A model generated the notes under the pieces. The model was given only the letters and a program-made list of their open reading frames with translations. It did not search any database and was not told where the DNA came from. A stretch of DNA of 64,000 bases from Massilia sp. Leaf139. Its GTDB lineage: Bacteria; Pseudomonadota; Gammaproteobacteria; Burkholderiales; Burkholderiaceae_D. The stretch lies in the NCBI RefSeq assembly GCF_001424165.1, contig NZ_LMOJ01000001.1, forward strand, positions 1,236,139 to 1,300,138, read 5' to 3'. Position numbers and translations under genes: made by a program. Below, piece after piece: positions 1 through 64,000 of this stretch. Within the stretch, counting starts at the first letter, position 1, and every line of letters starts with the position of its first letter.

Positions 1-558
<558 letters not shown>

Positions 559-758
559 CATCCCATTTCTCGTGCAGCGTGGCGCATGCGCCGCGGTGGG
601 CGCGCACGCACAGCCACGGGCGCCGTGCGTGCTGTGAAAATGCTATGCTGGTTTCAACCTGCCCCGCAATCACGCCGTCGATTCGGACGCCGTGCACGGC
701 AGGGACGCAGCCTCGACTTCACAACCATGCCGGCGCGCGCAGGCGCCGGCCCCAGTCC

Positions 759-1685
759 ATGCCTACGCTGACCGCCAACGGGATCCGCATCGCTTTCGAC
801 ACCGCCGGGGACGCCAAGTCCACGCCGCTGCTGCTGATCCACGGGCTCGGCATGCAGCTGACCAGCTGGCCCGAGGAGTTCGTCGATGGTCTGGTCGAGC
901 TCGGCTTCTACGTGATCCGCTTCGATCACCGCGACTGCGGCCTGTCCACGAAATTCGACCGCGCGGGCAAGCCGAACCAGGCCTGGAACTGGCTCAAGGC
1001 GCGCCTGAAGCTGCCGATGCGGCCCGCCTACCAGCTCGACGACATGGCTGACGACGCCCTCGGCGTGCTGTCGGCGCTGGGCGTGGCGCGGGCGCACCTG
1101 GTCGGGGTCTCGATGGGCGGCATGGTGGCGCAGATCCTCGCGGCGCGTCATCCGCAGCGTGTGCTGAGCCTCACTTCCATCATGTCGAGCAGCGGCAAGC
1201 GCGGCCTGCCGGGGCCGGCGCCGCAGGTGCGCCAGGCCTTGCTGGCGCGGCCCGCCAATCCGAACGACGTCGACTCGATCATCGAGGCCGCGGTCGCGCT
1301 GCAGCGGACGATCGGCAGCCCGGCCTATCCGACGTCGGAAAAGCAGTTGCGGCGGCGCGCGGCGCGGGCCTTGCGGCGCTGCTATTGTCCGGCCGGGGTG
1401 GCGCGCCAGATGGCGGCAATCGCGGCCGCGCCGGAACGCAGCGAGCTGCTGCGCGCCATCACGGCGCCGACGCTCGTCGTCCACGGCGCCGCCGACCCGC
1501 TGGTGCCGCTGGCCTGCGGCGAGGACACGGCGGCCCAGGTGCCGGGCGCGCGCCTTGAGGTCATCCAGGGCATGGGGCACGACTTGCCGGCCCAGTTAAC
1601 CGAGCGGATGCTTGCCTTGATCGACGCCAACGCGCGCGGTAAGATGGCCGCCAGCTCAACACCGCGCCTCTTCGTCAGGCAATGA
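759..1685 (+). CDS. Alpha/beta-fold hydrolase
   Basis: Probable serine esterase or related hydrolase of 308 residues; substrate unknown. Visible are the oxyanion segment L-I-H-G-L-G, the strand F-D-H-R-D-C-G-L-S, the nucleophile elbow G-V-S-M-G-G, the acid strand H-G-A-A-D-P-L-V-P and the late histidine in Q-G-M-G-H-D-L. This is the order of the Ser-Asp-His triad. The ATG at 759 was chosen because the hydrolase fold begins right after it (T-L-T-A-N-G-I-R-I-A-F); the frame stays open far upstream and overlaps tadA, and the ribosome site is weak. It precedes ldcA by 7 bases, so the two may be cotranscribed. Confidence 0.8.
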   Translation: MPTLTANGIRIAFDTAGDAKSTPLLLIHGLGMQLTSWPEEFVDGLVELGFYVIRFDHRDCGLSTKFDRAGKPNQAWNWLKARLKLPMRPAYQLDDMADDALGVLSALGVARAHLVGVSMGGMVAQILAARHPQRVLSLTSIMSSSGKRGLPGPAPQVRQALLARPANPNDVDSIIEAAVALQRTIGSPAYPTSEKQLRRRAARALRRCYCPAGVARQMAAIAAAPERSELLRAITAPTLVVHGAADPLVPLACGEDTAAQVPGARLEVIQGMGHDLPAQLTERMLALIDANARGKMAASSTPRLFVRQ

Positions 1686-1692
1686 CCATTTA

Positions 1693-2655
1693 GTGAACTC
1701 CGTAGTGACCAATCCTCGACTCGGCGTCGCTATTGTCGCGCCCGCCGGCCATGTGGCCGACCCTTGCGCCGTTGACCGCGGCATCGCCTATTTGCAGGCG
1801 CGCGGCTGCCGCGTCCACAACTATTACGACCACCAGGCGATTTATCAGCGCTTCGGCGGCACCGATGCCGCGCGCCTGGCCGCGCTGTACGCGGCGGCCG
1901 AAAACCCGGAGGTCGACCTCGTGATGGCCGTGCGCGGCGGCTACGGTCTGACGCGCCTGCTGCCCGACATCGATTTCGCGCGCCTGGCCGCCGGCGGCAA
2001 GCTGTTCGTCGGCTACTCCGACATCACCGCGCTGCAGATGGGTCTGTATGCGAAAACGGGCGCGCTCAGCTATGCCGGGCCCTTCGTCGCCAACGACTTC
2101 GGCGCGCTCGATCCCGTCGCCTTCACCCTCGACGATTTCTGGGCCTGCCTGGCCGGGCCCACGCACACCATTGTCGAGACCTGCGCCGGCAATCCGCGCG
2201 TGGAAGCGGCCGGCACGATCTGGGGCGGCAACCTGGCAATGCTGGGCTCGTTGATCGGCACCGAATGGTTCCCGCGCATCGAGGGCGGCATCCTGTTCGT
2301 CGAGGACATCGCCGAGCACCCGTACCGGATCGAGCGCCTGCTGCTGCAGCTGATGCAGACGGGCGTGCTGGCGCGCCAGCAGGCGCTCGTGCTCGGCGAT
2401 TTTTCGGACTACCGCCTCGGCGCGCTCGACAATGGCTATGATTTCGACGCCATGCTGGACTACCTTCGCGCGACGCTGCCGATTCCGATCGTCAGCGGCC
2501 TGTCCTTCGGCCACATCCCGCGCCGGGTAACGATTCCGTTTGGCGCAAAAGCGACACTGGCGTCGAATGGCGACGGTTTCCGGCTCACTCTGAGCGATTA
2601 CCCGACGCGTACCGGTTTTGCCGCCACATCCGACCCGGTCAGTCGCCCGAAGTGA
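1693..2655 (+). CDS. ldcA: LD-carboxypeptidase (peptidase S66)
   Basis: Cleaves the terminal D-Ala from murein tetrapeptides (L,D-bond) in cytoplasmic peptidoglycan recycling. The 320-residue protein has the family motifs A-V-R-G-G-Y-G (79-85), V-G-Y-S109-D with the likely nucleophile Ser109, L-F-V-E204-D, and G-H274 near the C-terminus. This gives the Ser-Glu-His order of S66 enzymes. It begins with GTG at 1693; the Shine-Dalgarno sequence is poor, which suits readthrough from the upstream hydrolase gene. The last 20 residues are low in structure. Confidence 0.92.
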   Translation: MNSVVTNPRLGVAIVAPAGHVADPCAVDRGIAYLQARGCRVHNYYDHQAIYQRFGGTDAARLAALYAAAENPEVDLVMAVRGGYGLTRLLPDIDFARLAAGGKLFVGYSDITALQMGLYAKTGALSYAGPFVANDFGALDPVAFTLDDFWACLAGPTHTIVETCAGNPRVEAAGTIWGGNLAMLGSLIGTEWFPRIEGGILFVEDIAEHPYRIERLLLQLMQTGVLARQQALVLGDFSDYRLGALDNGYDFDAMLDYLRATLPIPIVSGLSFGHIPRRVTIPFGAKATLASNGDGFRLTLSDYPTRTGFAATSDPVSRPK

Positions 2656-2748
2656 TAAAATGCCCGGTTAATTGGTGTACTTCGCGGCGTACCTCGCGGC
2701 GCACCTCGCGCCGTGTCTGGCGCATTCTTCGCTTATAAGGTTTTATCA

Positions 2749-4350
2749 GTGCTCTCCACAGCTAACATCACAATGCAGTTCGGCGCCAAGCCGCTCTTCG
2801 AGAACATCTCCGTCAAGTTTGGCGAAGGGAACCGTTACGGCCTGATCGGCGCGAACGGCTGCGGCAAGTCGACGTTCATGAAGATCCTCGGCGGCGACCT
2901 CGATCCCTCGGCCGGCAATGTCAGCCTCGACCCGGGCGAGCGCCTCGGCAAACTGCGCCAGGATCAGTTCGCCTACGAAGACGTGCGCGTGCTTGACGTG
3001 GTCATGATGGGCCACACAGAGCTGTGGGACGCCATCGCCCAGCGCGACGCCATTTACGCCAATCCGGAAGCGACCGACGACGACTACATGCGCGCCGCCG
3101 AGCTCGAGGGCAAGGTTGCCGAATACGACGGCTACTCGGCCGAAGCGCGCGCCGGCGAGCTGCTGCTCGGCCTGGAAATCGCCAGCGAGCTGCACCATGG
3201 CCCGATGAGCGCCGTGGCGCCTGGCTGGAAGCTGCGCGTGCTGCTGGCCCAGGCCCTGTTCTCGAATCCGGACATCCTGCTGCTCGACGAGCCGACCAAC
3301 AACCTGGACATCAACACGATCCGCTGGCTGGAAGACGTTTTAAACCAGCGTAACTCGACGATGATCATCATCTCGCACGATCGCCACTTCCTGAACCAGG
3401 TCTGCACCCACATCGCCGACATGGACTACGGCACCCTGAAGGTCTATCCGGGTTCGTACGACGACTACATGCTGGCCTCGACCCAGGCCCGTAATCAGCA
3501 GCTGGCGAACAATGCCAAGGCCAAGGAAAAGGTCGCCGAACTGCAGGACTTCGTGCGCCGCTTCTCGGCCAACAAGTCGAAGGCACGCCAGGCGACTTCG
3601 CGCGCCAAGATGATCGACAAGATCAAGATCGAGGAATTCAAGCCATCCTCGCGCGCCTATCCCTTCGTGCGTTTCGAAGGCGAGAAGAAGCTGCACCGTC
3701 TCGCAGTGGAGACCGAGGGCCTCACCAAAGCCTACGACCGCACCCTGTTCAAGAATTTCTCGATCATGGTCGAGGCGGGCGAGCGCATTGCGATCATCGG
3801 CGCCAACGGTGCGGGTAAGACCACGCTGCTGCGCTGCATCGGCGGCAAGGACATCACCGGTCTCGACGCCGACCACGGCCGCGTGAAGTGGGCCGAGAAT
3901 GCCAACGTCGGCTACATGCCGCAGGATCCGACTGAAGAATTCCCGAAGGACGATGTCCTGACCGACTGGATGGGCCGCTGGACGAAAGAGGGCGACGACG
4001 ACCTCGCGGTGCGCTCGATCCTTGGCCGCCTGCTGTTCAGTGGCGACGAAGTCAAGAAGTCGGTGAAGGTGCTGTCCGGCGGCGAAAAGGGCCGCATGAT
4101 GTACGGTAAGCTGATGCTGGGCCGTCACAACGTGATGCTGCTCGACGAGCCGACCAACCACATGGACATGGAATCGATCGAATCGCTGAACATCGCGCTC
4201 GACAAATACGAAGGCACGCTGATCTTCGTCTCGCACGACCGCGAATTCGTCTCCTCGCTCGCCACGCGCGTGCTGGAAGTGAAGGAAAACGAAGTCGTCG
4301 ACTTCCGCGGCACGTACGAAGAGTACCTGACGAGCCAGGGCATCGCCTAA
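2749..4350 (+). CDS. ybiT: ABC-F family ATPase, YbiT type
   Basis: Soluble ABC-F protein expected to act on the ribosomal E site, not in transport. It has two ABC domains: Walker [10 protein letters not shown] and G-A-N-G-A-G-K-T-T, Walker [10 protein letters not shown] and M-L-L-D-E-P-T-N-H, and signatures V-A-P-G-W-K and L-S-G-G-E-K-G. The interdomain linker is rich in Lys/Arg (about residues 240-300). Length (533) and sequence follow E. coli YbiT closely. The GTG at 2749 is preferred because it gives [12 protein letters not shown], matching the family N-terminus, with AAGG eight bases upstream; an in-frame ATG at 2713 would add 12 atypical residues. Confidence 0.93.
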
Positions 4351-4362
4351 GTTTGCGGTAGC

Positions 4363-4399
4363 TGTAGGGTGGACGGCTTCGCCGTCCACGCGTTCAACC
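4363..4399 (+). repeat. REP-like palindromic element, copy 1
   Basis: Between ybiT and nadA lies GTAGGGTGGACGGC, a short loop, and GCCGTCCACGCGTTCAACC. The arms GGACGGC/GCCGTCC form a perfect hairpin. The same head (GTAGGGTGG) and tail (CCACGCGTT) recur at 29398, 48469, 54304 and 54381, and the tail alone at 6517, so this is a dispersed family and not a local terminator only. Confidence 0.7.
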
Positions 4400-4449
4400 G
4401 GCTGCGGCACATCCGCGCCGGCATTCCATCAATGTGAGACCAACATCGC

Positions 4450-5583
4450 ATGAACATCCAGCCCATCCAAACCTACGAATACGACCACCCGCAAGGCGGC
4501 AACGCCTGCACGGCGCAAGCCTGGGCGCGCATTCCCGCGACGCCATCGCCTGAAGAAAAAGCCGAACTGAAGGAACGCATCAAGCGCCTCCTGAAGGAAA
4601 AAGAAGCAGTCCTGGTCGCCCACTATTACGTCGACCCCGACCTGCAGGATCTGGCCGAGGAAACCGGCGGCTGCGTCTCCGACTCTCTCGAAATGGCGCG
4701 CTTCGGCCGCGACCACCCGGCCAAGACCCTGGTCGTCGCCGGCGTGCGCTTCATGGGCGAGACCGCGAAGATCCTCAGCCCCGAAAAGACCATCCTGATG
4801 CCCGACCTGGAGGCGACCTGCTCGCTCGACCTGGGCTGTCCGGCCGATGAATTCGCCGCCTTCTGCGACCAGCATCCGGATCGCACCGTCGTCGTCTATG
4901 CCAACACCAGCGCCGCCGTGAAGGCGCGCGCGGACTGGATGGTGACCTCCTCGATCGGCCTCGACATCGTCAAGCACCTGCACGCGCAGGGCAAGAAGAT
5001 CCTGTGGGCGCCGGATCGCCACCTCGGTTCCTACATCCAGAAGCAGACCGGCGCCGACATGCTGCTGTGGCAGGGCTCCTGCATCGTCCACGACGAATTC
5101 AAGGGCATCGAACTCGACCTGCTGAAGGCCGAATACCCGGATGCGAAAGTGCTGGTGCACCCCGAGTCGCCCGCCAATGTCGTAGCCCAGGCCGACGTGG
5201 TCGGCTCGACCACGCAGCTGATCAACGCCGCCGTGACGCTGCCCGCGACCCACTTCATCGTCGCCACCGACAACGGCATCCTGCACAAGATGCGCGCCGC
5301 CGCGCCCGGCAAGCACTTCATCGAAGCGCCGACGGCCGGCAATAGCGCCACCTGCAAGAGCTGCGCCCATTGCCCGTGGATGGCGATGAACGGCCTGAAA
5401 AACCTGGCCGAGGTGCTCGAGTCCGGCGCCAACGAAGTCTTCGTCGACCCGGCCATCGGCCGCGAAGCCGTGCGCGCGATCGACCGCATGCTCGATTTCG
5501 CCGCCGCCAAGAAGGCGCAGGCGCTGCCGACCGGCGCGCTGGAACAGAACACCAAGCTCTTTTCGAATGTGGGGCCGGCATGA
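4450..5583 (+). CDS. nadA: Quinolinate synthase A
   Basis: Condenses iminoaspartate (from NadB) with dihydroxyacetone phosphate to quinolinate in de novo NAD synthesis; a [4Fe-4S] enzyme in the cytoplasm. The 377-residue protein has the three-Cys cluster set: C75 in E-T-G-G-C-V-S-D, a Cys in A-T-C-S-L-D-L-G-C, and the [10 protein letters not shown] cluster near residue 300. A-H-Y-Y-V-D-P and A-P-D-R-H-L-G are family motifs. The stop overlaps the nadC start by four bases (ATGA), so translation of the two is coupled. nadB lies 4.6 kb away on the other strand. Confidence 0.97.
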
Positions 5584-6449
5584 CGACTACCTTGCGCAAC
5601 CCGCACGACGCCTTCGACGAGAAGCTGCAGGCCGCCTTTGAACAGAACATCCTGGCCGCGCTGCTCGAAGACGTCGGCAGCGGCGACCTGACCGGCATGC
5701 TGGTGCCCGAAGAGCCGCGCGCCCAGGCCCGCGTCATTGTGCGCGAAGCGGCCGTGCTGTGCGGCGCGCCCTGGTTCGAAGGCGTGATGCTGGCCGTCGA
5801 CCTGGGCATCGAGATCGATTGGCAGTATGCTGAAGGCGACCTGATGGCGAAGGACAGCGTGGTCTGCACGATCACCGGTTCGCCCCGTTCGCTGCTCACG
5901 GCTGAACGCGCGGCGCTGAACTTCATGCAGCTATTGTCCGGCGTGGCGACCGCCACCCGCAAGTATGTCGAACTCATCGCCGGCACGAATGCCGCCATCC
6001 TCGACACCCGCAAGACCTTGCCCGGCCTGCGCCAGGCGCAGAAGTACGCGGTGCGCGTCGGCGGCGGCAAGAACCAGCGCATGGCCCTCTACGACGGCAT
6101 CCTGATCAAGGAAAACCACATCGCCGCGGCCGGCGGCGTGACGGCCGCGCTGGACAAGGCCGCGGCCCTGAACGCGGGCGTGACGGTGCAGATCGAAGTC
6201 GAGACCATCGCCCAGCTGGAAGAAGCGCTGGCGGCCGGTGTCAAGTCGGTGCTGCTCGATAACTTCGACCTGGCCATGATGCGCGAGGCGGTGCGCGTGA
6301 ACGGCGGCCGCGCGCTGCTGGAAGCCTCGGGCGGAATCAACATGGAGACCGTGCGCGCGATCGCCGAGACGGGCGTCGACCGCATCTCGATCGGCAGCCT
6401 GACCAAGGACGTGCGCGCGACGGACTATTCGTTGCGGATCGTCGGCTGA
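5580..6449 (+). CDS. nadC: Nicotinate-nucleotide pyrophosphorylase (carboxylating)
   Basis: Converts quinolinate and PRPP to nicotinate mononucleotide with loss of CO2, the step after NadA. The 289-residue protein shows the type II phosphoribosyltransferase pattern: E-D-V-G-S-G-D-L-T near the N-terminus, [28 protein letters not shown] near the middle, V-E-V/E-T strands, and S-G-G-I-N, I-S-I-G-S-L-T near the C-terminus. The start overlaps the nadA stop, and the operon ends at the long palindrome at 6478. Confidence 0.97.
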
Positions 6450-6477
6450 GCTTCATCGGCCCGCGATATCGGCACCG

Positions 6478-6524
6478 ACGCGTGGACGGGAATCAGTCCA
6501 CTGGACTGATTCCCGTCCACGCGT
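6478..6524. terminator. Perfect 23-bp inverted repeat between convergent genes
   Basis: Arms 6478-6500 and 6502-6524 are exact reverse complements with one base between them; the arms begin and end with ACGCGTGGACGGG. There is no run of T on either side, so it may act as a symmetric hairpin terminator between nadC (+) and the hydrolase (-), or be a REP-family derivative, since its right tail reads GTCCACGCGTTCC. Confidence 0.6.
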
Positions 6525-6537
6525 TCCTTGCGAAACC

Positions 6538-7602
6538 TTAAACCCCGCTCTCGCTGGCCATTGCCAGCGCTTCCGCGCGCGCACTGCGCATGCCGACCGG
6601 CTCGCCCACCTGGGCCGCGATCGCGTCGATCGCGCGCACGATCTGGTGCGGATGCGCGTAGTGCACCATGTGCCCCACGCCCGGCTGCAGGTGCAGCTCG
6701 CTGCTGTGGCCGGCCGACTGCAGTTCCTCGTGCAGGCGCTCGGAATTGGGCGCCGGCTTGACGATCCTGTCCTGCGTCCCCGTGATGATCTGTACCGGCA
6801 CGCGCAAGGTGTCGAGGCGCTTGGAGAGCGACATCGCCGCCGGGATCATCAGCGCCGCCTCGGCGCCGCTGGCGCGCAGCTGGCCCGGGCGCAGCGCCAT
6901 CCAGGGCGACAGCTGGCGGAAGCGCTCCGCGACGTTCAGCGGCGCGAACACCCGCTTCGCTAACAGAGGCCACAGCAGGCGCGAGACCAGCGGCGACACC
7001 GTATAGCGCATGATGTCGCCGATGACGGGAATCGCCGGCTGCGCGACCACCGCGACATCGAGGCGCGGGGTAGGGTAGTAGTAGCCCGACAGCAGCACCA
7101 GGCCGCGCACGAAGTCCGGCACCTGCAGGCCCATCGCGAGGGCCACCATCGTCCCCCAGGAATGGCCCATGACGATGCAGGAATCGACGCCGATCTCCTG
7201 CAGCGCGCGGTGCAGCAGGCGCGCCTGGGCGTCGGGCGTCCAGACCGTCGTGCGCGGGCGCGCGCTGTAGCCGTAGCCGGGACGGTCGAAGACGATCACG
7301 CGGTAGCGTTCGCTCAACTCCTCGACCAGGCCGCTGTACTCGAAGTCGTTGGCGAAGGTGCCGTTCCCGTGCAGGAGCACCAGGGTCGGGCCCTCGCCGC
7401 GCTCCAGGTAGTGCAGGCGCACGCCGTCGGCCTCGACGAATTTGCCGCGCGGCGGATTCTCGCGCTCGGCCTGGGCGGTCTTGCTGCGCACGAGCAGGTA
7501 GGAAGCGGCAAGGGCCAGCGCGCCGAGAGCGAGGCCGCTGCGCAGGCCGCCGCGTCGGCGGTCGTGCATTTCATCGGAACGGCTATCGTACGATCTACTC
7601 AA
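6538..7602 (-). CDS. Membrane-anchored alpha/beta hydrolase
   Basis: Epoxide-hydrolase/haloperoxidase-like alpha/beta hydrolase with an N-terminal membrane anchor (about residues 18-36, Gly/Leu/Ala-rich). Motifs: L-L-H-G-N-G-T-F (oxyanion), F-D-R-P-G-Y-G-Y-S, nucleophile elbow M-G-H-S-W-G-T, acid strand T-G-T-Q-D-R-I-V, and catalytic His in G-V-G-H-M-V-H. A TTG at 7602 is proposed as start because it overlaps the sirtuin stop (TTGA) and has GGGGAG five bases upstream; the first ATG (7569) lacks a ribosome site and would give 343 residues. It is probably cotranscribed with the sirtuin gene. Substrate unknown. Confidence 0.75.
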   Translation of the reverse strand: MSRSYDSRSDEMHDRRRGGLRSGLALGALALAASYLLVRSKTAQAERENPPRGKFVEADGVRLHYLERGEGPTLVLLHGNGTFANDFEYSGLVEELSERYRVIVFDRPGYGYSARPRTTVWTPDAQARLLHRALQEIGVDSCIVMGHSWGTMVALAMGLQVPDFVRGLVLLSGYYYPTPRLDVAVVAQPAIPVIGDIMRYTVSPLVSRLLWPLLAKRVFAPLNVAERFRQLSPWMALRPGQLRASGAEAALMIPAAMSLSKRLDTLRVPVQIITGTQDRIVKPAPNSERLHEELQSAGHSSELHLQPGVGHMVHYAHPHQIVRAIDAIAAQVGEPVGMRSARAEALAMASESGV

Positions 7603-8516
7603 AATACTCCCCTTTCGTTGATCAAATCGATGAGCGCCGGAGCGGCGTGCGCATCGAGCAGGCGCGCGACCCGCGGCAGCAGCGTTTCGGCCGACTGCGC
7701 GATCTTCAGCGCGATCATGTCGTCGGCCCGGGTGCGGCCGAGGTTGAGTGCGGCGATCGGCTTGCCGCTCGCGTGGGCGAGACGGCAGAAGCGAAAGCCC
7801 GAATACACCATCAGCGAGGAGCCGATCACCAGCAGGGCGTCGGCCGCCTCCATTTGCGCGAGGGCGCTGGCCGTGCGTGCGGCCGGTACGTTGTCGCCGA
7901 AGAAGACGACGTCCGGCATCAGGGTGCCGCCACAGCGGCTGCATACCGGCAGCGTGAAGTCGTCGAGGAATTCCGGCTCGACCTGGGCGTCGCCGTCGGG
8001 CAGCGGCTGGGCCGCGGCCTGGGCCACCTGCGGATTGGCGTCCACCAGCTGCTCCTGCACCAAGGCGCGCGCCACACGGGTGCCGCAGCCGAGGCAGAGC
8101 ACCGAATGGATATTGCCGTGCAATTCGAGCACAGCATGGCTGCCCGCCTGCTGGTGCAGGCCGTCGACGTTCTGGGTGAGCACGGAGCCGAGCCGGCCCG
8201 CACTCTCGAGGGCGGCGAGGGCCAAGTGTCCGGCGTTCGGGCGCGCCTGGGCCAGCACGGGCCAGCCGATCATGCTGCGCGCCCAGTAGCGCCGCTGCAC
8301 GGCGGGCGAGCGCCGGAATTCCGGCCCCTGGATCGGCAGCCTGCCGCGGCGCACGCCTTCGCGGTCGCGGTAGTCGGGAATGCCCGAGGCGGTGGACAGG
8401 CCGGCGCCGGTCAGCACGAGCGTCTTCGGGTGGCGCACGAGGAATTCCGCCAGCGTGTCCGCCAGTTCGTCTATACCTTCGGCGGCACCGTCGCGCAGGT
8501 CGAGTCCTTCAGCCAT
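7599..8516 (-). CDS. Sir2-family NAD-dependent protein deacylase
   Basis: Removes acyl groups from lysine using NAD and releases nicotinamide. The 305-residue sirtuin has G-A-G-L-S-T-A-S-G-I-P-D-Y-R-D (NAD binding), L-T-Q-N-V-D-G-L-H with the catalytic His in L-E-L-H-G, a zinc site of two Cys pairs (C-L-G-C and C-S-R-C), and I-G-S-S-L-M-V. It is longer than the usual 240-280 residues because of an N-terminal extension and an insert between the Cys pairs. It lies among NAD biosynthesis genes, and a nicotinamidase that would recycle its product is at 27.4 kb. Confidence 0.92.
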   Translation of the reverse strand: MAEGLDLRDGAAEGIDELADTLAEFLVRHPKTLVLTGAGLSTASGIPDYRDREGVRRGRLPIQGPEFRRSPAVQRRYWARSMIGWPVLAQARPNAGHLALAALESAGRLGSVLTQNVDGLHQQAGSHAVLELHGNIHSVLCLGCGTRVARALVQEQLVDANPQVAQAAAQPLPDGDAQVEPEFLDDFTLPVCSRCGGTLMPDVVFFGDNVPAARTASALAQMEAADALLVIGSSLMVYSGFRFCRLAHASGKPIAALNLGRTRADDMIALKIAQSAETLLPRVARLLDAHAAPALIDLINERGVF

Positions 8517-8661
8517 CGTGATGCATCCTCCCAGTTCTGTCGGGATCGTAGCACTCTTGCGGGTTCAGCCGACACACGATTCCGGGTGTTCATCCCACGA
8601 TGGTTGCCGCGCCCTCGTTCCCCATCTAGCCTAAGCGCTCCGACACTTTCAAGGAGACTCC

Positions 8662-9198
8662 ATGCGCTACCTGCTGCTTGTTTTGCTGAGCGCGCTGCTC
8701 GATGCGCTGATCGCGACCGCCATCCCGGCCCAGGCGGCCGAGTCGCCGGCCCACGTCGGCCGCCACACGTCGACGCCCGAGGATCAGCGCGACATCCGGC
8801 AGGTCGTGGCCGACTTCCAGGCGGCGCTCAAGGCGAAAGACATCCACAAGCTCGCTTCGCTGATGCTGCACAGCGACATCGAGTGGGTGTCGCCGCCCTC
8901 GCCGGAGAACCTCAAGAAAATCCGCGAAAGCTACGATCCGAACGCGAACGGCCTGCGCGCCGGGGGCTTTCGCGACTTCGTGCGCTTCATCCGCGAGAGC
9001 AAGGTACCGGTCGAGGAACGCTTCTACAACCTGAAGATCACCCAGGACAAGCACGTGGCCTGGGTGATGTTCGACTACGAGTTCGTCGAGGACGGCAAGG
9101 TCTGGAACCACGGCATCGAGAGCTGGCAGATGCTCAAGAATATCGACGGCAAGTGGAAGATCGCGAACGTCTGGTGGTCGACGAATATGCTGCAATGA
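8662..9198 (+). CDS. Secreted SnoaL/DUF4440-like protein
   Basis: A signal peptide (residues 1-26, ending P-A-Q-A-A) is followed by a cystatin-like alpha+beta barrel of the SnoaL/NTF2 superfamily: an initial helix with D-F-Q-A-A-L-K-A-K-D and late strands W-V-M-F-D-Y-E-F, S-W-Q-M-L-K-N and W-K-I-A-N-V-W-W-S. Such proteins are ligand-binding or minor enzymes; no catalytic set can be named. AAGGAG lies seven bases before the ATG. It is likely periplasmic. No operon partner: the downstream gene is convergent. Confidence 0.75.
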   Translation: MRYLLLVLLSALLDALIATAIPAQAAESPAHVGRHTSTPEDQRDIRQVVADFQAALKAKDIHKLASLMLHSDIEWVSPPSPENLKKIRESYDPNANGLRAGGFRDFVRFIRESKVPVEERFYNLKITQDKHVAWVMFDYEFVEDGKVWNHGIESWQMLKNIDGKWKIANVWWSTNMLQ

Positions 9199-9213
9199 GT
9201 GATGGAACGCGTT

Positions 9214-10110
9214 TCAGCGCGCCGACACCGCGATGCCGCCGACGATCAGCCCGAAGGCGAGCGCATGGTAGAGGTGCGGCGCCTCGCCGAGAAAGGCCGA
9301 GGACAGCAGCGCCGTGAACAGCGGCGTCAGGTTGATGAAGAAGGAGCCCAGCGTCGGCCCGGCTTTTTGCAGGCCCGCGCCCCAGCAGCGCATGGCGAGG
9401 ATGGCCGGGCCGATGGCCACGTACAGCAGGGCGGCGGCCAGCGGCCAGCTCCAGGCGACCTGCACATCCTTCACGGCCCACTCCATGCTCGAGAGCGCCG
9501 CGCACCAGAGCACGCCGTAGCCGACCTGGGCCAGCAGGAAGGCGGCCCAATCGGCGCGCAGGCTCGCCACGTCGCGCTGCTGCATCAGCATCCAGCTGTA
9601 GAACGACCAGGCGATGGTCGCCAGGATCATGTACAGGTCGCCCGCCACCAGGCGCAGCGCGGCCAGCTGCTCGATGTCGCCGCGGCAGAGGACGACCAGC
9701 ACGCCCGCGATCGAGAGCAGCGCGCCGGCGATCTGCTTCTTCTTGACCGGCGCCTTGTAGAACAGCTTCCCGACCAGCAGCATCCACACCGGCAGGCCCG
9801 AGGCCACCAGGGTGACGTTGATCGGCGTCGAGCTCTGCAGCGCCAGGTACTGCAGCGAGTTGTAGAGGCCGATGCCGAGCAGGCCCAGCATGCTGTAGCG
9901 GCGCCAGTTGACGAGCACGCCGCTGCCGGGCGCGAACAGGGCGCGCCCGAGCGGCAGCAGCACGAGCAGCGCGATCGTCCAGCGCAGCAGGTTCAGCGTC
10001 ATCGGGGGCACGGCATCGCGCACCATGCGCCCGACGATGGCGTTGCCGGCCCAGAGCAGGGGCGGCACCGTCAGCAGCAGGGCGGTGGAGAGGGTCAGCT
10101 TGCGGTTCAT
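9214..10110 (-). CDS. EamA/DMT-family exporter
   Basis: Ten-helix drug/metabolite transporter of 298 residues made of two EamA repeats in the inner membrane. The first helix holds P-P-L-L-W-A-G-N-A-I-V-G-R, typical of YdcZ/RhtA-like permeases, and each repeat ends in a Gly-rich helix (A-G-A-L-L-S-I-A-G-V-L and A-L-A-F-G-L-I-V-G-G). Substrate cannot be read from sequence; amino acids or small metabolites are usual. The gene ends 16 bases from the convergent SnoaL-like gene. Confidence 0.88.
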   Translation of the reverse strand: MNRKLTLSTALLLTVPPLLWAGNAIVGRMVRDAVPPMTLNLLRWTIALLVLLPLGRALFAPGSGVLVNWRRYSMLGLLGIGLYNSLQYLALQSSTPINVTLVASGLPVWMLLVGKLFYKAPVKKKQIAGALLSIAGVLVVLCRGDIEQLAALRLVAGDLYMILATIAWSFYSWMLMQQRDVASLRADWAAFLLAQVGYGVLWCAALSSMEWAVKDVQVAWSWPLAAALLYVAIGPAILAMRCWGAGLQKAGPTLGSFFINLTPLFTALLSSAFLGEAPHLYHALAFGLIVGGIAVSAR

Positions 10111-10165
10111 GGAAGCGGAAGAACGCCCGCCGCAAACGGGCGGGTTTTCACCAGCATAGCGGAGA

Positions 10166-11794
10166 TCAGCGGCGATCCGGCGTCAGCACGCTCGGCAGCG
10201 CCTTGGGCAGGGTGTCAGGATAGTCGCGCGAATAGTGCAGGCCGCGGCTTTCCCGGCGCGACAGCGCGCTGTTGACGATCAGCGAGGCGACGTCGACCAG
10301 GTTGCGCAGTTCCAGCAGGTCGTGTGTGATGCGGAAGTTGCGATAGTACTCGTCGATTTCTTCCTTCAGCAGCGCGATGCGGTGCTGGGCGCGCTCGAGG
10401 CGTTTGGTGGTGCGCACGATACCGACGTAGTTCCACATGAAGCGGCGCAGCTCGTCCCAGTTGTGGGCGATGACGACTTCCTCGTCGGCGTTGGTGACGC
10501 GGCTTTCGTCCCAGGGCGGCAGCGGCGGATTCTCGACGCGCGGCGCCGCGGCGATCTGGCTGGCGCAAGCGCGCCCGACGACCACGCATTCGAGCAGCGA
10601 GTTGCTGGCCAGGCGGTTGGCGCCGTGCAGGCCGGTGCAGGCCGTCTCGCCGACCGCATACAGGCCGGGGATGTCGGTGCGACCGGCGAGATCGGTCACG
10701 ACGCCGCCACAAGTGAAGTGCACGGCCGGCACGACGGGGATCGGCTCCTTGGTGATATCGATCCCCAGTTCCAGGCAGCGCGCGTAAATGGTCGGGAAGT
10801 GCTCCTGCAGGAATTCCGGGCTCTGGTGGCTGATGTCGAGGTGGACGTAGTCGAGACCGCGTTTCTTCATCTCGAAGTCGATGGCGCGCGCCACCACGTC
10901 GCGCGGCGCCAGCTCGCCGCGTTCGTCGTGGGCCGGCATGAAGCGCGTGCCGGCGGCGATGCCCGCTTCCGGCGGCAGTTTCAAAAGGCCGCCTTCGCCG
11001 CGGATCGCTTCCGTGATCAGGAAGGACTTCGCATACGGGTGATACAGGCAGGTCGGGTGGAACTGGATGAATTCCATGTTCGAGACGCGGCAGCCGGCGC
11101 GCCAGGCCATGGCGATGCCGTCGCCGGTGGCGGTGTCGGGATTGGTCGTGTACAGGTAGACCTTGCCGGCGCCGCCGGTAGCCAGCACGGTGTGCTCGGC
11201 CTCGAAGGTGAGCACCTTGCCGCTCTTTTCGTCCTGCACGTAGAGGCCGTGGCAGCGCGGCTGGCCGACCAGGTGGGGCGTCCCACTGTGGACGCCCTTG
11301 CCGGTGAGCTTGTCGGAGGTGATGACGTCGATCGCGCAGTGGTGTTCGAACAGGGCGATGTTCGGGTGGGCGCGCACCTTCTGTTCCAGCGTGACCTGCA
11401 CGGCGTGCCCGGTGGCGTCGGCGGCATGGATGATGCGGCGCTGGCTATGCCCGCCCTCGCGCGTCAGGTGGAAACCCAGTTCGGCGCTGGCGTCGCGGGT
11501 GAAGGGGACGCCCTGTTCGATCAGCCATTCGATCGCCGCGCGGCCGTGTTCGACGATGCTGCGGGTCGCGGCCTCGTCGCAGAGGCCGGCGCCGGCCACC
11601 AGGGTGTCGGCGATGTGCTGGTCGTGGCTGTCGCCGGAATCGAGCACGGCGGCGATGCCGCCCTGGGCCCAGTTGCTGGCGCCGTCGAGCAGCGCGCGTT
11701 TCGAGATGATGGCAACCTTGCGCGTCTGCGCGAGGTGCAAGGCCACCGACAAGCCGGCGAGACCGCTGCCGACGATTGCGACGTCAAATTTCAT
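10166..11794 (-). CDS. nadB: L-aspartate oxidase
   Basis: FAD enzyme that oxidises L-aspartate to iminoaspartate, the substrate of NadA. Of 542 residues: dinucleotide fold [11 protein letters not shown] at the N-terminus, [29 protein letters not shown] (substrate loop), H-F-T-C-G-G-V and [23 protein letters not shown], then the helical C-terminal domain. All are conserved in the succinate dehydrogenase/NadB family. Unlinked from nadA-nadC by four genes on the opposite strand. Confidence 0.97.
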
Positions 11795-11878
11795 GGCACA
11801 TTTTTAATTTGTACAGAAGCATCACTATAGACGATTTGTTGCGGATGCGTTCCAACGAGCTTCGGTGCACGAAGAGCT

Positions 11879-12661
11879 TTACCAGGAGCCGAGCCAGCTG
11901 GCGGCGGCGAAGGCGACGGCGTCGCGCCAGACGCTGCGCCGGGCGTCAAGGCCGGCATGGGCAATCTCGACGCGCCGGCTGCGCGGATGCTGCTCCTCGA
12001 AGCCGCGCGTGGCGTCCTGGCCGGGGGGCTGCGCGCCGCCGCAGACCAGCAGCACGCGCCCGCCGAAGCCGGCCTGCGCCTGCGCCTGCGCGGGTGTAAC
12101 CGACTGGCCCGGGACCGCGCCGCCGAGAACGCGGCTGGCGGCGCGGCGGAAAGCCGCGGCGCGGCGGAACAGGCGGTCGGCCGCCGAGCGCGGGCCATAG
12201 CGTAATCCCGGCTGCGGCGTCTCCGCTGCGCCACCTGTCGCCGCCGGGCGCGGCGCCAGCACCGGGTCGAGCAGGGCCAGGCCGGTAACGCGCGCGTCCT
12301 GCGCCGCATACAGGGCGGCGCTGGCGGCGGCGTCGCCGGCGCAGAGAATGACAGATTCTTTCATTTCGGGCACATGGATGAAAAATTCTTTCATCGCCGC
12401 GGCGATATCGTCGAGTCCCTGCAACGCGGCCTGGCCTTCGCTGTCGCCTGCGCCGAGGCGGTCGAAACGCATCACGGCAACGCCGCGCGCCGCGAGCAGG
12501 CGCGAGAGCAAGGTGAACTGGCGGTGGCTGCCGGCGCGGTACTGGCTGCTGTCGGCGAGGATCAGCATGCCGCGCGCCAGCGGCCGCTCGGGGACGTCGA
12601 CGATGCCGATCAGGGCCTCGCCGCGCACGTGAAAGCGCAGGGCGCGTTGTTCGAGCTTCAT
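11879..12661 (-). CDS. Exosortase A system-associated hydrolase 1
   Basis: A 260-residue alpha/beta hydrolase matching the small family found beside exosortase A loci: R-G-M-L-I-L-A-D-S-S-Q-Y-R-A-G-S-H-R-Q-F (the family usually reads V-G-G-P-Q-Y-R-x-G-S-H-R-Q-F), L-A-A-R-G-V-A-V-M-R-F-D-R-L-G-A-G-D-S-E-G, then a nucleophile region read as L-C-A-G-D-A-A-A-S-A-A-L. The usual elbow is altered there, so activity is doubtful. Start 12661 overlaps the stop of the upstream gene (ATGA). No exosortase gene is present in this window. Confidence 0.75.
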   Translation of the reverse strand: MKLEQRALRFHVRGEALIGIVDVPERPLARGMLILADSSQYRAGSHRQFTLLSRLLAARGVAVMRFDRLGAGDSEGQAALQGLDDIAAAMKEFFIHVPEMKESVILCAGDAAASAALYAAQDARVTGLALLDPVLAPRPAATGGAAETPQPGLRYGPRSAADRLFRRAAAFRRAASRVLGGAVPGQSVTPAQAQAQAGFGGRVLLVCGGAQPPGQDATRGFEEQHPRSRRVEIAHAGLDARRSVWRDAVAFAAASWLGSW

Positions 12662-13500
12662 GCCGGGTCTCCTGAAAACAGGTCGCTGGTGGCCGCGCGC
12701 AGGGCCGGCAGGTCGAGTTCGCCGTCGCCGCTCCAGAACGGCGAACCCTCGAGCGGGTGGAAGTGCAGGGTGGCGCCGTCCTTTTCCCAGCGTTCGCCCA
12801 AGCGTGCCGCGCTGGCCGCCGTCTTGGACGGCGTGGGGCCTGCATGGGCAAACCAATGCACGGCACAGGGTGGCAAGGCCACATGGGCGGCGTCGCAGGC
12901 GTCGATGGCTTTCACCAGCGGCACCGCCACTTCGAAGCCGCCGACCTCGATCGCGCCGTGCACCGCCAGCTGCGCCCTTAGCGCGGCCGTGCTGCGCGGC
13001 GCGCCGGGCGCCGGATCCTGCAGCTGCTCGGACAAGCGCAGGAACTGGTTGATGCAGGCGCGTCCGCTCATGAAGGGCTGCCAGAGCAGCACCCGTTGCG
13101 CCTCCAGGCGCGCGGCGGCGTCGAGCGCGAGCAGGCCACCCAGGCGCAGGCCCCACAGGGTCAGCGGGCCGCTGTCGCGGTCGGCCAGCCAGGCAGCGGC
13201 CAACGCCAGATCCTCTTTCCAGATCTGCCAGCGGCCGGCGCTGAATTCGCCGCAACTGTCGCCACAACCAAACAGGTCGATCTGCAGCACCGCGTAGCCG
13301 AGCTTGGCAAAAGCGCGCGACTGCAGCGCCGCCATGCGCCGGGTGCGGCTCAGTTCTCCGGCAAAGGGATGGACGTACAGGATCGCACCGCGCGGCGCGA
13401 CCTGCGGATTGGGGGCGTGGTAGAGGCTGAAACGCGTTCCAGGCTCGGCATCGAAGAAGAACGGCTCCACGCGCGGCGTGGTCAGCAGCGGAGCATTCAT
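12658..13500 (-). CDS. Exosortase A system-associated hydrolase 2
   Basis: A 280-residue alpha/beta hydrolase of the second exosortase-A-linked family: V-H-P-F-A-G-E-L-S-R-T-R-R-M, L-Q-I-D-L-F-G-C-G-D-S-C-G-E-F, and the elbow L-W-G-L-R-L-G-G-L-L-A-L. Arg in the nucleophile position of G-L-R-L-G is, as far as I recall, usual in this family. GGAGAC precedes the ATG at 13500, so the 26 in-frame residues upstream are excluded. First gene of a two-gene operon with hydrolase 1; divergent from the ligase-like gene at 13726. Confidence 0.8.
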   Translation of the reverse strand: MNAPLLTTPRVEPFFFDAEPGTRFSLYHAPNPQVAPRGAILYVHPFAGELSRTRRMAALQSRAFAKLGYAVLQIDLFGCGDSCGEFSAGRWQIWKEDLALAAAWLADRDSGPLTLWGLRLGGLLALDAAARLEAQRVLLWQPFMSGRACINQFLRLSEQLQDPAPGAPRSTAALRAQLAVHGAIEVGGFEVAVPLVKAIDACDAAHVALPPCAVHWFAHAGPTPSKTAASAARLGERWEKDGATLHFHPLEGSPFWSGDGELDLPALRAATSDLFSGDPA

Positions 13501-13584
13501 GGCCGGTTGTCTCCTGCACTCAAAGGCCCGGCGCGCAAGGGGCGCGTGTCGAAGCCGGTTTATCGGTGTAACGATCATGCATTT

Positions 13585-13599
13585 ATGTCAATTTGACAT
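13585..13599. promoter_or_regulatory. Palindrome ATGTCAATTTGACAT in divergent promoter region
   Basis: A perfect 7-1-7 palindrome in the 225-base gap between the hydrolase operon (-) and the ligase-like gene (+). It contains TTGACA on each strand, so it could serve as overlapping -35 boxes or as an operator. The rest of the gap (13600-13725) is AT-richer than its surroundings, with no other clear motif. Confidence 0.4.
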
Positions 13600-13725
13600 G
13601 TCCGCGTCAGGGTCGCCTTGCGCGGAGACAGCTGAACCCAAGCAATATCACTTGATAAGGGTCAATAACCGGTTTGCAGTTTTTCTCAATCATGGATTTT
13701 TATCCTGAGCAAGATTGGAGAAAAC

Positions 13726-15330
13726 ATGGCCCAGCCGGCACATGAACTGGTGGACGCGGCGGCACTCTGGTCGCCCACTGCAACCGCCGTGCGCCACGGC
13801 GCCGAGCGCATCAGTTATGCCGGGCTCGCCGGCGCGATCGCGGCCTTCGGCGGCGCGCTCAGCGCCCTCGGCATCGGAAGCGGCGAGCGTGTGGCCGTTC
13901 GCTTGCCGGCCTCGACGCCGGCGGTGGTGGCCCTGCTGGGCGCGTCGAGCGCCGGCTGCGCCTTCGTGCCCCTCGACCCCCAACTGGACGCGGCCGCCAG
14001 CGTGGCGCAGCTGCGCGACAGCGGCGCAAGGATGCAAGTCACCGATTCGGCCGGCGTCGACACGTTCGGCGCCAGTCTGGCCGACTGTGCGGCGCTGCGC
14101 GCGATCGTCGTGCACGGCGCCGGCGCCCGGCTCAGCACCAACGTCACACAACTCCCCTGGGACGCCTTCCTCGCCTCCGCAGCGTCTTCCAGCGCCGCCG
14201 CCCGCGCCGAGCCCACCCTCGGTGCGCTGGTATATGGCGCGGCGCCGGGCGAGGATGGCGCCCGGCGCGCACTCGCGCTGTCGCATCGCAATCTCGTGGC
14301 CGGGGCGGCATCGACGGCGCGCTGCCTCGGCATCCGGCCCGGCGACCGCATGCTGGCGGCGCTGCCGCTGCACAGCGACTACGGGATCAACGCCATGCTG
14401 GCGGCGCTCGCTTCGGGCGCGACCGTTGTCCTCGATAGCGCCGGCGCCGGCCTGGCGCCGTTCGAGACGCAGGCACTGGCGCGCCTGCTCGAACGCGGCG
14501 AGATCACGGCGCTGGCTGCTGCGCCAGCGACCTGGAACGCCCTGGCTGCGCACGACCTCGAACGCGCCGCCGATTGCCTGCGCTACGCGGCCTGCGCCGG
14601 CGGCGGCCTCGATCGCGATGCGCTGGCGGCCTTGCGCGCCGCGCTGCCGCGAACGCGCTTCCACCTGTTGTACGACATCGGCGACGCCTGCCGCTCGACC
14701 AGCCTGATGCCGGCCCAGCTGGACGAACGCCCGGGCTCGATCGGGCGCGCGACCCCGTATTCCGACTGGCTGGTCTTGCGCGCCGACGGCCGCGAATGCG
14801 CACCGGGCGAAAGCGGCGAGCTGGTGCGGCGCGGCGCCCTCGTCGCCCAGGGCTACTGGAACGATGCGCGCGCGAGCGGCGAACATTTCCGCTTTCTGGC
14901 GCCCGGCGCCGGGCTGGCGCGGCGCGAGATCGGCTACTGGCCGGGCCTCAGCGCGCGCAAGGATCTCGACGGCTACCTGTATCTGAGCGAGGGCCGCAAC
15001 GACACCATCACCAGCGGCGGCTATCGCATCAGCGGCCGCGAGGTCGAGAAGATCGTCGTCGGCACCGGTCTCGTGGCCGAGGCGGCCGCGGTCGGGGTCG
15101 CCCACCCGGTACTGGGCCAGGTGATCGCCGTGCTGGCCACCCCACGCCCCGGCGCCCGGCTCGACTCCTCGATCCTGTTCGGCGCCTGCCGCGCGCGCCT
15201 GCCGCAGCACATGCTGCCGGCGATGGTGGACGTGCGGCGCGCGCCCTTGCCGCGCGCGCGCGACGGCCAGATCGATCGCGCGCTGCTGGCCGGCGAACTG
15301 GCGCCCCTGTTCGCGGACGTGGCGCCATGA
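13726..15330 (+). CDS. Degenerate AMP-dependent acyl-CoA ligase-like protein
   Basis: A 534-residue member of the ANL superfamily, closest in layout to the exosortase-A-associated acyl-CoA ligases (L-S-H-R-N-L-V-A-G-A-A after the P-loop; G-G-Y-R-I-S-G-R-E-V-E-K-I in the C-domain). The P-loop that should read T-S-G-S-T-G-x-P-K-G is here V-Y-G-A-A-P-G-E-D-G. The aromatic Y-G-x-T-E motif is Y-D-I-G-D. The Y-x-T-G-D segment reads R-R-E-I-G-Y-W-P-G, and the catalytic Lys of G-K-I-D-R is replaced (G-Q-I-D-R). Adenylation activity is therefore unlikely. Open frame and codon use look intact, so it is probably an expressed pseudoenzyme. ATGA overlap with the next gene. Confidence 0.8.
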   Translation: MAQPAHELVDAAALWSPTATAVRHGAERISYAGLAGAIAAFGGALSALGIGSGERVAVRLPASTPAVVALLGASSAGCAFVPLDPQLDAAASVAQLRDSGARMQVTDSAGVDTFGASLADCAALRAIVVHGAGARLSTNVTQLPWDAFLASAASSSAAARAEPTLGALVYGAAPGEDGARRALALSHRNLVAGAASTARCLGIRPGDRMLAALPLHSDYGINAMLAALASGATVVLDSAGAGLAPFETQALARLLERGEITALAAAPATWNALAAHDLERAADCLRYAACAGGGLDRDALAALRAALPRTRFHLLYDIGDACRSTSLMPAQLDERPGSIGRATPYSDWLVLRADGRECAPGESGELVRRGALVAQGYWNDARASGEHFRFLAPGAGLARREIGYWPGLSARKDLDGYLYLSEGRNDTITSGGYRISGREVEKIVVGTGLVAEAAAVGVAHPVLGQVIAVLATPRPGARLDSSILFGACRARLPQHMLPAMVDVRRAPLPRARDGQIDRALLAGELAPLFADVAP

Positions 15331-17162
15331 ACGGCGCATCCGACGGTTTCTGCGGATGGTTTTCGCGCGAGCCGGCCGCTCTGCCGCTGGCCGACATGGC
15401 CGCGCCCTTCGCCGGCGGCCGCCCCCTGCGCAGCGCCGCCCACAGCCTGGGATGCGCCGCGCTCGCGGCCGGAGCCGGCGCGGCCTCGCTGTACCATCAC
15501 GATGGCCTGCTGATCGCCTGCTTCGGGATCGACGCCGAGGTACTGGCGCGCCTGTGGCGCACGCAAGGCGCGCGCGCCTGCGCGGCACTGTCCGGCCATT
15601 TCGCGTTCGCGCTGCTGGACGAGCGCCGCGCTGAGGCGCTGCTAGCCGTCGACCGCTGCGCCACGCGGCCCCTGTTCTATCAGATGGCCGGCCGCAGCCT
15701 GGTCTTCGCGACCAGTTCCGAAGCGCTGGCGCGCCATCCAGGCAGCGGGCGCGAACTCGATCCGCAGGCGTTGTTCGACTATCTCTACCTGCACGCGGTG
15801 CACGGCCCGCGCACCTTGTTCGCCGGCCAGCGCCGCCTGGCGCCGGGCGAATGCCTGCACCTGCATGGCGGGCGCGTCGAACGCATCCGCTACTGGCGCA
15901 TGCGCTATACCGAACACGCGCTCGACCCGGCTCCGCACACGGGGCTGCTGGACGCCCTGTCCTGTGCGCTCGATCCTGAACGCAGCCCGGCGCCGGCCGG
16001 GGTCATGCTGACCGGCGGCGCCGCCGGCTCGCTGCTGGCCACGCTGCTGCAGCGCGGCGCGGAGGTTCCGCTGCACACCTATGCGGTCGGTTACAAAGTC
16101 GGAAAGGGCAGCGGCGACTGTGAGCTGCTGGCCGACGCGCGCACGGCGGCGCGCCGGATCGGCAGCCGCCACCGCGAGCAGCTGCTGGGTGCCGAAGACG
16201 TTGCCGAGGCCGTCGCGCAGCTTGCGGCAAGCGCCGACGCGCCCTGCGGCGATCCGGCGGCGGTGGCGACCCTGTTCGCGGCGCGCATGGCAGGCGCGGA
16301 TGGGCTCGGCCGCCTCCATGGCGGCGTCGGCGCTGCCGGGCTGTTCGGCCTCAGCCGCGGCTATGCGGCCCTGGCCCGGCCGAACCGCTACGAGCGCCTG
16401 CCGGGCGCACTGCGCCAGCTGCTGATCGAACCGCTGCTGTTCGGGCCGGGCGCGCACCTGGCCATGTTCGCGCGCCTGCGTACGCGTATCGAGGAGTCGA
16501 TGGCGCCGCCGCTGGTACGGCTGCGGCGCCGCCATCCGCTGTTCGCGCACGGCATCGCCAACGTGTTCGAACCGGCATTCCTGGAGCTGGTCGACCCGGA
16601 TGCCCCGGGCAGCGTGCAGGAAGAGGGCTGGTGGCTGGCGCAGGCGCGCAGCGCCGTCAACCGTGCGGTCGACCTGGAACTGCAGGGCGACCTGCCGTGC
16701 CGGATCGCGCCGGCCTTCGCGGCCGCCTGTGCGGCGGCCGGGGTGGCGGCCGTGTTTCCGTATCTGGACGACGCCGTGGTCGCCATGTCGGCGCGCCTGA
16801 CGCCGCGCCAGAAGAGCGGCAGCGGGCCGCGGCGGCTGTTCGCGCGGGCGCTGCGCGAGGTCGGCGGGGCTGCGCCCGTACGCGCCGAGACGCCGTCCGG
16901 GCTACCTTTCGGCCGCTGGCTGTTGAACGATGCGCGCCTGCGCACGCTGGCCTGCGACAGCCTCTCGAGCCTGGCCCGGCGCCGCATCGTGCGCCGCGAA
17001 TTCATCGACCTCCTGCTCGCGCGGCGCCTGCCGCAGGAGCCGGGCGCGCACGGGCAAGCCATCTGGCGGCTGATGATGCTGGAACAGTGGCTGGTACGAG
17101 ACCGGCGCGGCGGCGCTGCGTTCCAGTCGCGCTCGGACGCCTGCGCGCTCGAACCCAGCTGA
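15327..17162 (+). CDS. Asparagine synthetase-like protein lacking key motifs
   Basis: A 611-residue protein with the two-domain plan of AsnB-type amidotransferases: N-terminal Ntn-like domain (F-C-G-W-F-S, then A-L-S-G-H-F-A-F-A-L-L-D, D-R-C-A-T-R-P-L-F-Y, R-R-L-A-P-G-E) and a synthetase domain ending F-P-Y-L-D-D-A-V-V-A-M-S. The glutaminase nucleophile should be Cys2; the first Cys here is residue 9. The pyrophosphate loop S-G-G-x-D-S is T-G-G-A-A-G-S. Both half-reactions look lost. It is translationally coupled to the ligase-like gene, which is degenerate in the same way, so the pair may have a joint non-catalytic role or be decaying together. Confidence 0.78.
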   Translation: MNGASDGFCGWFSREPAALPLADMAAPFAGGRPLRSAAHSLGCAALAAGAGAASLYHHDGLLIACFGIDAEVLARLWRTQGARACAALSGHFAFALLDERRAEALLAVDRCATRPLFYQMAGRSLVFATSSEALARHPGSGRELDPQALFDYLYLHAVHGPRTLFAGQRRLAPGECLHLHGGRVERIRYWRMRYTEHALDPAPHTGLLDALSCALDPERSPAPAGVMLTGGAAGSLLATLLQRGAEVPLHTYAVGYKVGKGSGDCELLADARTAARRIGSRHREQLLGAEDVAEAVAQLAASADAPCGDPAAVATLFAARMAGADGLGRLHGGVGAAGLFGLSRGYAALARPNRYERLPGALRQLLIEPLLFGPGAHLAMFARLRTRIEESMAPPLVRLRRRHPLFAHGIANVFEPAFLELVDPDAPGSVQEEGWWLAQARSAVNRAVDLELQGDLPCRIAPAFAAACAAAGVAAVFPYLDDAVVAMSARLTPRQKSGSGPRRLFARALREVGGAAPVRAETPSGLPFGRWLLNDARLRTLACDSLSSLARRRIVRREFIDLLLARRLPQEPGAHGQAIWRLMMLEQWLVRDRRGGAAFQSRSDACALEPS

Positions 17163-17207
17163 CAGGGCCAGGGCTGCGCGCGGACTCGTTCGATCCGCGC
17201 GCAGCCC

Positions 17208-18398
17208 TCAAGTCTCGGCGCCGGTCAGCGCGTCGTACACCGCCAGATAGCTGCGCGCCATGGCGGGCAGGCTGTGGTGGGCGATCACCTGGCCGCGCGC
17301 GCGGGCGCCGTGGCGCGCACCCATTTCGGGAATCCGGCAATAGTCGGCGATCGCGGCGGCCATCACGTCCGGCGACATGGGCGGCACCAGGATGCCGGTC
17401 AGCCCCGGTTGCACCAGCTCCTTGTGCACCCCGACCGAGGTCGCGACGACCGGCAGGCCGGTGGCCATCGCTTCCAGCAGCACGTTGCCGCTGGCCTCGG
17501 CCAGCGCCGGCAGCACCATCAGATCCATCGCCCGCATCAGCTGCGCGATGTCGACCCGCTCGCCCGGCAGCCAGGCGCGCTGGCCGGCGCCGGCCCGATC
17601 GAGCATGGCCTGGCACTCGGCGCGCATCGGCCCGTCGCCGACGATCAGGAGCCGCAGGCGGCTGTGCGCCGCATGGGGCGAGGAGATCAGTCGCAGGAAG
17701 GCTTCGATCAGGGTGGTGTCGTTCTTGGCGTCGTCCATGCGCCCGACGCTGCCGATCACGAAGGCGTCGTCGCGCATGAAGCCGTCCGGGCCGACCGCCG
17801 CGTGCGGCCCCAGGCGCGGGTGGAATTCCAGGCTGTCGACCCCGTTCGAGATGTGCGACACGCGTGAGGGTTCGGCGCCGATCCGTTCGATCAGCCAGCG
17901 TTCCTGCTCGGCGCTCACCGCGATGTAATGCTTGATGAGCGGACGCAGCATGCGCCGCAGCAGGCTGGGCGGCCGGGTGCGGCCGGACTCGGAGAATTCG
18001 CGGCCGTACTCGCCGTGCACGCGCAGGCGCACGCCGGCCAGGGCGGCGGCCAGCTGCCCCTCCAGGCCGCCGAAATTGCGCGTGTGGACAAGGTCGGGCC
18101 GCAGCGCGCGCAGGGCGCGCACCATACGTACGAAGTGGCGCGGGTCGGCGCCGTCGCGCTTGTGCAGGTCGATGACCTCCACGCCGTACTCGCGCAGATG
18201 CGCATGCAGGTCGGCGCGCAGCGCGCCGGCGCCCTGCAGGCACAGCACGGCGTGCCGGTAACGTTGGCCCGGCATGTGGGCGATCAGGTCGAGCAGGCCG
18301 TTGCCGGCGCCGCTGCAGTCGAGCCGGTTGACGACGTGGGCGACCAGGCGCGGCGGGGCGAAGGCCGGCGCCAGCGCGGCGACGGGTCGGTTACCCAT
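17208..18398 (-). CDS. Exosortase/PEP-CTERM system-type glycosyltransferase (GT4)
   Basis: Retaining GT-B glycosyltransferase of 396 residues, resembling the sugar transferases of exosortase-linked exopolysaccharide loci: H-V-V-N-R-L-D at the N-terminus, R-P-D-L-V-H-T-R-N-F-G-G-L-E, V-H-G-E-Y-G-R, Y-I-A-V-S-A-E-Q-E, I-S-N-G-V-D-S-L-E-F, then the GT1 domain with G-R-M-D-D-A-K-N-D and P-A-L-A-E-A-S-G-N-V-L-L-E-A-M-A-T-G-L-P-V-V-A (donor site, E-x7-E). The acceptor loop usually G-G-L-E-N-G-L is S-G-A-G-N-G-L. Convergent with the synthetase-like gene. Confidence 0.85.
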   Translation of the reverse strand: MGNRPVAALAPAFAPPRLVAHVVNRLDCSGAGNGLLDLIAHMPGQRYRHAVLCLQGAGALRADLHAHLREYGVEVIDLHKRDGADPRHFVRMVRALRALRPDLVHTRNFGGLEGQLAAALAGVRLRVHGEYGREFSESGRTRPPSLLRRMLRPLIKHYIAVSAEQERWLIERIGAEPSRVSHISNGVDSLEFHPRLGPHAAVGPDGFMRDDAFVIGSVGRMDDAKNDTTLIEAFLRLISSPHAAHSRLRLLIVGDGPMRAECQAMLDRAGAGQRAWLPGERVDIAQLMRAMDLMVLPALAEASGNVLLEAMATGLPVVATSVGVHKELVQPGLTGILVPPMSPDVMAAAIADYCRIPEMGARHGARARGQVIAHHSLPAMARSYLAVYDALTGAET

Positions 18399-18859
18399 GG
18401 CAGACCGCCGCCCGGCACAGGAAGAGCCGGTGCGTGCTCATGGCCGGGCGGCCGCGGCGGACGTCGCCGGGCGACGGGCCGATGCAAAGTGAAAATGCGA
18501 ACGGACGATGCGGCCGGGCCGGCCGGTGGCAGGGGCGAGCGACATGGGGATGGGTCTCCGGTGAAGGCCGCGAGGCTCACGCAACGAGGCTCACGCAATT
18601 ATATGGCTGCGGGCCGCGCCGACTCCGTAACCCTTTTCCCGGTTGATACCGGTCAAAGCGATCCGTGCACCTACGAAATGTCCTGCTTTACAGCGCTATC
18701 AGTCAAGTGATCGTGACAAATTTCTCCCAAGCTTGATCTATATCCAGATAGCAAAGATTCGCGCAAAACGCCGGGAACCCTGTTACTGATGACCTTGTCT
18801 GAATGGCAGTCACGACGTTTTCGCCAATGACGGCGGAACGCTTCTTCAGGGAGACCAGT
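18399..18859. other. Gene-free gap with a 14-bp tandem duplication
   Basis: 461 bases between the divergent glycosyltransferase and N-acyl amino acid synthase genes. The sequence CGAGGCTCACGCAA occurs twice in direct contact (18571-18584, 18585-18598). The last 200 bases are AT-richer and probably carry the promoter of the synthase operon. I see no convincing coding frame or RNA gene. Confidence 0.5.
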
Positions 18860-19612
18860 ATGTTGGTAGATGAAATGCCGATCGCATCGTTCCAGGGACC
18901 ACCGATCCTCTCGCCGCGCACGGCCGACGCCGCGGGTTCGGCCCAGGCGGCAGCGCGCGCCGAAAACCAGGTGTTCAATATCCGGGTGGCGCTGTCCGCC
19001 GGCTGCCATGCCGACAGTGGCGCCCTGGTACGGCGCATGTATGCCTGGCGCGGCTACGCTTTCGAAGTGGGCGGCGGCGGCTTCGACCGCGTCACCCTGT
19101 TCGCTGAAACGGGCGGCGAACTGGTGGGCACGATGAGCCTCTGCCTCGACCGCGGCCAGCTGCTGCCCGCCGACGAAAACTTCAGCGACCGGCTCGACAT
19201 GCTGCGCGCCGAGGGCCGGCGCTTGTGTGAACCCTCGCGCCTGGCGATCGACACGGGCATGTCCAAGCGCGTGTTCGCGGCGCTGATCCACATCTCCTAC
19301 CTCTACGCCGGCGACCTGCACGGCTTCACCGACTACGTCATCGAGGTCAATCCGCGCCATGTAGCCTTCTACAAGGGCATGCTCGGCTTCACCGACTTCG
19401 GCGGCGAGCGTCCCTGCAGCCGGGTCGGCGCGCCCGCCGTGCTGCTGCGCCTGCCGCTCGATCAGATGGGCGCGCAGATCCGCAAATGGAGCGGTAGCCA
19501 CGAGCAGCATCCCGGCGAGCGCTCCTTCTACCCGTACTTCTTCCCGCTCTGGGACGTGCCCAGCATCAGCGCGCGCCTGGCGGCCCTGTGTCAGGGAGGG
19601 GAACGCGCATGA
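18860..19612 (+). CDS. Long-chain N-acyl amino acid synthase (FeeM-type GNAT)
   Basis: Transfers a fatty acyl group from acyl carrier protein to an amino acid such as tyrosine. The 250-residue protein shows the FeeM pattern: M-Y-A-W-R-G-Y, E-L-V-G-T-M-S-L-C-L-D, L-P-A-D-E, L-R-A-E-G-R-R-L-C-E-P-S-R-L-A-I-D, S-K-R-V-F-A-A-L-I-H-I-S-Y-L-Y-A, F-T-D-Y-V-I-E-V-N-P-R-H-V-A-F-Y-K-G-M-L-G-F, and C-S-R-V-G-A-P-A-V-L-L-R-L. GGGAG stands six bases before the ATG at 18860. It is coupled (ATGA) to a flavoprotein gene. Such synthases are known to be linked to exosortase loci, in keeping with the neighbours on the left. Confidence 0.88.
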   Translation: MLVDEMPIASFQGPPILSPRTADAAGSAQAAARAENQVFNIRVALSAGCHADSGALVRRMYAWRGYAFEVGGGGFDRVTLFAETGGELVGTMSLCLDRGQLLPADENFSDRLDMLRAEGRRLCEPSRLAIDTGMSKRVFAALIHISYLYAGDLHGFTDYVIEVNPRHVAFYKGMLGFTDFGGERPCSRVGAPAVLLRLPLDQMGAQIRKWSGSHEQHPGERSFYPYFFPLWDVPSISARLAALCQGGERA

Positions 19613-21279
19613 GCCAGCTCAACGACCTGCCGCAGGCAGCCGGCGTCGCCCTGACGCTGGAAGCCGCCCTTGGCGAAATGGCGGCCGTTGTCGGCGCCGC
19701 CCATGTCCTGGCGGACGCAGCCACGCGCGAACGCTACGCGCGCAGCACGGCGTCGCGTGCGGTGCGCCCGCTGGCGCTGGTGCGGCCGGCCGATGCGGGC
19801 GAAGTGGCGCGCGTGGTGGCGATCGCCGGCCGGGCGCGCCTGGCCGTGTACCCGATCAGCACCGGCAAGAACTGGGGGTATGGTGATGCCTGCGCCGTCG
19901 GCGCCGGGCAGGTGATCCTCGACCTGTCGCGCATGAACCGGATCATCCACGTCGACCCCGAACTGGCCTATGCCGTCATCGAACCGGGCGTGACCCAGCG
20001 CCAGCTGTCGGACTACCTGCGCGCGCAGCGCCTGCCTTTGTGGGCCGACTGCACCGGTGCCGGGCCGGATACCAGCTATATCGGCAACATCATGGAGCGC
20101 GGCTTCGGCCATTCCCCCTACGGCAACCGCCTGCAGCACGTGGCCGGCATGCAGGTCGTGCTGGCCAGCGGCGAGCTGCTCGAGACCGGCTTCGGCCACT
20201 ACCGCCAGGCGCGCGCGGCGCATCTGTTCCCCTACGGCGTCGGGCCCTTCCTGGACGGCCTGTTCACCCAGTCGAACATGGGGATCGTCACCCGACTCGG
20301 CATCTGGCTGATGCCGCAAGCCGAGTGCGTGAACCATTTCCTGTGCAGCGTGCCCCGGCACGCTGACATCGCACCGGTGGTCGACGCCCTGCGGCCGCTG
20401 CGCCTGGACGGCACCCTGCGCAGCATCCTCCACATCGGGAACGACATGCGGGTGTTTTCGGGCGCCGGCGCCTTTCCGCGCGAGGCCGCGCCGCAGGGCG
20501 CCTGCCTGCCCGAGGCCCTGCGTGCACGGATGCGCGCCCAGGCCGGCATCGGCGCCTGGACGGTGTCGGGCGCCCTCTACGGCTCGCATGCCCAGGTCGC
20601 GGCTGCGCGCACAGCGCTGCGCAAAGCCTTGCGCGGCACCGCGGGCCGGCCGGCTTTTGTGAGCCAGCGCAGCCTGCGCGCCGGCGCCCTGGCGGCCCGC
20701 CTGCTCGGCGAAACCGGCCCCGGACGCCGCCTGCGCGCCAAGGTCGCGCTGGGCGAGTCGCTGTTCGCGATGAACCGCGGCGTGCCCGACGGCCGCTTCC
20801 TGGCGGGCGCCTACTGGCGCCGCCGCGGCGGTGTGCCGGCCAGTTTCCCTGCGAACGCCAATCCGGCCCAGGACAACTGCGGCCTGCTGTGGGTATCGCC
20901 CGTGCTGCCCCTGCGCGGCGCCGACATGCTGGCCGTGTACGACCTGGCGCAGTCGAGCTTCGACCAATATGGCTTCGACCTGTTCGCCACCTTCAGCATG
21001 ATCAACGAACGCGCCGTGGGCGGCGTGCTGAGGGTCGTCTACGACAAGGACGACCCGAACGAGGCGGCGCGCGCCCGTGCCTGCCACGACGAAGTCTTCG
21101 ACAATATGTTCGAGGCCGGCTACATTCCCTACCGCGTCGGCAACCACGCAATGGGACGGCTCGATCCGCAGGGCGACAGCTACTGGCGCACGGTCGGCGC
21201 GATCAAGGCCGCGCTCGACCCGGCCGGCACCCTGGCGCCGGGGCGCTACCAGCCCGGCGTCGCGGCCGTCTTCATGTGA
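19609..21279 (+). CDS. VAO/PCMH-type FAD-binding oxidoreductase
   Basis: A 556-residue flavoprotein of the vanillyl-alcohol oxidase/4-cresol dehydrogenase type. FAD-domain signs: P-L-A-L-V-R-P-A-D-A-G-E-V, Y-P-I-S-T-G-K-N-W-G-Y-G (83-92), V-I-L-D-L-S-R-M-N-R-I, V-I-E-P-G-V-T, S-Y-I-G-N-I-M-E-R-G-F-G-H, and F-T-Q-S-N-M-G-I-V-T-R-L-G-I-W-L-M. The C-terminal half carries F-D-L-F-A-T-F-S-M-I and P-Y-R-V-G. Because it starts inside the stop of the N-acyl amino acid synthase gene, the most economical substrate is the N-acyl amino acid (for example oxidation of an N-acyltyrosine); that is inference. Confidence 0.82.
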   Translation: MSQLNDLPQAAGVALTLEAALGEMAAVVGAAHVLADAATRERYARSTASRAVRPLALVRPADAGEVARVVAIAGRARLAVYPISTGKNWGYGDACAVGAGQVILDLSRMNRIIHVDPELAYAVIEPGVTQRQLSDYLRAQRLPLWADCTGAGPDTSYIGNIMERGFGHSPYGNRLQHVAGMQVVLASGELLETGFGHYRQARAAHLFPYGVGPFLDGLFTQSNMGIVTRLGIWLMPQAECVNHFLCSVPRHADIAPVVDALRPLRLDGTLRSILHIGNDMRVFSGAGAFPREAAPQGACLPEALRARMRAQAGIGAWTVSGALYGSHAQVAAARTALRKALRGTAGRPAFVSQRSLRAGALAARLLGETGPGRRLRAKVALGESLFAMNRGVPDGRFLAGAYWRRRGGVPASFPANANPAQDNCGLLWVSPVLPLRGADMLAVYDLAQSSFDQYGFDLFATFSMINERAVGGVLRVVYDKDDPNEAARARACHDEVFDNMFEAGYIPYRVGNHAMGRLDPQGDSYWRTVGAIKAALDPAGTLAPGRYQPGVAAVFM

Positions 21280-21364
21280 GGACGGGCCTGCGTTCGCCGC
21301 CGCACGGAGCGCGATGAGCGCAGCGACTAGGATGATGGTTCATCCAATATTCAAGGAAAATGCC

Positions 21365-21874
21365 ATGTCCATGACAAATGCCTCCACCCAGGCGGCCGCG
21401 CTGGCGGACAAGATCCGCTCGATGCGCTTTGCGATGTTCACCACCGTTGACGAGCACGGCCACCTGATCAGCCATCCGATGACGAACCAGGAGACGGACG
21501 AGCAGGGCGGACTCTGGTTCTACACCTCGATCCATACGCCGCTGTGGCAGAACATCGCCCAGCAGCCCGAGGTCAACGTGAGCTTTGCCCAGCCTGAAGA
21601 CAGCCTGTACGTGTCGATCAGCGGCACCGCCGAGCGCGTGGTCGATCGCGAGCGCATCCGCGCCCTGTGGAATCCGATGGTGCAGGCCTGGTTCCCGCAT
21701 GGCCCGGACGACGAGCATGTGGTACTGGTGCGCGTGGCGCCGCACAGCGCGGAATACTGGGATTCGAACGACAGCAAGATGGTGCGCCTGTTCCAGATGG
21801 CCAAGGCGGCCGTGACGGGGACGACGCCCGACGTCGATCCAGGCGAGCACGGGACGATCAGGCTGGACTCTTGA
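21365..21874 (+). CDS. Pyridoxamine 5'-phosphate oxidase-fold general stress protein
   Basis: A 169-residue split-barrel flavin-binding protein of the general-stress-protein-26 type. It shows M-R-F-A-M-F-T-T-V-D-E-H-G-H-L-I-S-H-P-M at the FMN strand, G-L-W-F-Y-T-S, P-E-V-N-V-S-F-A, Y-V-S-I-S-G-T-A-E and L-W-N-P-M-V-Q-A-W-F-P. Function is likely flavin or heme-linked redox or storage, not pyridoxine synthesis. ATG at 21365 has AAGGA seven bases upstream; earlier in-frame starts would overlap the 3' end of the oxidoreductase region. Confidence 0.85.
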   Translation: MSMTNASTQAAALADKIRSMRFAMFTTVDEHGHLISHPMTNQETDEQGGLWFYTSIHTPLWQNIAQQPEVNVSFAQPEDSLYVSISGTAERVVDRERIRALWNPMVQAWFPHGPDDEHVVLVRVAPHSAEYWDSNDSKMVRLFQMAKAAVTGTTPDVDPGEHGTIRLDS

Positions 21875-21922
21875 CGCCTGCGCGGCGGGCCGCCCGGCGC
21901 CGCCGCATCGACCCGTCGTCCT

Positions 21923-22291
21923 TCAACGCGCCGGAGGAAGATCCTTCTCGGACTGGTTGGCGCCGCTCTCCGACGTGCCGAGCCCGGTGCCGGTGCCGCC
22001 CGCCTGTTCGGCCCGTGTGTCGAAGGCGCCGCGGGCGCCGGTCTGCATGGCGCTGTCGTCCGGCTGCAGGGCCGCATCCGGCGCTGCAGCCGGTGCTTCC
22101 CTCTGGGCCTCATCGATTTCACCCGTGCTCTGCGTGAGCTGATCGCCGCCGCTGCCGCCCGTCTCCTGTTGGGTTTCGTGCGCCGGCGTGGCGCCGGCCT
22201 GGCCGCTGGTGGTGCCGCCGATGCCCATCGTGGTCGAGGCGGCATCCGGCACGCTGCCCGGTGCCTGAGGTGCGCTGGCATTCGTCGCCAT
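21923..22291 (-). CDS. Hypothetical disordered protein
   Basis: A 122-residue protein made mostly of Ala, Gly, Ser, Thr, Gln, Glu with no Cys, no hydrophobic core and no signal peptide; it should be intrinsically disordered. GGAGAAC precedes the ATG, which supports real translation. No family recognised. It is convergent with the stress-protein gene and divergent from the monooxygenase fusion. Confidence 0.55.
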   Translation of the reverse strand: MATNASAPQAPGSVPDAASTTMGIGGTTSGQAGATPAHETQQETGGSGGDQLTQSTGEIDEAQREAPAAAPDAALQPDDSAMQTGARGAFDTRAEQAGGTGTGLGTSESGANQSEKDLPPAR

Positions 22292-22543
22292 GGTGTTCTC
22301 CGTATTCCCGTTAGTCAGTGACTCCCATTATGGCCTTGGATGCCTGCGCCCGCATCGGTGCGTGCAGCGTGGCGCTGTAGGACTGCGTCCAACGGCGCTC
22401 CTGTTGGCATCGAGGCGACCGCTTTCATCCGCCCTGCATGAGGGCGAATATTTCGGCCCGGAATCAAGCCAGGGTCAGGCTCCTCGTGTATCGTTGCGAG
22501 TGAAAACAACAACGCCAGCGTCCACGCGACGAGGAGACCATCG

Positions 22544-25072
22544 ATGACCGCCTTGCCTCCCAACCCAGGAGTATTCGCCCCGGACACCGGGATCTACACT
22601 GGCAGCAGCGCGTCCGATCCGATCCACGAGACGCTCGTGATCGGTGCGGGCTTCGGCGGCATCTGCATGGGCGTGGCGCTGCGCCGCGCCGGCGTCGACA
22701 ACTTCCTGATCCTGGAAAAGAGCGCCGACGTCGGCGGCGTCTGGCGCGACAACACCTATCCCGGCGCGGCCTGCGACGTGCCTTCGCACCTGTATTCGTT
22801 TTCCTTTGCGCCGAACCCGGACTGGTCGCACACTTTCGCGCGCCAGGCCGAGATCCACGCCTACCTGCACGATTGCGTGCGCCGCTTCGGGCTCGCACCA
22901 TACATCCGCACGCGCACCGCGGTCGAGGGGGCGAGCTTCGACGAGGCGCGCGCCCTGTGGGTCGTGCGCCTGGCCAATGGCGAGCGCCTGCTGGCGCGTC
23001 TGCTGGTGAGCGCCGCCGGCCTGCAGGGACGGCCGATCCTGCCGCGGATTCCCGGAACCGAGAGTTTCCGCGGCCAGGCCTTCCATTCGGCGCACTGGGA
23101 TCACGGCTGCGCGCTGGCCGGCAAGCGCGTCGGCGTGATCGGCACCGGCGCCTCGAGCACCCAGTTCATTCCCGAGATCGCGCCCGAAGCAGCGCAGCTA
23201 AGCGTGTTCCAGCGCTCGCCGTCCTATTTGAAAGCCCGCGGCGGCCGCGCCTATCCGCGCTGGCAACAGACCTTGTTCCGCCGTCTGCCGCCGCTGATGC
23301 GTCTGCACCGCGGCCTCATCTACGCGAAATACGAGGCGCGCGCGCTGGCGTTTACCCGCATGAAAAGCATGATGTGGCTGGCCGTCGGCAAACCCTTCAA
23401 GGCGATGCTGGCGCGCGAAATTCCCGACACGCAGCTGCGCGCGAAACTCACGCCCGATTATCCGATCGGCTGCAAGCGCATCCTGCTGAGCGACGACTAC
23501 CTGTCCGTGTTCTCGCGGCCGAACGTCGCGCTCGTGACCGAACCGATCGTCCGCGTCACGCCCGACGGCGTCGAGACCGGCGATGGCCGCCATCATCCGC
23601 TCGACGTGCTCATCTACGGCACCGGCTTCGCCGCCACGGACTTCCTGGCGCCGATGGCGATCCGCGGACGGGCGGGGCGCTCCCTGAACGACGCCTGGCA
23701 GGATGGCGCCAGCGCCTATCTTGGCATGACGGTACCCGGCTTCCCGAATTTCTTCATGCTCTACGGCCCGAACACGAACCTCGGCCACAATTCCATCGTC
23801 TACATGCTGGAGAGCCAGGTGGCGCACGTCATGCGCTGCCGCGCCGCGCTGCGTGCGGCCGGCGCCGCGTCGGTCGAGGTCGAGGGACAAGCGCACACTG
23901 CGTTCGACGGCCGCATCCAGGAACGCCTGGCCACGACGGTCTGGCAGGGCTGCCGCAGCTGGTACCACGACCGCAAGGGCCGCAACAGCGTCAACTGGCC
24001 GGGCTTCACCTTCAGCTACCGTTTTCTCACGCGCCATGCGAGCCTGCTGGCTTACCGTTTTACGTCGCCGATCCCCGGCCAGCCGGGCGGTGTCGAAGTG
24101 GCGGCGCCGCGCGCGTGGCCGGAACGGCTGGCCGCCGCCTTCCAGCGCGCTTTTCTGCGCACTTGCTTCAAACCCCTCATTGGGCCGCCGTTCGGCGCGG
24201 TCACCCAGCGCCGCTTCGTCGCGCTGCTGTCGCCGCTGATGCCCGGTGTGCGCGGACTGACTTTCGAGCAGCTGCGGGTGGGCGCGCTGCCGGTTGAAAT
24301 CGTGACGCCGCCGCGCGCCGGGGAGGGCGCCTTACTCTACCTGCATGGCGGCGCCTTCTGCCTGGGCAGTCCGCGCACCCACCGCAGCATCACCACGCGC
24401 CTGGCGCGCGGCGCCGGCGTACCGGTCTGGGTGCCGGACTACCGCCTCGCGCCCGAGCATCCGTACCCCGCCGCACTCGACGATGCCCTGGCCTGCTACG
24501 ACGCCATGCTGGCTGCCGGCATTCCGGCCGATCGCATCGTGCTGGCCGGCGACTCCGCGGGCGCCAGCCTGGCGCTGGCAAGCGCGCTGCGGCTGCGCGA
24601 GCGTCGCGCAGGCTCCTACACCGCGCCGGCCGCGCTGGCGCTGGTGTCCCCGGTCACCCGCATGCAGCATGCCGACGCCGGCAGCACGCCCGACCCGATG
24701 GTGCGCAGCAGCTGGGTGAGGCAGGGCGCGGCCTGGTATGCCTGCCCGGCGGACGCCTGCGTCCACGATCCGCTGCACTGCGACCTGGGTGGCCTGCCGC
24801 CGATGCTGCTGCAGGTCGGCGACCAGGAAGTGCTGCTGCCCGATTCGCTGCGTCTCGCGGAACATGCGGCTGCCTGCAACTTGCCGTGCAGGCTCGAGAT
24901 CCACCGCGCGCGCTGGCACGTGTTCCACCTGCAGGCCTTTTATCTGCGCTCGGCGGCGAACGCCATCGGCGCGCTGGCGCATTTCGCGCGCGAACGCATC
25001 GCGGCGGCCGGCGCGCCCGGCACAGCGGCGGAGCGGGCCGCGCTCGCGACGGACGGCGCGCCGCCGCCATAA
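22544..25072 (+). CDS. Fusion: flavin-binding monooxygenase + HSL-family esterase
   Basis: One 842-residue frame with two enzymes. Residues 1 to about 500 form a flavin monooxygenase of Baeyer-Villiger type: FAD site G34-A-G-F-G-G39, N-T-Y-P-G-A-A-C-D-V-P-S-H-L-Y, the fingerprint F175-x-G-x-x-x-H-x-x-x-W-D186, NADPH site G-V-I-G-T-G-A-S-S (197-205). Residues from about 560 are an alpha/beta hydrolase of the hormone-sensitive-lipase family: H601-G-G-A-F, P-D-Y-R-L-A-P-E-H-P-Y-P-A-A, nucleophile G-D-S671-A-G, D-P in the acid strand and H in R-W-H-V-F. A ketone could be oxidised to an ester and then hydrolysed by the same chain. Substrate not known. Confidence 0.9.
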   Translation: MTALPPNPGVFAPDTGIYTGSSASDPIHETLVIGAGFGGICMGVALRRAGVDNFLILEKSADVGGVWRDNTYPGAACDVPSHLYSFSFAPNPDWSHTFARQAEIHAYLHDCVRRFGLAPYIRTRTAVEGASFDEARALWVVRLANGERLLARLLVSAAGLQGRPILPRIPGTESFRGQAFHSAHWDHGCALAGKRVGVIGTGASSTQFIPEIAPEAAQLSVFQRSPSYLKARGGRAYPRWQQTLFRRLPPLMRLHRGLIYAKYEARALAFTRMKSMMWLAVGKPFKAMLAREIPDTQLRAKLTPDYPIGCKRILLSDDYLSVFSRPNVALVTEPIVRVTPDGVETGDGRHHPLDVLIYGTGFAATDFLAPMAIRGRAGRSLNDAWQDGASAYLGMTVPGFPNFFMLYGPNTNLGHNSIVYMLESQVAHVMRCRAALRAAGAASVEVEGQAHTAFDGRIQERLATTVWQGCRSWYHDRKGRNSVNWPGFTFSYRFLTRHASLLAYRFTSPIPGQPGGVEVAAPRAWPERLAAAFQRAFLRTCFKPLIGPPFGAVTQRRFVALLSPLMPGVRGLTFEQLRVGALPVEIVTPPRAGEGALLYLHGGAFCLGSPRTHRSITTRLARGAGVPVWVPDYRLAPEHPYPAALDDALACYDAMLAAGIPADRIVLAGDSAGASLALASALRLRERRAGSYTAPAALALVSPVTRMQHADAGSTPDPMVRSSWVRQGAAWYACPADACVHDPLHCDLGGLPPMLLQVGDQEVLLPDSLRLAEHAAACNLPCRLEIHRARWHVFHLQAFYLRSAANAIGALAHFARERIAAAGAPGTAAERAALATDGAPPP

Positions 25073-25092
25073 GCCCGGCGCTGGAAACGGCC

Positions 25093-25488
25093 ATGTGGTA
25101 CGCCATCGCCGCTGCGCTCGTCCTGCTGGCCCATCTCGCCTTCGTCCTGTTCGTCGTCTTCGGGGCCGTCCTGGTGCTGCGCTGGCCGCGCATGGCCTGG
25201 CTGCACCTGCCGGCGGCCCTGTGGGGCGTCTACATCGAGGTCAGCGGGCGCGGTTGTCCCTTGACGCTGCTGGAAAACCTGCTGCGCCTGCGCGCCGGGA
25301 TGACGGGCTACAGCGAAGGCTTCCTCGAACACTATGTGCTGTGGCTGCTGTACCCCGAGGGCCTGACGCGCGCCATCCAGTTCGTCCTGGCGGGAGCCGT
25401 CGCCGCCATCAACCTGCTGCTGTACGCGTGGATATGGCGCCGCCGGCGGCAGGCAAAGGCGCTGCGGCACCCGAAAAATGCCGCTTGA
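25093..25488 (+). CDS. DUF2784 family membrane protein
   Basis: A 131-residue inner-membrane protein with about four helices, matching DUF2784: A-L-V-L-L-A-H-L-A-F-V-L-F-V-V-F-G at the N-terminus, G-R-G-C-P-L-T-L-L-E-N-L-L-R in the middle, and F-L-E-H-Y-V-L-W-L-L-Y-P near the third helix. Function unknown. It starts 20 bases after the monooxygenase fusion and is probably in its transcript. Confidence 0.82.
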   Translation: MWYAIAAALVLLAHLAFVLFVVFGAVLVLRWPRMAWLHLPAALWGVYIEVSGRGCPLTLLENLLRLRAGMTGYSEGFLEHYVLWLLYPEGLTRAIQFVLAGAVAAINLLLYAWIWRRRRQAKALRHPKNAA

Positions 25489-25854
25489 GCACGCGTACGT
25501 GCGACCGGTGCTTGCTCAACCGGGGTTGCCGGAGCAATAATGCGGATGTGCTGGCTTATCGTTATCGCTTTTCGCCATTCGCGTGTAAAGACGCGGCGGC
25601 GGACAAGGTGGGTCGATCGGCGCCTCGCGGCAGCGCAGGCGCTTTCCCTCGGTGGTGATTACTTGACCTGAGCCCGTTTGCGCGACGCGCATGCGGAGGA
25701 GGGCGCGCACCCGGAAACAGCGGCGGGCGAAGGACGGCAAGACTGCAGGACAGCAGGGCAGCAGGGCAGCAGGGCTGTAGGTAAGCGGGAAAGCCGTTGG
25801 CAAGCACCAGTGGCTTCCGACAGGAGACGATAATGAAAAACAGGAGAACACGCA
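25489..25854. other. Gap with short GGCAGCA tandem repeat
   Basis: 366 bases before the permease gene. Around 25743-25780 the unit GGCAGCAGG is repeated about three to four times (GGACAGCAGGGCAGCAGGG, then again). No gene seen. The permease ribosome site CAGGAG lies at its right end. Confidence 0.5.
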
Positions 25855-27252
25855 GTGAGCATTTTTAGGACGAAAAATCTCGATACCATGGTCGCGGACA
25901 GCCGCACGCCTGGCGGGCTGAAGAAGGTTCTGGGGCCGATGGATCTGATCCTGATGGGTATCGGGGCGATCGTCGGCACGGGCATCTTCGTGCTGACCGG
26001 TACCGGCGCGGTCACGGCCGGCCCGGCACTGACGCTGTCTTTCATCATCGCCGCAGTGGCCTGCGGCTTCGCGGCCCTGTGCTATGCCGAATTCGCCTCG
26101 AGCGTGCCGGTGGCCGGTTCCATCTACACTTATTCCTATGTCACCTTGGGCGAGATCGTCGCCTGGATGATCGGCTGGGACCTGCTGCTCGAATACGGCC
26201 TGGCCACCTCGACGGTCGCCGTGGGCTGGTCGGGTTACTTCCAGTCGCTCCTGAAGGGCATCGGCGTCGTCCTGCCTGAGGCGCTGCGCGCGGCCCCGGG
26301 CGCCATTCCCGGCGTGAACAGCGTCTTCAACCTGCCTGCCTTCCTGATCATGATGGTGCTGACCTTCATGCTTTCGCTGGGCGTGCGTGAGTCGGCCCGC
26401 GTCAACAACATCATGGTGCTGATCAAGACCGGCGTCGTCCTGCTGTTCATCTTCGTGGGCGTCAACTACGTCAAGCCGGACAACTGGCAGCCCTTCATGC
26501 CCTTCGGCGCCGGCAGCGTGATGAGCGCCGCGGCACTGGTGTTCTTCGCCTTCATCGGCTTCGATGCCGTCACCTCGGCCGCCGAGGAAGTCAAGAACCC
26601 GAGCAAGGATCTGCCGGTCGGCATCATCGGCTCGCTGGCCGTCTGCACCGTGCTGTACGTCGCGGTCGCCGCGATCATGACCGGCATCGTCCCGTTCATG
26701 AACTTCAAGGGCGTCGACCACCCGGTCTCGCTGGCCCTGCAGTACGCCGGCCAGGACTGGGTCGCCGGCTTCGTCGACCTCGCCGCGATTCTCGGCATGA
26801 GCACCGTGATCCTGGTGATGGCCTACGGCCAGACTCGCATCCTGTACGCCATGTCGCGCGACGGCCTGCTGCCGAAGAAGCTCTCGACCGTGCATCCGAA
26901 ATACGGCACCCCGTACTTCGCCACCTGGATGGTCGGCATCATCTTCGGCCTGATCGCGGCCGTGGTGCCGCTGGGCGTGCTGGCCGAACTGGTCAACATC
27001 GGCACCCTGGCCGCGTTCTCGCTGGTCTCGCTGGCCGTCATCATCCTGCGTAAAAAGCGTCCGGATCTGCACCGCGCATTCCGTTGCCCGGGCGTGCCGG
27101 TCGTGCCGGCACTGGCGATCATCTTCTGCGTCGCCCTGATGTCCTTCCTCAGCGCGACCACCTGGATCGCTTTCGGCGTCTGGCTGCTGCTGGGCCTGGC
27201 CGTCTACTTCGGCTACGCCCGCCAGCGCTCGCTGCTGAACAAGCAGGCCTGA
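25855..27252 (+). CDS. APC-superfamily amino acid permease (CAT type)
   Basis: A 465-residue cationic-amino-acid-transporter-like permease with 12 predicted helices. Motifs: G-A-I-V-G-T-G-I-F-V-L-T-G (unwound helix 1), C-Y-A-E-F-A-S-S-V-P-V-A-G-S-I-Y-T-Y, E-Y-G-L-A-T-S-T-V, F-F-A-F-I-G-F-D-A-V-T-S-A-A-E-E-V-K-N-P and Y-G-Q-T-R-I-L-Y-A-M-S-R-D-G-L-L-P. It begins with GTG at 25855 behind AGGAGA. It ends at the bidirectional terminator at 27293. Substrate likely a basic or neutral amino acid; not decidable. Confidence 0.9.
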   Translation: MSIFRTKNLDTMVADSRTPGGLKKVLGPMDLILMGIGAIVGTGIFVLTGTGAVTAGPALTLSFIIAAVACGFAALCYAEFASSVPVAGSIYTYSYVTLGEIVAWMIGWDLLLEYGLATSTVAVGWSGYFQSLLKGIGVVLPEALRAAPGAIPGVNSVFNLPAFLIMMVLTFMLSLGVRESARVNNIMVLIKTGVVLLFIFVGVNYVKPDNWQPFMPFGAGSVMSAAALVFFAFIGFDAVTSAAEEVKNPSKDLPVGIIGSLAVCTVLYVAVAAIMTGIVPFMNFKGVDHPVSLALQYAGQDWVAGFVDLAAILGMSTVILVMAYGQTRILYAMSRDGLLPKKLSTVHPKYGTPYFATWMVGIIFGLIAAVVPLGVLAELVNIGTLAAFSLVSLAVIILRKKRPDLHRAFRCPGVPVVPALAIIFCVALMSFLSATTWIAFGVWLLLGLAVYFGYARQRSLLNKQA

Positions 27253-27292
27253 GCGATATCGGCGTAAAGAATGGCGCCATACCTGGCGCCAT

Positions 27293-27335
27293 AAAAAAAA
27301 CCTGGCCGGCGGCATGCGCCGCGCCAGGTTTTTTT
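27293..27335. terminator. Bidirectional terminator
   Basis: AAAAAAAACCTGGC and GCCAGGTTTTTTT flank a GC-rich apex (CGGCGGCATGCGCCGC), giving a hairpin with A-run and T-run. It serves the permease (+) and nicotinamidase (-) transcripts. A second short palindrome (27271-27292, ATGGCGCC/GGCGCCAT) abuts it. Confidence 0.85.
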
Positions 27336-27360
27336 ACGTTCCTTGGGTAGGCTTGCGCGC

Positions 27361-27963
27361 TCAGGCGGCCGCGGCGACGCCCTCGAAATCGGCCAGCGCG
27401 GCCGTCCGTGCGCCCAGCTCCTCCATGCGCGCGATGGCGCGCTCGCCGTCACCCGCCGCGACCTCCACTGCACGCACCGCGTCCAGCACCACGATCACCT
27501 CGAAACCTTCTGCGCGCGCATCGATCACCGTGTTTAACACGCAGTAGTCGGTGGCCAGCCCGCCGACCACCACGCGCCGCACGCCGCGTGCGCGCAACTG
27601 CTCGCCGAGGTGCGTACCGTTGAAGGCGGAGTAGGCGTCCGCATCGGCGGTATCGGCCTTGGAGACGACGAGGGCGCCAGGGGGCAGCGCGAGCCGTTCG
27701 GAGAACGCAGCGCCCGCGGTATCGGCGACGCAATGCGGCGGCCAGGGCCCGCCACGCGCACTGAACGAACAATGGTTTTCCGGGTGCCAGTCGCGCGAGG
27801 CGATCACCGGCAAGCCCTGGCTGGCGAACAGTCCCATCAGTGCGTTGATCGGTGCGATCACCTCGTCGCCTTTCGGCACCCCAAGCTGGCCCCCAGGCAG
27901 GAAATCGACCTGCATGTCGATGACGAGGAGGGCGTCCGCCGGGCTGAGCTGGATAGTCTGCAT
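27361..27963 (-). CDS. pncA: Nicotinamidase
   Basis: Hydrolyses nicotinamide to nicotinate for NAD salvage. The 200-residue isochorismatase-fold protein follows E. coli PncA: L-L-V-I-D-M-Q-V-D-F-L-P-G-G-Q-L-G-V-P-K-G-D (catalytic Asp), S-R-D-W-H-P-E-N-H-C-S-F (metal site), W-P-P-H-C-V, V-S-K-A-D-T...D-A-Y-S-A-F (catalytic Lys), and G-L-A-T-D-Y-C-V with the nucleophile Cys. The ATG at 27963 has AGGACA upstream. Divergent from the recombinase; the LexA box at 28040 lies between them. It completes a set with nadA/B/C and the sirtuin. Confidence 0.92.
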   Translation of the reverse strand: MQTIQLSPADALLVIDMQVDFLPGGQLGVPKGDEVIAPINALMGLFASQGLPVIASRDWHPENHCSFSARGGPWPPHCVADTAGAAFSERLALPPGALVVSKADTADADAYSAFNGTHLGEQLRARGVRRVVVGGLATDYCVLNTVIDARAEGFEVIVVLDAVRAVEVAAGDGERAIARMEELGARTAALADFEGVAAAA

Positions 27964-28039
27964 ATCTTGTCCTATTGAACTATTTGATCGAAACAGATTA
28001 GCACGGCGGCGCCGTGGGTGCCGATGCGAGCGCATGTTA

Positions 28040-28059
28040 TACTGTATAAAAACACAGTA
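28040..28059. promoter_or_regulatory. LexA (SOS) box
   Basis: TACTGTATAAAAACACAGTA fits CTGT-N8-ACAG with the outer TA/TA of the E. coli-type consensus. It sits 15 bases before the recombinase ATG and 77 bases before the nicotinamidase start on the other strand, so it most likely makes the recombinase SOS-inducible. Confidence 0.8.
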
Positions 28060-28074
28060 TCACATGAAGACAAT

Positions 28075-29235
28075 ATGACCAAGTTCGCCCCCATCGACCT
28101 CGTCCCGCGCTCCGCCGCCGATCCCGACACGCCCAGTGGCCGGCTCGACGTCAAGATGTTTCGTGTTGCGGACGACCCGATCACCGAAGCCCAGACCGAT
28201 GCCGAGATCGCGCGCGAGTTCATCGGCAACGGCGAACTGGGCCCCAAATCGATCGCCAACAGCCAAAAGGAATTATTCCGCTTCCTGACCTGGTGCCGCG
28301 AAGAAGCGAAGAAGACGCTCGCGCAGCTGAACGTGGCAGACCTCAACGCCTACAAGGAGTTCCTGCGCGACCCGCCGCCGGACTGGGTCTCCGCCACCAA
28401 ATGGCCGCGCAACGATCCGCGCTACCGGCCCTTTACCGGCCCCTTGTCCGACGCCAGCCGGCGCCAGGCGATGATCGCGGTCAAAGGTCTGCTTGCCTTT
28501 GCCGAGCAGACGGGCTACCTGCGGCGCAACCCGGCCGCGCTGGTGCGCAACGTGCGTACCCCGGTGGCCAGCCGCATCACGCGCTACCTCACGCCGGATG
28601 CGATCGCCCTGGCCGTCGACACGGTCTCGCAGCGCGTGCCCGATTCGCCCGCGGCCCTGCGCCGGCGCGAACGCGACCGCTTCCTGCTGATCGCCTTCGC
28701 CCATACAGGCGCGCGCCTGAACGAACTGGTCAGCGCGAACATGGGCGCCATCTATGCGGAAGGGCAGGATCGCTGGTGGCTCGACGTCATGGGAAAGGGC
28801 AACAAGCCGCGCCGGCTGCCGGTGCCAGCCGAGATGCTCGACGCCTTCCGCCGCTACCGCGAGGCCTTCGGCCTGCCACCGCATACGGCCCGCGCCGACC
28901 GCATGCCGCTGGTTCTGTCCAGCCGCAGCCGGGCCGTGACCCGGCTCACCGACGAAGCGGCATCGGAAGCGATCAAGGGCGTCTTCGCCGAGGCCGCCCA
29001 GGCCGCCGCCCGGGCCGGGCAGGGCGACATCGCCGCCAGCCTGCGCCACGCCTCGGCTCACTGGCTGCGCCACAGCATGCTGACCAACCATGCCAACAAT
29101 GGCGTACAACTCAAGACGCTGCAGGACACGGCGGGGCACGCCAACATCGCGACGACGGCGGGCTACCTGCACAAGACCGATAACGAGCGGCATGACGAGA
29201 TCATCGGCTCAGTGCGGAAACGGGACGAGAAATAG
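28075..29235 (+). CDS. Tyrosine recombinase, LexA-controlled
   Basis: A 386-residue site-specific recombinase of the lambda-integrase/Xer fold. Catalytic set: R214 in H-T-G-A-R-L-N-E-L, Lys in M-G-K-G-N-K, H329-W-L-R332-H, a His in A-G-H-A-N-I-A-T-T and nucleophile Y364 in A-G-Y-L-H. The N-terminal half contains a core-binding SAM-like domain (S-Q-K-E-L-F-R-F-L-T-W-C). Start 28075 is chosen because the upstream in-frame ATG would lie within the LexA box. It is longer than XerC/XerD (about 300) and lies 1.25 kb from the dif-like site, outside the provirus, so it is not obviously the phage integrase. Confidence 0.85.
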   Translation: MTKFAPIDLVPRSAADPDTPSGRLDVKMFRVADDPITEAQTDAEIAREFIGNGELGPKSIANSQKELFRFLTWCREEAKKTLAQLNVADLNAYKEFLRDPPPDWVSATKWPRNDPRYRPFTGPLSDASRRQAMIAVKGLLAFAEQTGYLRRNPAALVRNVRTPVASRITRYLTPDAIALAVDTVSQRVPDSPAALRRRERDRFLLIAFAHTGARLNELVSANMGAIYAEGQDRWWLDVMGKGNKPRRLPVPAEMLDAFRRYREAFGLPPHTARADRMPLVLSSRSRAVTRLTDEAASEAIKGVFAEAAQAAARAGQGDIAASLRHASAHWLRHSMLTNHANNGVQLKTLQDTAGHANIATTAGYLHKTDNERHDEIIGSVRKRDEK

Positions 29236-30487
29236 GCTGAGGGAAGGGCGCTGCGCGTTCATGATCGCGCGGCTGCCTGAGCGGGCAGGGATAGGATAGT
29301 TGTGCCAGGGAGCCCCAGAGGTCGACCAGACGGCGCCTATCTGGCCGGCTGAAGAGGGCGCTCGGGGAGCCGCGCCTCGGGATTTGCGCTGAGTGACGTA
29401 GGGTGGTCGGCTACACCCCGCTGTCCGATTCGCCGCGGCATCGACGCCGCCCACGCGTTCAACCACCGGTCGCATCGCTTGATTGCCTGCCTGCGCCTCG
29501 CTCGCGGCCACCAAGAATCGAATGACTGATTGGGAGGATCGGAAATCGAGTGCCCGAAGGACACCGAGAACGCCTGGCAAGGTCTGCTCCGCGCACCCAG
29601 TATCGAACTCGACATTACGCATTATATTGTCGAGTTCAATGCATCAGGGCGGTCGGCAGGGGGAATAGGTAGCACCCTGCCGCGTGCAGTCGGCTATTTT
29701 ATCCAAGTTGAGCCCGCTAGAAAATTCGGCGCCGGTGGGCTCGCCGCGTGGTCTTGCCCGCGACCGTACAGGCGGCCGCTTCGAGGGAACGACACCTTGG
29801 ACACCCGCGAGGAAGCACGCTGCGAGCTGCATTCCCCGGGGTCGCCAGGCTGCGCTCGCCCGTACGGCCTTCGCTGGCGCCGTTTCTCGCCGGCGCTCAA
29901 CGACGTCCGCCAGATGGTCGTTGAAAGGCTATCAGTCCGGGCGCGGACGCCGGAATCGGCCGGGGCCCGGTTACCACTGTCGATATGCTGCCGCACGGCC
30001 CCTAAACGCGGGCTGCCGGGTACCGCCAGCCAAGCATGTCCGGCAGCGAACCGCCGCCAGCTTGTTACGGCGGTTCGGCCAGCTCGCAGCCGCCGTCAGG
30101 CATCCGTAATCGCTTACGGCAACCGTCCGACTTCTCTTGAGGCTGGCGTGAGCCGTCCGGCAATCAACGACGACGCGCTTCTGCGCCGAGAACTGGCGCA
30201 CTGCGTTTCAATCCTGCGCGCAGCTCCCGCGCGTGGCATCCGATGTCGTCTATGAGTGATGGAAGGTTCGCAGGGAGGAGTCTGGCACTGCAGTCCTGCG
30301 AACTTGCATAGCCACCTGCAGCATCGCGGCGCACAGACCATCGTCACAGAGCAGGCCACACGATCTCGACTCATCGGGATTTGCGGCAAGCAGAGTGCAA
30401 CCAGCGCTGATCCAGCTGTCAGTTAGACCGCCGGCGCGCCTGTATTCCGGAACGGGCAGGCGCCGCGCTGACCATAACGAATTTCGC
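29236..30487. other. 1.25-kb gene-free stretch next to dif
   Basis: Reading frames here are shadow-like, with no recognisable domain or ribosome site. The stretch holds a REP-like element (29398-29465: GTAGGGTGGTCGGC ... GCCCACGCGTTCAACC) and an inverted repeat GAACTCGACA (29605-29614) / TGTCGAGTTC (29628-29637) around an AT-rich 13-base loop. The rest looks like decayed coding DNA. Confidence 0.5.
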
Positions 30488-30515
30488 ATTTGACATAATA
30501 TAGATTATGCGAAGT
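30488..30515 (-). other. dif-like site (attL of the provirus)
   Basis: Read on the minus strand: XerC arm ACTTCGCATAA, centre TCTATA, XerD arm TTATGTCAAAT. This is close to the E. coli-type dif (GCGCATAA, GTATA, TTATGTTAAAT). Both arms look functional, so this copy can serve chromosome dimer resolution after integration of the neighbouring element. The centre plus XerC arm, 18 bp from 30499, is repeated exactly at 41963. Confidence 0.85.
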
Positions 30516-30579
30516 TCGAGAGGGACAGGCACAGCGTTTAAAAACGCACAAGACACATACGCACAGACCGAAATTCGAT

Positions 30580-30610
30580 AGCCTGAGACTATTGTTCTCA
30601 GGCTTTTTTT
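30580..30610 (+). terminator. Rho-independent terminator near left end
   Basis: GCCTGAGA, a 7-base loop, TCTCAGGC and seven T, oriented rightward. No rightward gene precedes it in the provirus, but in the excised circle the repressor gene (41586-41927) would read across attP straight into it. Confidence 0.85.
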
Positions 30611-30635
30611 CGACTCGACCACAGGAGGTTTTCCC

Positions 30636-30977
30636 GTGCGCTACCCGAATTTGAGATACGGCAATCCAACCGAACTGGCCTATTACGCGATGGGCGTCCC
30701 GCTCCCCATCCTGGCCCGCCGACTACGCCGCGACGAGCGCACCGTCCGCGACTGGATCAATGCCCGAACCCGCGTGCCTTGGTGGGTTCCCGAGATTCTC
30801 AGATTGCAGCAGATCGAGGCCGACGTTCGCCAGCGGCAGATGGGCATGGGCGCTCTCGCACCGCGCCTCGGGATCGTATCGGCCGATGTCGTCACGCTCG
30901 CGGACGTAAAAAAGCCCGCGCAAGGCGGGCCGGATCAGGCGCCCCCGATACCTTCTTTCATTTCGTGCGCTTCTTGA
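30636..30977 (+). CDS. Small HTH-type phage protein
   Basis: A 113-residue protein with GTG start behind a perfect AGGAGG. The core L-A-Y-Y-A-M-G-V-P-L-P-I-L-A-R-R-L-R-R-D, then E-R-T-V-R-D-W-I-N-A-R, reads as a helix-turn-helix; it resembles small DNA-binding proteins (DUF3653-like) of filamentous phages. It is the only rightward gene at the left end, opposite to the virion genes. Its last 20 codons overlap the leftward terminator and the end of the convergent basic-peptide gene, so the C-terminus is poorly constrained. Confidence 0.65.
   Translation: MRYPNLRYGNPTELAYYAMGVPLPILARRLRRDERTVRDWINARTRVPWWVPEILRLQQIEADVRQRQMGMGALAPRLGIVSADVVTLADVKKPAQGGPDQAPPIPSFISCAS
30907..30930 (-). terminator. 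Terminator of the leftward virion operon
   Basis: Read on the minus strand: GCCCGC, CTTGC loop, GCGGGC, then six T. It lies 27 bases beyond the last leftward gene (stop at 30958) and inside the 3' part of the convergent HTH gene. Confidence 0.8.
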
Positions 30978-31023
30978 AACGACCATTAGCGCCGCGCGGC
31001 GGCGTTTTCTTTTTACGCGTCAT
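30958..31023 (-). CDS. 21-residue highly basic peptide
   Basis: The start codon lies in the end of the preceding gene (stop at 31013-31015), an 11-base overlap. The peptide has ten Lys/Arg among 21 residues, starts M-T-R-K-K-K-T-P-P and ends K-K-R-T-K. Length and charge recall DNA-neutralising peptides of small phages (for example J of microviruses), but that is analogy only. Last gene before the operon terminator. Confidence 0.45.
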   Translation of the reverse strand: MTRKKKTPPRGANGRFKKRTK

Positions 31024-31153
31024 TTTGGACTCCGGTTTTCACTTCGATCTTGTACAGACGGCGCTCGACCGTCAGCCCCCATTTCGCCAGACCGAGGCCC
31101 AGCGAACCCAAGCCCAGCGCCTGCGCAAGCTGGATTGCCTCGATCAGCGTCAT
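31013..31153 (-). CDS. 46-residue one-helix protein
   Basis: Begins directly after the stop of the holin candidate. An amphipathic/hydrophobic helix L-A-Q-A-L-G-L-G-S-L-G-L-G-L-A is followed by W-G-L-T-V-E-R-R-L-Y-K-I-E-V. One membrane helix is likely; role unknown. Gene order puts it in the lysis or membrane-protein end of the operon. Confidence 0.55.
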   Translation of the reverse strand: MTLIEAIQLAQALGLGSLGLGLAKWGLTVERRLYKIEVKTGVQNDA

Positions 31154-31339
31154 TTACTCGCCCGCCTTCGCCAGCGCGGCTTTTGCTTCCGGCAGCAGGA
31201 CGGCCACGGCGCCCGCCAGCACGCCAACGCCCTGCATCACGGCATTGGCCTTTTCAGGGTCGACGCCGAACAGCACGGACAGCGCGGCGAGGCCCGCCCA
31301 AGTGGACGGCTCTTTCAAACGGCTCAATACTTTTTTCAT
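31154..31339 (-). CDS. Putative holin
   Basis: A 61-residue protein: K-E-P-S-T-W-A-G-L-A-A-L-S-V-L-F-G, a short linker, a second hydrophobic helix V-M-Q-G-V-G-V-L-A-G-A-V-A-V-L-L-P, and a charged tail E-A-K-A-A-L-A-K. The K-E-P-S-T-W-A-G opening is common in small phage holins. AGGGATCC precedes the ATG at 31339. It lies four genes from the lysozyme, so a holin-endolysin lysis set is plausible. Confidence 0.65.
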   Translation of the reverse strand: MKKVLSRLKEPSTWAGLAALSVLFGVDPEKANAVMQGVGVLAGAVAVLLPEAKAALAKAGE

Positions 31340-31355
31340 GTGGATCCCTTCGTTT

Positions 31356-31550
31356 TTAATAGAGGTTGTTGCCTTGGCGGTCGTTGACGGTAATGCTCGC
31401 GTCACCGACGAATTTTTTCAGCGCCGGGAATCGGCTAATCACGTACGCGGCCATGAGCACGCCCGCAAGAACGATGATCGTTTCGCGGATCATGGCGGTC
31501 GGCGGCGGGATGATGTCTTTTACGACTTTCGGAATTTGAATGTTTTTCAT
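31356..31550 (-). CDS. Small membrane protein (virion candidate)
   Basis: A 64-residue protein with a polar N-terminus (K-N-I-Q-I-P-K-V-V-K-D-I-I-P-P-P), one membrane helix E-T-I-I-V-L-A-G-V-L-M-A-A-Y-V-I and a polar tail with D-A-S-I-T-V-N-D. Matches no family I know. By analogy with PM2, whose lipid core carries several small one-helix proteins, it may be a virion membrane protein. Confidence 0.6.
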   Translation of the reverse strand: MKNIQIPKVVKDIIPPPTAMIRETIIVLAGVLMAAYVISRFPALKKFVGDASITVNDRQGNNLY

Positions 31551-31553
31551 AGG

Positions 31554-31886
31554 TCACTTGAATGGATTGATGTATTGCAGGAACGTCCCCGCCGAACAGT
31601 CGAAGGAAGCGTCCCAAGTGCGGCCCTCGGCAATCGCCAATTCGCACCGCGTCTTGTTCGTGCGCGGGACTCCGACGATGTCGCCGATACCCTTCGACGC
31701 GCCCGATACGACGCCGTCGACAAGGTCGACCACGGCGGCGCCCGCGTCCTCCCCGATGTCCTGCAGGAACCCGCCGTTGTTGCCCTCCTCCTCGCTATCG
31801 TCGCGCGGACGGTAGAAGGAGAGCGCGAGCACGCCGACGACGCCCGCGCCGATTATGAGAATCTGTCGTTGGGAAAGCGTGGTCAT
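31554..31886 (-). CDS. Hypothetical membrane protein (virion candidate)
   Basis: A 110-residue protein with one N-terminal helix (I-L-I-I-G-A-G-V-V-G-V-L-A-L-S-F-Y) and an acidic, Gly-rich exterior part; two Cys in the C-terminal half (C-E-L-A, D-C-S-A-G-T). The start at 31886 overlaps the previous stop (ATGA), which rules out the 23-residue upstream extension. Function unknown; the helix-first layout suits a virion or host membrane protein. Confidence 0.6.
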   Translation of the reverse strand: MTTLSQRQILIIGAGVVGVLALSFYRPRDDSEEEGNNGGFLQDIGEDAGAAVVDLVDGVVSGASKGIGDIVGVPRTNKTRCELAIAEGRTWDASFDCSAGTFLQYINPFK

Positions 31887-32188
31887 CGGTAATAGCTCGG
31901 CGAATAGAACAGGTCGTTGGCGGTCTGCTCGAACACGCTCGGGGTATAGCCCCAATCGCCATCGAGCGCGCCTTTGATGAGGTCGTCGGTCGTCACGTAC
32001 TTGCCGGGATTCTGCGGGTCGTAGCCCTGCTCCTCCGGCGACGCGGCGAATGCCGAATCGTTGTTGAACACGAACGACGGATAGGCGCCCGAGGTCAGAG
32101 CGGCTTTCTTGAACAGCCCCTTTTTCTGCGCGACCATGAAGGCAGCGAAGCCCACGGCGGCGGCCAGGATCAATTTATCGTTGCTCAT
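31883..32188 (-). CDS. Hypothetical membrane protein (virion candidate)
   Basis: A 101-residue protein: N-terminal helix L-I-L-A-A-A-V-G-F-A-A-F-M-V-A-Q, a basic stop K-K-G-L-F-K-K, then about 75 polar residues rich in Tyr, Asp and Pro (E-E-Q-G-Y-D-P-Q-N-P-G-K-Y). No family recognised. Overlaps the lysozyme stop by four bases. Confidence 0.6.
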   Translation of the reverse strand: MSNDKLILAAAVGFAAFMVAQKKGLFKKAALTSGAYPSFVFNNDSAFAASPEEQGYDPQNPGKYVTTDDLIKGALDGDWGYTPSVFEQTANDLFYSPSYYR

Positions 32189-32820
32189 GCGGCCACCGCC
32201 ACGGCTTCACGACCGCCCGCGCTGGCGAACACGGCGCGGGCCGTATCCATCGACATCACCGGTTGCCCGTATGGCGAGAACGGCAGCGACGCCCACTCGC
32301 GCGCGCACTTTCGGATTGCGACCTCGAAGCGGCCCGCCTTGACATCGGCCAGCGCGCCGCGCTTGGCGATCAGGCCGACCGCCGCCAAGTCTTGCGACGC
32401 CGGAGCGAACGACGACAGGCCCATGATGCGCGCGCATTCGTCCCAAGTGGAGGACAGGAACTGGTAAGCGCCCGCCGCCGTGCTCACGTAGCGGCCAGCC
32501 GTTACGGTGACGCGCGGATGATCGGCGAAGCTGGCGAACTGGCGACCGCCGAACAGGCGCGAATAACCGCCATCGTCCCCGGTTCCCTCCCCTTTGCGGA
32601 TCACCCGCAGGAATGCCGCGACATTCCGGTCTTTCAGGTCTACGGCGCTCACGCGCGCCATTTCGGACAGTTTCATTACACCCCCTGTTATTCCGTCGAC
32701 GGCCTGCGCCGCCGCGTCGAGAACGTCCGGCAGCGCGCCGCCGTCGTCCTCATCGTCTTGCGTCCACCACCACGCCGCCGCCGCCACCACGACAGCCGCG
32801 GCTAACAGCGTCCGGTTCAT
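32185..32820 (-). CDS. Membrane-anchored lysozyme (lambda R-like)
   Basis: A 211-residue peptidoglycan hydrolase. Residues 1-19 are a hydrophobic anchor or SAR-type signal (L-L-A-A-A-V-V-V-A-A-A-A-W-W-W). The catalytic domain carries R-K-G-E78-G-T with the likely catalytic Glu, Y-S-R-L-F-G-G, F-A-D-H-P-R, S-T-A-A-G-A-Y-Q-F-L-S-S-T-W-D, and W-A-S-L-P-F-S-P-Y-G-Q-P, the pattern of phage lambda endolysin/GH104. In PM2 a virion-bound lytic enzyme (P7) helps entry; this one could serve entry, exit or both. TAATG overlap with the preceding stop fixes the start. Confidence 0.88.
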   Translation of the reverse strand: MNRTLLAAAVVVAAAAWWWTQDDEDDGGALPDVLDAAAQAVDGITGGVMKLSEMARVSAVDLKDRNVAAFLRVIRKGEGTGDDGGYSRLFGGRQFASFADHPRVTVTAGRYVSTAAGAYQFLSSTWDECARIMGLSSFAPASQDLAAVGLIAKRGALADVKAGRFEVAIRKCAREWASLPFSPYGQPVMSMDTARAVFASAGGREAVAVAA

Positions 32821-33587
32821 TAGATTGCTTCCTCGACACATTCCATCGTTGCAAACAGCGAAGTGCCAGCGGTCGTGCCAAATACCTTGATCTGACGCCC
32901 AGGCTTGACCACGATTGGCTCTTGAAATACGGTTTTGTCTATCTGTCCGCTAGACAGTGCCGCCGTCACGTAGCTTTGGTATATGCTGCCCACCTGCGCG
33001 CCGGTCGTGTGGACATAGACCTTTGCAGCGAAAACACCGTCCTGGCTTTTGGAAATGATCCCGGCTACGCTGTTATCCGTGCCGCTCACGCCGTCAGCGA
33101 TGCACATTCCATACGCCTGTGCTGTGCCCACGCTCACACTTAGCGTTTTTACGATAATATTTTTGCCGGAGCCAGCCGGATTCCGCATGTAGAGAGCGGG
33201 CGCAGTGGTGCCGTCGGACGTAGGGGAACCCGACGCGATGAATGCCATATTCGCAAGCGTTTTCGCTTTGCCACCGTCGATTACCTCCACGGCCCCGCTG
33301 ATACGGTTGTCCTGAAAAGCACCCTCGCCCATCAGCACGTAGCCGACAATCGTCGCCTCGCCCTTGCGGTTCTTCATCGCCCATTCGGAGCCGAGCGCGC
33401 GCTGTTGCGACGGAATTCGGTACGACTGGCCCGGATACAGGAACACGCTCTCGCCGCCCGAGCGCGGCGAGAATTCGATAGCCGAATCAGCGCCGCCCGC
33501 ACTGCCCGCGCGGTAGTAGATGTAATCGGCTTGAACGTTGATGATGCGCACGGCGCCGGGCGCCAAAGTTACGTCGAAGTCTTGCAT
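32820..33587 (-). CDS. Putative vertex/spike (receptor-binding) protein
   Basis: A 255-residue, beta-rich protein without signal or membrane helix: I-I-N-V-Q-A-D-Y-I-Y-Y-R-A-G-S, F-L-Y-P-G-Q-S-Y-R-I-P at the N-terminal third; the remainder is strand-forming Val/Ile/Gly/Thr sequence ending F-G-T-T-A-G-T-S-L-F-A-T-M-E-C. No homolog recalled. It is the largest non-capsid soluble structural candidate, lies between membrane-protein genes and lysozyme, and PM2 has a spike protein (P1) of similar class, so receptor binding is the best guess. Confidence 0.5.
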   Translation of the reverse strand: MQDFDVTLAPGAVRIINVQADYIYYRAGSAGGADSAIEFSPRSGGESVFLYPGQSYRIPSQQRALGSEWAMKNRKGEATIVGYVLMGEGAFQDNRISGAVEVIDGGKAKTLANMAFIASGSPTSDGTTAPALYMRNPAGSGKNIIVKTLSVSVGTAQAYGMCIADGVSGTDNSVAGIISKSQDGVFAAKVYVHTTGAQVGSIYQSYVTAALSSGQIDKTVFQEPIVVKPGRQIKVFGTTAGTSLFATMECVEEAI

Positions 33588-33590
33588 GGC

Positions 33591-34139
33591 TTAGCCCCTT
33601 TTGTTCATGGCGATCGCGGCCACGGCGGCGGCGCCCGCCACCCCGAGAACGATCATTGTTTTGTTGTCGATGCCGCCCGCCGTCGTGTTGTTCGCGCTGT
33701 CGTAGGCTTGGCTCACGCCCTGGCCGAACATGCTGGCGAGCGACGACGTTTTTTCATTGGCTTGCGTCGCAATGTCCTTTGCGAAGGAAAGGACGCTCGA
33801 CAGGCCCGCGCCAAGCGTCGCGTCCGCGCCTTTGGCGAAGTCGAAGGCTTGCCCGGTCACGACGGAATCGACGCTGTTGTTATAGGAGCCGTCGACCTTG
33901 TGCGTGCTCGTGCTCGTGTTGCTGCTACTCGTGTTGCTCAGCTTGAGGCTGTTATCGGCCCACGAGCTACTAGCGTCCCACGACGACAGCGACATGGAAT
34001 TGTCCGTATTGAGGACTTGCGACATGTCGAGCGTCGACCCGGCGCCGACGACAAGGCCGTCGCGGTTCGTTACGCGGCTGTCGTTGAGCGCGTTGTTTGT
34101 CGTCTGATTCGCTTGCGACGAGCTAGAACTTCTACCCAT
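33591..34139 (-). CDS. Ser/Asn-rich protein with C-terminal membrane helix
   Basis: A 182-residue protein whose first 90 residues are dominated by Ser, Asn, Thr (S-S-S-S-S-Q-A-N-Q-T-T-N-N) with little hydrophobic content, then a helical part (F-D-F-A-K-G-A-D-A-T, S-S-V-L-S-F-A-K-D-I-A-T-Q-A-N-E), and a C-terminal helix M-I-V-L-G-V-A-G-A-A-A-V-A-A-I-A-M before N-K-R-G. Topology suggests a tail-anchored virion membrane protein projecting outward. Not recognised. Overlaps its upstream gene by eight bases. Confidence 0.6.
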   Translation of the reverse strand: MGRSSSSSQANQTTNNALNDSRVTNRDGLVVGAGSTLDMSQVLNTDNSMSLSSWDASSSWADNSLKLSNTSSSNTSTSTHKVDGSYNNSVDSVVTGQAFDFAKGADATLGAGLSSVLSFAKDIATQANEKTSSLASMFGQGVSQAYDSANNTTAGGIDNKTMIVLGVAGAAAVAAIAMNKRG

Positions 34140-34527
34140 GATTCTTTACCTCTTTTTCGAGAATGATTTCCGCGACCCGGTAGCCCTGCGGCTCAAGTTT
34201 GCGCACCAGCCCGCGCCGCTCGGTATGCACCGCGATAGCGTCGACGCCGACGAACATGTGTTTTTCAATGTGCGGCATGAGAACGGCCGTGAGGTCGACG
34301 CCGTCACAGGCGCCACCAGCGGCCACCACGACGCCGACCGTGCGGCAGGCGTAGTAATCGACTCGCAGAACGAACGCGCACACTACGGCGCCCGCGTCGT
34401 CCTCGACTTGAAACAGTTGCGCGCCGCGCTCGGTCTGTCGCTTGATGTCGTCCAGACCGCCCGAAATGACGGCCTTTTCGATATACGCCTCCGTTACCGG
34501 CGACCATTCCGCGCGGCGCACAATCAT
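34132..34527 (-). CDS. Small GNAT-like protein of the provirus
   Basis: A 131-residue soluble protein. The layout A-V-V-C-A-F-V-L-R-V-D-Y, G-V-V-V-A-A-G-G-A, I-A-V-H-T-E-R-R-G-L-V-R-K-L-E-P-Q-G-Y-R-V-A-E-I-I-L-E-K resembles the last strands and helix of an N-acetyltransferase fold, without a clear acetyl-CoA loop (Q/R-x-x-G-x-G/A). Small GNAT-like genes occur in phage morphogenesis regions; role unknown. ATGA overlap with the preceding gene. Confidence 0.5.
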   Translation of the reverse strand: MIVRRAEWSPVTEAYIEKAVISGGLDDIKRQTERGAQLFQVEDDAGAVVCAFVLRVDYYACRTVGVVVAAGGACDGVDLTAVLMPHIEKHMFVGVDAIAVHTERRGLVRKLEPQGYRVAEIILEKEVKNHG

Positions 34528-34934
34528 GCTTTCTTCATCCGCTTAATGACGACCACGGCCACAACAGCCAGCAGCACATGTTCGAGCTTGAGGCCACCGA
34601 GGCCGATGGACGCGCCCAATGCCGGCACTACCTCGGCCAGCGAGCCGCCCGTTGACGACACACCCGGCGCCGATTGGCTACGCACCGAATCGACGCCCGA
34701 GTTGTCGCCATAGGTGACGACCCAGCCCGAGCCGTCGAAGTTGGTTCCGACGCTTCCGGCCGACTTCGCTTCGCTCGGGCCTGCGGGCGGCGCGGACAAT
34801 GCCTGGCCGATTGCGCCGATTGCTGCGCCCCACGGCATCGCGCTATTGAGCGCCGACGAGATGCCGCCCGCCGCCGCCATCGCTGGCGATGCGGGCGCAA
34901 GCCCGCCACCCCCGAGTTGGCTAACGTCGATCAT
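34524..34934 (-). CDS. Gly/Ser-rich membrane protein (virion candidate)
   Basis: A 136-residue protein with a Gly/Ala/Ser-rich N-terminal half (V-S-Q-L-G-G-G-G-L-A-P-A-S-P), G-S-G-W-V-V-T-Y-G-D-N-S-G in the middle, and a C-terminal membrane helix V-L-L-A-V-V-A-V-V-V-I before K-R-M-K-K-A. Same topology as the Ser/Asn-rich protein two genes on. The ATG at 34934 overlaps the previous stop (ATGA); 17 upstream in-frame residues are excluded. Confidence 0.6.
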   Translation of the reverse strand: MIDVSQLGGGGLAPASPAMAAAGGISSALNSAMPWGAAIGAIGQALSAPPAGPSEAKSAGSVGTNFDGSGWVVTYGDNSGVDSVRSQSAPGVSSTGGSLAEVVPALGASIGLGGLKLEHVLLAVVAVVVIKRMKKA

Positions 34935-35179
34935 CAGTCCCCCAAGAACACGACGGCGGCGATGATCGCGCCGATCACGAGCCACGATTGCGGGATCGAG
35001 CCGGTAACTACCGGCTCCGAACCGCTCACCGGCTGGCCCTCGTAGTAAGGCACGCCGCTCGGGCCGTACTGTTGCATCGCCATTTTTTGCAGCTGGAACT
35101 GTTGGTTGTAGCGATGGTCAATCGCACTTTTCGCCCACAGTCCCGCCGCGTCTTGCAGCATGTCAGACCAGCTTTCCAT
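34934..35179 (-). CDS. Small C-terminally anchored protein (virion candidate)
   Basis: An 81-residue protein with a helical N-terminus (S-W-S-D-M-L-Q-D-A-A-G-L-W-A-K-S), a Gln/Tyr-rich middle, and a C-terminal helix W-L-V-I-G-A-I-I-A-A-V-V-F-L. First gene after the terminator that follows the capsid gene, preceded by GGGGGAAAG. Not recognised. Confidence 0.6.
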   Translation of the reverse strand: MESWSDMLQDAAGLWAKSAIDHRYNQQFQLQKMAMQQYGPSGVPYYEGQPVSGSEPVVTGSIPQSWLVIGAIIAAVVFLGD

Positions 35180-35200
35180 GCTTTCCCCCTTATGAGTTAC

Positions 35201-35233
35201 AAAAAAGGCCCGCGTTTGCGGCGGGCCTTTTTC
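35201..35233. terminator. Terminator between capsid and downstream virion genes
   Basis: AAAAAAGGCCCGC, a TTTGC-containing loop, GCGGGCCTTTTT: hairpin with A and T runs on both sides. Placed 16 bases after the capsid stop, it would cut transcription leftward, giving higher capsid mRNA than the downstream genes, and can also act rightward. Confidence 0.85.
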
Positions 35234-35248
35234 TGGCGCGGACGCCGG

Positions 35249-36085
35249 TTACAGGTTGCCCAGGCTGTCGATGTACTCGACGAGGATGTTGCCGGAGTCG
35301 GCGCCCGAGAAGTCGATCAGCCATTCCAGCGAGCGAGCGTCGCGGGTATCGAGCGCCTTTTTAATGTCGCCGTCGACCACGAAGTCGACGGTGTACATGT
35401 TCGCCTGCGGGACGCGGCCATGACGGGTTTGCATGAACTCGTTTTCGTCCTTCACCGATTCATGCACGACGAGGCTGTCTTGCTTGACGGTGACGCCGGT
35501 CACGACGTTGCTGTTGCTCACGATGTGCAAGCGCTTGATGATCGCGCCATTCTGCGGGCCGAATGGAACCGTCACCGGCAGCTTGCCGCCGTTGGCGATG
35601 TTGTACGGGTAGCGCAGCACTTTCGACAGCAGACCGGCGAAAGGCAGGAATTCGCCTTGGCGGGATTTCTGCGAGCCGGATTCGCTCAGGATCGGCGTCA
35701 GCACCGGAGCGGTTGCGCCCGCAATGGTGACTTCGGTCGTGAGGTTGGCGATACCGACATTCGTGTCGAGCGAACCCACTTGGCGGTCGAGTTCATTGTT
35801 CAGGCTGTAGTCGGCGAAGAAAATGTCCAGAAACTTGACGTTGGTCGTGCCGGTGCCACGATAGGCGTTCAGCTTGTCGATTTCGGTGCCGGTGCCTTCG
35901 ATGATGGTTTTGCCGTTCGCCTTCATGCGAAACAGGGTAATCATCGCCTTAGTGAGCGCCGTGCCGCCGAGTTTCAGTTGGAAGTTTTCCAGCGTGCGGC
36001 CAACCATGATGTTGTTCGTGGCGGTGCCTGCGGCGACGACGTTCGAGAACGGCAGGCCGTAGCGGGTCAGTTTGCCGACCGACAT
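35249..36085 (-). CDS. Major capsid protein, PM2 P2-like (double jelly roll)
   Basis: A 278-residue soluble, beta-rich protein. The C-terminal block M-Y-T-V-D-F-V-V-D-G-D-I, a spacer, and I-L-V-E-Y-I-D resembles the C-terminus of PM2 capsid protein P2 as I remember it (Y-T-I-D-F, E-G-D-V, I-I-V-E-Y); the lengths (278 against 269) agree. N-terminal parts such as V-V-A-A-G-T-A-T-N-N-I and I-T-L-F-R-M-K-A-N-G-K also fit a jelly-roll opening. It follows a small membrane-protein gene with a TAATG overlap and is two genes from the packaging ATPase, as in PM2-like proviruses. Structure prediction would settle the fold. Confidence 0.8.
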   Translation of the reverse strand: MSVGKLTRYGLPFSNVVAAGTATNNIMVGRTLENFQLKLGGTALTKAMITLFRMKANGKTIIEGTGTEIDKLNAYRGTGTTNVKFLDIFFADYSLNNELDRQVGSLDTNVGIANLTTEVTIAGATAPVLTPILSESGSQKSRQGEFLPFAGLLSKVLRYPYNIANGGKLPVTVPFGPQNGAIIKRLHIVSNSNVVTGVTVKQDSLVVHESVKDENEFMQTRHGRVPQANMYTVDFVVDGDIKKALDTRDARSLEWLIDFSGADSGNILVEYIDSLGNL

Positions 36086-36273
36086 TACAGCACCTCTTTG
36101 ACGTACGGCACGCGCTTAGCGACAGCGACAGCACCGATTGCGATTGCGGCGGCGGCGCCATACTTGCCGCCGAACTTGTATGCGCCGATCAGCGCGACGG
36201 CAGCGATGCCGTATTTCATCATGTCAGCTTGACTCATCGTCTTTCCCTTGTTGGTCTGTGAACAGGCACACAT
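36085..36273 (-). CDS. Small membrane protein upstream of the capsid gene
   Basis: 62 residues with a helix M-M-K-Y-G-I-A-A-V-A-L-I-G-A-Y and a second weak one A-A-A-I-A-I-G-A-V-A-V-A. Two starts are possible: ATG at 36273 behind AGGAGG (four-base spacing, as at 41360) or ATG at 36237 behind AGGGAAAG, giving 50 residues. The stop overlaps the capsid start (TAATG). A virion membrane protein is likely; no homolog recalled. Confidence 0.6.
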   Translation of the reverse strand: MCACSQTNKGKTMSQADMMKYGIAAVALIGAYKFGGKYGAAAAIAIGAVAVAKRVPYVKEVL

Positions 36274-36342
36274 GGCGCCTCCTCGTTTTCAAAAATCAGA
36301 CCGTATAGTCGAGCAGGAAAAGCGACCCCGGCAAACCCCGTA

Positions 36343-36366
36343 TCCGTTACCGTTACCGTTACAGGA
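36343..36366. repeat. 24-bp repeat with three CCGTTA units, copy A
   Basis: TCCGTTACCGTTACCGTTAC followed by AGGA, in the non-coding gap between the ATPase and the small membrane protein genes. An exact copy lies at 37611-37634 and a one-unit version (GCCGTTACAGG) at 37581-37591. Confidence 0.8.
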
Positions 36367-36379
36367 ATTCGCCATTTTT

Positions 36380-36994
36380 TCAGCGCGAAAAAGTAAGTTT
36401 TTTCTTCGTGATTTCGTGCGTTACAGGGTCGACCATGAAGAATTGAAACGGCGCGAGCGTTTTTAATTCCTCGATATCGAGTCCGGTCGAGTTCGCCACA
36501 TACTTGATGTCTTTCGGGCGCGTCGTAAAAACGATGTAGTAGGAGGCATTCCCCATCGCGGTTTTGTCGGCCTCCGACCACCGTTGCGAGATTGCGTAAA
36601 TGTTGATCCCGCGTTTCAGGCCACGACGCACCAAAATGCCCCAATTCCCCGGCGCCTTGCTCGGCGTGCTTACGTCGGCCAGCTCCTCGGCCACGTAATC
36701 GAGCGGCGCGACATGGCGCGCGGCATACCACACGCAGCCGCAACAGAAGTCGAATTCCTCTTTCAGATCGCCGCCCGCGACATAGGCCACCCGCATATGC
36801 CCCGGCGTCTGAATCGCCGCCAGAAGCTCTTTCCGCGTCGTCACCTTTCGCCAGCCCGGTAGCTCGCACCATTGCGCCTCCGGATCCCATGCAACCGCGC
36901 GGCGGCTGTTCTTCGTCATCCGCGCGACTTGGGTCGACTTGCCGCACCGAGAAGCCCCCGAAACGACGTATAGGCGTCCGTCGACGGTTTTCAT
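36380..36994 (-). CDS. FtsK/HerA-like packaging ATPase
   Basis: A 204-residue P-loop ATPase: Y-V-V-S-G13-A-S-R-C-G18-K19-S20-T (Walker A), A-V-A-W-D-P-E-A-Q-W-C, H-M-R-V-A-Y-V-A-G-G, E-E-L-A-D-V as probable Walker B, R-R-G-L-K-R-G-I-N-I-Y-A-I-S-Q-R-W-S-E-A-D-K (sensor region) and Y-I-V-F-T-T-R-P-K-D-I. Size and motifs agree with genome-packaging ATPases of PM2/PRD1-type viruses; filamentous-phage Zot is related but has a C-terminal membrane helix, absent here. Start 36994 overlaps the upstream stop (ATGA). Confidence 0.82.
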   Translation of the reverse strand: MKTVDGRLYVVSGASRCGKSTQVARMTKNSRRAVAWDPEAQWCELPGWRKVTTRKELLAAIQTPGHMRVAYVAGGDLKEEFDFCCGCVWYAARHVAPLDYVAEELADVSTPSKAPGNWGILVRRGLKRGINIYAISQRWSEADKTAMGNASYYIVFTTRPKDIKYVANSTGLDIEELKTLAPFQFFMVDPVTHEITKKKLTFSR

Positions 36995-37512
36995 GCTACG
37001 GGCGCCCCGATGGTTACCGTATCGGCCCCCGGCGCCGCATACGCGCCCGGCACGGCCTCCGGCTTCGCCTGTCGACCATCCGCGCCGACTTGCGCCTGTT
37101 TTGGCTTCCTGGCCTCGATATCGCCCTTCACGGCGCCATAGGTGGCGAACGCGAGCGGGCCGACGACGAACAGGCACATTAGTTCCGGCCCGTACTCGCC
37201 ACCGACGCCGCCTTGCAGCCAGCCGTACTTGTCACACACCCCTGCCACCGCCGCGCCAGCGGCGCCGCACGACTCCTCGGTATAGATTGCCGCGATGCTC
37301 GGGAACGCGGGCGCGACCACTTTCGACAGCATGAGCAACATGCCCGCCAATTCTTGATCGAGCGGCGGCGGCAGCGGCGGCGGCGGCGGCGCGTCTGGAT
37401 CGGGCAGCGCGTTCGGGTCGTCCTCTGCTTGGCGTTCGAGCGCGCGCAGATCGGCGGCGGCTTCGGCGCTCAGGCTTGGGCCGGTATCCGGCCCTTGTTC
37501 GTCATGCTGCAT
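36991..37512 (-). CDS. Proline-rich membrane protein of the provirus
   Basis: 173 residues: acidic N-terminus, a run of prolines (D-A-P-P-P-P-P-L-P-P-P-L), a hydrophobic segment L-A-G-M-L-L-M-L-S-K-V-V-A-P-A-F, a second M-C-L-F-V-V-G-P-L-A-F-A-T-Y, then a Lys/Pro-rich tail. Two Cys lie between the helices. Translationally linked to the ATPase, it could be a membrane partner of packaging. Not recognised. Confidence 0.6.
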   Translation of the reverse strand: MQHDEQGPDTGPSLSAEAAADLRALERQAEDDPNALPDPDAPPPPPLPPPLDQELAGMLLMLSKVVAPAFPSIAAIYTEESCGAAGAAVAGVCDKYGWLQGGVGGEYGPELMCLFVVGPLAFATYGAVKGDIEARKPKQAQVGADGRQAKPEAVPGAYAAPGADTVTIGAPVA

Positions 37513-37843
37513 GTTTCACCCCCAAGATGCCGAGGGCGTCCGCGAAGTTGGCGCGGCGGCGCGCTGGCGGCGTTTCCGGTGCCGTTACAGGCGCGGGCGC
37601 GGCGGGTTTCTCCGTTACCGTTACCGTTACAGGATCGGCGGCGCCGACGACCGGGCGCGCGGCCCACGGATACCGCGCGACGAATTTGCGCACGCGGGCC
37701 GGATTACCGCCGACGCGCAGTTGCCCCCGGCACTCCTCGCAATGCCCGAACGGATCGCCGTTCTTGTCGTGCTTCACCGCCATCTGCTCGGGGCAATGCG
37801 GGCATGGAATCATGCCCAAGATTGCTTTTTCTTCTTTCGCCAT
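37502..37843 (-). CDS. Zinc-ribbon protein of the provirus
   Basis: 113 residues. C-P-H-C and C-E-E-C, 17 residues apart, form a zinc ribbon at the N-terminus (I-P-C-P-H-C-P-E-Q, G-H-C-E-E-C-R-G-Q-L-R-V). The rest is basic and Pro/Ala-rich, with V-T-V-T-V-T-E-K encoded by copy B of the CCGTTA repeat. Probably nucleic-acid binding. AAGGGAG precedes the ATG. Confidence 0.65.
   Translation of the reverse strand: MAKEEKAILGMIPCPHCPEQMAVKHDKNGDPFGHCEECRGQLRVGGNPARVRKFVARYPWAARPVVGAADPVTVTVTEKPAAPAPVTAPETPPARRRANFADALGILGVKHAA
37611..37634. repeat. 24-bp repeat with three CCGTTA units, copy B
   Basis: Exact copy of 36343-36366, here inside the zinc-ribbon gene, where it encodes alternating Val-Thr on the minus strand. 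Exact identity across coding and non-coding contexts suggests a site for a protein, not a coding constraint. Confidence 0.8.
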
Positions 37844-37897
37844 GCTGTCTTTCTCCCTTGTCTTGGATGCGGGCCGCGCGTCGACGGCCCGCCGTGA

Positions 37898-38119
37898 TTA
37901 CGCCTCTGCGGGCGCGTTCACCTGCTCGAACAGACCGGCGACGGTGTCTTGCAGCGCCGTCACCTGCTCGCGCACGGTGCCGATGGCTTCGACGCGCGCT
38001 TGCTCGACCTCGGTCAGGCCGGTAATCGCATCGGCCATCTTCTGCGAGATAGCCCACAGTGCCAGCAAGGCGGCACGATGGTCGTTGTAGGCCAGTTCGG
38101 TAAATTCGTTTTCGTTCAC
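37898..38119 (-). CDS. Small coiled-coil protein of the provirus
   Basis: 73 residues, fully helical by composition, with heptad-like A-R-V-E-A-I-G-T-V-R-E-Q-V-T-A-L-Q-D-T-V-A-G-L-F. The GTG at 38119 is preferred over one 24 bases upstream because it has GGAG at the right distance and overlaps the stop of the previous gene (GTGA). Function unknown. Confidence 0.6.
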   Translation of the reverse strand: MNENEFTELAYNDHRAALLALWAISQKMADAITGLTEVEQARVEAIGTVREQVTALQDTVAGLFEQVNAPAEA

Positions 38120-38256
38120 AGCATTTTCTCCAGTTGCTTCCACTTCAAATAAACCGCCAGACGTTTAAAAAACGCCTTAGCGGGCTTGGGCAAAAAAAGC
38201 CCGTACTGCCTGATAAGCGCCATAGCCTCGCGCTCCAATTCGTCGGATTCGTTCAT
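38116..38256 (-). CDS. 46-residue protein between Rep and coiled-coil genes
   Basis: Start overlaps the Rep stop (ATGA) and the stop overlaps the next GTG, so it is embedded in a coupled chain. The sequence is helical and basic at the end: L-E-R-E-A-M-A-L-I-R-Q-Y-G-L-F-L-P-K, then F-F-K-R-L-A-V-Y-L-K-W-K-Q-L-E-K. Unknown function; the exact overlaps on both sides make a real gene likely. Confidence 0.6.
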   Translation of the reverse strand: MNESDELEREAMALIRQYGLFLPKPAKAFFKRLAVYLKWKQLEKML

Positions 38257-40031
38257 TCGTACTTTCGTCGTAGTTCGTTGAGGTGGGCGCCCTGGCGCAT
38301 CGGCGCAAAGCGCGGGGATAGTTCTTTAAATCGCTCGTCGCGGGCCTTGTCGGCGTCGAAGCTCCACCCGGCGCCCGCCGTGCGGCCGTCGCCCCGGTTT
38401 TCCATCGACATACCGCGCGATGGGCGCCCGCTAAATTCCGGCTCGCCCGTACACTTATTTACACCAGTCCAAGGAGACCCAAGAGCCACCCCGGCGCCGT
38501 CGGCGGCTTCGATAGTCCACCGATACCGCACCGACTCGTAGACCTCATTCGGGAAGGCCGAGGCGTACACGCCTGCGGGTTTGTCGTCCTCATAGGTGGC
38601 ATACCGGCCTTTGATCGTCACCGGGCGCGCGGCGATGCGCACGGCCAGCTTGCGGCGCTCGACAGTCGGCCCGCCCTGCGCGTTCAGGTAGTCGGCGAAG
38701 CTGGCTTGCTTAGCTACCGCCGCATCTTCCGATTCAATCTTTTGGCACGCCGCATGAGCCGCCTTAATCGCTTCCGGCGCGCCCTGTATCGTTTCAGCCT
38801 TGATGCGGCGAAGCTCACGCCACACGCCGACCGGCGCGCCGCCGATTTGCTGGAACTGGCGAATGCCCCACACTTGCGACCAGTAAGTAACCCGAGCAGA
38901 AGGAGTAATTTCAACGTCGCCGAATACATCAGGCGCAATAACATAGGTCGTCCCGTTCTCGAATGTCTTGTGATCGCCGACCCCGGCGCCGTCGATGTTC
39001 TTCGACACGTACTTGGCGATGTAGCCCGCCGCGGTGCCCTTGCCCGCCTCGATCCGCACCAGCTTGACGCGGTTTTTCTGGGCGCCCTTTTCGTCGCCGT
39101 CCTCGGCCAGCGCGTAGTGCCGGACAATGGCCTCCATGCGCTCGGCGTGCTCCGGCGCGACGAACAGCAACATGTGCCAGTGCGGACAGCCGTCGCTATG
39201 CGGCTCGGCGATGCGGAACCCGTAGGGACGAATGCCGACGCGGTGCAGCGCCGAGCGGATCAGCGCGTAGACCTCGACCAAGTAGGCTTGCGCCTGGCGC
39301 GGCGTCGCGCCGTTGTAGTTCGGGTTTGCGCCACCGACAGAATGGAACTTCGACGGGCAGGTAATCGTCCAGAACATGCCGACATCGCCCCGACTGTCGG
39401 CGCACTCCTCGAAGCCGCGAATGCGAGTCATCAACTCACCCCGGCGAAGCGTCTTGTTTGCCATGCCCTTGTCGGCCAGTTCGGCGACGGTGTAGGACTG
39501 GCCGTGCTCATTGGTGGCGATGCGCTGTTCGAGCAATTGGCGGTTCGCGCGGTTCTGCGCCTCTTGCAACAGCGCGGACTCCCGGCTTACATAGGGATCG
39601 TTGCGAACAGAGGTCAGGCCAAGTTGAATCGACACATGCTCGAACCGGCGTTTCCATTCCGTGCGAAGGTGGCGGCGCCACCATGCCTTGTCGACCGCCC
39701 GCGCAATCTGCTCTTGCTCGGTGTCGCCCTTCGGCGCCTCGATACCACGGCGCGCGCACTCGACGCCAACCGCGGCGAGAATCGCGTCCATCGTTTGCAG
39801 CGAGAGGCAATGTTCATGCACATAGCGGACGGCCCGCTCGGCGGCGTGCCAGATCGCGGCGGCGCCGGTAATCGCGCCGGTATCTGTAGCGAGCGGAATG
39901 CGGTCGTCGTCCAGTAACAGGCGGTCGATCAGATCAACCTTCGGTTGGTGCGCCTCTTGGCCGTCGCGTTGAAAAACGCCGTACATGGCTTTCGCCATGC
40001 GCGTAGGGATTCCCCAATTCAAAGCGCGCAT
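38253..40031 (-). CDS. Rolling-circle replication initiator (Phage_GPA/HUH)
   Basis: A 592-residue endonuclease expected to nick the origin and stay bound through tyrosine. Motif 1 T-I-T-C-P-S-K-F-H; motif 2 H284-W-H286-M-L-L-F (the HUH metal site); motif 3 G-Y337-I-A-K-Y341-V-S-K-N-I-D-G, a two-tyrosine centre typical of phage P2 gpA/Phage_GPA. The N-terminal 200 residues are helical, the C-terminal part variable. PM2's P12 is, as I recall, of the same superfamily. Start 40031 overlaps the previous stop (ATGA), excluding 29 upstream residues. Confidence 0.92.
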   Translation of the reverse strand: MRALNWGIPTRMAKAMYGVFQRDGQEAHQPKVDLIDRLLLDDDRIPLATDTGAITGAAAIWHAAERAVRYVHEHCLSLQTMDAILAAVGVECARRGIEAPKGDTEQEQIARAVDKAWWRRHLRTEWKRRFEHVSIQLGLTSVRNDPYVSRESALLQEAQNRANRQLLEQRIATNEHGQSYTVAELADKGMANKTLRRGELMTRIRGFEECADSRGDVGMFWTITCPSKFHSVGGANPNYNGATPRQAQAYLVEVYALIRSALHRVGIRPYGFRIAEPHSDGCPHWHMLLFVAPEHAERMEAIVRHYALAEDGDEKGAQKNRVKLVRIEAGKGTAAGYIAKYVSKNIDGAGVGDHKTFENGTTYVIAPDVFGDVEITPSARVTYWSQVWGIRQFQQIGGAPVGVWRELRRIKAETIQGAPEAIKAAHAACQKIESEDAAVAKQASFADYLNAQGGPTVERRKLAVRIAARPVTIKGRYATYEDDKPAGVYASAFPNEVYESVRYRWTIEAADGAGVALGSPWTGVNKCTGEPEFSGRPSRGMSMENRGDGRTAGAGWSFDADKARDERFKELSPRFAPMRQGAHLNELRRKYE

Positions 40032-40492
40032 CAGTGGACGCCTTTCGGCAAGCCGCCATTCATCGGCGCCCTCTTGTCGACCGCGTGCGGCGGCGTCGAA
40101 TTCCCGCCGTTCATGCACTTTTTGACGGTTTGCAGATCGGCGACGAGCTTATCGAGCGCGACCCACACCAAGCCGCGCTCGAGCGCGTCGAATTTGTTCA
40201 GGGTGTCCTCGGCACGGGCCTTGTCCAGACCCGCCGACATCACGGCCACGGTGCGCACGCCGAGAGGCATACGGAGCCAGAAGGCGGCGCGCACGGCCTC
40301 GGCGTCAGCCGGGCGCACGAGGAGATTGCGGACAGCCTGCACGCGCTCGATACGGACTTCGACAGGCGTCGCCGCGATGCTTTCGCACACGGCGGCGAAT
40401 TCGGCGAGGTATGCGGCGGTGGCGATTTCCTGCGGCGTGCGTTGGACGCCGACAGCGGCCAGCGCGGCGAGTTCGATGCGCTCGGCCTTCAT
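40031..40492 (-). CDS. Hypothetical provirus protein
   Basis: 153 residues, soluble and mostly helical, Ala-rich (I-E-L-A-A-L-A-A-V-G-V-Q-R-T-P-Q-E-I-A-T-A-A-Y), ending in a polar tail M-N-G-G-L-P-K-G-V-H. No motif recognised. ATGA overlaps on both sides place it in the early operon with Rep. Confidence 0.6.
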   Translation of the reverse strand: MKAERIELAALAAVGVQRTPQEIATAAYLAEFAAVCESIAATPVEVRIERVQAVRNLLVRPADAEAVRAAFWLRMPLGVRTVAVMSAGLDKARAEDTLNKFDALERGLVWVALDKLVADLQTVKKCMNGGNSTPPHAVDKRAPMNGGLPKGVH

Positions 40493-40668
40493 GCTGGCTC
40501 TTTCAGTTGACCGGCGACAGGCGTAAGCACCGCGATTTCCGCGTTAATCTCAGCTGTCACTACCGGGTTGTAGCATTCGATATTGCGCAGTTCGTCAATG
40601 CGCGCTTGGATGACTTCATGCACAGCGGCGGCTGTGTCGGATGGCAGGATCAGAAAGACGCGGCTCAT
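40489..40668 (-). CDS. 59-residue early protein of the provirus
   Basis: A short alpha/beta protein: S-R-V-F-L-I-L-P-S-D-T, helix A-A-V-H-E-V-I-Q-A-R-I-D-E-L, strand E-I-A-V-L-T-P. Starts three bases after the stop of the RHH gene and overlaps the next start by four. No family recognised. Confidence 0.55.
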   Translation of the reverse strand: MSRVFLILPSDTAAAVHEVIQARIDELRNIECYNPVVTAEINAEIAVLTPVAGQLKEPA

Positions 40669-40671
40669 GGC

Positions 40672-40938
40672 TTATCGCTTCCGCAGCAGTTGCGTTTTTA
40701 GGAGGCGGGCGACTACGTCCGCGCGCTTCTTTTCAGGATGCGCGGCGAGCCAGGCATCGAACTCGGCGCACAGTTCGACCGGCAACCACACGGTCATAGC
40801 CTTGAGCTTGTTGTGTTTGGCGTACCGCACGAGGCGGGCGCGGGCCTTGTCGGCGGCGCTCTGCGCTGGCGTGCGCTCGCCTGCTAGATCGTGCTCCGGC
40901 AGGAGTTCGCCGGTTTTCTTGTCAGATGCGGTTTTCAC
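40672..40938 (-). CDS. Ribbon-helix-helix-like DNA-binding protein
   Basis: 88 residues with GTG start overlapping the upstream stop (GTGA). The C-terminal half L-K-A-M-T-V-W-L-P-V-E-L, then F-D-A-W-L-A-A-H-P-E-K-K-R-A-D-V-V-A-R-L-L, has strand-helix-helix order as in CopG/Arc regulators. The basic N-terminal half has no fold sign. A likely early regulator or plasmid-type copy control, given its place before Rep. Confidence 0.6.
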   Translation of the reverse strand: MKTASDKKTGELLPEHDLAGERTPAQSAADKARARLVRYAKHNKLKAMTVWLPVELCAEFDAWLAAHPEKKRADVVARLLKTQLLRKR

Positions 40939-41147
40939 GCGACCTCCGCAATTACCATCACCTCGAACGAGCGGCGCTTCGCCACCAGCTTGCCGACGAC
41001 TTCGCGCAGATCGCACGCTCCAGCGCGGAACAAGCGCGCGCCAACGAGCGACCACGCTGTAAGTACCTGTCCCTTTCTGCCGAAGCCGTAGAAATAGCGG
41101 CCTTTTAGCTTTACGACGACAGCTTCATCCTTATGCGGCGCTGCCAT
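40935..41147 (-). CDS. Hypothetical early provirus protein
   Basis: 70 residues: V-V-V-K-L-K-G-R-Y-F-Y-G-F-G-R-K-G-Q-V-L strands, then D-L-R-E-V-V-G-K-L-V-A-K-R-R-S-F-E-V-M-V-I-A. Basic and small; could bind nucleic acid. The stop of the upstream 31-residue gene ends one base before its ATG. No homolog recalled. Confidence 0.55.
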   Translation of the reverse strand: MAAPHKDEAVVVKLKGRYFYGFGRKGQVLTAWSLVGARLFRAGACDLREVVGKLVAKRRSFEVMVIAEVA

Positions 41148-41148
41148 A

Positions 41149-41244
41149 TCAGACCCCTACGCCCAAGAACCACAGCACGAAGGGCGCGGCGATCAGTGCG
41201 GAGCCGACGACGGCGGCGGCGGCGTTTTCGATGTGGGCGCGCAT
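41149..41244 (-). CDS. 31-residue membrane peptide
   Basis: Short frame placed exactly between two coupled genes (two bases after the upstream stop, one base before the next ATG). Encodes a polar start (R-A-H-I-E-N) and one hydrophobic helix A-L-I-A-A-P-F-V-L-W-F-L-G-V. Small size limits certainty. Confidence 0.45.
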   Translation of the reverse strand: MRAHIENAAAAVVGSALIAAPFVLWFLGVGV

Positions 41245-41246
41245 GG

Positions 41247-41360
41247 TCAGCCCCGAGCGAAGTAGTCGAAGGCGACGACGAACAGGCAACCGACCGCGCA
41301 GCCGATATAGGGCAATGCCTGTATCAGCATTGCTTTTTTGTAAGATTGTGTTTCCGACAT
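41247..41360 (-). CDS. 37-residue membrane peptide, first gene of the early operon
   Basis: Has AGGAGG four bases before the ATG, the strongest ribosome site in the element. One helix: A-L-P-Y-I-G-C-A-V-G-C-L-F-V-V-A-F. First leftward gene after the regulatory region. Similar short membrane peptides open operons in filamentous phages; role unknown. Confidence 0.55.
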   Translation of the reverse strand: MSETQSYKKAMLIQALPYIGCAVGCLFVVAFDYFARG

Positions 41361-41466
41361 GTGGCCTCCTCAGGCTCGTTTTCCTCTGGCGGGAATGTCG
41401 CGCGGCGCGGTCTAAGCCGCCTGCGCCCGAGGAGAGTGATGAAGATTTCCGCGCGACAAGCGAACT

Positions 41467-41488
41467 CTACACTACGCCCGTTGTGTAG
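41467..41488. promoter_or_regulatory. Inverted repeat CTACAC-N10-GTGTAG
   Basis: Six-base arms in the gap between the early operon (-) and the repressor gene (+), 107 bases before the first early ATG. Candidate operator or part of the early promoter. Confidence 0.5.
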
Positions 41489-41499
41489 GTAAAGGACTA

Positions 41500-41533
41500 T
41501 GTGCACATTGGCTGTTGTGGTGTTGTGTGCACA
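41500..41533. promoter_or_regulatory. Paired TGTGCACA operators
   Basis: The palindrome TGTGCACA occurs at 41500-41507 and 41526-41533, 26 bases apart, within a larger inverted repeat (CTATGTGCACA ... TGTGCACATAG). Two equal sites on a divergent promoter are the usual arrangement for a dimeric HTH repressor, encoded at 41586. Confidence 0.7.
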
Positions 41534-41585
41534 TAGCCCTTGAAGTATGCTTCGGCCAGTTAACTAGCCCTGAGGAGAGCTAAAA

Positions 41586-41927
41586 ATGAACACCTTGGAT
41601 TACCTGGCCGAGTGCAAACGGCGCTTGGGTATTGAGAGCGATTACGCGCTTGCGAAGGCGCTAGGCGTAACGCAACAGGCGGTTTCCAGCTACCGCGCTG
41701 GCCGAAGCCGCATTGATGATGACGTCGCGTTGACTGTTGCTGAGATTCTGCAAATTGAGCCGCTGGCCGTGATTGCTGCGGCTAATGCGGAGCGCGCAAA
41801 AACGCCCGAACAAAAGGCCCGCTGGACGGGCATTATGGAAAAATTTTCCGTGTCTTTTCGTAACCTCCTACCCGTTTGGGACGGCAAGGAACGTCGGGCT
41901 ACGCCCCGTCATTTCGTGCTTGGGTAG
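41586..41927 (+). CDS. HTH repressor of the provirus (RstR/Cro-like)
   Basis: 113 residues with an N-terminal helix-turn-helix: Y-A-L-A-K-A-L-G-V-T-Q-Q-A-V-S-S-Y-R-A-G-R. GAGGAG lies before the ATG. The later part (A-N-A-E-R-A-K-T-P-E-Q-K-A-R-W) is helical, as in DUF3693 phage proteins; there is no peptidase domain, so release from repression would not be by RecA-stimulated self-cleavage. Divergent from the early operon and next to paired operators, hence the likely lysogeny switch. Confidence 0.8.
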   Translation: MNTLDYLAECKRRLGIESDYALAKALGVTQQAVSSYRAGRSRIDDDVALTVAEILQIEPLAVIAAANAERAKTPEQKARWTGIMEKFSVSFRNLLPVWDGKERRATPRHFVLG

Positions 41928-41951
41928 GTAGTAAGTCCCTCTCGACTTCGC

Positions 41952-41979
41952 ATTTTCCAATCTATAGATTATGCGAAGT
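41952..41979 (-). other. Hybrid dif-like site (attR of the provirus)
   Basis: Minus strand: XerC arm ACTTCGCATAA and centre TCTATA are identical to attL; the XerD arm reads GATTGGAAAAT against TTATGTCAAAT. A second, inverted XerC-like arm (ACTTCGCAT, 41945-41953) flanks it, so one strand could fold into a hairpin. Such a half-degenerate site is expected for the phage-derived end in XerC-first integration. Confidence 0.82.
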
Positions 41980-41980
41980 T

Positions 41981-42280
41981 TTAGATAATGGCGAGCAGGA
42001 CTCCTTATGCACCTCATTCCCGTCATTTCTCCTTATTCCACACAGGTCAACGCTCACCCAAGCCGCACCATGCGCCACTTCCGTTTCCCCGCACTTAGGC
42101 TTCGCTTAATTCCATTTTTCACAAGCCCTCGCTGATCTATACTACGCGCATCTCGACCCGCGTCGGCCAGCCTTTGCCGCAAACAACCAGCCCAGTGAAA
42201 CTACCGACGCCTCCCTCCAGCGGGAATCTCTCTTCATGCCGTGCAGCCTCGCTGTCCACGGCGCAGTACAGGATCTGGCC
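41981..42280. other. Gap right of the provirus
   Basis: 300 bases between attR and the permease gene. No gene, hairpin or repeat is apparent. It should be the original chromosomal neighbour of dif, joined to about position 30488 before integration. Confidence 0.4.
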
Positions 42281-43351
42281 ATGACCGGTATGCGCTTTTC
42301 CAGTTTGCTTCTCCCGATCGCATTCGCCGTCGTCCTCGCGCTCCTGCTGCGGCACTTCCTCGGTTCGCTGGCCTGGGCTGCGCTGCTGGCGATTATCACC
42401 TGGCCGCTGCACCTGAGCTTGCTCGCGCGCGGCTGGCCGCGTGCGCTGTCCGCGAGCGTGCTGCTGGGCGTGCTGATCGTCAGCTTCGTCGGGCCCGCCA
42501 TCCTCCTGCTCGACACCCTGGGCAGCGAAGTCGCCGGTGTGCACCGCCTTGTCAGCGAGCTCAATGCCAGCGGCGTGCCGGTGCCGGGCTGGATCCCCGA
42601 TCTGCCCGTCATCGCCGCCTCGGCCCAGGAATGGTGGGAAAAGCACCTGGCCGTGCCCGGCGGCCTCAATACCCTGATCCAGACCACCGTCGGCGACTTC
42701 ATGCCGCACCTGACCGGTGCCGCGCGCAGCTGGGGCTCGACCATCCTGGCCAATGCGCTTTACCTGTTCCTCACGCTGCTGACCCTGTTCGTGCTCTACC
42801 TGCACGGCCCGACCGTGATCCGCCACGTCGACCAGACCGGCATGCGCCTGCTGCCGGCGCACTACGGCATGCTGCGGCGGGTGCTGCCGCTGTCGGTGCG
42901 CGGCACTGCGCTCGGGCTGTTCTCGATCGCGATCCTGGAAGGCATCGTGCTCGGCAGCGCCTACGCGATTGCAGGCGCGCCGGCGCCGGTGCTGCTGGGC
43001 GTGATCACCGGCTACCTGGCCCTGATTCCGGGCGGCGCGCCGCTCTCGTTCACCATGGTCTCGCTGCTGCTGCTGGGCCAGGGACATTCGGCGGCGGCGC
43101 TGGGTTTGTTCTTGTGGGGAACGGTCGAGCTGTTCCTGGTCGATAAATTCGTGCGCCCGAAACTCATCGGCCACAAGGTGAACCTGCCTTTCCTGGCCGT
43201 GCTGTTCGGCCTGCTCGGCGGCGTGTCTACCCTGGGCGTGATCGGCCTGTTCGTCGGCCCCTTCATCATGGCCGTCCTGTTCGTCTGGCTGCGCGGCGCC
43301 GATAGCATCGCCGACGACCAGCCAGCGGTGACGATCGTTCGCGTGGATTGA
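42281..43351 (+). CDS. AI-2E family transporter
   Basis: A 356-residue inner-membrane permease of the AI-2E/PerM family with about eight helices. Typical parts: early L-L-L-R-H-F-L-G-S-L-A-W-A-A-L-L-A-I-I-T-W-P-L, a large soluble loop around residues 100-150, L-G-V-I-T-G-Y-L-A-L-I-P-G-G-A-P, F-L-V-D-K-F-V-R-P-K-L-I-G, and L-G-V-I-G-L-F-V-G-P-F-I-M-A-V. Substrate of this subgroup is not established. ATG at 42281 has AGGA upstream; an ATG 45 bases earlier is possible. Confidence 0.88.
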   Translation: MTGMRFSSLLLPIAFAVVLALLLRHFLGSLAWAALLAIITWPLHLSLLARGWPRALSASVLLGVLIVSFVGPAILLLDTLGSEVAGVHRLVSELNASGVPVPGWIPDLPVIAASAQEWWEKHLAVPGGLNTLIQTTVGDFMPHLTGAARSWGSTILANALYLFLTLLTLFVLYLHGPTVIRHVDQTGMRLLPAHYGMLRRVLPLSVRGTALGLFSIAILEGIVLGSAYAIAGAPAPVLLGVITGYLALIPGGAPLSFTMVSLLLLGQGHSAAALGLFLWGTVELFLVDKFVRPKLIGHKVNLPFLAVLFGLLGGVSTLGVIGLFVGPFIMAVLFVWLRGADSIADDQPAVTIVRVD

Positions 43352-43474
43352 GCCAGCCCGCCCGTCGGATTGGTGGCGGCGCGCGTTTGAGCCGCATCAA
43401 CCGCGCATCCGGGGCGGGCGTCAGACTGGCTTCGCAGGCGTAGAGACGCGCCGCTGTCCCACGGAGGAGCCACC

Positions 43475-43912
43475 ATGTTCAAGCGCATCCTGTTACCGAC
43501 CGACGGATCCGAACTGTCTTCGCGCGCCGGGCTGGCGGGCGTGAGCTTCGCCAAGGAGGCCGGCGCGCAGGTGATCGGCATGACCGCCCTGCCCGGCTAT
43601 AAAACCTTCACGGCGAATGCCGACATGATCGAAAGCACCGAGGACGAATACCTGGCCGCCAGCGAGGCGCGCGCCGGCAAATGGCTGGCGGCCGTGAGCG
43701 ACGCGGCAAGGGACGCCGGCGTCGAGTGCGCCACGGTGCTGGTGCGCGCCGACGATCCGCACGAAGCCATCCTGCGCACGGCGCGTGACCGTGGCTGCGA
43801 CCTGATCGTGATGGCTTCGCACGGCCGGCGCGGCCTGGGTGGCCTGCTGCTGGGGAGCGAAACGCAGAAGGTGCTGGTGCACAGTTCGATCCCGGTGCTG
43901 GTCTACCGCTGA
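43475..43912 (+). CDS. Universal stress protein (UspA family)
   Basis: A 145-residue single-domain Usp: F-K-R-I-L-L-P-T-D-G-S-E-L-S at the N-terminus, and the ATP-binding signature I-V-M-A-S-H-G-R-R-G-L-G-G-L-L-L-G-S-E-T-Q-K-V-L near the end (G-x2-G-x9-G-S). Cytoplasmic stress protein. GGAGGAG precedes the ATG. Monocistronic by spacing. Confidence 0.93.
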   Translation: MFKRILLPTDGSELSSRAGLAGVSFAKEAGAQVIGMTALPGYKTFTANADMIESTEDEYLAASEARAGKWLAAVSDAARDAGVECATVLVRADDPHEAILRTARDRGCDLIVMASHGRRGLGGLLLGSETQKVLVHSSIPVLVYR

Positions 43913-43946
43913 GCTCAAGCAGGCCGGTGATGGTTCGCCGCGGAAT

Positions 43947-44846
43947 TTAAATCCAGTAGATGAAGACAGCCAGGCCCGCGATCAGCGCGACCTTGGTCAC
44001 CTTGTAGGCCGTGCCGTTCCAGGCTTTATAACGGCGCCGGTACCCGCCCATCACATGCGAAATGCGGAACAGCTTGCTCACCAGGCCGGTCTGGTCGCCG
44101 GTCTCGTTGGGCGAGCTGGCCGCCGTCATCATCGTGCGGCCGAGCCAGCGGTTGATGGCCGCCATCCAGCGCGTGCGCATCGGGCGCTCGATGTCGCAGA
44201 ACAGGATGATGCGGTCGCTGTCGCTGCCGTTGATGGCCCAGTGGATATAGGTTTCGTCGAAAATCACGCCTTCGCCGTCGCGCCAGCTATGACGCTCGCC
44301 GTCGACTTCGATGAAGCAGCGGTCGTCGTTCGGCGTGGCCAGGCCCAGGTGGTAGCGCATCGATCCGGCGAACGGGTCGCGGTGCGGGTTGAGCTTGGCG
44401 CCCGGCGGCAGTTCGGCAAACATCGCCGCCTTCACCGACGGGATCTTCTGCAGCAGCGCATGGGTCTGCGGACACAGGCGCGCCGCCGACGGGTGGCTGG
44501 CGTCGTACCACTTCAGGTAGAAGCGCTTCCAGCCGGTCTTGAAGAAGGAATTGAAGCCGGCGTCGTCGTTCTGTTCGGCCGCCTTGATCTTATTGAGCGC
44601 GATCAGGTTTTCTGCTTCGGCGCGGATGATCTGCCAGTTCGCCTGCAAGGGCGCCAGCTCGGCGAAATCACGAACAGGGATGTAGGGCGTGCTCGGCACC
44701 CGCGAGAACAGGTGCATGAAGATATTGATGGGCGCCATGAACGACGAATGGTCGAACAGCTGGCGGCCGAAAGGCAAGCGCACCTTGCCCCGGAAGTGAA
44801 TATGAAGAACCGCGAGGATATAAAAACCAACCAGCGCCCACTTCAT
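43947..44846 (-). CDS. lpxO: Lipid A 2-hydroxylase LpxO-like dioxygenase
   Basis: Fe(II)/2-oxoglutarate-dependent aspartyl/asparaginyl hydroxylase-fold enzyme that hydroxylates a secondary acyl chain of lipid A. 299 residues: an N-terminal membrane segment (A-L-V-G-F-Y-I-L-A-V-L), F-M-H-L-F-S-R-V-P, metal site L-N-P-H-R-D-P and Y-I-H-W-A-I-N, core R-Y-H-L-G-L-A-T-P, and a C-terminal hydrophobic segment. Follows the LpxO layout throughout. The outer-membrane modification role is family knowledge. Confidence 0.88.
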   Translation of the reverse strand: MKWALVGFYILAVLHIHFRGKVRLPFGRQLFDHSSFMAPINIFMHLFSRVPSTPYIPVRDFAELAPLQANWQIIRAEAENLIALNKIKAAEQNDDAGFNSFFKTGWKRFYLKWYDASHPSAARLCPQTHALLQKIPSVKAAMFAELPPGAKLNPHRDPFAGSMRYHLGLATPNDDRCFIEVDGERHSWRDGEGVIFDETYIHWAINGSDSDRIILFCDIERPMRTRWMAAINRWLGRTMMTAASSPNETGDQTGLVSKLFRISHVMGGYRRRYKAWNGTAYKVTKVALIAGLAVFIYWI

Positions 44847-45024
44847 CTTTCCCCCAGCCTGGCCTGCGTGGCCAGCATCAACTTAAACAAGGGCGCAAGA
44901 ATAGCATATCCACCAGGCGTCCGTTGGAGGCCCGGTGAAAACGGCGTCGCTCGTTGCGTGCATGCCGACGCTTGCACGCCGGCGTGCGTCCGCCGCCGCA
45001 AATGCGGATGAAGCGTACGCTCTT

Positions 45025-45249
45025 TTAGTGGAGCGCCGTCATCGCATAGCCCTTTTCGGCAAGCTGGCCTGTCAGGTTGTCGATCTCGTAGTCGGGCAGC
45101 TGATCGGCATTGTCGTCGATCTCGAAGGCGCGGGCCTCCACTTCCCAGTCGGTATTGGTTGCTTCTTCGGGGATGTTGCGGGCTTCCGGCACGGCCAAGT
45201 AGGAGAACTTGCCGTCGCTTTCGGCTCTGCGGTAAATGTCCAGGCGCAT
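45025..45249 (-). CDS. Small conserved-looking hypothetical protein
   Basis: 74 residues starting M-R-L-D-I-Y-R-R, with K-F-S-Y-L-A-V-P-E and an acidic second half (A-F-E-I-D-D-N-A-D-Q-L-P-D-Y-E-I-D). AAGGAAA before the ATG supports translation. Soluble, alpha/beta. I believe similar short proteins are common in Oxalobacteraceae but cannot name a function. Confidence 0.65.
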   Translation of the reverse strand: MRLDIYRRAESDGKFSYLAVPEARNIPEEATNTDWEVEARAFEIDDNADQLPDYEIDNLTGQLAEKGYAMTALH

Positions 45250-45371
45250 AATCGTTTCCTTACAGTGAAAAAGCGCGCTTTCGGATGAAAGCGTACGGCT
45301 CCACAGTAGGCGGTTCCGTTCGGGGCGTCTGTTAATTGCCCCACACTCTGCCGGACAGAGCCACCGGCTTC

Positions 45372-45572
45372 TCAGCGCCCCGGCGACAAGCCCAGCACGC
45401 GCGCCGGCAGCATCAGCACCGCGCGCAGCAGGCTGAAGACGGCGTTGACGCCGATGCCCAGCAGCCGCAACGGCAGCAGGATCAGCCAGACGACGGGATA
45501 CAGCACCAGCGCCAGCAGGGCGAGCGGCCAGCACAGGAAGAGAAGCAATAGCCACAGCAGGAATCCGAACAT
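45372..45572 (-). CDS. Small hydrophobic membrane protein
   Basis: 66 residues with two to three hydrophobic stretches (F-L-L-W-L-L-L-L-F-L-C-W-P-L-A-L-L-A-L-V-L and L-L-R-A-V-L-M-L-P). GGAGCG upstream fixes the ATG at 45572; a longer in-frame extension is Pro/Arg-rich and unlikely. No function known. Confidence 0.6.
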   Translation of the reverse strand: MFGFLLWLLLLFLCWPLALLALVLYPVVWLILLPLRLLGIGVNAVFSLLRAVLMLPARVLGLSPGR

Positions 45573-45716
45573 CGGTCGCTCCAGGTCAGGATGTGAAGCG
45601 AGTGTAAGGCGCGGCCGGCAGGCAGGCGGGTGGAATGCGACGAATGGCAGGCTGGCGCGGCCAAGCTGCAAAATAGCGGGACGAACCAGGCCGGGCGGCC
45701 TGGTACGGGGAGCTTC

Positions 45717-46649
45717 TTACGCGAACTCGACGGTACGCACGGCCACCGGGCGTGGCGCTTCCACCGCGTCGAAGGCGATGCTGGCGCGGATCGCGGCTTG
45801 CAGGCTCGGAATCGAGGCGCCGGCGCGGTACTGGAAGGATACGTTGACCACGTCGCCCGCCACCACGTCCAGGGGCTTGGCCAGCGGCAGCGTCATGTAA
45901 TGGTTCAGCCAGTCGATCGTGCTGCCGCGCTCTTCCACGATGGAGAGTACGTTCTTGGTCACGAAGCGCAGGGCATTCAGTTCACCGTCCTGCTCGACGG
46001 TGAAGCTGCCGTGCCAGGCGATCAGGCTGTCGACGGGTTCGGCAAAATCGAGCACGCTGTAGACGGCCGGCTGGGCCAGCTCGACCGTGCCCGGATAAGC
46101 GACGGCGGTATCCTGGAACTGCACGATGGGCGCGTGGTAGCCGTGGAAATTGTAGTCCTGCTGCAGCGGCTGCACCGCCATCACGACCGCTTCCGGCATG
46201 AAGATGGGCAGCGGGCCGCCGAAACGCGCGAGGTAACGCTGCTTGAAAGCTTCGATGACGGCCACCTGCTTCTCGCGCAGCATGGCGACGTGGATCATTT
46301 CGCAGATGACGACGTCGACCGGTTCCGGCGGCAGATAGTCGAACGCATCGGCGTGGATCACCTCGACCTTGTGGCCGTTCGGGTTCTTCGCCAGGAAGCG
46401 GCGCGCCTCCTGCACCAGATCCGGATTGAATTCGACGCAATACACTTGATCGGCTTGCTGGGCCGCGAAGAAGGACAGCACGCCGGTACCGCCGCCCAGT
46501 TCGAGCACCTTCATGCCGGGACGCACCGCGTGCGCGATGGCGGCCTGGAAGGCGCCCATCCGGTTCTGATCCATCAGCATGTTGTGGTGGTAGTGCACCG
46601 GGATGAATTGGCCGAGATAGCAGCTTTCGATTTCGCGTTCGTTCAGCAT
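45717..46649 (-). CDS. PRMT-like class I SAM methyltransferase
   Basis: 310 residues. SAM site V-L-E-L-G-G-G-T-G-V-L-S-F-F-A-A, post-I acidic Y-C-V-E-F-N, double-E region V-V-I-C-E-M-I-H-V-A-M-L-R-E as in protein arginine methyltransferases, and a beta-barrel C-terminal domain (W-H-G-S-F-T-V, D-W-L-N-H-Y-M). Bacterial members act on unknown proteins or small molecules. The start at 46649 is behind GGAGG. Confidence 0.85.
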   Translation of the reverse strand: MLNEREIESCYLGQFIPVHYHHNMLMDQNRMGAFQAAIAHAVRPGMKVLELGGGTGVLSFFAAQQADQVYCVEFNPDLVQEARRFLAKNPNGHKVEVIHADAFDYLPPEPVDVVICEMIHVAMLREKQVAVIEAFKQRYLARFGGPLPIFMPEAVVMAVQPLQQDYNFHGYHAPIVQFQDTAVAYPGTVELAQPAVYSVLDFAEPVDSLIAWHGSFTVEQDGELNALRFVTKNVLSIVEERGSTIDWLNHYMTLPLAKPLDVVAGDVVNVSFQYRAGASIPSLQAAIRASIAFDAVEAPRPVAVRTVEFA

Positions 46650-46804
46650 GGATTTCCTCCGTGAGCGGCACAGGTTTCTGTATCGCAATATTTGATTCGG
46701 TGCCGAGATTATCGGCTGCGCCGCCGCTTGTCGATCAGGGGAGGAAAGACGGGATTACCCGCCAGTTCGGGCGACGCGCGTGTCGGACTCCGTGGAGCCG
46801 GGCG

Positions 46805-46832
46805 AAAAAAAACCGGCCTGGAAGGGCCGGCC
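46805..46832 (-). terminator. Terminator of the ankyrin gene
   Basis: Minus strand: GGCCGGCCCTTCCAGGCCGG followed by eight T, 20 bases after the ankyrin stop. Confidence 0.85.
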
Positions 46833-46851
46833 GCTCATCGGTGCGGAACGT

Positions 46852-47529
46852 TCAGCCGCCCTGTTCGAGCGCCCTGGCCACGCGCGGCTTGCCGGCGCGC
46901 TCGGCCAGCTGAACGGCGGTGAGGCCCTCGGTATTCTTGCGCAGGCGGTCGGCGCCATGGGCGATCAGCACCAGGGCGGTGCCGTCGTGCCCTTCGCGCG
47001 CGGCCATCATCATCGGCGTGTAGCCGCCGCTGGCCTTGGGCGAGACGGCATCGACCTTCGCGCCGCGCGCGAGCAGCAGTCGCACGATCTCGTCGTCGCC
47101 GGCTGCCGCCGCGTAATGCAGCGCCGTCCAGCCCGGCCGGTTGACGGCCGCGCCGCGCGCCAGCAGGGCTTCCACCGCCGGCCGGTTGCGTTTGAAGGCG
47201 GCCATCATCAGTGCCGTGTTGCCGTTGGCCGCCTGCGTTTCCGGATTGGTGCCCGGATGATCGAGGAAGACCCGGAACACCGCCATCGCATCCTCGCGCA
47301 GGGCCTGCACAATGCCGGGCTCGCCTCCGATCGGATTGATCTGGTTGGCGTTGACCACCGTGCCGATCATCGCCTTGACCGTGCGCGCGTCGTCGATCTG
47401 CACTGCGCGGAAGAAGGTGGTCAGCTGGGATGGATCGGGCGCCGTCGGCGCCGCCGCGTGAGCGATGCCGCCCACCAGGCCGAAGGCGAAGACGAGACTG
47501 CGAAGACTGCTGCGGCGCCGTGGATCCAT
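46852..47529 (-). CDS. Secreted ankyrin-repeat protein
   Basis: 225 residues: signal peptide (1-26, ending A-H-A-A-A), then four to five ankyrin repeats, for example N-G-N-T-A-L-M-M-A-A-F-K-R-N-R-P-A-V-E-A-L-L-A-R-G-A, W-T-A-L-H-Y-A-A-A-A-G-D-D-E-I-V-R-L-L-L-A-R-G-A and Y-T-P-M-M-M-A-A-R-E-G. Periplasmic protein-protein interaction role presumed. It starts one base after the tatD stop, so it belongs to that transcript. Confidence 0.88.
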   Translation of the reverse strand: MDPRRRSSLRSLVFAFGLVGGIAHAAAPTAPDPSQLTTFFRAVQIDDARTVKAMIGTVVNANQINPIGGEPGIVQALREDAMAVFRVFLDHPGTNPETQAANGNTALMMAAFKRNRPAVEALLARGAAVNRPGWTALHYAAAAGDDEIVRLLLARGAKVDAVSPKASGGYTPMMMAAREGHDGTALVLIAHGADRLRKNTEGLTAVQLAERAGKPRVARALEQGG

Positions 47530-47530
47530 G

Positions 47531-48313
47531 TCAGGCCTTTGCGTGCTGGAACAGGTTGAAGAAATTCTCCGTCGTGCGGTCGGCCACCTCGCGCAGCGGC
47601 ACTTCCTTCAGAGTGGCGATGTATTCCGCCACATGCGCGACATAACCCGGCTCGTTCATCTTGCCGCGGAAAGGCACCGGCGCCAGATAGGGCGAATCCG
47701 TCTCGATCAGGATGCGATCGAGCGGCACCGCCCGCGCCACCGCCTGCAGGTCTTTCGCGCTCTTGAAAGTGAAGATGCCGGAGAAGGAAATATAGAAACC
47801 CATCTCGATTGCCGCCTCGGCCACTTCGAGCGACTCGGTAAAGCAATGCATCACGCCGGCCACGCCGCCGTCCTGCGTTCCCGCGCCCTCTTCGCGCATG
47901 ATGCGGATCGTATCCGCACTGGCCGCGCGGGTGTGGATGATCAGCGGTTTGCGGGTCTCGCGCGAGGCGCGGATGTGCGTGCGAAAACGCTCGCGCTGCC
48001 ATTCGAGGTCGCCTTCGAGGCGGTAGTAATCCAGGCCGGTCTCGCCGATGGCGACGATCTTCGGATGCTCAGCCAGTTCGACCAGCTGCGCAACCGTTGG
48101 TTCCAGCGTGTCTTCATAGTCGGGATGGACGCCGACCGAGGCATAAATGTGGGGATATTGCTCGGCCAGGGCGAGCACCGAGGGAAAGTCGGGCAGGTCG
48201 ACCGACACGCACAGGGCGTGGGTGACGCGGTTCTCGGCCATCTTGGCGAGCACCTCCGGCATCCGGCTCGCGAGCTCGGGGAAATTGATGTGGCAGTGGG
48301 AATCGATGTACAT
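47531..48313 (-). CDS. tatD: TatD-family metal-dependent DNase
   Basis: 260-residue TIM-barrel hydrolase: Y-I-D-S-H-C-H-I-N-F (first metal site), V-G-V-H-P-D-Y, A-I-G-E-T-G-L-D-Y-Y, I-I-H-T-R-A, M-H-C-F-T-E, F-Y-I-S-F-S-G-I and I-E-T-D-S-P-Y-L-A-P-V-P. These are the TatD/YcfH signatures. Closest to YcfH by place (tmk-holB-pilZ-tatD order). The ATG at 48313 begins at the family N-terminus. Confidence 0.95.
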   Translation of the reverse strand: MYIDSHCHINFPELASRMPEVLAKMAENRVTHALCVSVDLPDFPSVLALAEQYPHIYASVGVHPDYEDTLEPTVAQLVELAEHPKIVAIGETGLDYYRLEGDLEWQRERFRTHIRASRETRKPLIIHTRAASADTIRIMREEGAGTQDGGVAGVMHCFTESLEVAEAAIEMGFYISFSGIFTFKSAKDLQAVARAVPLDRILIETDSPYLAPVPFRGKMNEPGYVAHVAEYIATLKEVPLREVADRTTENFFNLFQHAKA

Positions 48314-48405
48314 GCCGGTATTGTACGGGGAGCGGCGACCTCGCGTCACGCGGGGCGGATACGTGGCCACAGCCGTAGGCAACGCGGTTCATTTGTCGAA
48401 ACCCG

Positions 48406-48502
48406 CGGGCATGCCCGCGCGTTCACCGCCCGATCAATCGACGACGCGGCGTCCGAGAACGATCACTCGTAGGGTGGGCTCACCGAGCCCACGCGTTCAC
48501 CG
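48406..48502. repeat. REP-like elements and duplicated GNAT 3' end
   Basis: Two REP-like hairpins, GCGGGCATGCCCGC with tail GCGTTCACC (48406-48427) and GTAGGGTGGGCTCACCGAGC with tail CCACGCGTTCACC (48469-48502). Each is followed by the same 30 bases (48419-48448 and 48493-48522). The second copy is the 3' end of the GNAT gene; the first reads V-I-V-L-G-R-R-V-V-D-stop on the minus strand, a diverged form of the same protein end. Confidence 0.75.
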
Positions 48503-48507
48503 CCCGA

Positions 48508-49029
48508 TCAATCGACGACGCGCTTGCCCAGGATAATCAGGTCGCGCTCGATCCCATCCAGATTCGCCACCCGCGGAAAATTCGCCCAGGTCTCGAACCC
48601 GAACTTGCGGAACAGCGCCAGGCTCGGCACGTTGTGTCCGAAGATAAATCCGAGCAGGGTATGCACCTTGATCCGCGGCGCGAAGGCGATCGCCTGTTCC
48701 AGGCAGTAGCGTCCCAGCCCACGGCCGCGCCATTCCTCGTCGATATAGATCGACAGCTCGGCCGTGCCGGAGTACGCCGGGCGGCCGTAGAAATTCGAGT
48801 AGGACATCCAGCCGATCACGGCCGGCGCGTCGGACACGTCGTTGACATCGTGGATCACCCACAGCGGCCGGCGTTCGGGCGTGTGTTCGGCGAACCAGGC
48901 TTCGCGCGAAGCGACGCTCACCGGTTCGGTGTCGGCGGTGACTTCGCGCGAGGCGATGGTCGAATTGTAGATGTCGACGATGACGGGCAGATCATCGCGG
49001 CGGGCAAGGCGGTGTACGTAGGACGGCAT
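48508..49029 (-). CDS. GNAT acetyltransferase (PAT/phosphinothricin type)
   Basis: 173 residues: I-Y-N-S-T-I-A-S-R-E-V-T-A-D-T-E-P-V near the start, W-M-S-Y-S-N-F-Y-G-R-P-A-Y, acetyl-CoA loop D-E-E-W-R-G-R-G-L-G-R-Y, and G-H-N-V-P-S-L-A-L-F-R-K-F-G-F-E. This is the layout of phosphinothricin/methionine-sulfoximine N-acetyltransferases; true substrate unknown. Confidence 0.85.
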   Translation of the reverse strand: MPSYVHRLARRDDLPVIVDIYNSTIASREVTADTEPVSVASREAWFAEHTPERRPLWVIHDVNDVSDAPAVIGWMSYSNFYGRPAYSGTAELSIYIDEEWRGRGLGRYCLEQAIAFAPRIKVHTLLGFIFGHNVPSLALFRKFGFETWANFPRVANLDGIERDLIILGKRVVD

Positions 49030-49044
49030 GGAGATGAAGGGTGA

Positions 49045-49422
49045 TTACAGGGTATGCGTGGCGCGCGAGGAACGCAGCGCCGCGCCCAGGATTTCTTCGA
49101 TACGGGCCTTGGCGCGCTGGCCAGTCTCGTCGGCCGGGAAGTGCACGCCGATGCCTTGCGCCTTGCTGTTGTTGGCGCCGGCCGGCGTGAGCCAGGCGAC
49201 CTTGCCCGCGATCGGGTATTTGTTCGGGTCGTCCATCAGCGACAGGATCAGGTAGACCTCGTCGCCGAGTTTATACGGCTTGTTGGTGGGCACGAACATG
49301 CCGCCGTTCTTCAGGAAAGGCATGTAGGCCGCGTACAAGGCCGCTTTTTCCTTGATCGCCAGCGACAGTACCGACGGCCGCGGCACCAGCGAAGCGTTCG
49401 GGTCGGTGGTATTGCCGGTCAT
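49045..49422 (-). CDS. pilZ: Type IV pilus PilZ-domain protein
   Basis: 125 residues: S-V-L-S-L-A-I-K-E-K-A-A-L-Y-A-A-Y-M-P-F-L-K-N-G-G-M-F-V-P-T, L-G-D-E-V-Y-L-I-L-S-L, G-K-V-A-W-L-T-P, G-I-G-V-H-F. It follows the non-c-di-GMP-binding PilZ of pilus assembly: the R-x3-R motif is missing. AAAGGA before the ATG at 49422. Placement after holB and tmk is the standard arrangement in this group. Confidence 0.9.
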   Translation of the reverse strand: MTGNTTDPNASLVPRPSVLSLAIKEKAALYAAYMPFLKNGGMFVPTNKPYKLGDEVYLILSLMDDPNKYPIAGKVAWLTPAGANNSKAQGIGVHFPADETGQRAKARIEEILGAALRSSRATHTL

Positions 49423-49432
49423 GTCCATCCTT

Positions 49433-50458
49433 TCAAGCGGCGCCGCAGCAGGCCGCATAGTCCAGCAGCATGTCCTCGACGAAGAGCTTGGCGGACAAGG
49501 GATGATCCGCCACCGCGCGCCGTTCGTTCGTGGACTTGATTGCACGTAACAGGTTCGCAGTGTGCACGTTGCCGGCCAAGGCTGCAAGTTCCTTCTGGTA
49601 GCGCGGATAGTAGCGCACCGTGCCTGCCAGCTTGCTCGACAGGAGGTCGTAGAGCCAGCGCTGCTGCCAGGAGACCAGCGACGAGAGCGGCGTCTTGCTC
49701 AGCTTGTCGGCCTGGCGCAGCGCCGATTCGACGTTGGGCCGGGCCAGGAAACCGAGCAGGGTATCGAGTTCCTCGCGGCTGCCGCCCTGGGCCTTGTCGA
49801 GCGCCGCCAATGGCGCGCCGCCCTCCTCGCGCAGCCAGCTGTCGGCGTCGTTCACGCCCTCCGCCTGCAGCCAGGCCAGCGCGGCGGCGTGATCCGGCAT
49901 CGGCAGCCCGAACTTGCGGCAGCGCGACAGGATGGTGGGCAGCAGGCGATCCAGGCTGTTCGAGGCGAGCAAAAAAACGGTGCCCGGCGGCGGCTCTTCC
50001 AGCGTCTTCAGGAGCGCATTCGAGGACGGCATATTCAGCGCCTCGGCCGGATACAGCACCACCACGCGCAAGCCCTGGCGGTGGGTCGAGATGTTCATGA
50101 AGTCGGCCAGGGCGCGGATCTGCTCGATCTTGATCTCTTTCGAGGGCGCCTTGCTGGCTTTCGCCTTCTTGTCCTCGCCGCCTTCCTCGCCCTCGCCCGC
50201 CGGCTCGTCTTCCAGCGCTTCCGGACGCACCCGGCGATAGTCGGGGTGGTTGTGCTGGACGAACCAGCCGCAGGAAGCGCAGGCGCCGCAGGCCTGGCCA
50301 CCCGGCTGGACGTTCTCGCACAGCAGGGCCTGGGCGAAGGCTTCGATGAAGTCGGCCTTGCCGATGCCGGCCGGGCCGTGGAACAGGATCGCGTGCGGCA
50401 TGCGCTCGCGCATCGCCTGGAGCTGCGTCCAGGCGGTTTGCTGCCAGGGGTAGATCAT
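49433..50458 (-). CDS. holB: DNA polymerase III subunit delta'
   Basis: Clamp-loader subunit of 341 residues: P-W-Q-Q-T-A-W-T-Q-L at the start, P-loop-like G-P-A-G-I-G-K-A-D-F, zinc module C...C-G-A-C-A-S-C, L-Y-P-A-E-A-L-N-M-P-S-S-N-A-L-L-K-T-L-E-E-P-P (SRC-type region), L-P-T-I-L-S-R-C. A highly charged insert (E-G-E-E-G-G-E-D-K-K-A-K) near residue 100 is unusual. Downstream of tmk. Confidence 0.95.
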   Translation of the reverse strand: MIYPWQQTAWTQLQAMRERMPHAILFHGPAGIGKADFIEAFAQALLCENVQPGGQACGACASCGWFVQHNHPDYRRVRPEALEDEPAGEGEEGGEDKKAKASKAPSKEIKIEQIRALADFMNISTHRQGLRVVVLYPAEALNMPSSNALLKTLEEPPPGTVFLLASNSLDRLLPTILSRCRKFGLPMPDHAAALAWLQAEGVNDADSWLREEGGAPLAALDKAQGGSREELDTLLGFLARPNVESALRQADKLSKTPLSSLVSWQQRWLYDLLSSKLAGTVRYYPRYQKELAALAGNVHTANLLRAIKSTNERRAVADHPLSAKLFVEDMLLDYAACCGAA

Positions 50459-50471
50459 TTTAATACTCGCG

Positions 50472-51098
50472 TCACAACAGTCTCTCCAGCGCCGCGCCGA
50501 TGGTGCCCTGCGTCTCGGCGATGCTGCGCGTCGAATCGATCACGGCGAAACGCGACGGATACTGGTTCGCGCGGCGCAGGTATTCGGCACGGCAGCGGGC
50601 AAAGAACTCGCCCTGCTCGCGTTCGAATTTATCGAGCGTGCGGGTGGCGTCGAGCCGCTCGCGCGCCACTTCCAGCGGCACGTCGAACAACAGGGTCAGG
50701 TCGGGCTGCAAGTGCGGGTGCACCCAGGCCTCGAGCGCTTCCATCTTCACGCGATCCAGGCCGCGTCCGCCGCTCTGGTAGGCGAAGCTGGCGTCGGTGA
50801 AGCGATCCGACAGCACCCAGGAGCCGGTATCCAGCGCCGGCTCGATCACCTGCGCCATGTGCTCGCGGCGGCTGGCGAACATCAGCAGCGCTTCGGTTTC
50901 CAGGTGCATTTTCTCGTGCAGCAGCAGATCGCGCAGCTTCTCGCCGAGCGGCGTGCCGCCCGGTTCGCGCGAGGACACGACGGTCTTGCCGCGCGACTCG
51001 AGGAAATCCTTCACGAAACCGATGTGGGTGGACTTGCCGGCCCCGTCGATGCCTTCGAAGGAGATGAACTTGCCGCGAATTTCCACAGCTTCGCTCAT
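50472..51098 (-). CDS. tmk: Thymidylate kinase
   Basis: Phosphorylates dTMP to dTDP. 208 residues: [13 protein letters not shown] (P-loop), [12 protein letters not shown] (DRX/lid side), [21 protein letters not shown] (substrate motif), L-T-L-L-F-D-V-P. Start overlaps the mltG stop (ATGA). Confidence 0.97.
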
Positions 51099-52096
51099 GG
51101 CGTGCTCGCCCCGCGCTGGTACTGGTTCACGGCGCGGTTATGGTCGTTCAGGTTGTCCGAGAACTGGCTGGTGCCGTCGTTGCGCGACACGAAATACAGG
51201 GCCGGCGTCTTGGCCGGCGCCAGTGCGGCGGCGAGCGACTGGGTGCCCGGCAGCGCGATCGGCGTCGGCGGCAGGCCGTAGCGGGTATAGGTGTTATAGG
51301 GCGTGTCGGTGGTCAGATCCTTCTTCGCGATCTTGCCTTCGTAGCGTTCGCCCATGCCGTAGATGACGCTCGGATCGGTCTGCAGCATCATGCCGGTGCG
51401 CAGGCGGTTCACAAACACGCCGGCGATCATCGCGCGTTCGCTCTTCTGCCCGGTTTCCTTCTCCACGATCGAGGCCATGATCAGCGCCTCGTACGGGGTC
51501 TTGTACGGCAGGTTCGGTTCGCGCTTTTCCCAGGCCGCCTTCAGGCGGTCGAGCAGCATCTGGTGCGCCTGCTTGTAGATCTGCAGGTCGCTCGCGCCCT
51601 TGGCGAACAGATAGGTGTCCGGGAAGAACAGGCCTTCAGGGTGCTTGTATTCGCTCGAGATCTTGGCCATCAGCTCGGCGTCGCTCAGCTTGGCCGTTTC
51701 GTGGCGCAGGGTCTTGGTGGCGGCGATCGCCTCGCGCATCTGGCGGAAGGTCCAGCCCTCGATGATGGTGACCGCTTCCTGCGCGTATTCGCCGCGCACG
51801 AGCTGGGTCAGCAGGCGCCGTGGCGAGGTGCCGGGTTTCAGTTCATAGCTGCCGGCCTTGATGCGGGCCGCATCGCCGGTGACGCGCGCCAGGATCTGGA
51901 ACAGGGTCGGATTGACGGGCACGCCGGCCTTGACCATCTGCTGGGCGGCCGCGCCGACGCCGCTGCCCGGGGTGATCGTGAATTCGATGGGCGCGCCATC
52001 CGTGGTCAGCGGCCCCTTCGACCACCACGAGAAACCGCCGACCGCCACGATGGATACGATGACGCCGGCGACGAGTGTTTTTTTTATGAATGCCAT
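51095..52096 (-). CDS. mltG: Endolytic murein transglycosylase MltG
   Basis: Inner-membrane lytic transglycosylase that terminates glycan strands. 333 residues: N-terminal helix ([15 protein letters not shown]), LysM-like domain (F-T-I-T-P-G-S-G-V), catalytic YceG domain with [22 protein letters not shown] (catalytic Glu), [12 protein letters not shown] and [13 protein letters not shown]. Start is divergent from ygfZ by 123 bases. Confidence 0.96.
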
Positions 52097-52219
52097 TTGT
52101 TTTCGTCAGTCTTTTGCATATGTACGGCGCCTCGTTTTGCCGTCTCCGGCGCGAATTGCTCGACAACTCTATAATGAGGCCGTAATGATAAAGCCTAAAC
52201 CGCAAAGCATATTGCATTT

Positions 52220-53278
52220 ATGAGCAACTGGACAGAATATCTAGCCGGGCATGGCGCCCGCGTCCATATCGACGAAGCCACCCAGGTCGAGGATTTCGGC
52301 CGCAGCTTGAGCACCGCCGACCTGGCCGCCGGTTTCGTCGCCCCCGTCACCGATCTTGGCCTGATCGCCGTGTCCGGCGAGGACGCCGCCCGTTTCCTGC
52401 ACGGCCAGCTGACGAACGACGTCGAGCACCTGGGTCTGAACGAGGCGCGCCTGGCCGGCTTCTGCACGCCGAAGGGACGCCTGCAGGCGACCTTCCTGAT
52501 GTGGCGCGATCCCGAGACCGTCTGGCTGCAGCTGCCGCGCGCCATCCAAGCGCCGCTGCAAAAGCGCCTGTCGATGTTCGTGCTGCGCGCGAAAGCCAAG
52601 CTGCGCGATGCGTCCGAGGAAGACGCGGTCGGCGCGGTGATCGGCATCGGCGGCGCCGCGGGCGAAGCGGCCCTGCGCGCCCAGGGCCTCGACCTGCCGG
52701 CCGCGCCCTACGCGACCCTCGCTTCCGAGCGCGGCACCGTGCTCCGCCTGGCCGACGCCTTCGGCGCGCCGCGTTTCCTGTGGATCGGCGCGACCGCCGC
52801 TGGCGAGACGCTGCTGCCGGCCCTGGCGAACACGCTGGCGCTGGGCGGCAACGCTGCCTGGCACCTCGCCGCCATCCACGCCGGCGTGCCGCAAGTCACG
52901 CTCGCGACGCAAGAACAGTTCGTCCCGCAGATGATCAACCTCGAACTGCTGGGCGGCGTCAATTTCAAGAAAGGCTGCTACCCGGGCCAGGAAATCGTCG
53001 CGCGCAGCCAGTATCTCGGCAAGCTGAAGCGCCGCACGGCGCTGGCCTCGGTCGAGAACGCGGCGGCGCGCGCCGGCGATGAAGTATTTTCCACCGCCGA
53101 CCCGGATCAGCCTTGCGGCATGGTGGTCAACGCCGCGCCGAATGGCCTGGGCGGCGCCGACCTGCTGGTCGAGATGAAGCTGGCCGCGCTCGAGGAAGAC
53201 GTCCACCTGGGCTCGAGCAGTGGCGCGCCACTGCGCTTCCTGCCGATGCCGTATGCGCTGGATGCGCTCGACCTCTAG
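52220..53278 (+). CDS. ygfZ: Folate-binding YgfZ/GcvT-like protein
   Basis: 352 residues; takes part in Fe-S cluster repair or assembly with folate. Signature K-K-G-C-Y-P-G-Q-E-I-V-A-R-S-Q-Y-L-G-K-L-K-R-R (K-G-C-Y-x-G-Q-E), I-A-V-S-G-E-D-A-A-R-F-L-H-G-Q-L-T-N-D-V at the N-terminus. Divergent from mltG, as in many Burkholderiales; its 3' end is followed after one base by the DUF4936 gene. Confidence 0.94.
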   Translation: MSNWTEYLAGHGARVHIDEATQVEDFGRSLSTADLAAGFVAPVTDLGLIAVSGEDAARFLHGQLTNDVEHLGLNEARLAGFCTPKGRLQATFLMWRDPETVWLQLPRAIQAPLQKRLSMFVLRAKAKLRDASEEDAVGAVIGIGGAAGEAALRAQGLDLPAAPYATLASERGTVLRLADAFGAPRFLWIGATAAGETLLPALANTLALGGNAAWHLAAIHAGVPQVTLATQEQFVPQMINLELLGGVNFKKGCYPGQEIVARSQYLGKLKRRTALASVENAAARAGDEVFSTADPDQPCGMVVNAAPNGLGGADLLVEMKLAALEEDVHLGSSSGAPLRFLPMPYALDALDL

Positions 53279-53279
53279 C

Positions 53280-53564
53280 ATGATCGACCTCTACGTGTAT
53301 TACAAGGTGCGCGACGCACACGCCGCCGCGCTCGCGCCGCTGGTCTGCGCCTTCCAGGCGCGCCTGATCCAGCCCGGCGCCGCGCGCCTGCTGCGCCGTC
53401 CGGAAAGCCGCGATGGCCTGCAGACCTGGATGGAAGTCTATCCCGACGTGCCCGACAGCTTCGCCGCCGAACTCGAGGCCGCCGCCGCCGGCGCCGGCTT
53501 CGAGGGCCTGATCGAAGGCCCGCGCCGGGTCGAAGTTTTCATGGAGTTCCCACCATGTGCCTGA
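53280..53564 (+). CDS. DUF4936 family protein
   Basis: 94 residues: L-Y-V-Y-Y-K-V-R-D, L-V-C-A-F-Q-A-R-L, A-R-L-L-R-R-P-E, T-W-M-E-V-Y. Ferredoxin-like fold expected; function unknown. Always near ygfZ in relatives, as I recall. Overlaps the NRDE gene by ten bases. Confidence 0.82.
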   Translation: MIDLYVYYKVRDAHAAALAPLVCAFQARLIQPGAARLLRRPESRDGLQTWMEVYPDVPDSFAAELEAAAAGAGFEGLIEGPRRVEVFMEFPPCA

Positions 53565-54298
53565 TCGTTTTCGCCTGGCGCGTCATTCCCGGGGTGCCGG
53601 TGATCGCGGTGGCCAACCGCGACGAGTTCTACGACCGCCCGGCCGCCCCCGCCGCGCCCTGGCCGGAACACCCGAACCTGATCGCCGGCCGCGACCTGGA
53701 ACATGGCGGGAGCTGGATGGGCATCACGCGCGAGGGGCCGAACGGCCCCAAGTTCGCGGCGCTGACCAACATCCGCGCCCCCGGCGAAGGCCGCGCCAAC
53801 GCCCCTTCGCGCGGCGAGCTGGTGGCGGACTTTCTCAAGGGCTCGCTGACCGCGGCCGAGTATCTGGCGGAAGTCGACGCGAGAGGCGACGTCTACAACG
53901 GCTTCAACCTGGTGCTGGGCGACCGCGAGAACCTGTACTGGTATTCGAACCGCGCCGGCGACGATCCGCGCAACGGCCAGCCGCTCGAAGCCGGGCGCAT
54001 CTACGGCGTCTCGAACGGCCTGCTCGACGCGCCCTGGCCGAAGGTCACGCGTACGAAAGCCCAGTTCGCCAGCCTGCTGTGCCAGGGCGCGCCCGAGGAC
54101 GCCTATTTCGAGATGCTCGCCGACACCACCCGCGCCCCCGACATGCGCCTGCCCGAAACCGGCGTGCCGCTCGACCTGGAGCGCGTGCTGTCGGCGGTGT
54201 GCATCGAGACGCCGGGCTATGGCACGCGTACCTCGACGGTGGTGAAGCTGTACGAGAATGCACCGGCGGAGTTGCACGAGCGGATCGTACAGCCGTAG
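53555..54298 (+). CDS. NRDE-family (TANGO2-like) protein
   Basis: 247 residues with the defining start M-C-L-I-V-F-A-W and V-A-N-R-D-E-F-Y-D-R-P; then G-R-D-L-E-H-G-G-S-W-M-G, A-L-T-N-I-R-A-P and Y-G-V-S-N-G-L-L-D-A-P-W-P-K. The Cys2 position suggests an Ntn-like nucleophile after Met removal. Possible role in heme or lipid handling in eukaryotic relatives; unknown in bacteria. Confidence 0.9.
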   Translation: MCLIVFAWRVIPGVPVIAVANRDEFYDRPAAPAAPWPEHPNLIAGRDLEHGGSWMGITREGPNGPKFAALTNIRAPGEGRANAPSRGELVADFLKGSLTAAEYLAEVDARGDVYNGFNLVLGDRENLYWYSNRAGDDPRNGQPLEAGRIYGVSNGLLDAPWPKVTRTKAQFASLLCQGAPEDAYFEMLADTTRAPDMRLPETGVPLDLERVLSAVCIETPGYGTRTSTVVKLYENAPAELHERIVQP

Positions 54299-54303
54299 AG
54301 AAT

Positions 54304-54412
54304 GTGTAGGGTGGGCACTCCGTGCCACGCGGTGCCGTGCGGGCGTGTCGAGATGTGTTTGTTGCCGCGTTCGTGCGGGCACACGTAACGCGTGGGCATG
54401 CCCGCCCTACAC
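54304..54412. repeat. Inverted pair of REP-like elements
   Basis: REP copy in plus orientation at 54304-54331 (GTGTAGGGTGGGCA ... CCACGCG) and in minus orientation at 54381-54412 (minus strand GTGTAGGGCGGGCATGCCC, ACGCGTTACG). The outer 14-base arms match at 13 positions. This is a BIME-like pair between the NRDE gene and a small lipoprotein gene. Confidence 0.75.
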
Positions 54413-54503
54413 TGACTTGGTTCCGCATGCGCGGTTGATCGAGATCGCACCTGTGGCATCCCACGGGCTTAGCGTCGTGGCTTTCACCGCGCGGAGGCTC
54501 ACC

Positions 54504-54641
54504 ATGCGCACACTGCGATTGCTCTCGGCCACCCTGGCCGCACTGCTGCTCGGCTGCCAGACCACCAGCGGCGGCTCGGCCGGCGACTTCCCCAACAATA
54601 ATCCCACCGCCACCAGCGCCGAACTCGCCACCGGCGGGTAA
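54504..54641 (+). CDS. 45-residue lipoprotein
   Basis: Short gene with GGAGG before ATG. Signal L-R-L-L-S-A-T-L-A-A-L-L-L-G-C with the lipobox L-L-G-C (Cys18), leaving a 28-residue Ser/Gly/Asn/Thr tail. Entericidin-like size, but the tail has no cationic helix. Envelope-anchored; function unknown. Confidence 0.65.
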   Translation: MRTLRLLSATLAALLLGCQTTSGGSAGDFPNNNPTATSAELATGG

Positions 54642-54672
54642 AAAAAGGCGGAGCCCAGCGGCTCCGCCCTTT
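54640..54672. terminator. Terminator between lipoprotein and SDR genes
   Basis: AAAAAAAGGCGGAGCC, loop CAGC, GGCTCCGCCCTTT. The A-run side makes it strong for the leftward SDR transcript; rightward it has only a short T-run. Confidence 0.8.
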
Positions 54673-54690
54673 CTGCCGATACTGCCGCGC

Positions 54691-55587
54691 TTACATCCGC
54701 GAACGCAACATCTCGCGCACCTGCGGCGTCGCCGCGTACGGATCGGGCGGGTTCTTGCCGCCCACGATGGCTTCCATCCGCTCCTGCACGCCGCCCAGCG
54801 CCTGCGGGTGCGAATAGATGTAGAACTGGCCCTCGCGGATCGCATCGAAGGTGATGCGCGAGACGTCCGTCGCCGACACCTTGCCCGACTCGACCGCCTT
54901 GACCGTCAGCGCCTGGGCCGCCATCTGGCTGGCGGTCGGGCGCGTGTCCGGGGTGAGTTCCTCGGGCCGGTTGCGGTGCGACTTGTGGATGCCGGTCGGT
55001 ACGAAATACGGGCATAGCACCGAGGCGCCGATCGGGGCGCCCACCAGTTGCAGGTCGTGGTACAGCGTTTCCGAGAGCGAGACGACGGCATGCTTGGAGA
55101 CGTTATAGACCCCCATCGCCGGCGCGTTCAGCAGACCCGCCATCGAAGCCGTGTTGACGATGTGGCCCTCGTAGTCCGGATCGCGCTTGGCGCATTCCAG
55201 CATGGCGTGCATGAACACGCGCACCCCGTGGATGACGCCCCAAAGGTTCACGCCCAGCACCCATTCCCAGTCGGCCTCGGTGTTCTCCCAGATCAGGCCG
55301 CCCGAGCCGACGCCGGCGTTGTTGAACACCAGGTGGATGCCGTGGAAACGGGCGATGGCCGCGTCGGCCAGCTCCTGCACGTGGGCGCCCTTGCTGACAT
55401 CACACACCATCGCCAGCACCTCGGCGCCCTGCCCCAGCAGTTCGTCGGTGGCGCGCTCCAGCGCGTCGGCCTGGACGTCGGCCAGCACCAGCTTCATGCC
55501 CAGTTCGGCCGCGCGGTCGGCGAATTCACGCCCCAGGCCGCTGCCGGCGCCGGTGATCACCGCTACCTTGCCCCTGAAATTCTTCAT
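54691..55587 (-). CDS. Short-chain dehydrogenase/reductase
   Basis: 298 residues; classical SDR with V-I-T-G-A-G-S-G-L-G-R-E (cofactor), F-N-N-A-G-V-G-S-G-G, catalytic N-T-A-S-M-A-G and Y-N-V-S-K-H (Tyr-x3-Lys). Asp in V-L-A-D-V-Q after strand 2 favours NAD. C-terminal extension of about 50 residues. Last gene of the SDR/SDR/Dabb/thiolase cluster, which suggests fatty-acid or polyketide-like degradation. Confidence 0.88.
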   Translation of the reverse strand: MKNFRGKVAVITGAGSGLGREFADRAAELGMKLVLADVQADALERATDELLGQGAEVLAMVCDVSKGAHVQELADAAIARFHGIHLVFNNAGVGSGGLIWENTEADWEWVLGVNLWGVIHGVRVFMHAMLECAKRDPDYEGHIVNTASMAGLLNAPAMGVYNVSKHAVVSLSETLYHDLQLVGAPIGASVLCPYFVPTGIHKSHRNRPEELTPDTRPTASQMAAQALTVKAVESGKVSATDVSRITFDAIREGQFYIYSHPQALGGVQERMEAIVGGKNPPDPYAATPQVREMLRSRM

Positions 55588-55597
55588 GCCGCTCTCC

Positions 55598-56380
55598 TCA
55601 GACTGCGGACACGCCGCCGTCGATGGCCAGGATCTGGCCGGTGATGTGCTTGCTCGCGTCGGAGGCGAACAGCACCACCGCGCCTTTCAGATCCTCGTCG
55701 TCGCCCAGGCGGCCGAGCGGCGCGCCCTGCGCCAGGCGGTCGACGCCGATCGAGGCCAGCACGCCCTTGGTCATTTTAGACGGGAAAAAGCCTGGCGCAA
55801 TCGAGTTGACGGTGATGCCGTGGCGGCCCCACTCGCCCGCCAGCGTGCGCGTGAAATTGACCAGCGCGCCTTTCGAGGTGTTGTAGGCGATCGTGCTCAT
55901 CGTGCCCGGCGCATTGCCGGCCAGGCCCGCGATCGAAGAGATGTTGATGATCTTGCCGTAGCGGCGCGGAATCATCGACAGCTTGCCGACCGCTTGCGAC
56001 ACCAGGAAGATGCTGCGCACGTTCAGGTTCATGACCTTGTCCCAGGCCTCGAGCGGATGCTCCTCGGCCGGGGCGCCCCAGCTGGCGCCGGCATTGTTCA
56101 CGAGGATGTCGATCTGGCCGAGGCGGCGCAGCGCTTCTTCCACGAAGGGCTGGACATTCGCTTCGCTCTGCAGGTCGGCGGCGATGGCGGACGCCTCGAT
56201 GCCGCGTGCCGTCAAGTGCGCTACGGCCTCGTCGAGTTCTTCCTGCTTGCGCGCCGAAATCACGACGCGCGCGCCCTGCTCGCCGAGCGCCTCGGCCATC
56301 TGCAGGCCGAGCCCGCGCGAGCCGCCGGTCACCAGCGCGGTCTTGCCTTGCAACGAAAATAGTTCCTGGGTAGTGCGCAT
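55598..56380 (-). CDS. FabG-like short-chain dehydrogenase/reductase
   Basis: 260 residues: A-L-V-T-G-G-S-R-G-L-G-L-Q, V-I-S-A-R-K-Q-E (Arg favours NADP), V-N-N-A-G-A-S-W-G, I-N-I-S-S-I-A-G and Y-N-T-S-K-G-A (Ser-Tyr-Lys), V-N-S-I-A-P-G-F-F. Acts on 3-oxoacyl or similar substrates. Same operon as the SDR (10 bases apart). Confidence 0.9.
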   Translation of the reverse strand: MRTTQELFSLQGKTALVTGGSRGLGLQMAEALGEQGARVVISARKQEELDEAVAHLTARGIEASAIAADLQSEANVQPFVEEALRRLGQIDILVNNAGASWGAPAEEHPLEAWDKVMNLNVRSIFLVSQAVGKLSMIPRRYGKIINISSIAGLAGNAPGTMSTIAYNTSKGALVNFTRTLAGEWGRHGITVNSIAPGFFPSKMTKGVLASIGVDRLAQGAPLGRLGDDEDLKGAVVLFASDASKHITGQILAIDGGVSAV

Positions 56381-56417
56381 GCTGTCTCCGTGTTTTTATG
56401 GGTGGGTTGAGTCGGTA

Positions 56418-56720
56418 TCAGACTTCGTAATCCATGCACTGGCGCCCTTCGCGGATGGCGCCGATGAAGGGCACCAGCGCCTTGTGCGTCGGGTGCGCGG
56501 CGTAGGCGTCCAGGGCCGCCTTGTTCTCGAATTCCGAGTACAGGACGACGTCGTAGGTCGCTTCCAGGCCCGGCTGGGCCAGCGTGACTTCGAAGGTCAG
56601 GATGCCCGGAACGATGTCCGCGCATTCGTCGAGCCGGCGCTTCATTTCGCGCGCATTGGTCAGGCGGTCCTTGCCTTCCGCCTCGTCCTTCAGCTTCCAC
56701 ATGACGATGTGTTTGATCAT
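56418..56720 (-). CDS. Dabb (stress-responsive alpha/beta barrel) protein
   Basis: 100 residues: I-K-H-I-V-M-W-K-L-K at the start, T-F-E-V-T-L-A-Q-P, Y-D-V-V-L-Y-S-E-F, A-Y-A-A-H-P-T-H, the pattern of Dabb-domain dimers. Some relatives are cyclases or aromatic-compound enzymes. Between thiolase and SDR genes in one operon. Confidence 0.88.
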   Translation of the reverse strand: MIKHIVMWKLKDEAEGKDRLTNAREMKRRLDECADIVPGILTFEVTLAQPGLEATYDVVLYSEFENKAALDAYAAHPTHKALVPFIGAIREGRQCMDYEV

Positions 56721-56777
56721 ATCTTTCTCGAATCTCAGCAGTAACTTTGCATGGTTTTACGTATCAGAGCACGTGAA

Positions 56778-57956
<1,179 letters not shown>

Positions 57957-58011
57957 GCTGGTCTCCTGTTGTCGGACATTGTTGGAATTGGATCAGATGA
58001 GAATAGCACAA

Positions 58012-58031
58012 TTAAGAACGGTCGTTCGTAA
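58012..58031. promoter_or_regulatory. TetR-type palindromic operator upstream of thiolase
   Basis: TTAAGAACGGTCGTTCGTAA matches its reverse complement at 16 of 20 bases. GAACGNNCGTTC-type palindromes are typical TetR-family sites in fatty-acid or acyl-CoA regulons. No TetR gene is in the window. Confidence 0.55.
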
Positions 58032-58267
58032 ACTCTCTGACCGGGCTCAACACGATTTTCCGATCTTCGGGGCGGCTGCCGAGTCCAATGAAGGAGCGAC
58101 TCGTCCGGTTCGCTCCCTGCCGGTTTCTCCACAAGCGAACCCGTCAATAAACTGTAAGTTTCGGGTAAGTTTGGAGCAAGCATGACGTAAGTTTATCGGT
58201 CCACACTGCGTCACAGCTGACAAAGTCTCGGCTATCCGATGTTCTAAATATTATACGGAGACAAAAA

Positions 58268-59968
58268 ATGGCAATCACACCCGGCATGACCGCGGGCGGC
58301 AAGGCAGTGCCTTCCTCCCATGGGATGACCAAGGAAGAACGCAAAGTGATCTTTGCGTCCTCGCTTGGCACCGTGTTCGAATGGTACGACTTCTACCTCT
58401 ACGGTTCGCTTGCCGCCATCATCGGCAAGCAGTTCTTCCTGGGCGATCCCACCACCTCGTTCATCTTCGCCCTGCTCACGTTTGCAGCCGGCTTCATCGT
58501 GCGTCCTTTCGGCGCCCTCGTGTTCGGCCGCCTGGGCGACATGATCGGCCGCAAGTACACCTTCCTGGTCACCATCCTCCTGATGGGCGCCTCGACCTTC
58601 ATCGTCGGCCTGCTGCCGGGCTATGCCACGATCGGCATCGCGGCGCCGATCATCCTCGTCACCCTGCGTATCCTGCAAGGCCTGGCGCTGGGCGGGGAAT
58701 ACGGCGGCGCCGCCACCTACGTCGCCGAGCACGCACCGGAAGGCAAGCGCGGCTTCTTCACCGCCTGGATCCAGACCACCGCGACCATGGGCCTGTTCCT
58801 GTCGCTGCTGGTCATCCTGGCCACCCGCACCGTCGTGGGCGAAGAGGACTTCACCGCCTGGGGCTGGCGCATTCCTTTCCTGCTCTCGGTGATCCTGCTG
58901 GGCGTGTCCGTCTGGATCCGCCTGTCGATGAACGAGTCGCCGGCCTTTGCCAAGATGAAAGCCGAGGGCAAGACCTCGAAGGCGCCGCTGTCGGAAGCCT
59001 TCCTGAACGGTAAGAACGCCAAGATCGTCATCCTGGCCCTGGTCGGCCTGACGATGGGCCAGGCCGTGGTCTGGTACACCGGCCAGTTCTACGCGCTGTT
59101 CTTCCTGACGCAAACGCTCAAGATCGACGGCGCCACCGCCAACATCCTGATCGCCGTCGCGCTCCTGCTGGCCACGCCCTTCTTCATCGTGTTCGGCTCG
59201 CTGTCCGACAGGATCGGCCGCAAGTGGATCATCCTCGGCGGCTGCATCATCGCCGCGGCGACCTACTTCCCGATCTTCAAGGCCATCACCCACTACGGCA
59301 ATCCGGCCCTCGAGCAGGCAATCGCCACCGCGCCGGTCACCGTCGTCGCCGACCCGGCCACCTGTAACTTCCAGGTCGACCCGAGCGGTACGCGCAAGTT
59401 CCCGGCTTCCTGCGACATCGCGACGCGCATGCTGACCAATGCTTCCGTGAACTACACGACCATCGACGCGCCGGCCGGCACCGTGGCCCAGATCAAGGTG
59501 GGCGACAAGGTCATCCAGTCCTTCAACGCCAGCATGACCGCGGATGGCCTGAACTTCGATGCGGACAGCAAGGCCAAGGAAGCCGCGCTGAAGACGGAAG
59601 TCGTCGGCACCCTGAAGGCGGCCGGTTACCCTGAAAAGGCCGACCCGACCCGGATCAACAAGCCGATGCTGGTGCTGCTGCTGTTCATCCTGGTGCTGTA
59701 CGTGACCATGGTCTACGGCCCGATCGCGGCAATGCTGGTCGAGATGTTCCCGACCCGGATCCGCTACAGCGCCATGTCCCTGCCTTACCACATCGGTAAC
59801 GGCTGGTTCGGCGGCCTGTTGCCGACCATCTCCTTCGCCCTGGTGGCAGCCAACGGCAACATCTACTATGGCCTCTGGTATCCGATCATCATCGCCCTGA
59901 TCACGGTCGTGATCGGCGGCTTGTTCGTTCGCGAAACCAAGGACAACAACATCTACGCAGCCGACTGA
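58268..59968 (+). CDS. MHS-family MFS transporter with long periplasmic insert
   Basis: 566 residues, metabolite:H+ symporter type (Shikimate/proline-betaine family): G-T-V-F-E-W-Y-D-F-Y-L-Y-G-S at helix 1, F-G-R-L-G-D-M-I-G-R-K-Y (MFS motif), L-Q-G-L-A-L-G-G-E-Y-G-G-A, W-G-W-R-I-P-F-L, S-D-R-I-G-R-K-W. Between about residues 345 and 470 is an extra hydrophilic segment with two Cys (A-T-C-N-F, A-S-C-D-I), absent in the usual 430-450-residue members. AT-rich promoter region on the left. Confidence 0.9.
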   Translation: MAITPGMTAGGKAVPSSHGMTKEERKVIFASSLGTVFEWYDFYLYGSLAAIIGKQFFLGDPTTSFIFALLTFAAGFIVRPFGALVFGRLGDMIGRKYTFLVTILLMGASTFIVGLLPGYATIGIAAPIILVTLRILQGLALGGEYGGAATYVAEHAPEGKRGFFTAWIQTTATMGLFLSLLVILATRTVVGEEDFTAWGWRIPFLLSVILLGVSVWIRLSMNESPAFAKMKAEGKTSKAPLSEAFLNGKNAKIVILALVGLTMGQAVVWYTGQFYALFFLTQTLKIDGATANILIAVALLLATPFFIVFGSLSDRIGRKWIILGGCIIAAATYFPIFKAITHYGNPALEQAIATAPVTVVADPATCNFQVDPSGTRKFPASCDIATRMLTNASVNYTTIDAPAGTVAQIKVGDKVIQSFNASMTADGLNFDADSKAKEAALKTEVVGTLKAAGYPEKADPTRINKPMLVLLLFILVLYVTMVYGPIAAMLVEMFPTRIRYSAMSLPYHIGNGWFGGLLPTISFALVAANGNIYYGLWYPIIIALITVVIGGLFVRETKDNNIYAAD

Positions 59969-59990
59969 GCCGCGTAGCACCCGCAAATTG

Positions 59991-60021
59991 AAATGCCGCT
60001 GGAAACAGCGGCATTTTTTTT
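59991..60021 (+). terminator. Terminator of the MHS transporter
   Basis: AATGCCGCTG, GAAA loop, CAGCGGCATT and eight T, 22 bases after the stop. Confidence 0.9.
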
Positions 60022-60072
60022 GGCCCTGCCGGCGCCAATCATCCGGCAGCGCGAGTTATTCGGCAGCGGGAG

Positions 60073-60711
60073 CTATTCGGCAGCGGCATCCGCGGCCGGG
60101 CCGACCCGGTAGGCGCAGCGCCGCGCGCCGGCCAGCTGATGTTCGATCCGCACCACCGACACCCCCGGCCCCAGCACCCGCCCGAACACCTCGAGCTCCG
60201 AACGGCAGAGATCCTGGCAGTTGCGCGCCGCCGTGCGGATCGGGCAGTGGTTCTCCACGAGCAGCATGGCGCCGTCCGCCTGCGCTTCGGCCTCGGCCAT
60301 GTACCCCTCGGCGTCGCGGGCACGCGCCAGCGCGGCCACCCGTTCCGGCAGCGTCGTCACCGCCTCCACCTCGCGCCGGTAGGCCGCTTCGCTGGCCGTT
60401 TCGCGCGCGGCGATCAGGCGCGCCAGGCCCTCCTCGCCGAACAGGGCGCGCACCTGCGCGATCAGTTCCAGGGTGAGCACCGCATGGCGATCCGGGAAGC
60501 GCGCGTGACCCGCTTCGGTCAGCGTCCAGCGCCGCACCGGGCGTCCCACCTTGCCGGGAGTGTCGGCCCAGGCCAGCAAGCCCCTGTCCTCGCCGGATTC
60601 GAGCTGGCGCCGCACGCCCATCGAGGTCAGACCCAGCAGCGCGGCCAGCGCCTGGGCCGTCTGCGGCCCGCGCGTCTTCAGCAGCACGAGGATCTCGTCG
60701 AAGGAATTCAT
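60073..60711 (-). CDS. HTH regulator with C-terminal Cys set (COG2345/SufR-like)
   Basis: 212 residues. N-terminal winged helix (L-L-K-T-R-G-P-Q-T-A-Q-A-L-A, G-V-R-R-Q-L, wing with G-R-P-V-R-R-W-T-L-T). C-terminal cysteines C156, C165, C169, C199 (N-H-C-P-I, N-C-Q-D-L-C, R-C-A-Y-R-V) could hold an Fe-S cluster or metal, as in the COG2345 group. ATGA overlap places it downstream of the MFS gene in one operon. Confidence 0.82.
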   Translation of the reverse strand: MNSFDEILVLLKTRGPQTAQALAALLGLTSMGVRRQLESGEDRGLLAWADTPGKVGRPVRRWTLTEAGHARFPDRHAVLTLELIAQVRALFGEEGLARLIAARETASEAAYRREVEAVTTLPERVAALARARDAEGYMAEAEAQADGAMLLVENHCPIRTAARNCQDLCRSELEVFGRVLGPGVSVVRIEHQLAGARRCAYRVGPAADAAAE

Positions 60712-61937
60712 GCGGCTTCCACGGCACGCACGGCGCTGTGCGCGCTCCAGCGGCGCAGCGCGAGCGCCGCTCCCACCGCGAAGATCCCGCCGACGATCAG
60801 CACGATGCGCGTATCGAACAGGGCCAGGATGCCGCCGGCGAGGGCCATCACGATGTTCGCCAGGCAGAAGGTAGTCGACAGCAGCCCCATCACGGCGCCC
60901 TGGCCATGCTCCGCGAACCGGTCGGCGGCCCAGCCCTGGATGGTGGCGTTATAGAAGGCATGCGGCAAACCGAACAGGACGATGGCAGCCAGGCCGACCT
61001 CCAGGCTGCCGAAGCCGACCGCGAGGATGGCCAGCGCCGCTGCGCCCGCTTGCGCACCCGCGCGGCGCCGCGGCTCCCTGGCGCTGGCGCGGCCGGCGAA
61101 CAGCGCGGCGAAGGTCATCAGGGCGCACATGCCCATGTTGACGAAGGCGATCTGCGGCACGTCGTAGCGGCCGACGTCGACCAGCCAGAGCGGGAAGAAT
61201 TCATAAAAGGCGGCGACCCCGCAGGCGTAGGCGAAATGCACCTGGAACAGGCGTTTGAGCGGCGCATGGCGCAGCAGCGTGAAGGCGTGGCGCTCGCGCG
61301 CGACCGTCCACCAGCGCGCGCCGTGCCCTGGCGCCACCGCTTCGCGTTCCAGGGACAGCGCCGCGAGCAGCGCGCCCAGCATCAGCGCGCCGGCCGCGAT
61401 CGCGAACGGCAGCACCAATGAGACGCCCACCGTCAGACCGGCCAGCAGCGGCCCGAACAGCCAGCCGAGGTGGAAGGCGCCGTTCTGCCAGGACAGCGCA
61501 TGGTTGCGCAGGCCCCCGCTCACCTTTTCCGCCAGCATGCCGCGCATGATCGCGCCGTTGCCCTCCAGCAGGCCGGTGGCGAAGCGAGCCAGGAGGAACA
61601 GCGGGTAGGATTCCGCGACCAGGGCGGCGGCCGTCAGCGCATGGCCGGCGGCCGCGCCGATGGCGGTCGCGAGCAGCATGCGGCGCCGGCCGAAGCGATC
61701 CGATACCGCGCCCAGCACCGCGCTGCCAATCAAGAGGCCCAGCGGGTTGACCATCAGGGCGATGCCGAGCAGGAGCTTGGGCGGCAGTCCGAGGAAGGAA
61801 ACGAGACCGTTGCCGGTATCGCCCGCGAACAGGGGCGCCAGGATCGGATACGGCAGCGAGGCGCCGGTCGTCGACAGCAGCCCGAGCAGGCAGGCGCTGG
61901 CGATGAGCAAACTGGTTCGGGTCGGGGATGCTTGCAT
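60708..61937 (-). CDS. MFS transporter
   Basis: 409 residues, 12 helices: L-G-A-V-S-D-R-F-G-R-R-R-M (motif A), L-E-G-N-G-A-I, F-H-L-G-W-L-F-G-P-L-L-A-G (motif C-like, antiporter), F-A-G-R-A-S. Probably drug or metabolite efflux. ATG at 61937 is preferred to a TTG 27 bases upstream. First gene of the MFS-regulator operon; palindrome at 61965 upstream. Confidence 0.85.
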   Translation of the reverse strand: MQASPTRTSLLIASACLLGLLSTTGASLPYPILAPLFAGDTGNGLVSFLGLPPKLLLGIALMVNPLGLLIGSAVLGAVSDRFGRRRMLLATAIGAAAGHALTAAALVAESYPLFLLARFATGLLEGNGAIMRGMLAEKVSGGLRNHALSWQNGAFHLGWLFGPLLAGLTVGVSLVLPFAIAAGALMLGALLAALSLEREAVAPGHGARWWTVARERHAFTLLRHAPLKRLFQVHFAYACGVAAFYEFFPLWLVDVGRYDVPQIAFVNMGMCALMTFAALFAGRASAREPRRRAGAQAGAAALAILAVGFGSLEVGLAAIVLFGLPHAFYNATIQGWAADRFAEHGQGAVMGLLSTTFCLANIVMALAGGILALFDTRIVLIVGGIFAVGAALALRRWSAHSAVRAVEAA

Positions 61938-61964
61938 GCCCCGATTCTCGCCTTGGCTCGGCAA

Positions 61965-61988
61965 TAAGTAAACGAGATTGTTTATTTA
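61965..61988. promoter_or_regulatory. Palindrome before the MFS-regulator operon
   Basis: TAAGTAAAC-N6-GTTTATTTA: nine-base arms with one mismatch, 28 bases before the MFS start. The obvious candidate binding site of the HTH protein encoded in the same operon (autoregulation); also shared with the histidine-kinase 3' end. Confidence 0.6.
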
Positions 61989-62018
61989 ATCAGCCACCGA
62001 CCGCAAAGGAGGCGCGGC

Positions 62019-63632
62019 TCAGTCGCCTGGGTCGGCAAGCGGCAGCATGATCGTGAAGGTGCTGCCCTGATCCGCGCCGCGGCTGTCGGCGCCGATCGTC
62101 CCGCCGTGGGCCTCGACCAGCTGGCGCGTGATCCACAGCCCGACGCCCAGCCCGCCCGCGGGCAGCACATCGCCGTCGCCCTCGGCGCGCGTGAACAGCT
62201 CGAACAGGCGTGCGAGCGTGCGCGGCGACATACCGATGCCGTTATCGGTCACCCGCACCAGCGCCTGCGTTCCGCGCAGCTCGACGTCGACTTCAATGCG
62301 CACGGGCGCGCGCGAATACTTGATTGCATTCGCGATCACGTTGTTGAAGGCCTGGGCCAGCCGCGTCGGATCGGCCCGCACCGGAACCGGCTGCGGCGGC
62401 ATCGACAACAGCAGGGTATGCGTCCTGGCCGACACCAGGGCGCGCGCGCCCTCGACCGCCGCCAGCACCGCGTCCTTCAAGTCCAGCGCCTGCGGCCGCA
62501 CCGCCGCCTGGCCGTAATAGATATAGGAGGTGTCGAGGACGTCCTCGAGCAGCCGGGTCATGTGGCCGAACTGGCGCTCCATGAGCGCGACCACCGCTTC
62601 GGGCATCACGCCCGTTCCGGGCCGGCCCAGCAGCCTCAGGCTGTTGCGCACCACGTTCAGCGGATCGCGCAGCTGGTGCGCGAGCACGGCCAGGAACTTG
62701 TCCTTGCGGCGGTCGGCGTCCTGTAGCGAGTCGAGCAGGCGCAGGCGCTCCATGTGCACCCAGGCGCGGTCGGCGATGTCGCGCACCAGCGCCACGTCCT
62801 CGGGGCGCCAGTCCAGCGGCGCGCGGCTGATGACGGCCGTGACCGCCGCCGGCCGGCCCGCCACGATGTGCGGCACCAGCAGGCAGGCGCCCACCGAAAG
62901 CGGCAGGCCCGGATGGTTCTCGCCTGCTGCGACCGTCTCGCCGCGCGCGAGGCGGGCGACGACGTCCGGGCCGAACTGGGGCAGCACCAGGCCGTCGAGC
63001 TCGACGGACTCGAGTTCGCCGCACACCCCCGCGACGACGCAGCGCACCGGCCCGAGATATTCCTCGATCAGGGCGCGCGCGCTGGTGGCGATGTCGTTCG
63101 GCTCGACGGCCGCGCGCACCGCGCTGGCCAGGGTGTCGAGCAGGCGCAGGCGCGTCTCGTGGCGCTTGCGTTCGGTGATGTCGTAGGAAACCACCAGCGC
63201 GGCATGCACGCGTCCGTGGGCATCGGCGAGCGGCGTGCCATGCGACTCGTACCAGCGCGCGCCGATGCGGTGTTCGCGCACGAAGCTGCCGCCGGCGAGG
63301 ATGCTGCGGTAGTCCGCCGTGAACTGGGCCAGCAGCTCCGGCGGCAGGGCTTCCTGCAGGGTGCGTCCCTCGAAGTGGGCGGGCGCGAAGCCCGAGGCGC
63401 GCAAGCCCGAACCCGCGGCCAGCACATAGCGCAAGCCCGGATCGACGACGAACACCGCGCCGCAGGGCAGCTGCTCGGCGATCGCCCGATAGAGCGTGGA
63501 GCCGCCGTCGCCGCCTGCGCAATCCGCGCCGCTCATGCCGGCTTGCCCCGCGGCCCCATGGGTCGCCGAACCCGCGAGGGCGGCCAGGCTATCCTGCAAG
63601 GCATCACGGAAGGGCGCAGTAAAGAATGGCAT
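62019..63632 (-). CDS. PAS-GAF sensor histidine kinase
   Basis: 537 residues without membrane helices. PAS domain about 48-155 (L-P-C-G-A-V-F-V-V-D-P, V-S-Y-D-I-T-E-R-K), GAF about 170-300, HisKA with H319-Q-L-R-D-P-L (usual H-E-L-R-N-P-L), HATPase with N box N-N-V-I-A-N-A-I-K-Y-S, G1 D-N-G-I-G-M and G2 G-L-G-V-G-L-W. Cytoplasmic sensor. No response regulator adjacent. Confidence 0.9.
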   Translation of the reverse strand: MPFFTAPFRDALQDSLAALAGSATHGAAGQAGMSGADCAGGDGGSTLYRAIAEQLPCGAVFVVDPGLRYVLAAGSGLRASGFAPAHFEGRTLQEALPPELLAQFTADYRSILAGGSFVREHRIGARWYESHGTPLADAHGRVHAALVVSYDITERKRHETRLRLLDTLASAVRAAVEPNDIATSARALIEEYLGPVRCVVAGVCGELESVELDGLVLPQFGPDVVARLARGETVAAGENHPGLPLSVGACLLVPHIVAGRPAAVTAVISRAPLDWRPEDVALVRDIADRAWVHMERLRLLDSLQDADRRKDKFLAVLAHQLRDPLNVVRNSLRLLGRPGTGVMPEAVVALMERQFGHMTRLLEDVLDTSYIYYGQAAVRPQALDLKDAVLAAVEGARALVSARTHTLLLSMPPQPVPVRADPTRLAQAFNNVIANAIKYSRAPVRIEVDVELRGTQALVRVTDNGIGMSPRTLARLFELFTRAEGDGDVLPAGGLGVGLWITRQLVEAHGGTIGADSRGADQGSTFTIMLPLADPGD

Positions 63633-63879
63633 GGACGATATCGGGAAGCTGAACGTAAATACTCCGTTAACGATCTTAGCACGACATTTTGTCTGTTATT
63701 CGATAGAAATATTCAATTCGAATATCCGATTTGAAAGCCTGTTTATCCTCGGCCCATTCGTCTCGGCGCAGGATGCACCGACATCGGAATACGTCGGACT
63801 GGATCAGGGCGCAATCGGCGAAAAGATTAACTCTTTTTATCGATGAGAGTATGCCCACCATTCGCCATCTCATCAATCG

Positions 63880-63896
63880 GAAATGATTATCATTTG
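63880..63896. promoter_or_regulatory. Fur-box-like motif
   Basis: On the minus strand AATGATAATCATT, the core of the Fur 19-mer (GATAATGATAATCATTATC). It overlaps the stop codon of the partial GNAT gene, so it may control the kinase promoter region (63633-63880) or be fortuitous. Confidence 0.3.
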
Positions 63897-64000
63897 CGGA
63901 ACGCTGGATTATCCATTATGTAATCGACTTTCGCTTCGCCCAGCTGCCTGCGCGTCCAGCCCTGCAGCGCATAGAAGCGGTCGGCGCGGGTATGCGCCCC
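63890..64000 (-). CDS. GNAT acetyltransferase, C-terminal end (partial)
   Basis: 36 codons run in from the right edge: H-T-R-A-D-R-F-Y-A-L-Q-G-W-T, then Y-I-M-D-N-P-A-F-R-K and stop. The R-A-D-R-F-Y...G-W pattern is the last helix/strand of a GNAT fold. The remainder is outside the window. Confidence 0.6.
   Translation of the reverse strand, partial: GAHTRADRFYALQGWTRRQLGEAKVDYIMDNPAFRK

Follow-up and report, generated by a model that had tools for sequence, protein, structure and literature searches.

The locus raises the question of why a FeeM-type N-acyl amino acid synthase should be encoded in overlap with a flavoprotein of the vanillyl alcohol oxidase/p-cresol methylhydroxylase (VAO/PCMH) type, and what the two enzymes would make together. 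In the window (the whole stretch of 64,000 nucleotides of Massilia sp. Leaf139 DNA that was analysed) the pair comprises the following features.

18860..19612, + strand, FeeM-type N-acyl amino acid synthase, 250 aa (PF21926, match to PDB 2g0b, FeeM)
19609..21279, + strand, VAO/PCMH-type FAD oxidoreductase, 556 aa (PF01565, PDB relatives, AF2 model)
19609..19612, + strand, ATGA stop/start overlap of the two genes (sequence)

The reading that we favour, and hold to be rather probable, is a dedicated two-step pathway, in which the synthase would acylate tyrosine and the flavoprotein would oxidise the product to an oxidised phenolic lipid.

The synthase frame begins with the ATG at 18860, preceded by AGGGAG, and ends with the stop at 19612; further in-frame ATGs are found at 18803 and 18827. 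The flavoprotein frame runs from the ATG at 19609, with AGGGAGGGG upstream, to 21279, and the ATGA overlap described in the initial annotation is seen where the two frames meet. The third-position GC is 0.86 for the synthase and 0.90 for the flavoprotein. In the relatives L010-L038, FeeM was placed by script 5' of the flavoprotein in 27 of 29 cases, and the nearest flavoprotein start falls in a range from ~25 nt ahead of the end of the FeeM stop to 22 nt beyond it. The pair has no adjoining acyl carrier protein gene, as had been noted earlier; all four PF00550 matches of the genome are outside the window, and the one at C25:47749 has exosortase-A-type hydrolases next to it.

The first enzyme matches PF21926 with 163.5 bits (E 4.4e-48, Pfam cut-off 27) and FeeM (PDB 2g0b) with an E value of 9.1e-12. 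Its E124 is aligned with the catalytic glutamate of FeeM and Nas354, given as Glu95 and Glu103, respectively, in the available text of PMC4897644 (by our own count E124 faces position 96 of the FeeM chain, the numbering of the paper being one lower). This column holds Glu in 26 of the 27 aligned synthases and a gap in the 27th (alignment A3, a chosen subset of the synthases found, without L099). With the family match above its cut-off and the catalytic Glu kept, the assignment as an N-acyl amino acid synthase made in the initial annotation stands. In these two respects the enzyme resembles the FeeM/NasY synthases, and it differs from them in being coupled to a VAO-type flavoprotein. The acceptor is probably tyrosine, a specificity predicted from the partner enzyme. 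In the FeeM tree L107, L108, and L111 lie on very long branches, so their placement is unsure.

The flavoprotein matches FAD_binding_4 (PF01565) with 95 bits (E 4.1e-27, Pfam cut-off 26.4), while the C-terminal domain PF02913 is not listed for it in the Pfam scan. Its PDB relatives include PCMH and VAO, with E values down to about 1e-82, and it shares ~30% identity with lignin-phenol enzymes. The AF2 model (pLDDT 89.9) superposes on nsVAO (9ffk) with a VIA Z of 44.3 and 1.9 Å over 497 residues, covering model residues 15-551; a near whole-chain likeness (Z about 40-44) is common to VAO, eugenol oxidase, PCMH, and nsVAO, in agreement with the earlier description of a VAO-type flavoprotein. Residues Y91, Y508, and R509, aligned with PCMH residues, are unchanged in all 43 flavoproteins of the A4 alignment, catabolic controls included (A4 is a chosen subset of those found, without L040). 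We take their VAO equivalents, Y108, Y503, and R504, to be the phenolate-binding Tyr, Tyr, and Arg, a set that the window flavoprotein has in common with VAO, eugenol oxidase, PCMH, and nsVAO. From this invariance a para-hydroxyphenyl lipid, most simply an N-acyl-tyrosine, is the likely substrate as far as can be judged from sequence. The site is kept also in the two catabolic-type rows of A4 (L050 and L051), and is thus a mark of phenol chemistry, not of acyl-tyrosine as such.

Covalent attachment of FAD in the VAO/PCMH family occurs through His in oxidases and Tyr in dehydrogenases, and is not universal. The position of VAD His387, a known FAD-linking His, is aligned with L426 of the flavoprotein, which argues against a histidyl FAD link, and A401 is aligned with the FAD-linking Tyr position of PCMH. 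Non-covalent FAD is described for nsVAO in the available text of PMC7617285. Neither the signature of oxidases nor that of dehydrogenases is a clean fit for G150-A151, the pair at the flavin N5 site, and the electron acceptor is therefore not predicted.

Among the 294 family genomes, a close flavoprotein is found in 39; FeeM lies directly 5' of it in 37, the remaining two being contig ends. Within the genus the pair is scattered, as 7 of the 27 genomes sampled have the flavoprotein. Ten of the 39 genomes contain a second, distant flavoprotein (31-37% identity), also by a FeeM and convergent with it, at 152-174 bases in nine cases and at 1.3 kb in one. Seven further family genomes have only the distant flavoprotein. 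In G151 FeeM is directly upstream of it, in G197 and G218 a FeeM-type ORF is located about 1 kb 5', and in G226 a convergent one about 2 kb away; no FeeM is present in the fetched flank in G053 and G143, and G076 was left out of the fetched flanks. A contig scan by two motifs, D[CS]TGAGPDT and ERGFGHSP, yielded 74 loci, which for this reason form a motif-selected set. FeeM is upstream of the flavoprotein in 45 of these, and in 66 an acyltransferase-type gene is either fused to that of the flavoprotein or lies no more than 300 bases from it (as measured by script). Of the eight others, two start at a contig end; in four (L086, L102, L103, and L104) the fetched flank is free of acyltransferase genes, and in two (L105 and L080) the nearest lies 1.5 and 4.4 kb away, respectively. 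L017, L026, and L032 are absent from A1, since a stop interrupts the match in two of them and a contig end truncates the third. The genome and locus tallies rule out a chance overlap of two genes: the pairing is conserved far beyond chance, and the co-occurrence that the initial annotation had put forward as a check is borne out.

Both enzymes are fused in one protein at four of the 74 loci, one of which is a duplicate (L109 and L110, from different bins, are 100% identical), leaving three distinct paralogues, 66-70% identical, with FeeM and FAD_binding_4 in one ORF; a planctomycete protein is among the fused forms. The acyltransferase partner varies, with the flavoprotein kept. At six of the 74 loci FeeM's place beside related flavoproteins is taken by the PEP-CTERM/exosortase-system acyltransferase TIGR03694, in tandem in L100, L114, and L127 and convergent in L106, L118, and L121. 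All seven TIGR03694 members scanned (L105 included) score above the family cut-off, and the family is separate from FeeM, with its own weak FeeM matches; a literature search on the family turned up one paper with a mention of its accession. At ten loci of the Vibrio type the flavoprotein adjoins an unclassified 191-aa protein, which matches no Pfam family in the five members scanned and no NCBIfam family in three. Its model (pLDDT 70.8) has GNAT proteins as fold matches, with Z values of 12.8 for TofI, 12.7 for FeeM (2g0b), and 12.0 for LasI, among others, but the first row is BCCIP beta (12.9). Membership of the FeeM family is not claimed, as FeeM is tied with other GNAT proteins and only 40th in the Foldseek ranking, and profile comparison with FeeM gave no relation (probability 0.24%). 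The Vibrio partner is predicted to have a GNAT fold, and on that fold would be an acyltransferase.

Could the flavoprotein be no more than a catabolic phenol oxidase encoded by chance behind a synthase? Family membership and the ~30% identity to lignin-phenol enzymes are all that speak for it. Nine loci, labelled catabolic by ourselves, served as controls: seven plasmid loci (drawn from the 36 plasmid records that gave a match), L050, and L051. An aldehyde dehydrogenase-type or cytochrome c gene lies near five of the seven plasmid controls and L051 (cytochrome c is annotated in L135, L136, L139, and L140), and neither is nearby in L050, L137, and L141. None of the nine matches any of the three acyltransferase profiles. 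The window flavoprotein, in contrast to the VAO/PCMH phenol oxidases, stands in an acyltransferase context and not a catabolic one, and the CXXCH motif of a cytochrome c partner, as in p-cresol methylhydroxylase proper, is absent from 15 window proteins at and around the pair. Compared with L050 and L051, the window flavoprotein carries motifs of the TGAGPDTS and ERGFGHSP types, and its chain is longer between the WR and GLLW stretches. In a flavoprotein tree of 50, eight of the nine control rows group separately from the window's side, at only moderate support (81/89), together with the three FeeM-convergent rows L044-L046, while L141 falls on the window's side, likewise with moderate support. 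With the fusions and the pairing tally largely refuting it, the catabolic explanation is rejected as the main reading and keeps next to no probability.

In the favoured pathway, the synthase would take a long-chain acyl group off a carrier protein whose gene lies elsewhere and pass it to the amino group of tyrosine. The phenolate would then be held by Y91, Y508, and R509, and a hydride would pass from the benzylic carbon to FAD, giving a para-quinone methide, which may relax to N-acyl-2,3-dehydrotyrosine (an enamide) or capture water to give N-acyl-beta-hydroxytyrosine. The earlier idea of an oxidation or desaturation of the N-acyl amino acid by the flavoprotein is consistent with this scheme. 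The available text of PMC12479983 attributes the known 2,3-dehydrotyrosine lipids to a route with a nitroreductase. In the Tyz/Oxz/Trz, kyonggic, thalassotalic, and stieleriacine clusters the flavoenzymes belong to the nitroreductase superfamily and lie beside a ThiF-like protein, and a ThiF-flavoenzyme fusion, TrzS, is described in the accessible parts of PMC12856293 and PMC10404671. The scanned neighbours of the pair include no such ThiF-like protein or nitroreductase-type oxidase; a set of this type is found beside a second FeeM on contig C25 of the same genome. The pair is also carried by Pseudoduganella (Massilia) umbonata CECT 7753 (L081), which we take to be the strain LP01 of PMC12479983. 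Massilia umbonata LP01 makes only saturated kyonggic acids according to the available text (PMC12479983).

Both observations bear on the product. The saturated products reported for an organism with the pair disfavour a simple desaturation, and the nitroreductase set on C25 disfavours the enamide, as far as the accessible literature goes. They lend weight to a benzylic hydroxylase, with the same pair and substrate, in which the quinone methide would be hydrated to N-acyl-beta-hydroxytyrosine, or to a ketone after further oxidation; PCMH and VAO are among the closest solved relatives, too. VAO-type enzymes, however, also dehydrogenate longer alkyl phenols, and no beta-hydroxy product is named in the available text of the literature found, so that we regard hydroxylation as possible, if doubtful, and lean towards the enamide. 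A different phenol as substrate of the flavoprotein (free tyrosine, tyramine, or a hydroxyphenyl group of the exopolysaccharide), with the synthase using the oxidised product or a different amino acid, would agree with partners that vary by lineage and with a site that indicates a phenol but not which one; we consider it improbable, as the fusion to FeeM and the close adjacency suggest a direct hand-over. Removal or inactivation of an N-acyl-tyrosine signal, instead of completion of its synthesis, would explain the co-occurrence equally and would fit the convergent arrangements, but the overlap and fusion with the synthase would then make a futile cycle, which renders it very improbable.

The following genes lie upstream of the pair.

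11879..13500, - strand, two exosortase-A-type hydrolases (hydr2, 242.3 against a cut-off of 202.75; hydr1-like, 122.5 against 168.45)
13726..15330, + strand, acyl-CoA ligase, exosortase-A-associated ligase paralogue (TIGR03098, 421.7 bits, below the cut-off of 592.35)
15327..17162, + strand, asparagine-synthase-like amidotransferase (a relative of TIGR03108, the XrtA amidotransferase; its 132.5 bits fall far short of the cut-off of 816.9)
17208..18398, - strand, PEP-CTERM/XrtA-type glycosyltransferase (TIGR03088, 399.2 bits, cut-off 409.05)

A subset of FeeM-type synthases is tied to PEP-CTERM/exosortase systems (available text of PMC4897644, citing Craig et al. 2011). In contrast to such systems, the XrtA-like genes of the window are mostly paralogues under the family cut-offs (ligase, glycosyltransferase, and hydr1), with hydr2 above its own; XrtA itself exceeds its cut-off at C25:68049, outside the window. 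As XrtA-type genes occur in the flanks of 48 of the 74 motif-selected loci, the lipid is probably part of a cell-surface XrtA/PEP-CTERM exopolysaccharide programme, often encoded beside the pair.

With a phenol-oxidising partner that is conserved, and in some cases fused, the choice of substrate would narrow to a hydroxyphenyl lipid. We put at about even the chance that the flavoproteins form a previously undescribed class of N-acyl-tyrosine oxidases, of the VAO/PCMH and not the nitroreductase fold, which is paired throughout with acyltransferases of at least three types (FeeM, TIGR03694, and the Vibrio family), both in Pseudomonadota and in bins placed in Planctomycetota and Elusimicrobiota. 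If so, a second, unrelated flavoenzyme fold would operate in acyl-tyrosine oxidation. A function is thereby proposed for the TIGR03694 acyltransferases and the unclassified Vibrio proteins, which by association would likewise be synthases of the N-acyl-tyrosine type; what the exosortase-linked acyltransferases make would then be an oxidised phenolic lipid with a tie to the cell surface.

The pair consists of two overlapping genes:

18860-19612, + strand: FeeM-type N-acyl amino acid synthase, 250 aa (PF21926, E 4.4e-48; FeeM, PDB 2g0b, E 9.1e-12)
19609-21279, + strand: flavoprotein of the vanillyl-alcohol oxidase/p-cresol methylhydroxylase (VAO/PCMH) type, 556 aa (PF01565)

The synthase stop and the flavoprotein start overlap in an ATGA, and a purine-rich ribosome-binding stretch precedes the start of each gene. 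The nearest solved relatives of the flavoprotein are the Novosphingobium vanillyl alcohol oxidase, p-cresol methylhydroxylase and eugenol oxidase. The coordinates and families given to both genes in the initial annotation are correct, and its claim that no acyl carrier protein gene lies beside the pair agrees with a Pfam search of the genome.

The model of the window flavoprotein (pLDDT 89.9) superposes on VAO/PCMH enzymes almost end to end (Z 44.3, 1.9 Å, 497 residues). In these enzymes the phenolate is held by two tyrosines and an arginine, and the counterparts in the window protein, Y91, Y508 and R509, are invariant in 43 of 43 aligned sequences. Since these include both control rows of the alignment, the invariance marks a phenol, not which phenol. 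The FeeM-type synthase family is reportedly known for acyl-tyrosine (Brady et al. 2004), which, together with the phenol-site residues, points to N-acyl-tyrosine as the putative substrate of the flavoprotein. In the VAO/PCMH family FAD accepts a hydride from a benzylic carbon, and the resulting quinone methide then loses a proton, forming a double bond, or adds water. In the window enzyme the hydride would come from the benzylic carbon of N-acyl-tyrosine, and the quinone methide would go on in one of these two ways. The FAD-linking His of the oxidases is replaced by L426, and the putative position of the FAD-linking Tyr of p-cresol methylhydroxylase aligns with A401. The Novosphingobium enzyme binds FAD non-covalently (PMC7617285). 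The flavin N5 pair (G150-A151) matches neither signature described in that paper, and so no electron acceptor is predicted. E124 of the synthase falls in the same alignment column as the Glu reported as needed in Nas354 (PMC4897644); this column holds Glu in 26 of the 27 aligned synthases, with one gap.

Co-occurrence of the two genes across genomes, proposed as a check in the initial annotation, was found in the family sample. At a threshold of 1e-60 the flavoprotein is matched in 46 of the 294 genomes, 39 of which have a close copy, defined as one match of at least 687 bits (37 genomes) or a match split in two (G223, G113; the pieces are at G223:C11 and G113:C202). In 37 of the 39 a FeeM gene on the same strand immediately precedes the flavoprotein, and in the remaining two (G108, and G091 with a contig of 3310 bases) the flavoprotein is at most 33 bases from a contig end. 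In ten close-copy genomes there is a second flavoprotein, a distant one at 31-37% identity; each is convergent with a FeeM, at 152-174 bases in nine genomes and at 1.3 kb in one. FeeM is commoner than the flavoprotein (184/294 genomes at E 0.001; 146/294 above cut-off), and the flavoprotein thus depends on FeeM more than FeeM on the flavoprotein. The pair is patchy: within the window's genus the flavoprotein occurs in 7 of the 27 genomes sampled, counting the window's own.

Two flavoprotein motifs, with FeeM not used for selection, picked out 74 loci in public genomes. FeeM is directly upstream of the flavoprotein in 45, in a single open reading frame with it in four, and convergent at 27 bases in one. 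The exosortase-associated acyltransferase TIGR03694 is directly upstream in three and convergent and adjacent in three; a protein of 191-203 aa follows directly downstream in ten. The acyltransferase is more distant in two (TIGR03694 at 1.5 kb in L105, FeeM at 4.4 kb in L080), and no acyltransferase neighbour was found in six. Two of these six (L078, L095) begin at a contig end and are the same contigs as the family's two exceptions, while L086, L102, L103 and L104 have no contig end at their start. At 48 of the 74 loci the flanks contain genes of the exosortase-A (XrtA) type. The domains of the distinct fusions, by Pfam, are:

L107, 822 aa: FeeM 65-220, FAD domain 325-464
L108, 820 aa: FeeM 73-228, FAD domain 320-459
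L110, 812 aa: FeeM 68-221, FAD domain 315-454

They are three paralogues (66-70% identical) from a single planctomycete bin; the fourth fusion, L109, is a 100% match to L110 from a different bin.

L105 encodes a 482-aa FeeM-type protein (12206-13651) in which PF21926 covers 106-265 and a long extension follows at the C-terminus. By eye this extension is PilZ-like, as in the two-domain Nas343 and Nas354 (PMC4897644); Pfam gave no PilZ match. An O-methyltransferase (PF00891) stands next to the flavoprotein at L086:9894-10940 and has a relative in the L080 flank, possibly a further tailoring step.

The 191-203-aa family (L122-L126, L128-L130, L132, L134) occurs in Vibrio, Photobacterium and Zooshikella, its gene lying directly behind that of the VAO-type flavoprotein. 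No Pfam family was found in the five members scanned, no NCBIfam family in three, and profile comparison with FeeM gave no match. The predicted structure (pLDDT 70.8) resembles GNAT acyltransferases, with a C-terminal helix. The acyl-homoserine-lactone synthase TofI (Z 12.8, 3.2 Å, 156 residues) and FeeM (Z 12.7, 3.7 Å, 163 residues) are among its top rows, level with others including BCCIP beta (Z 12.9). From this model the protein is read as a putative GNAT-fold acyltransferase rather than as an established relative of FeeM.

In the nine control loci with catabolic-type homologues (two from family genomes, and seven from plasmids, the latter at ~27-34% identity), the three acyltransferase profiles have no match within flanks of ~4 kb. 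Cytochrome c (L135, L136, L139, L140) or aldehyde dehydrogenase (L135, L138, L139) is annotated near the flavoprotein in five of the seven plasmid controls, and control L051 has an aldehyde-dehydrogenase-type gene. The tree of 50 flavoproteins places the window among 39 rows, of which 35 are acyltransferase-linked, three show no acyltransferase and one is a control (L141). On the opposite side are the eight remaining controls, together with three FeeM-convergent rows; support for the split is moderate (81/89). Among 33 synthases placed in a tree, that of the window clusters with other VAO-tandem synthases, and the two ThiF-linked ones stand apart from it.

Upstream of the pair are relatives of XrtA exopolysaccharide-type genes (acyl-CoA ligase, amidotransferase, glycosyltransferase, two hydrolases), of which hydrolase 2 alone is above its family cut-off. 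This satellite set (11879-18398), without exosortase or acyl carrier protein, is partly paralogous to a set on another contig, C25. A single reading frame at 22544-25072 combines a flavin monooxygenase-like (BVMO-type) half with an alpha/beta-hydrolase (hormone-sensitive-lipase-like) half. On C25, XrtA (C25:68049), hydrolases 1 and 2 and a ligase are each above cut-off, and an acyl carrier protein is found by Pfam. A second FeeM is also encoded on C25. With it stand a PrsT TPR protein (829 bits against a cut-off of 312.2), a ThiF-like protein and an FMN oxidoreductase of the nitroreductase type with kinship to the Rv3131 and Rv1355c families. The genome thus harbours an acyl-tyrosine cluster of the kind already published and, in the window, a further synthase with a different flavoenzyme.

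One observation counts against a 2,3 double bond as the product of the pair. The genome of Pseudoduganella umbonata (formerly Massilia umbonata) CECT 7753, presumably the same strain as LP01, has the pair (L081). For LP01, however, only saturated kyonggic acids are described in PMC12479983, where the 2,3 double bond is ascribed to a TyzC-like nitroreductase. This leaves three readings: the pair is silent under the culture conditions used, its product escaped notice, or the flavoprotein makes no 2,3 double bond. The main text of PMC12479983 contains no words starting with oxidase, FAD or dehydrogenase, nor vanillyl alcohol oxidase or p-cresol methylhydroxylase.

A synthase with a product-oxidising flavoenzyme is already a known kind, represented by Tyz, Oxz and Trz. 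The searches, which covered openly licensed papers, gave no case of a VAO/PCMH fold as product oxidiser, of such an enzyme fused to FeeM, or of one shared by three acyltransferase types.
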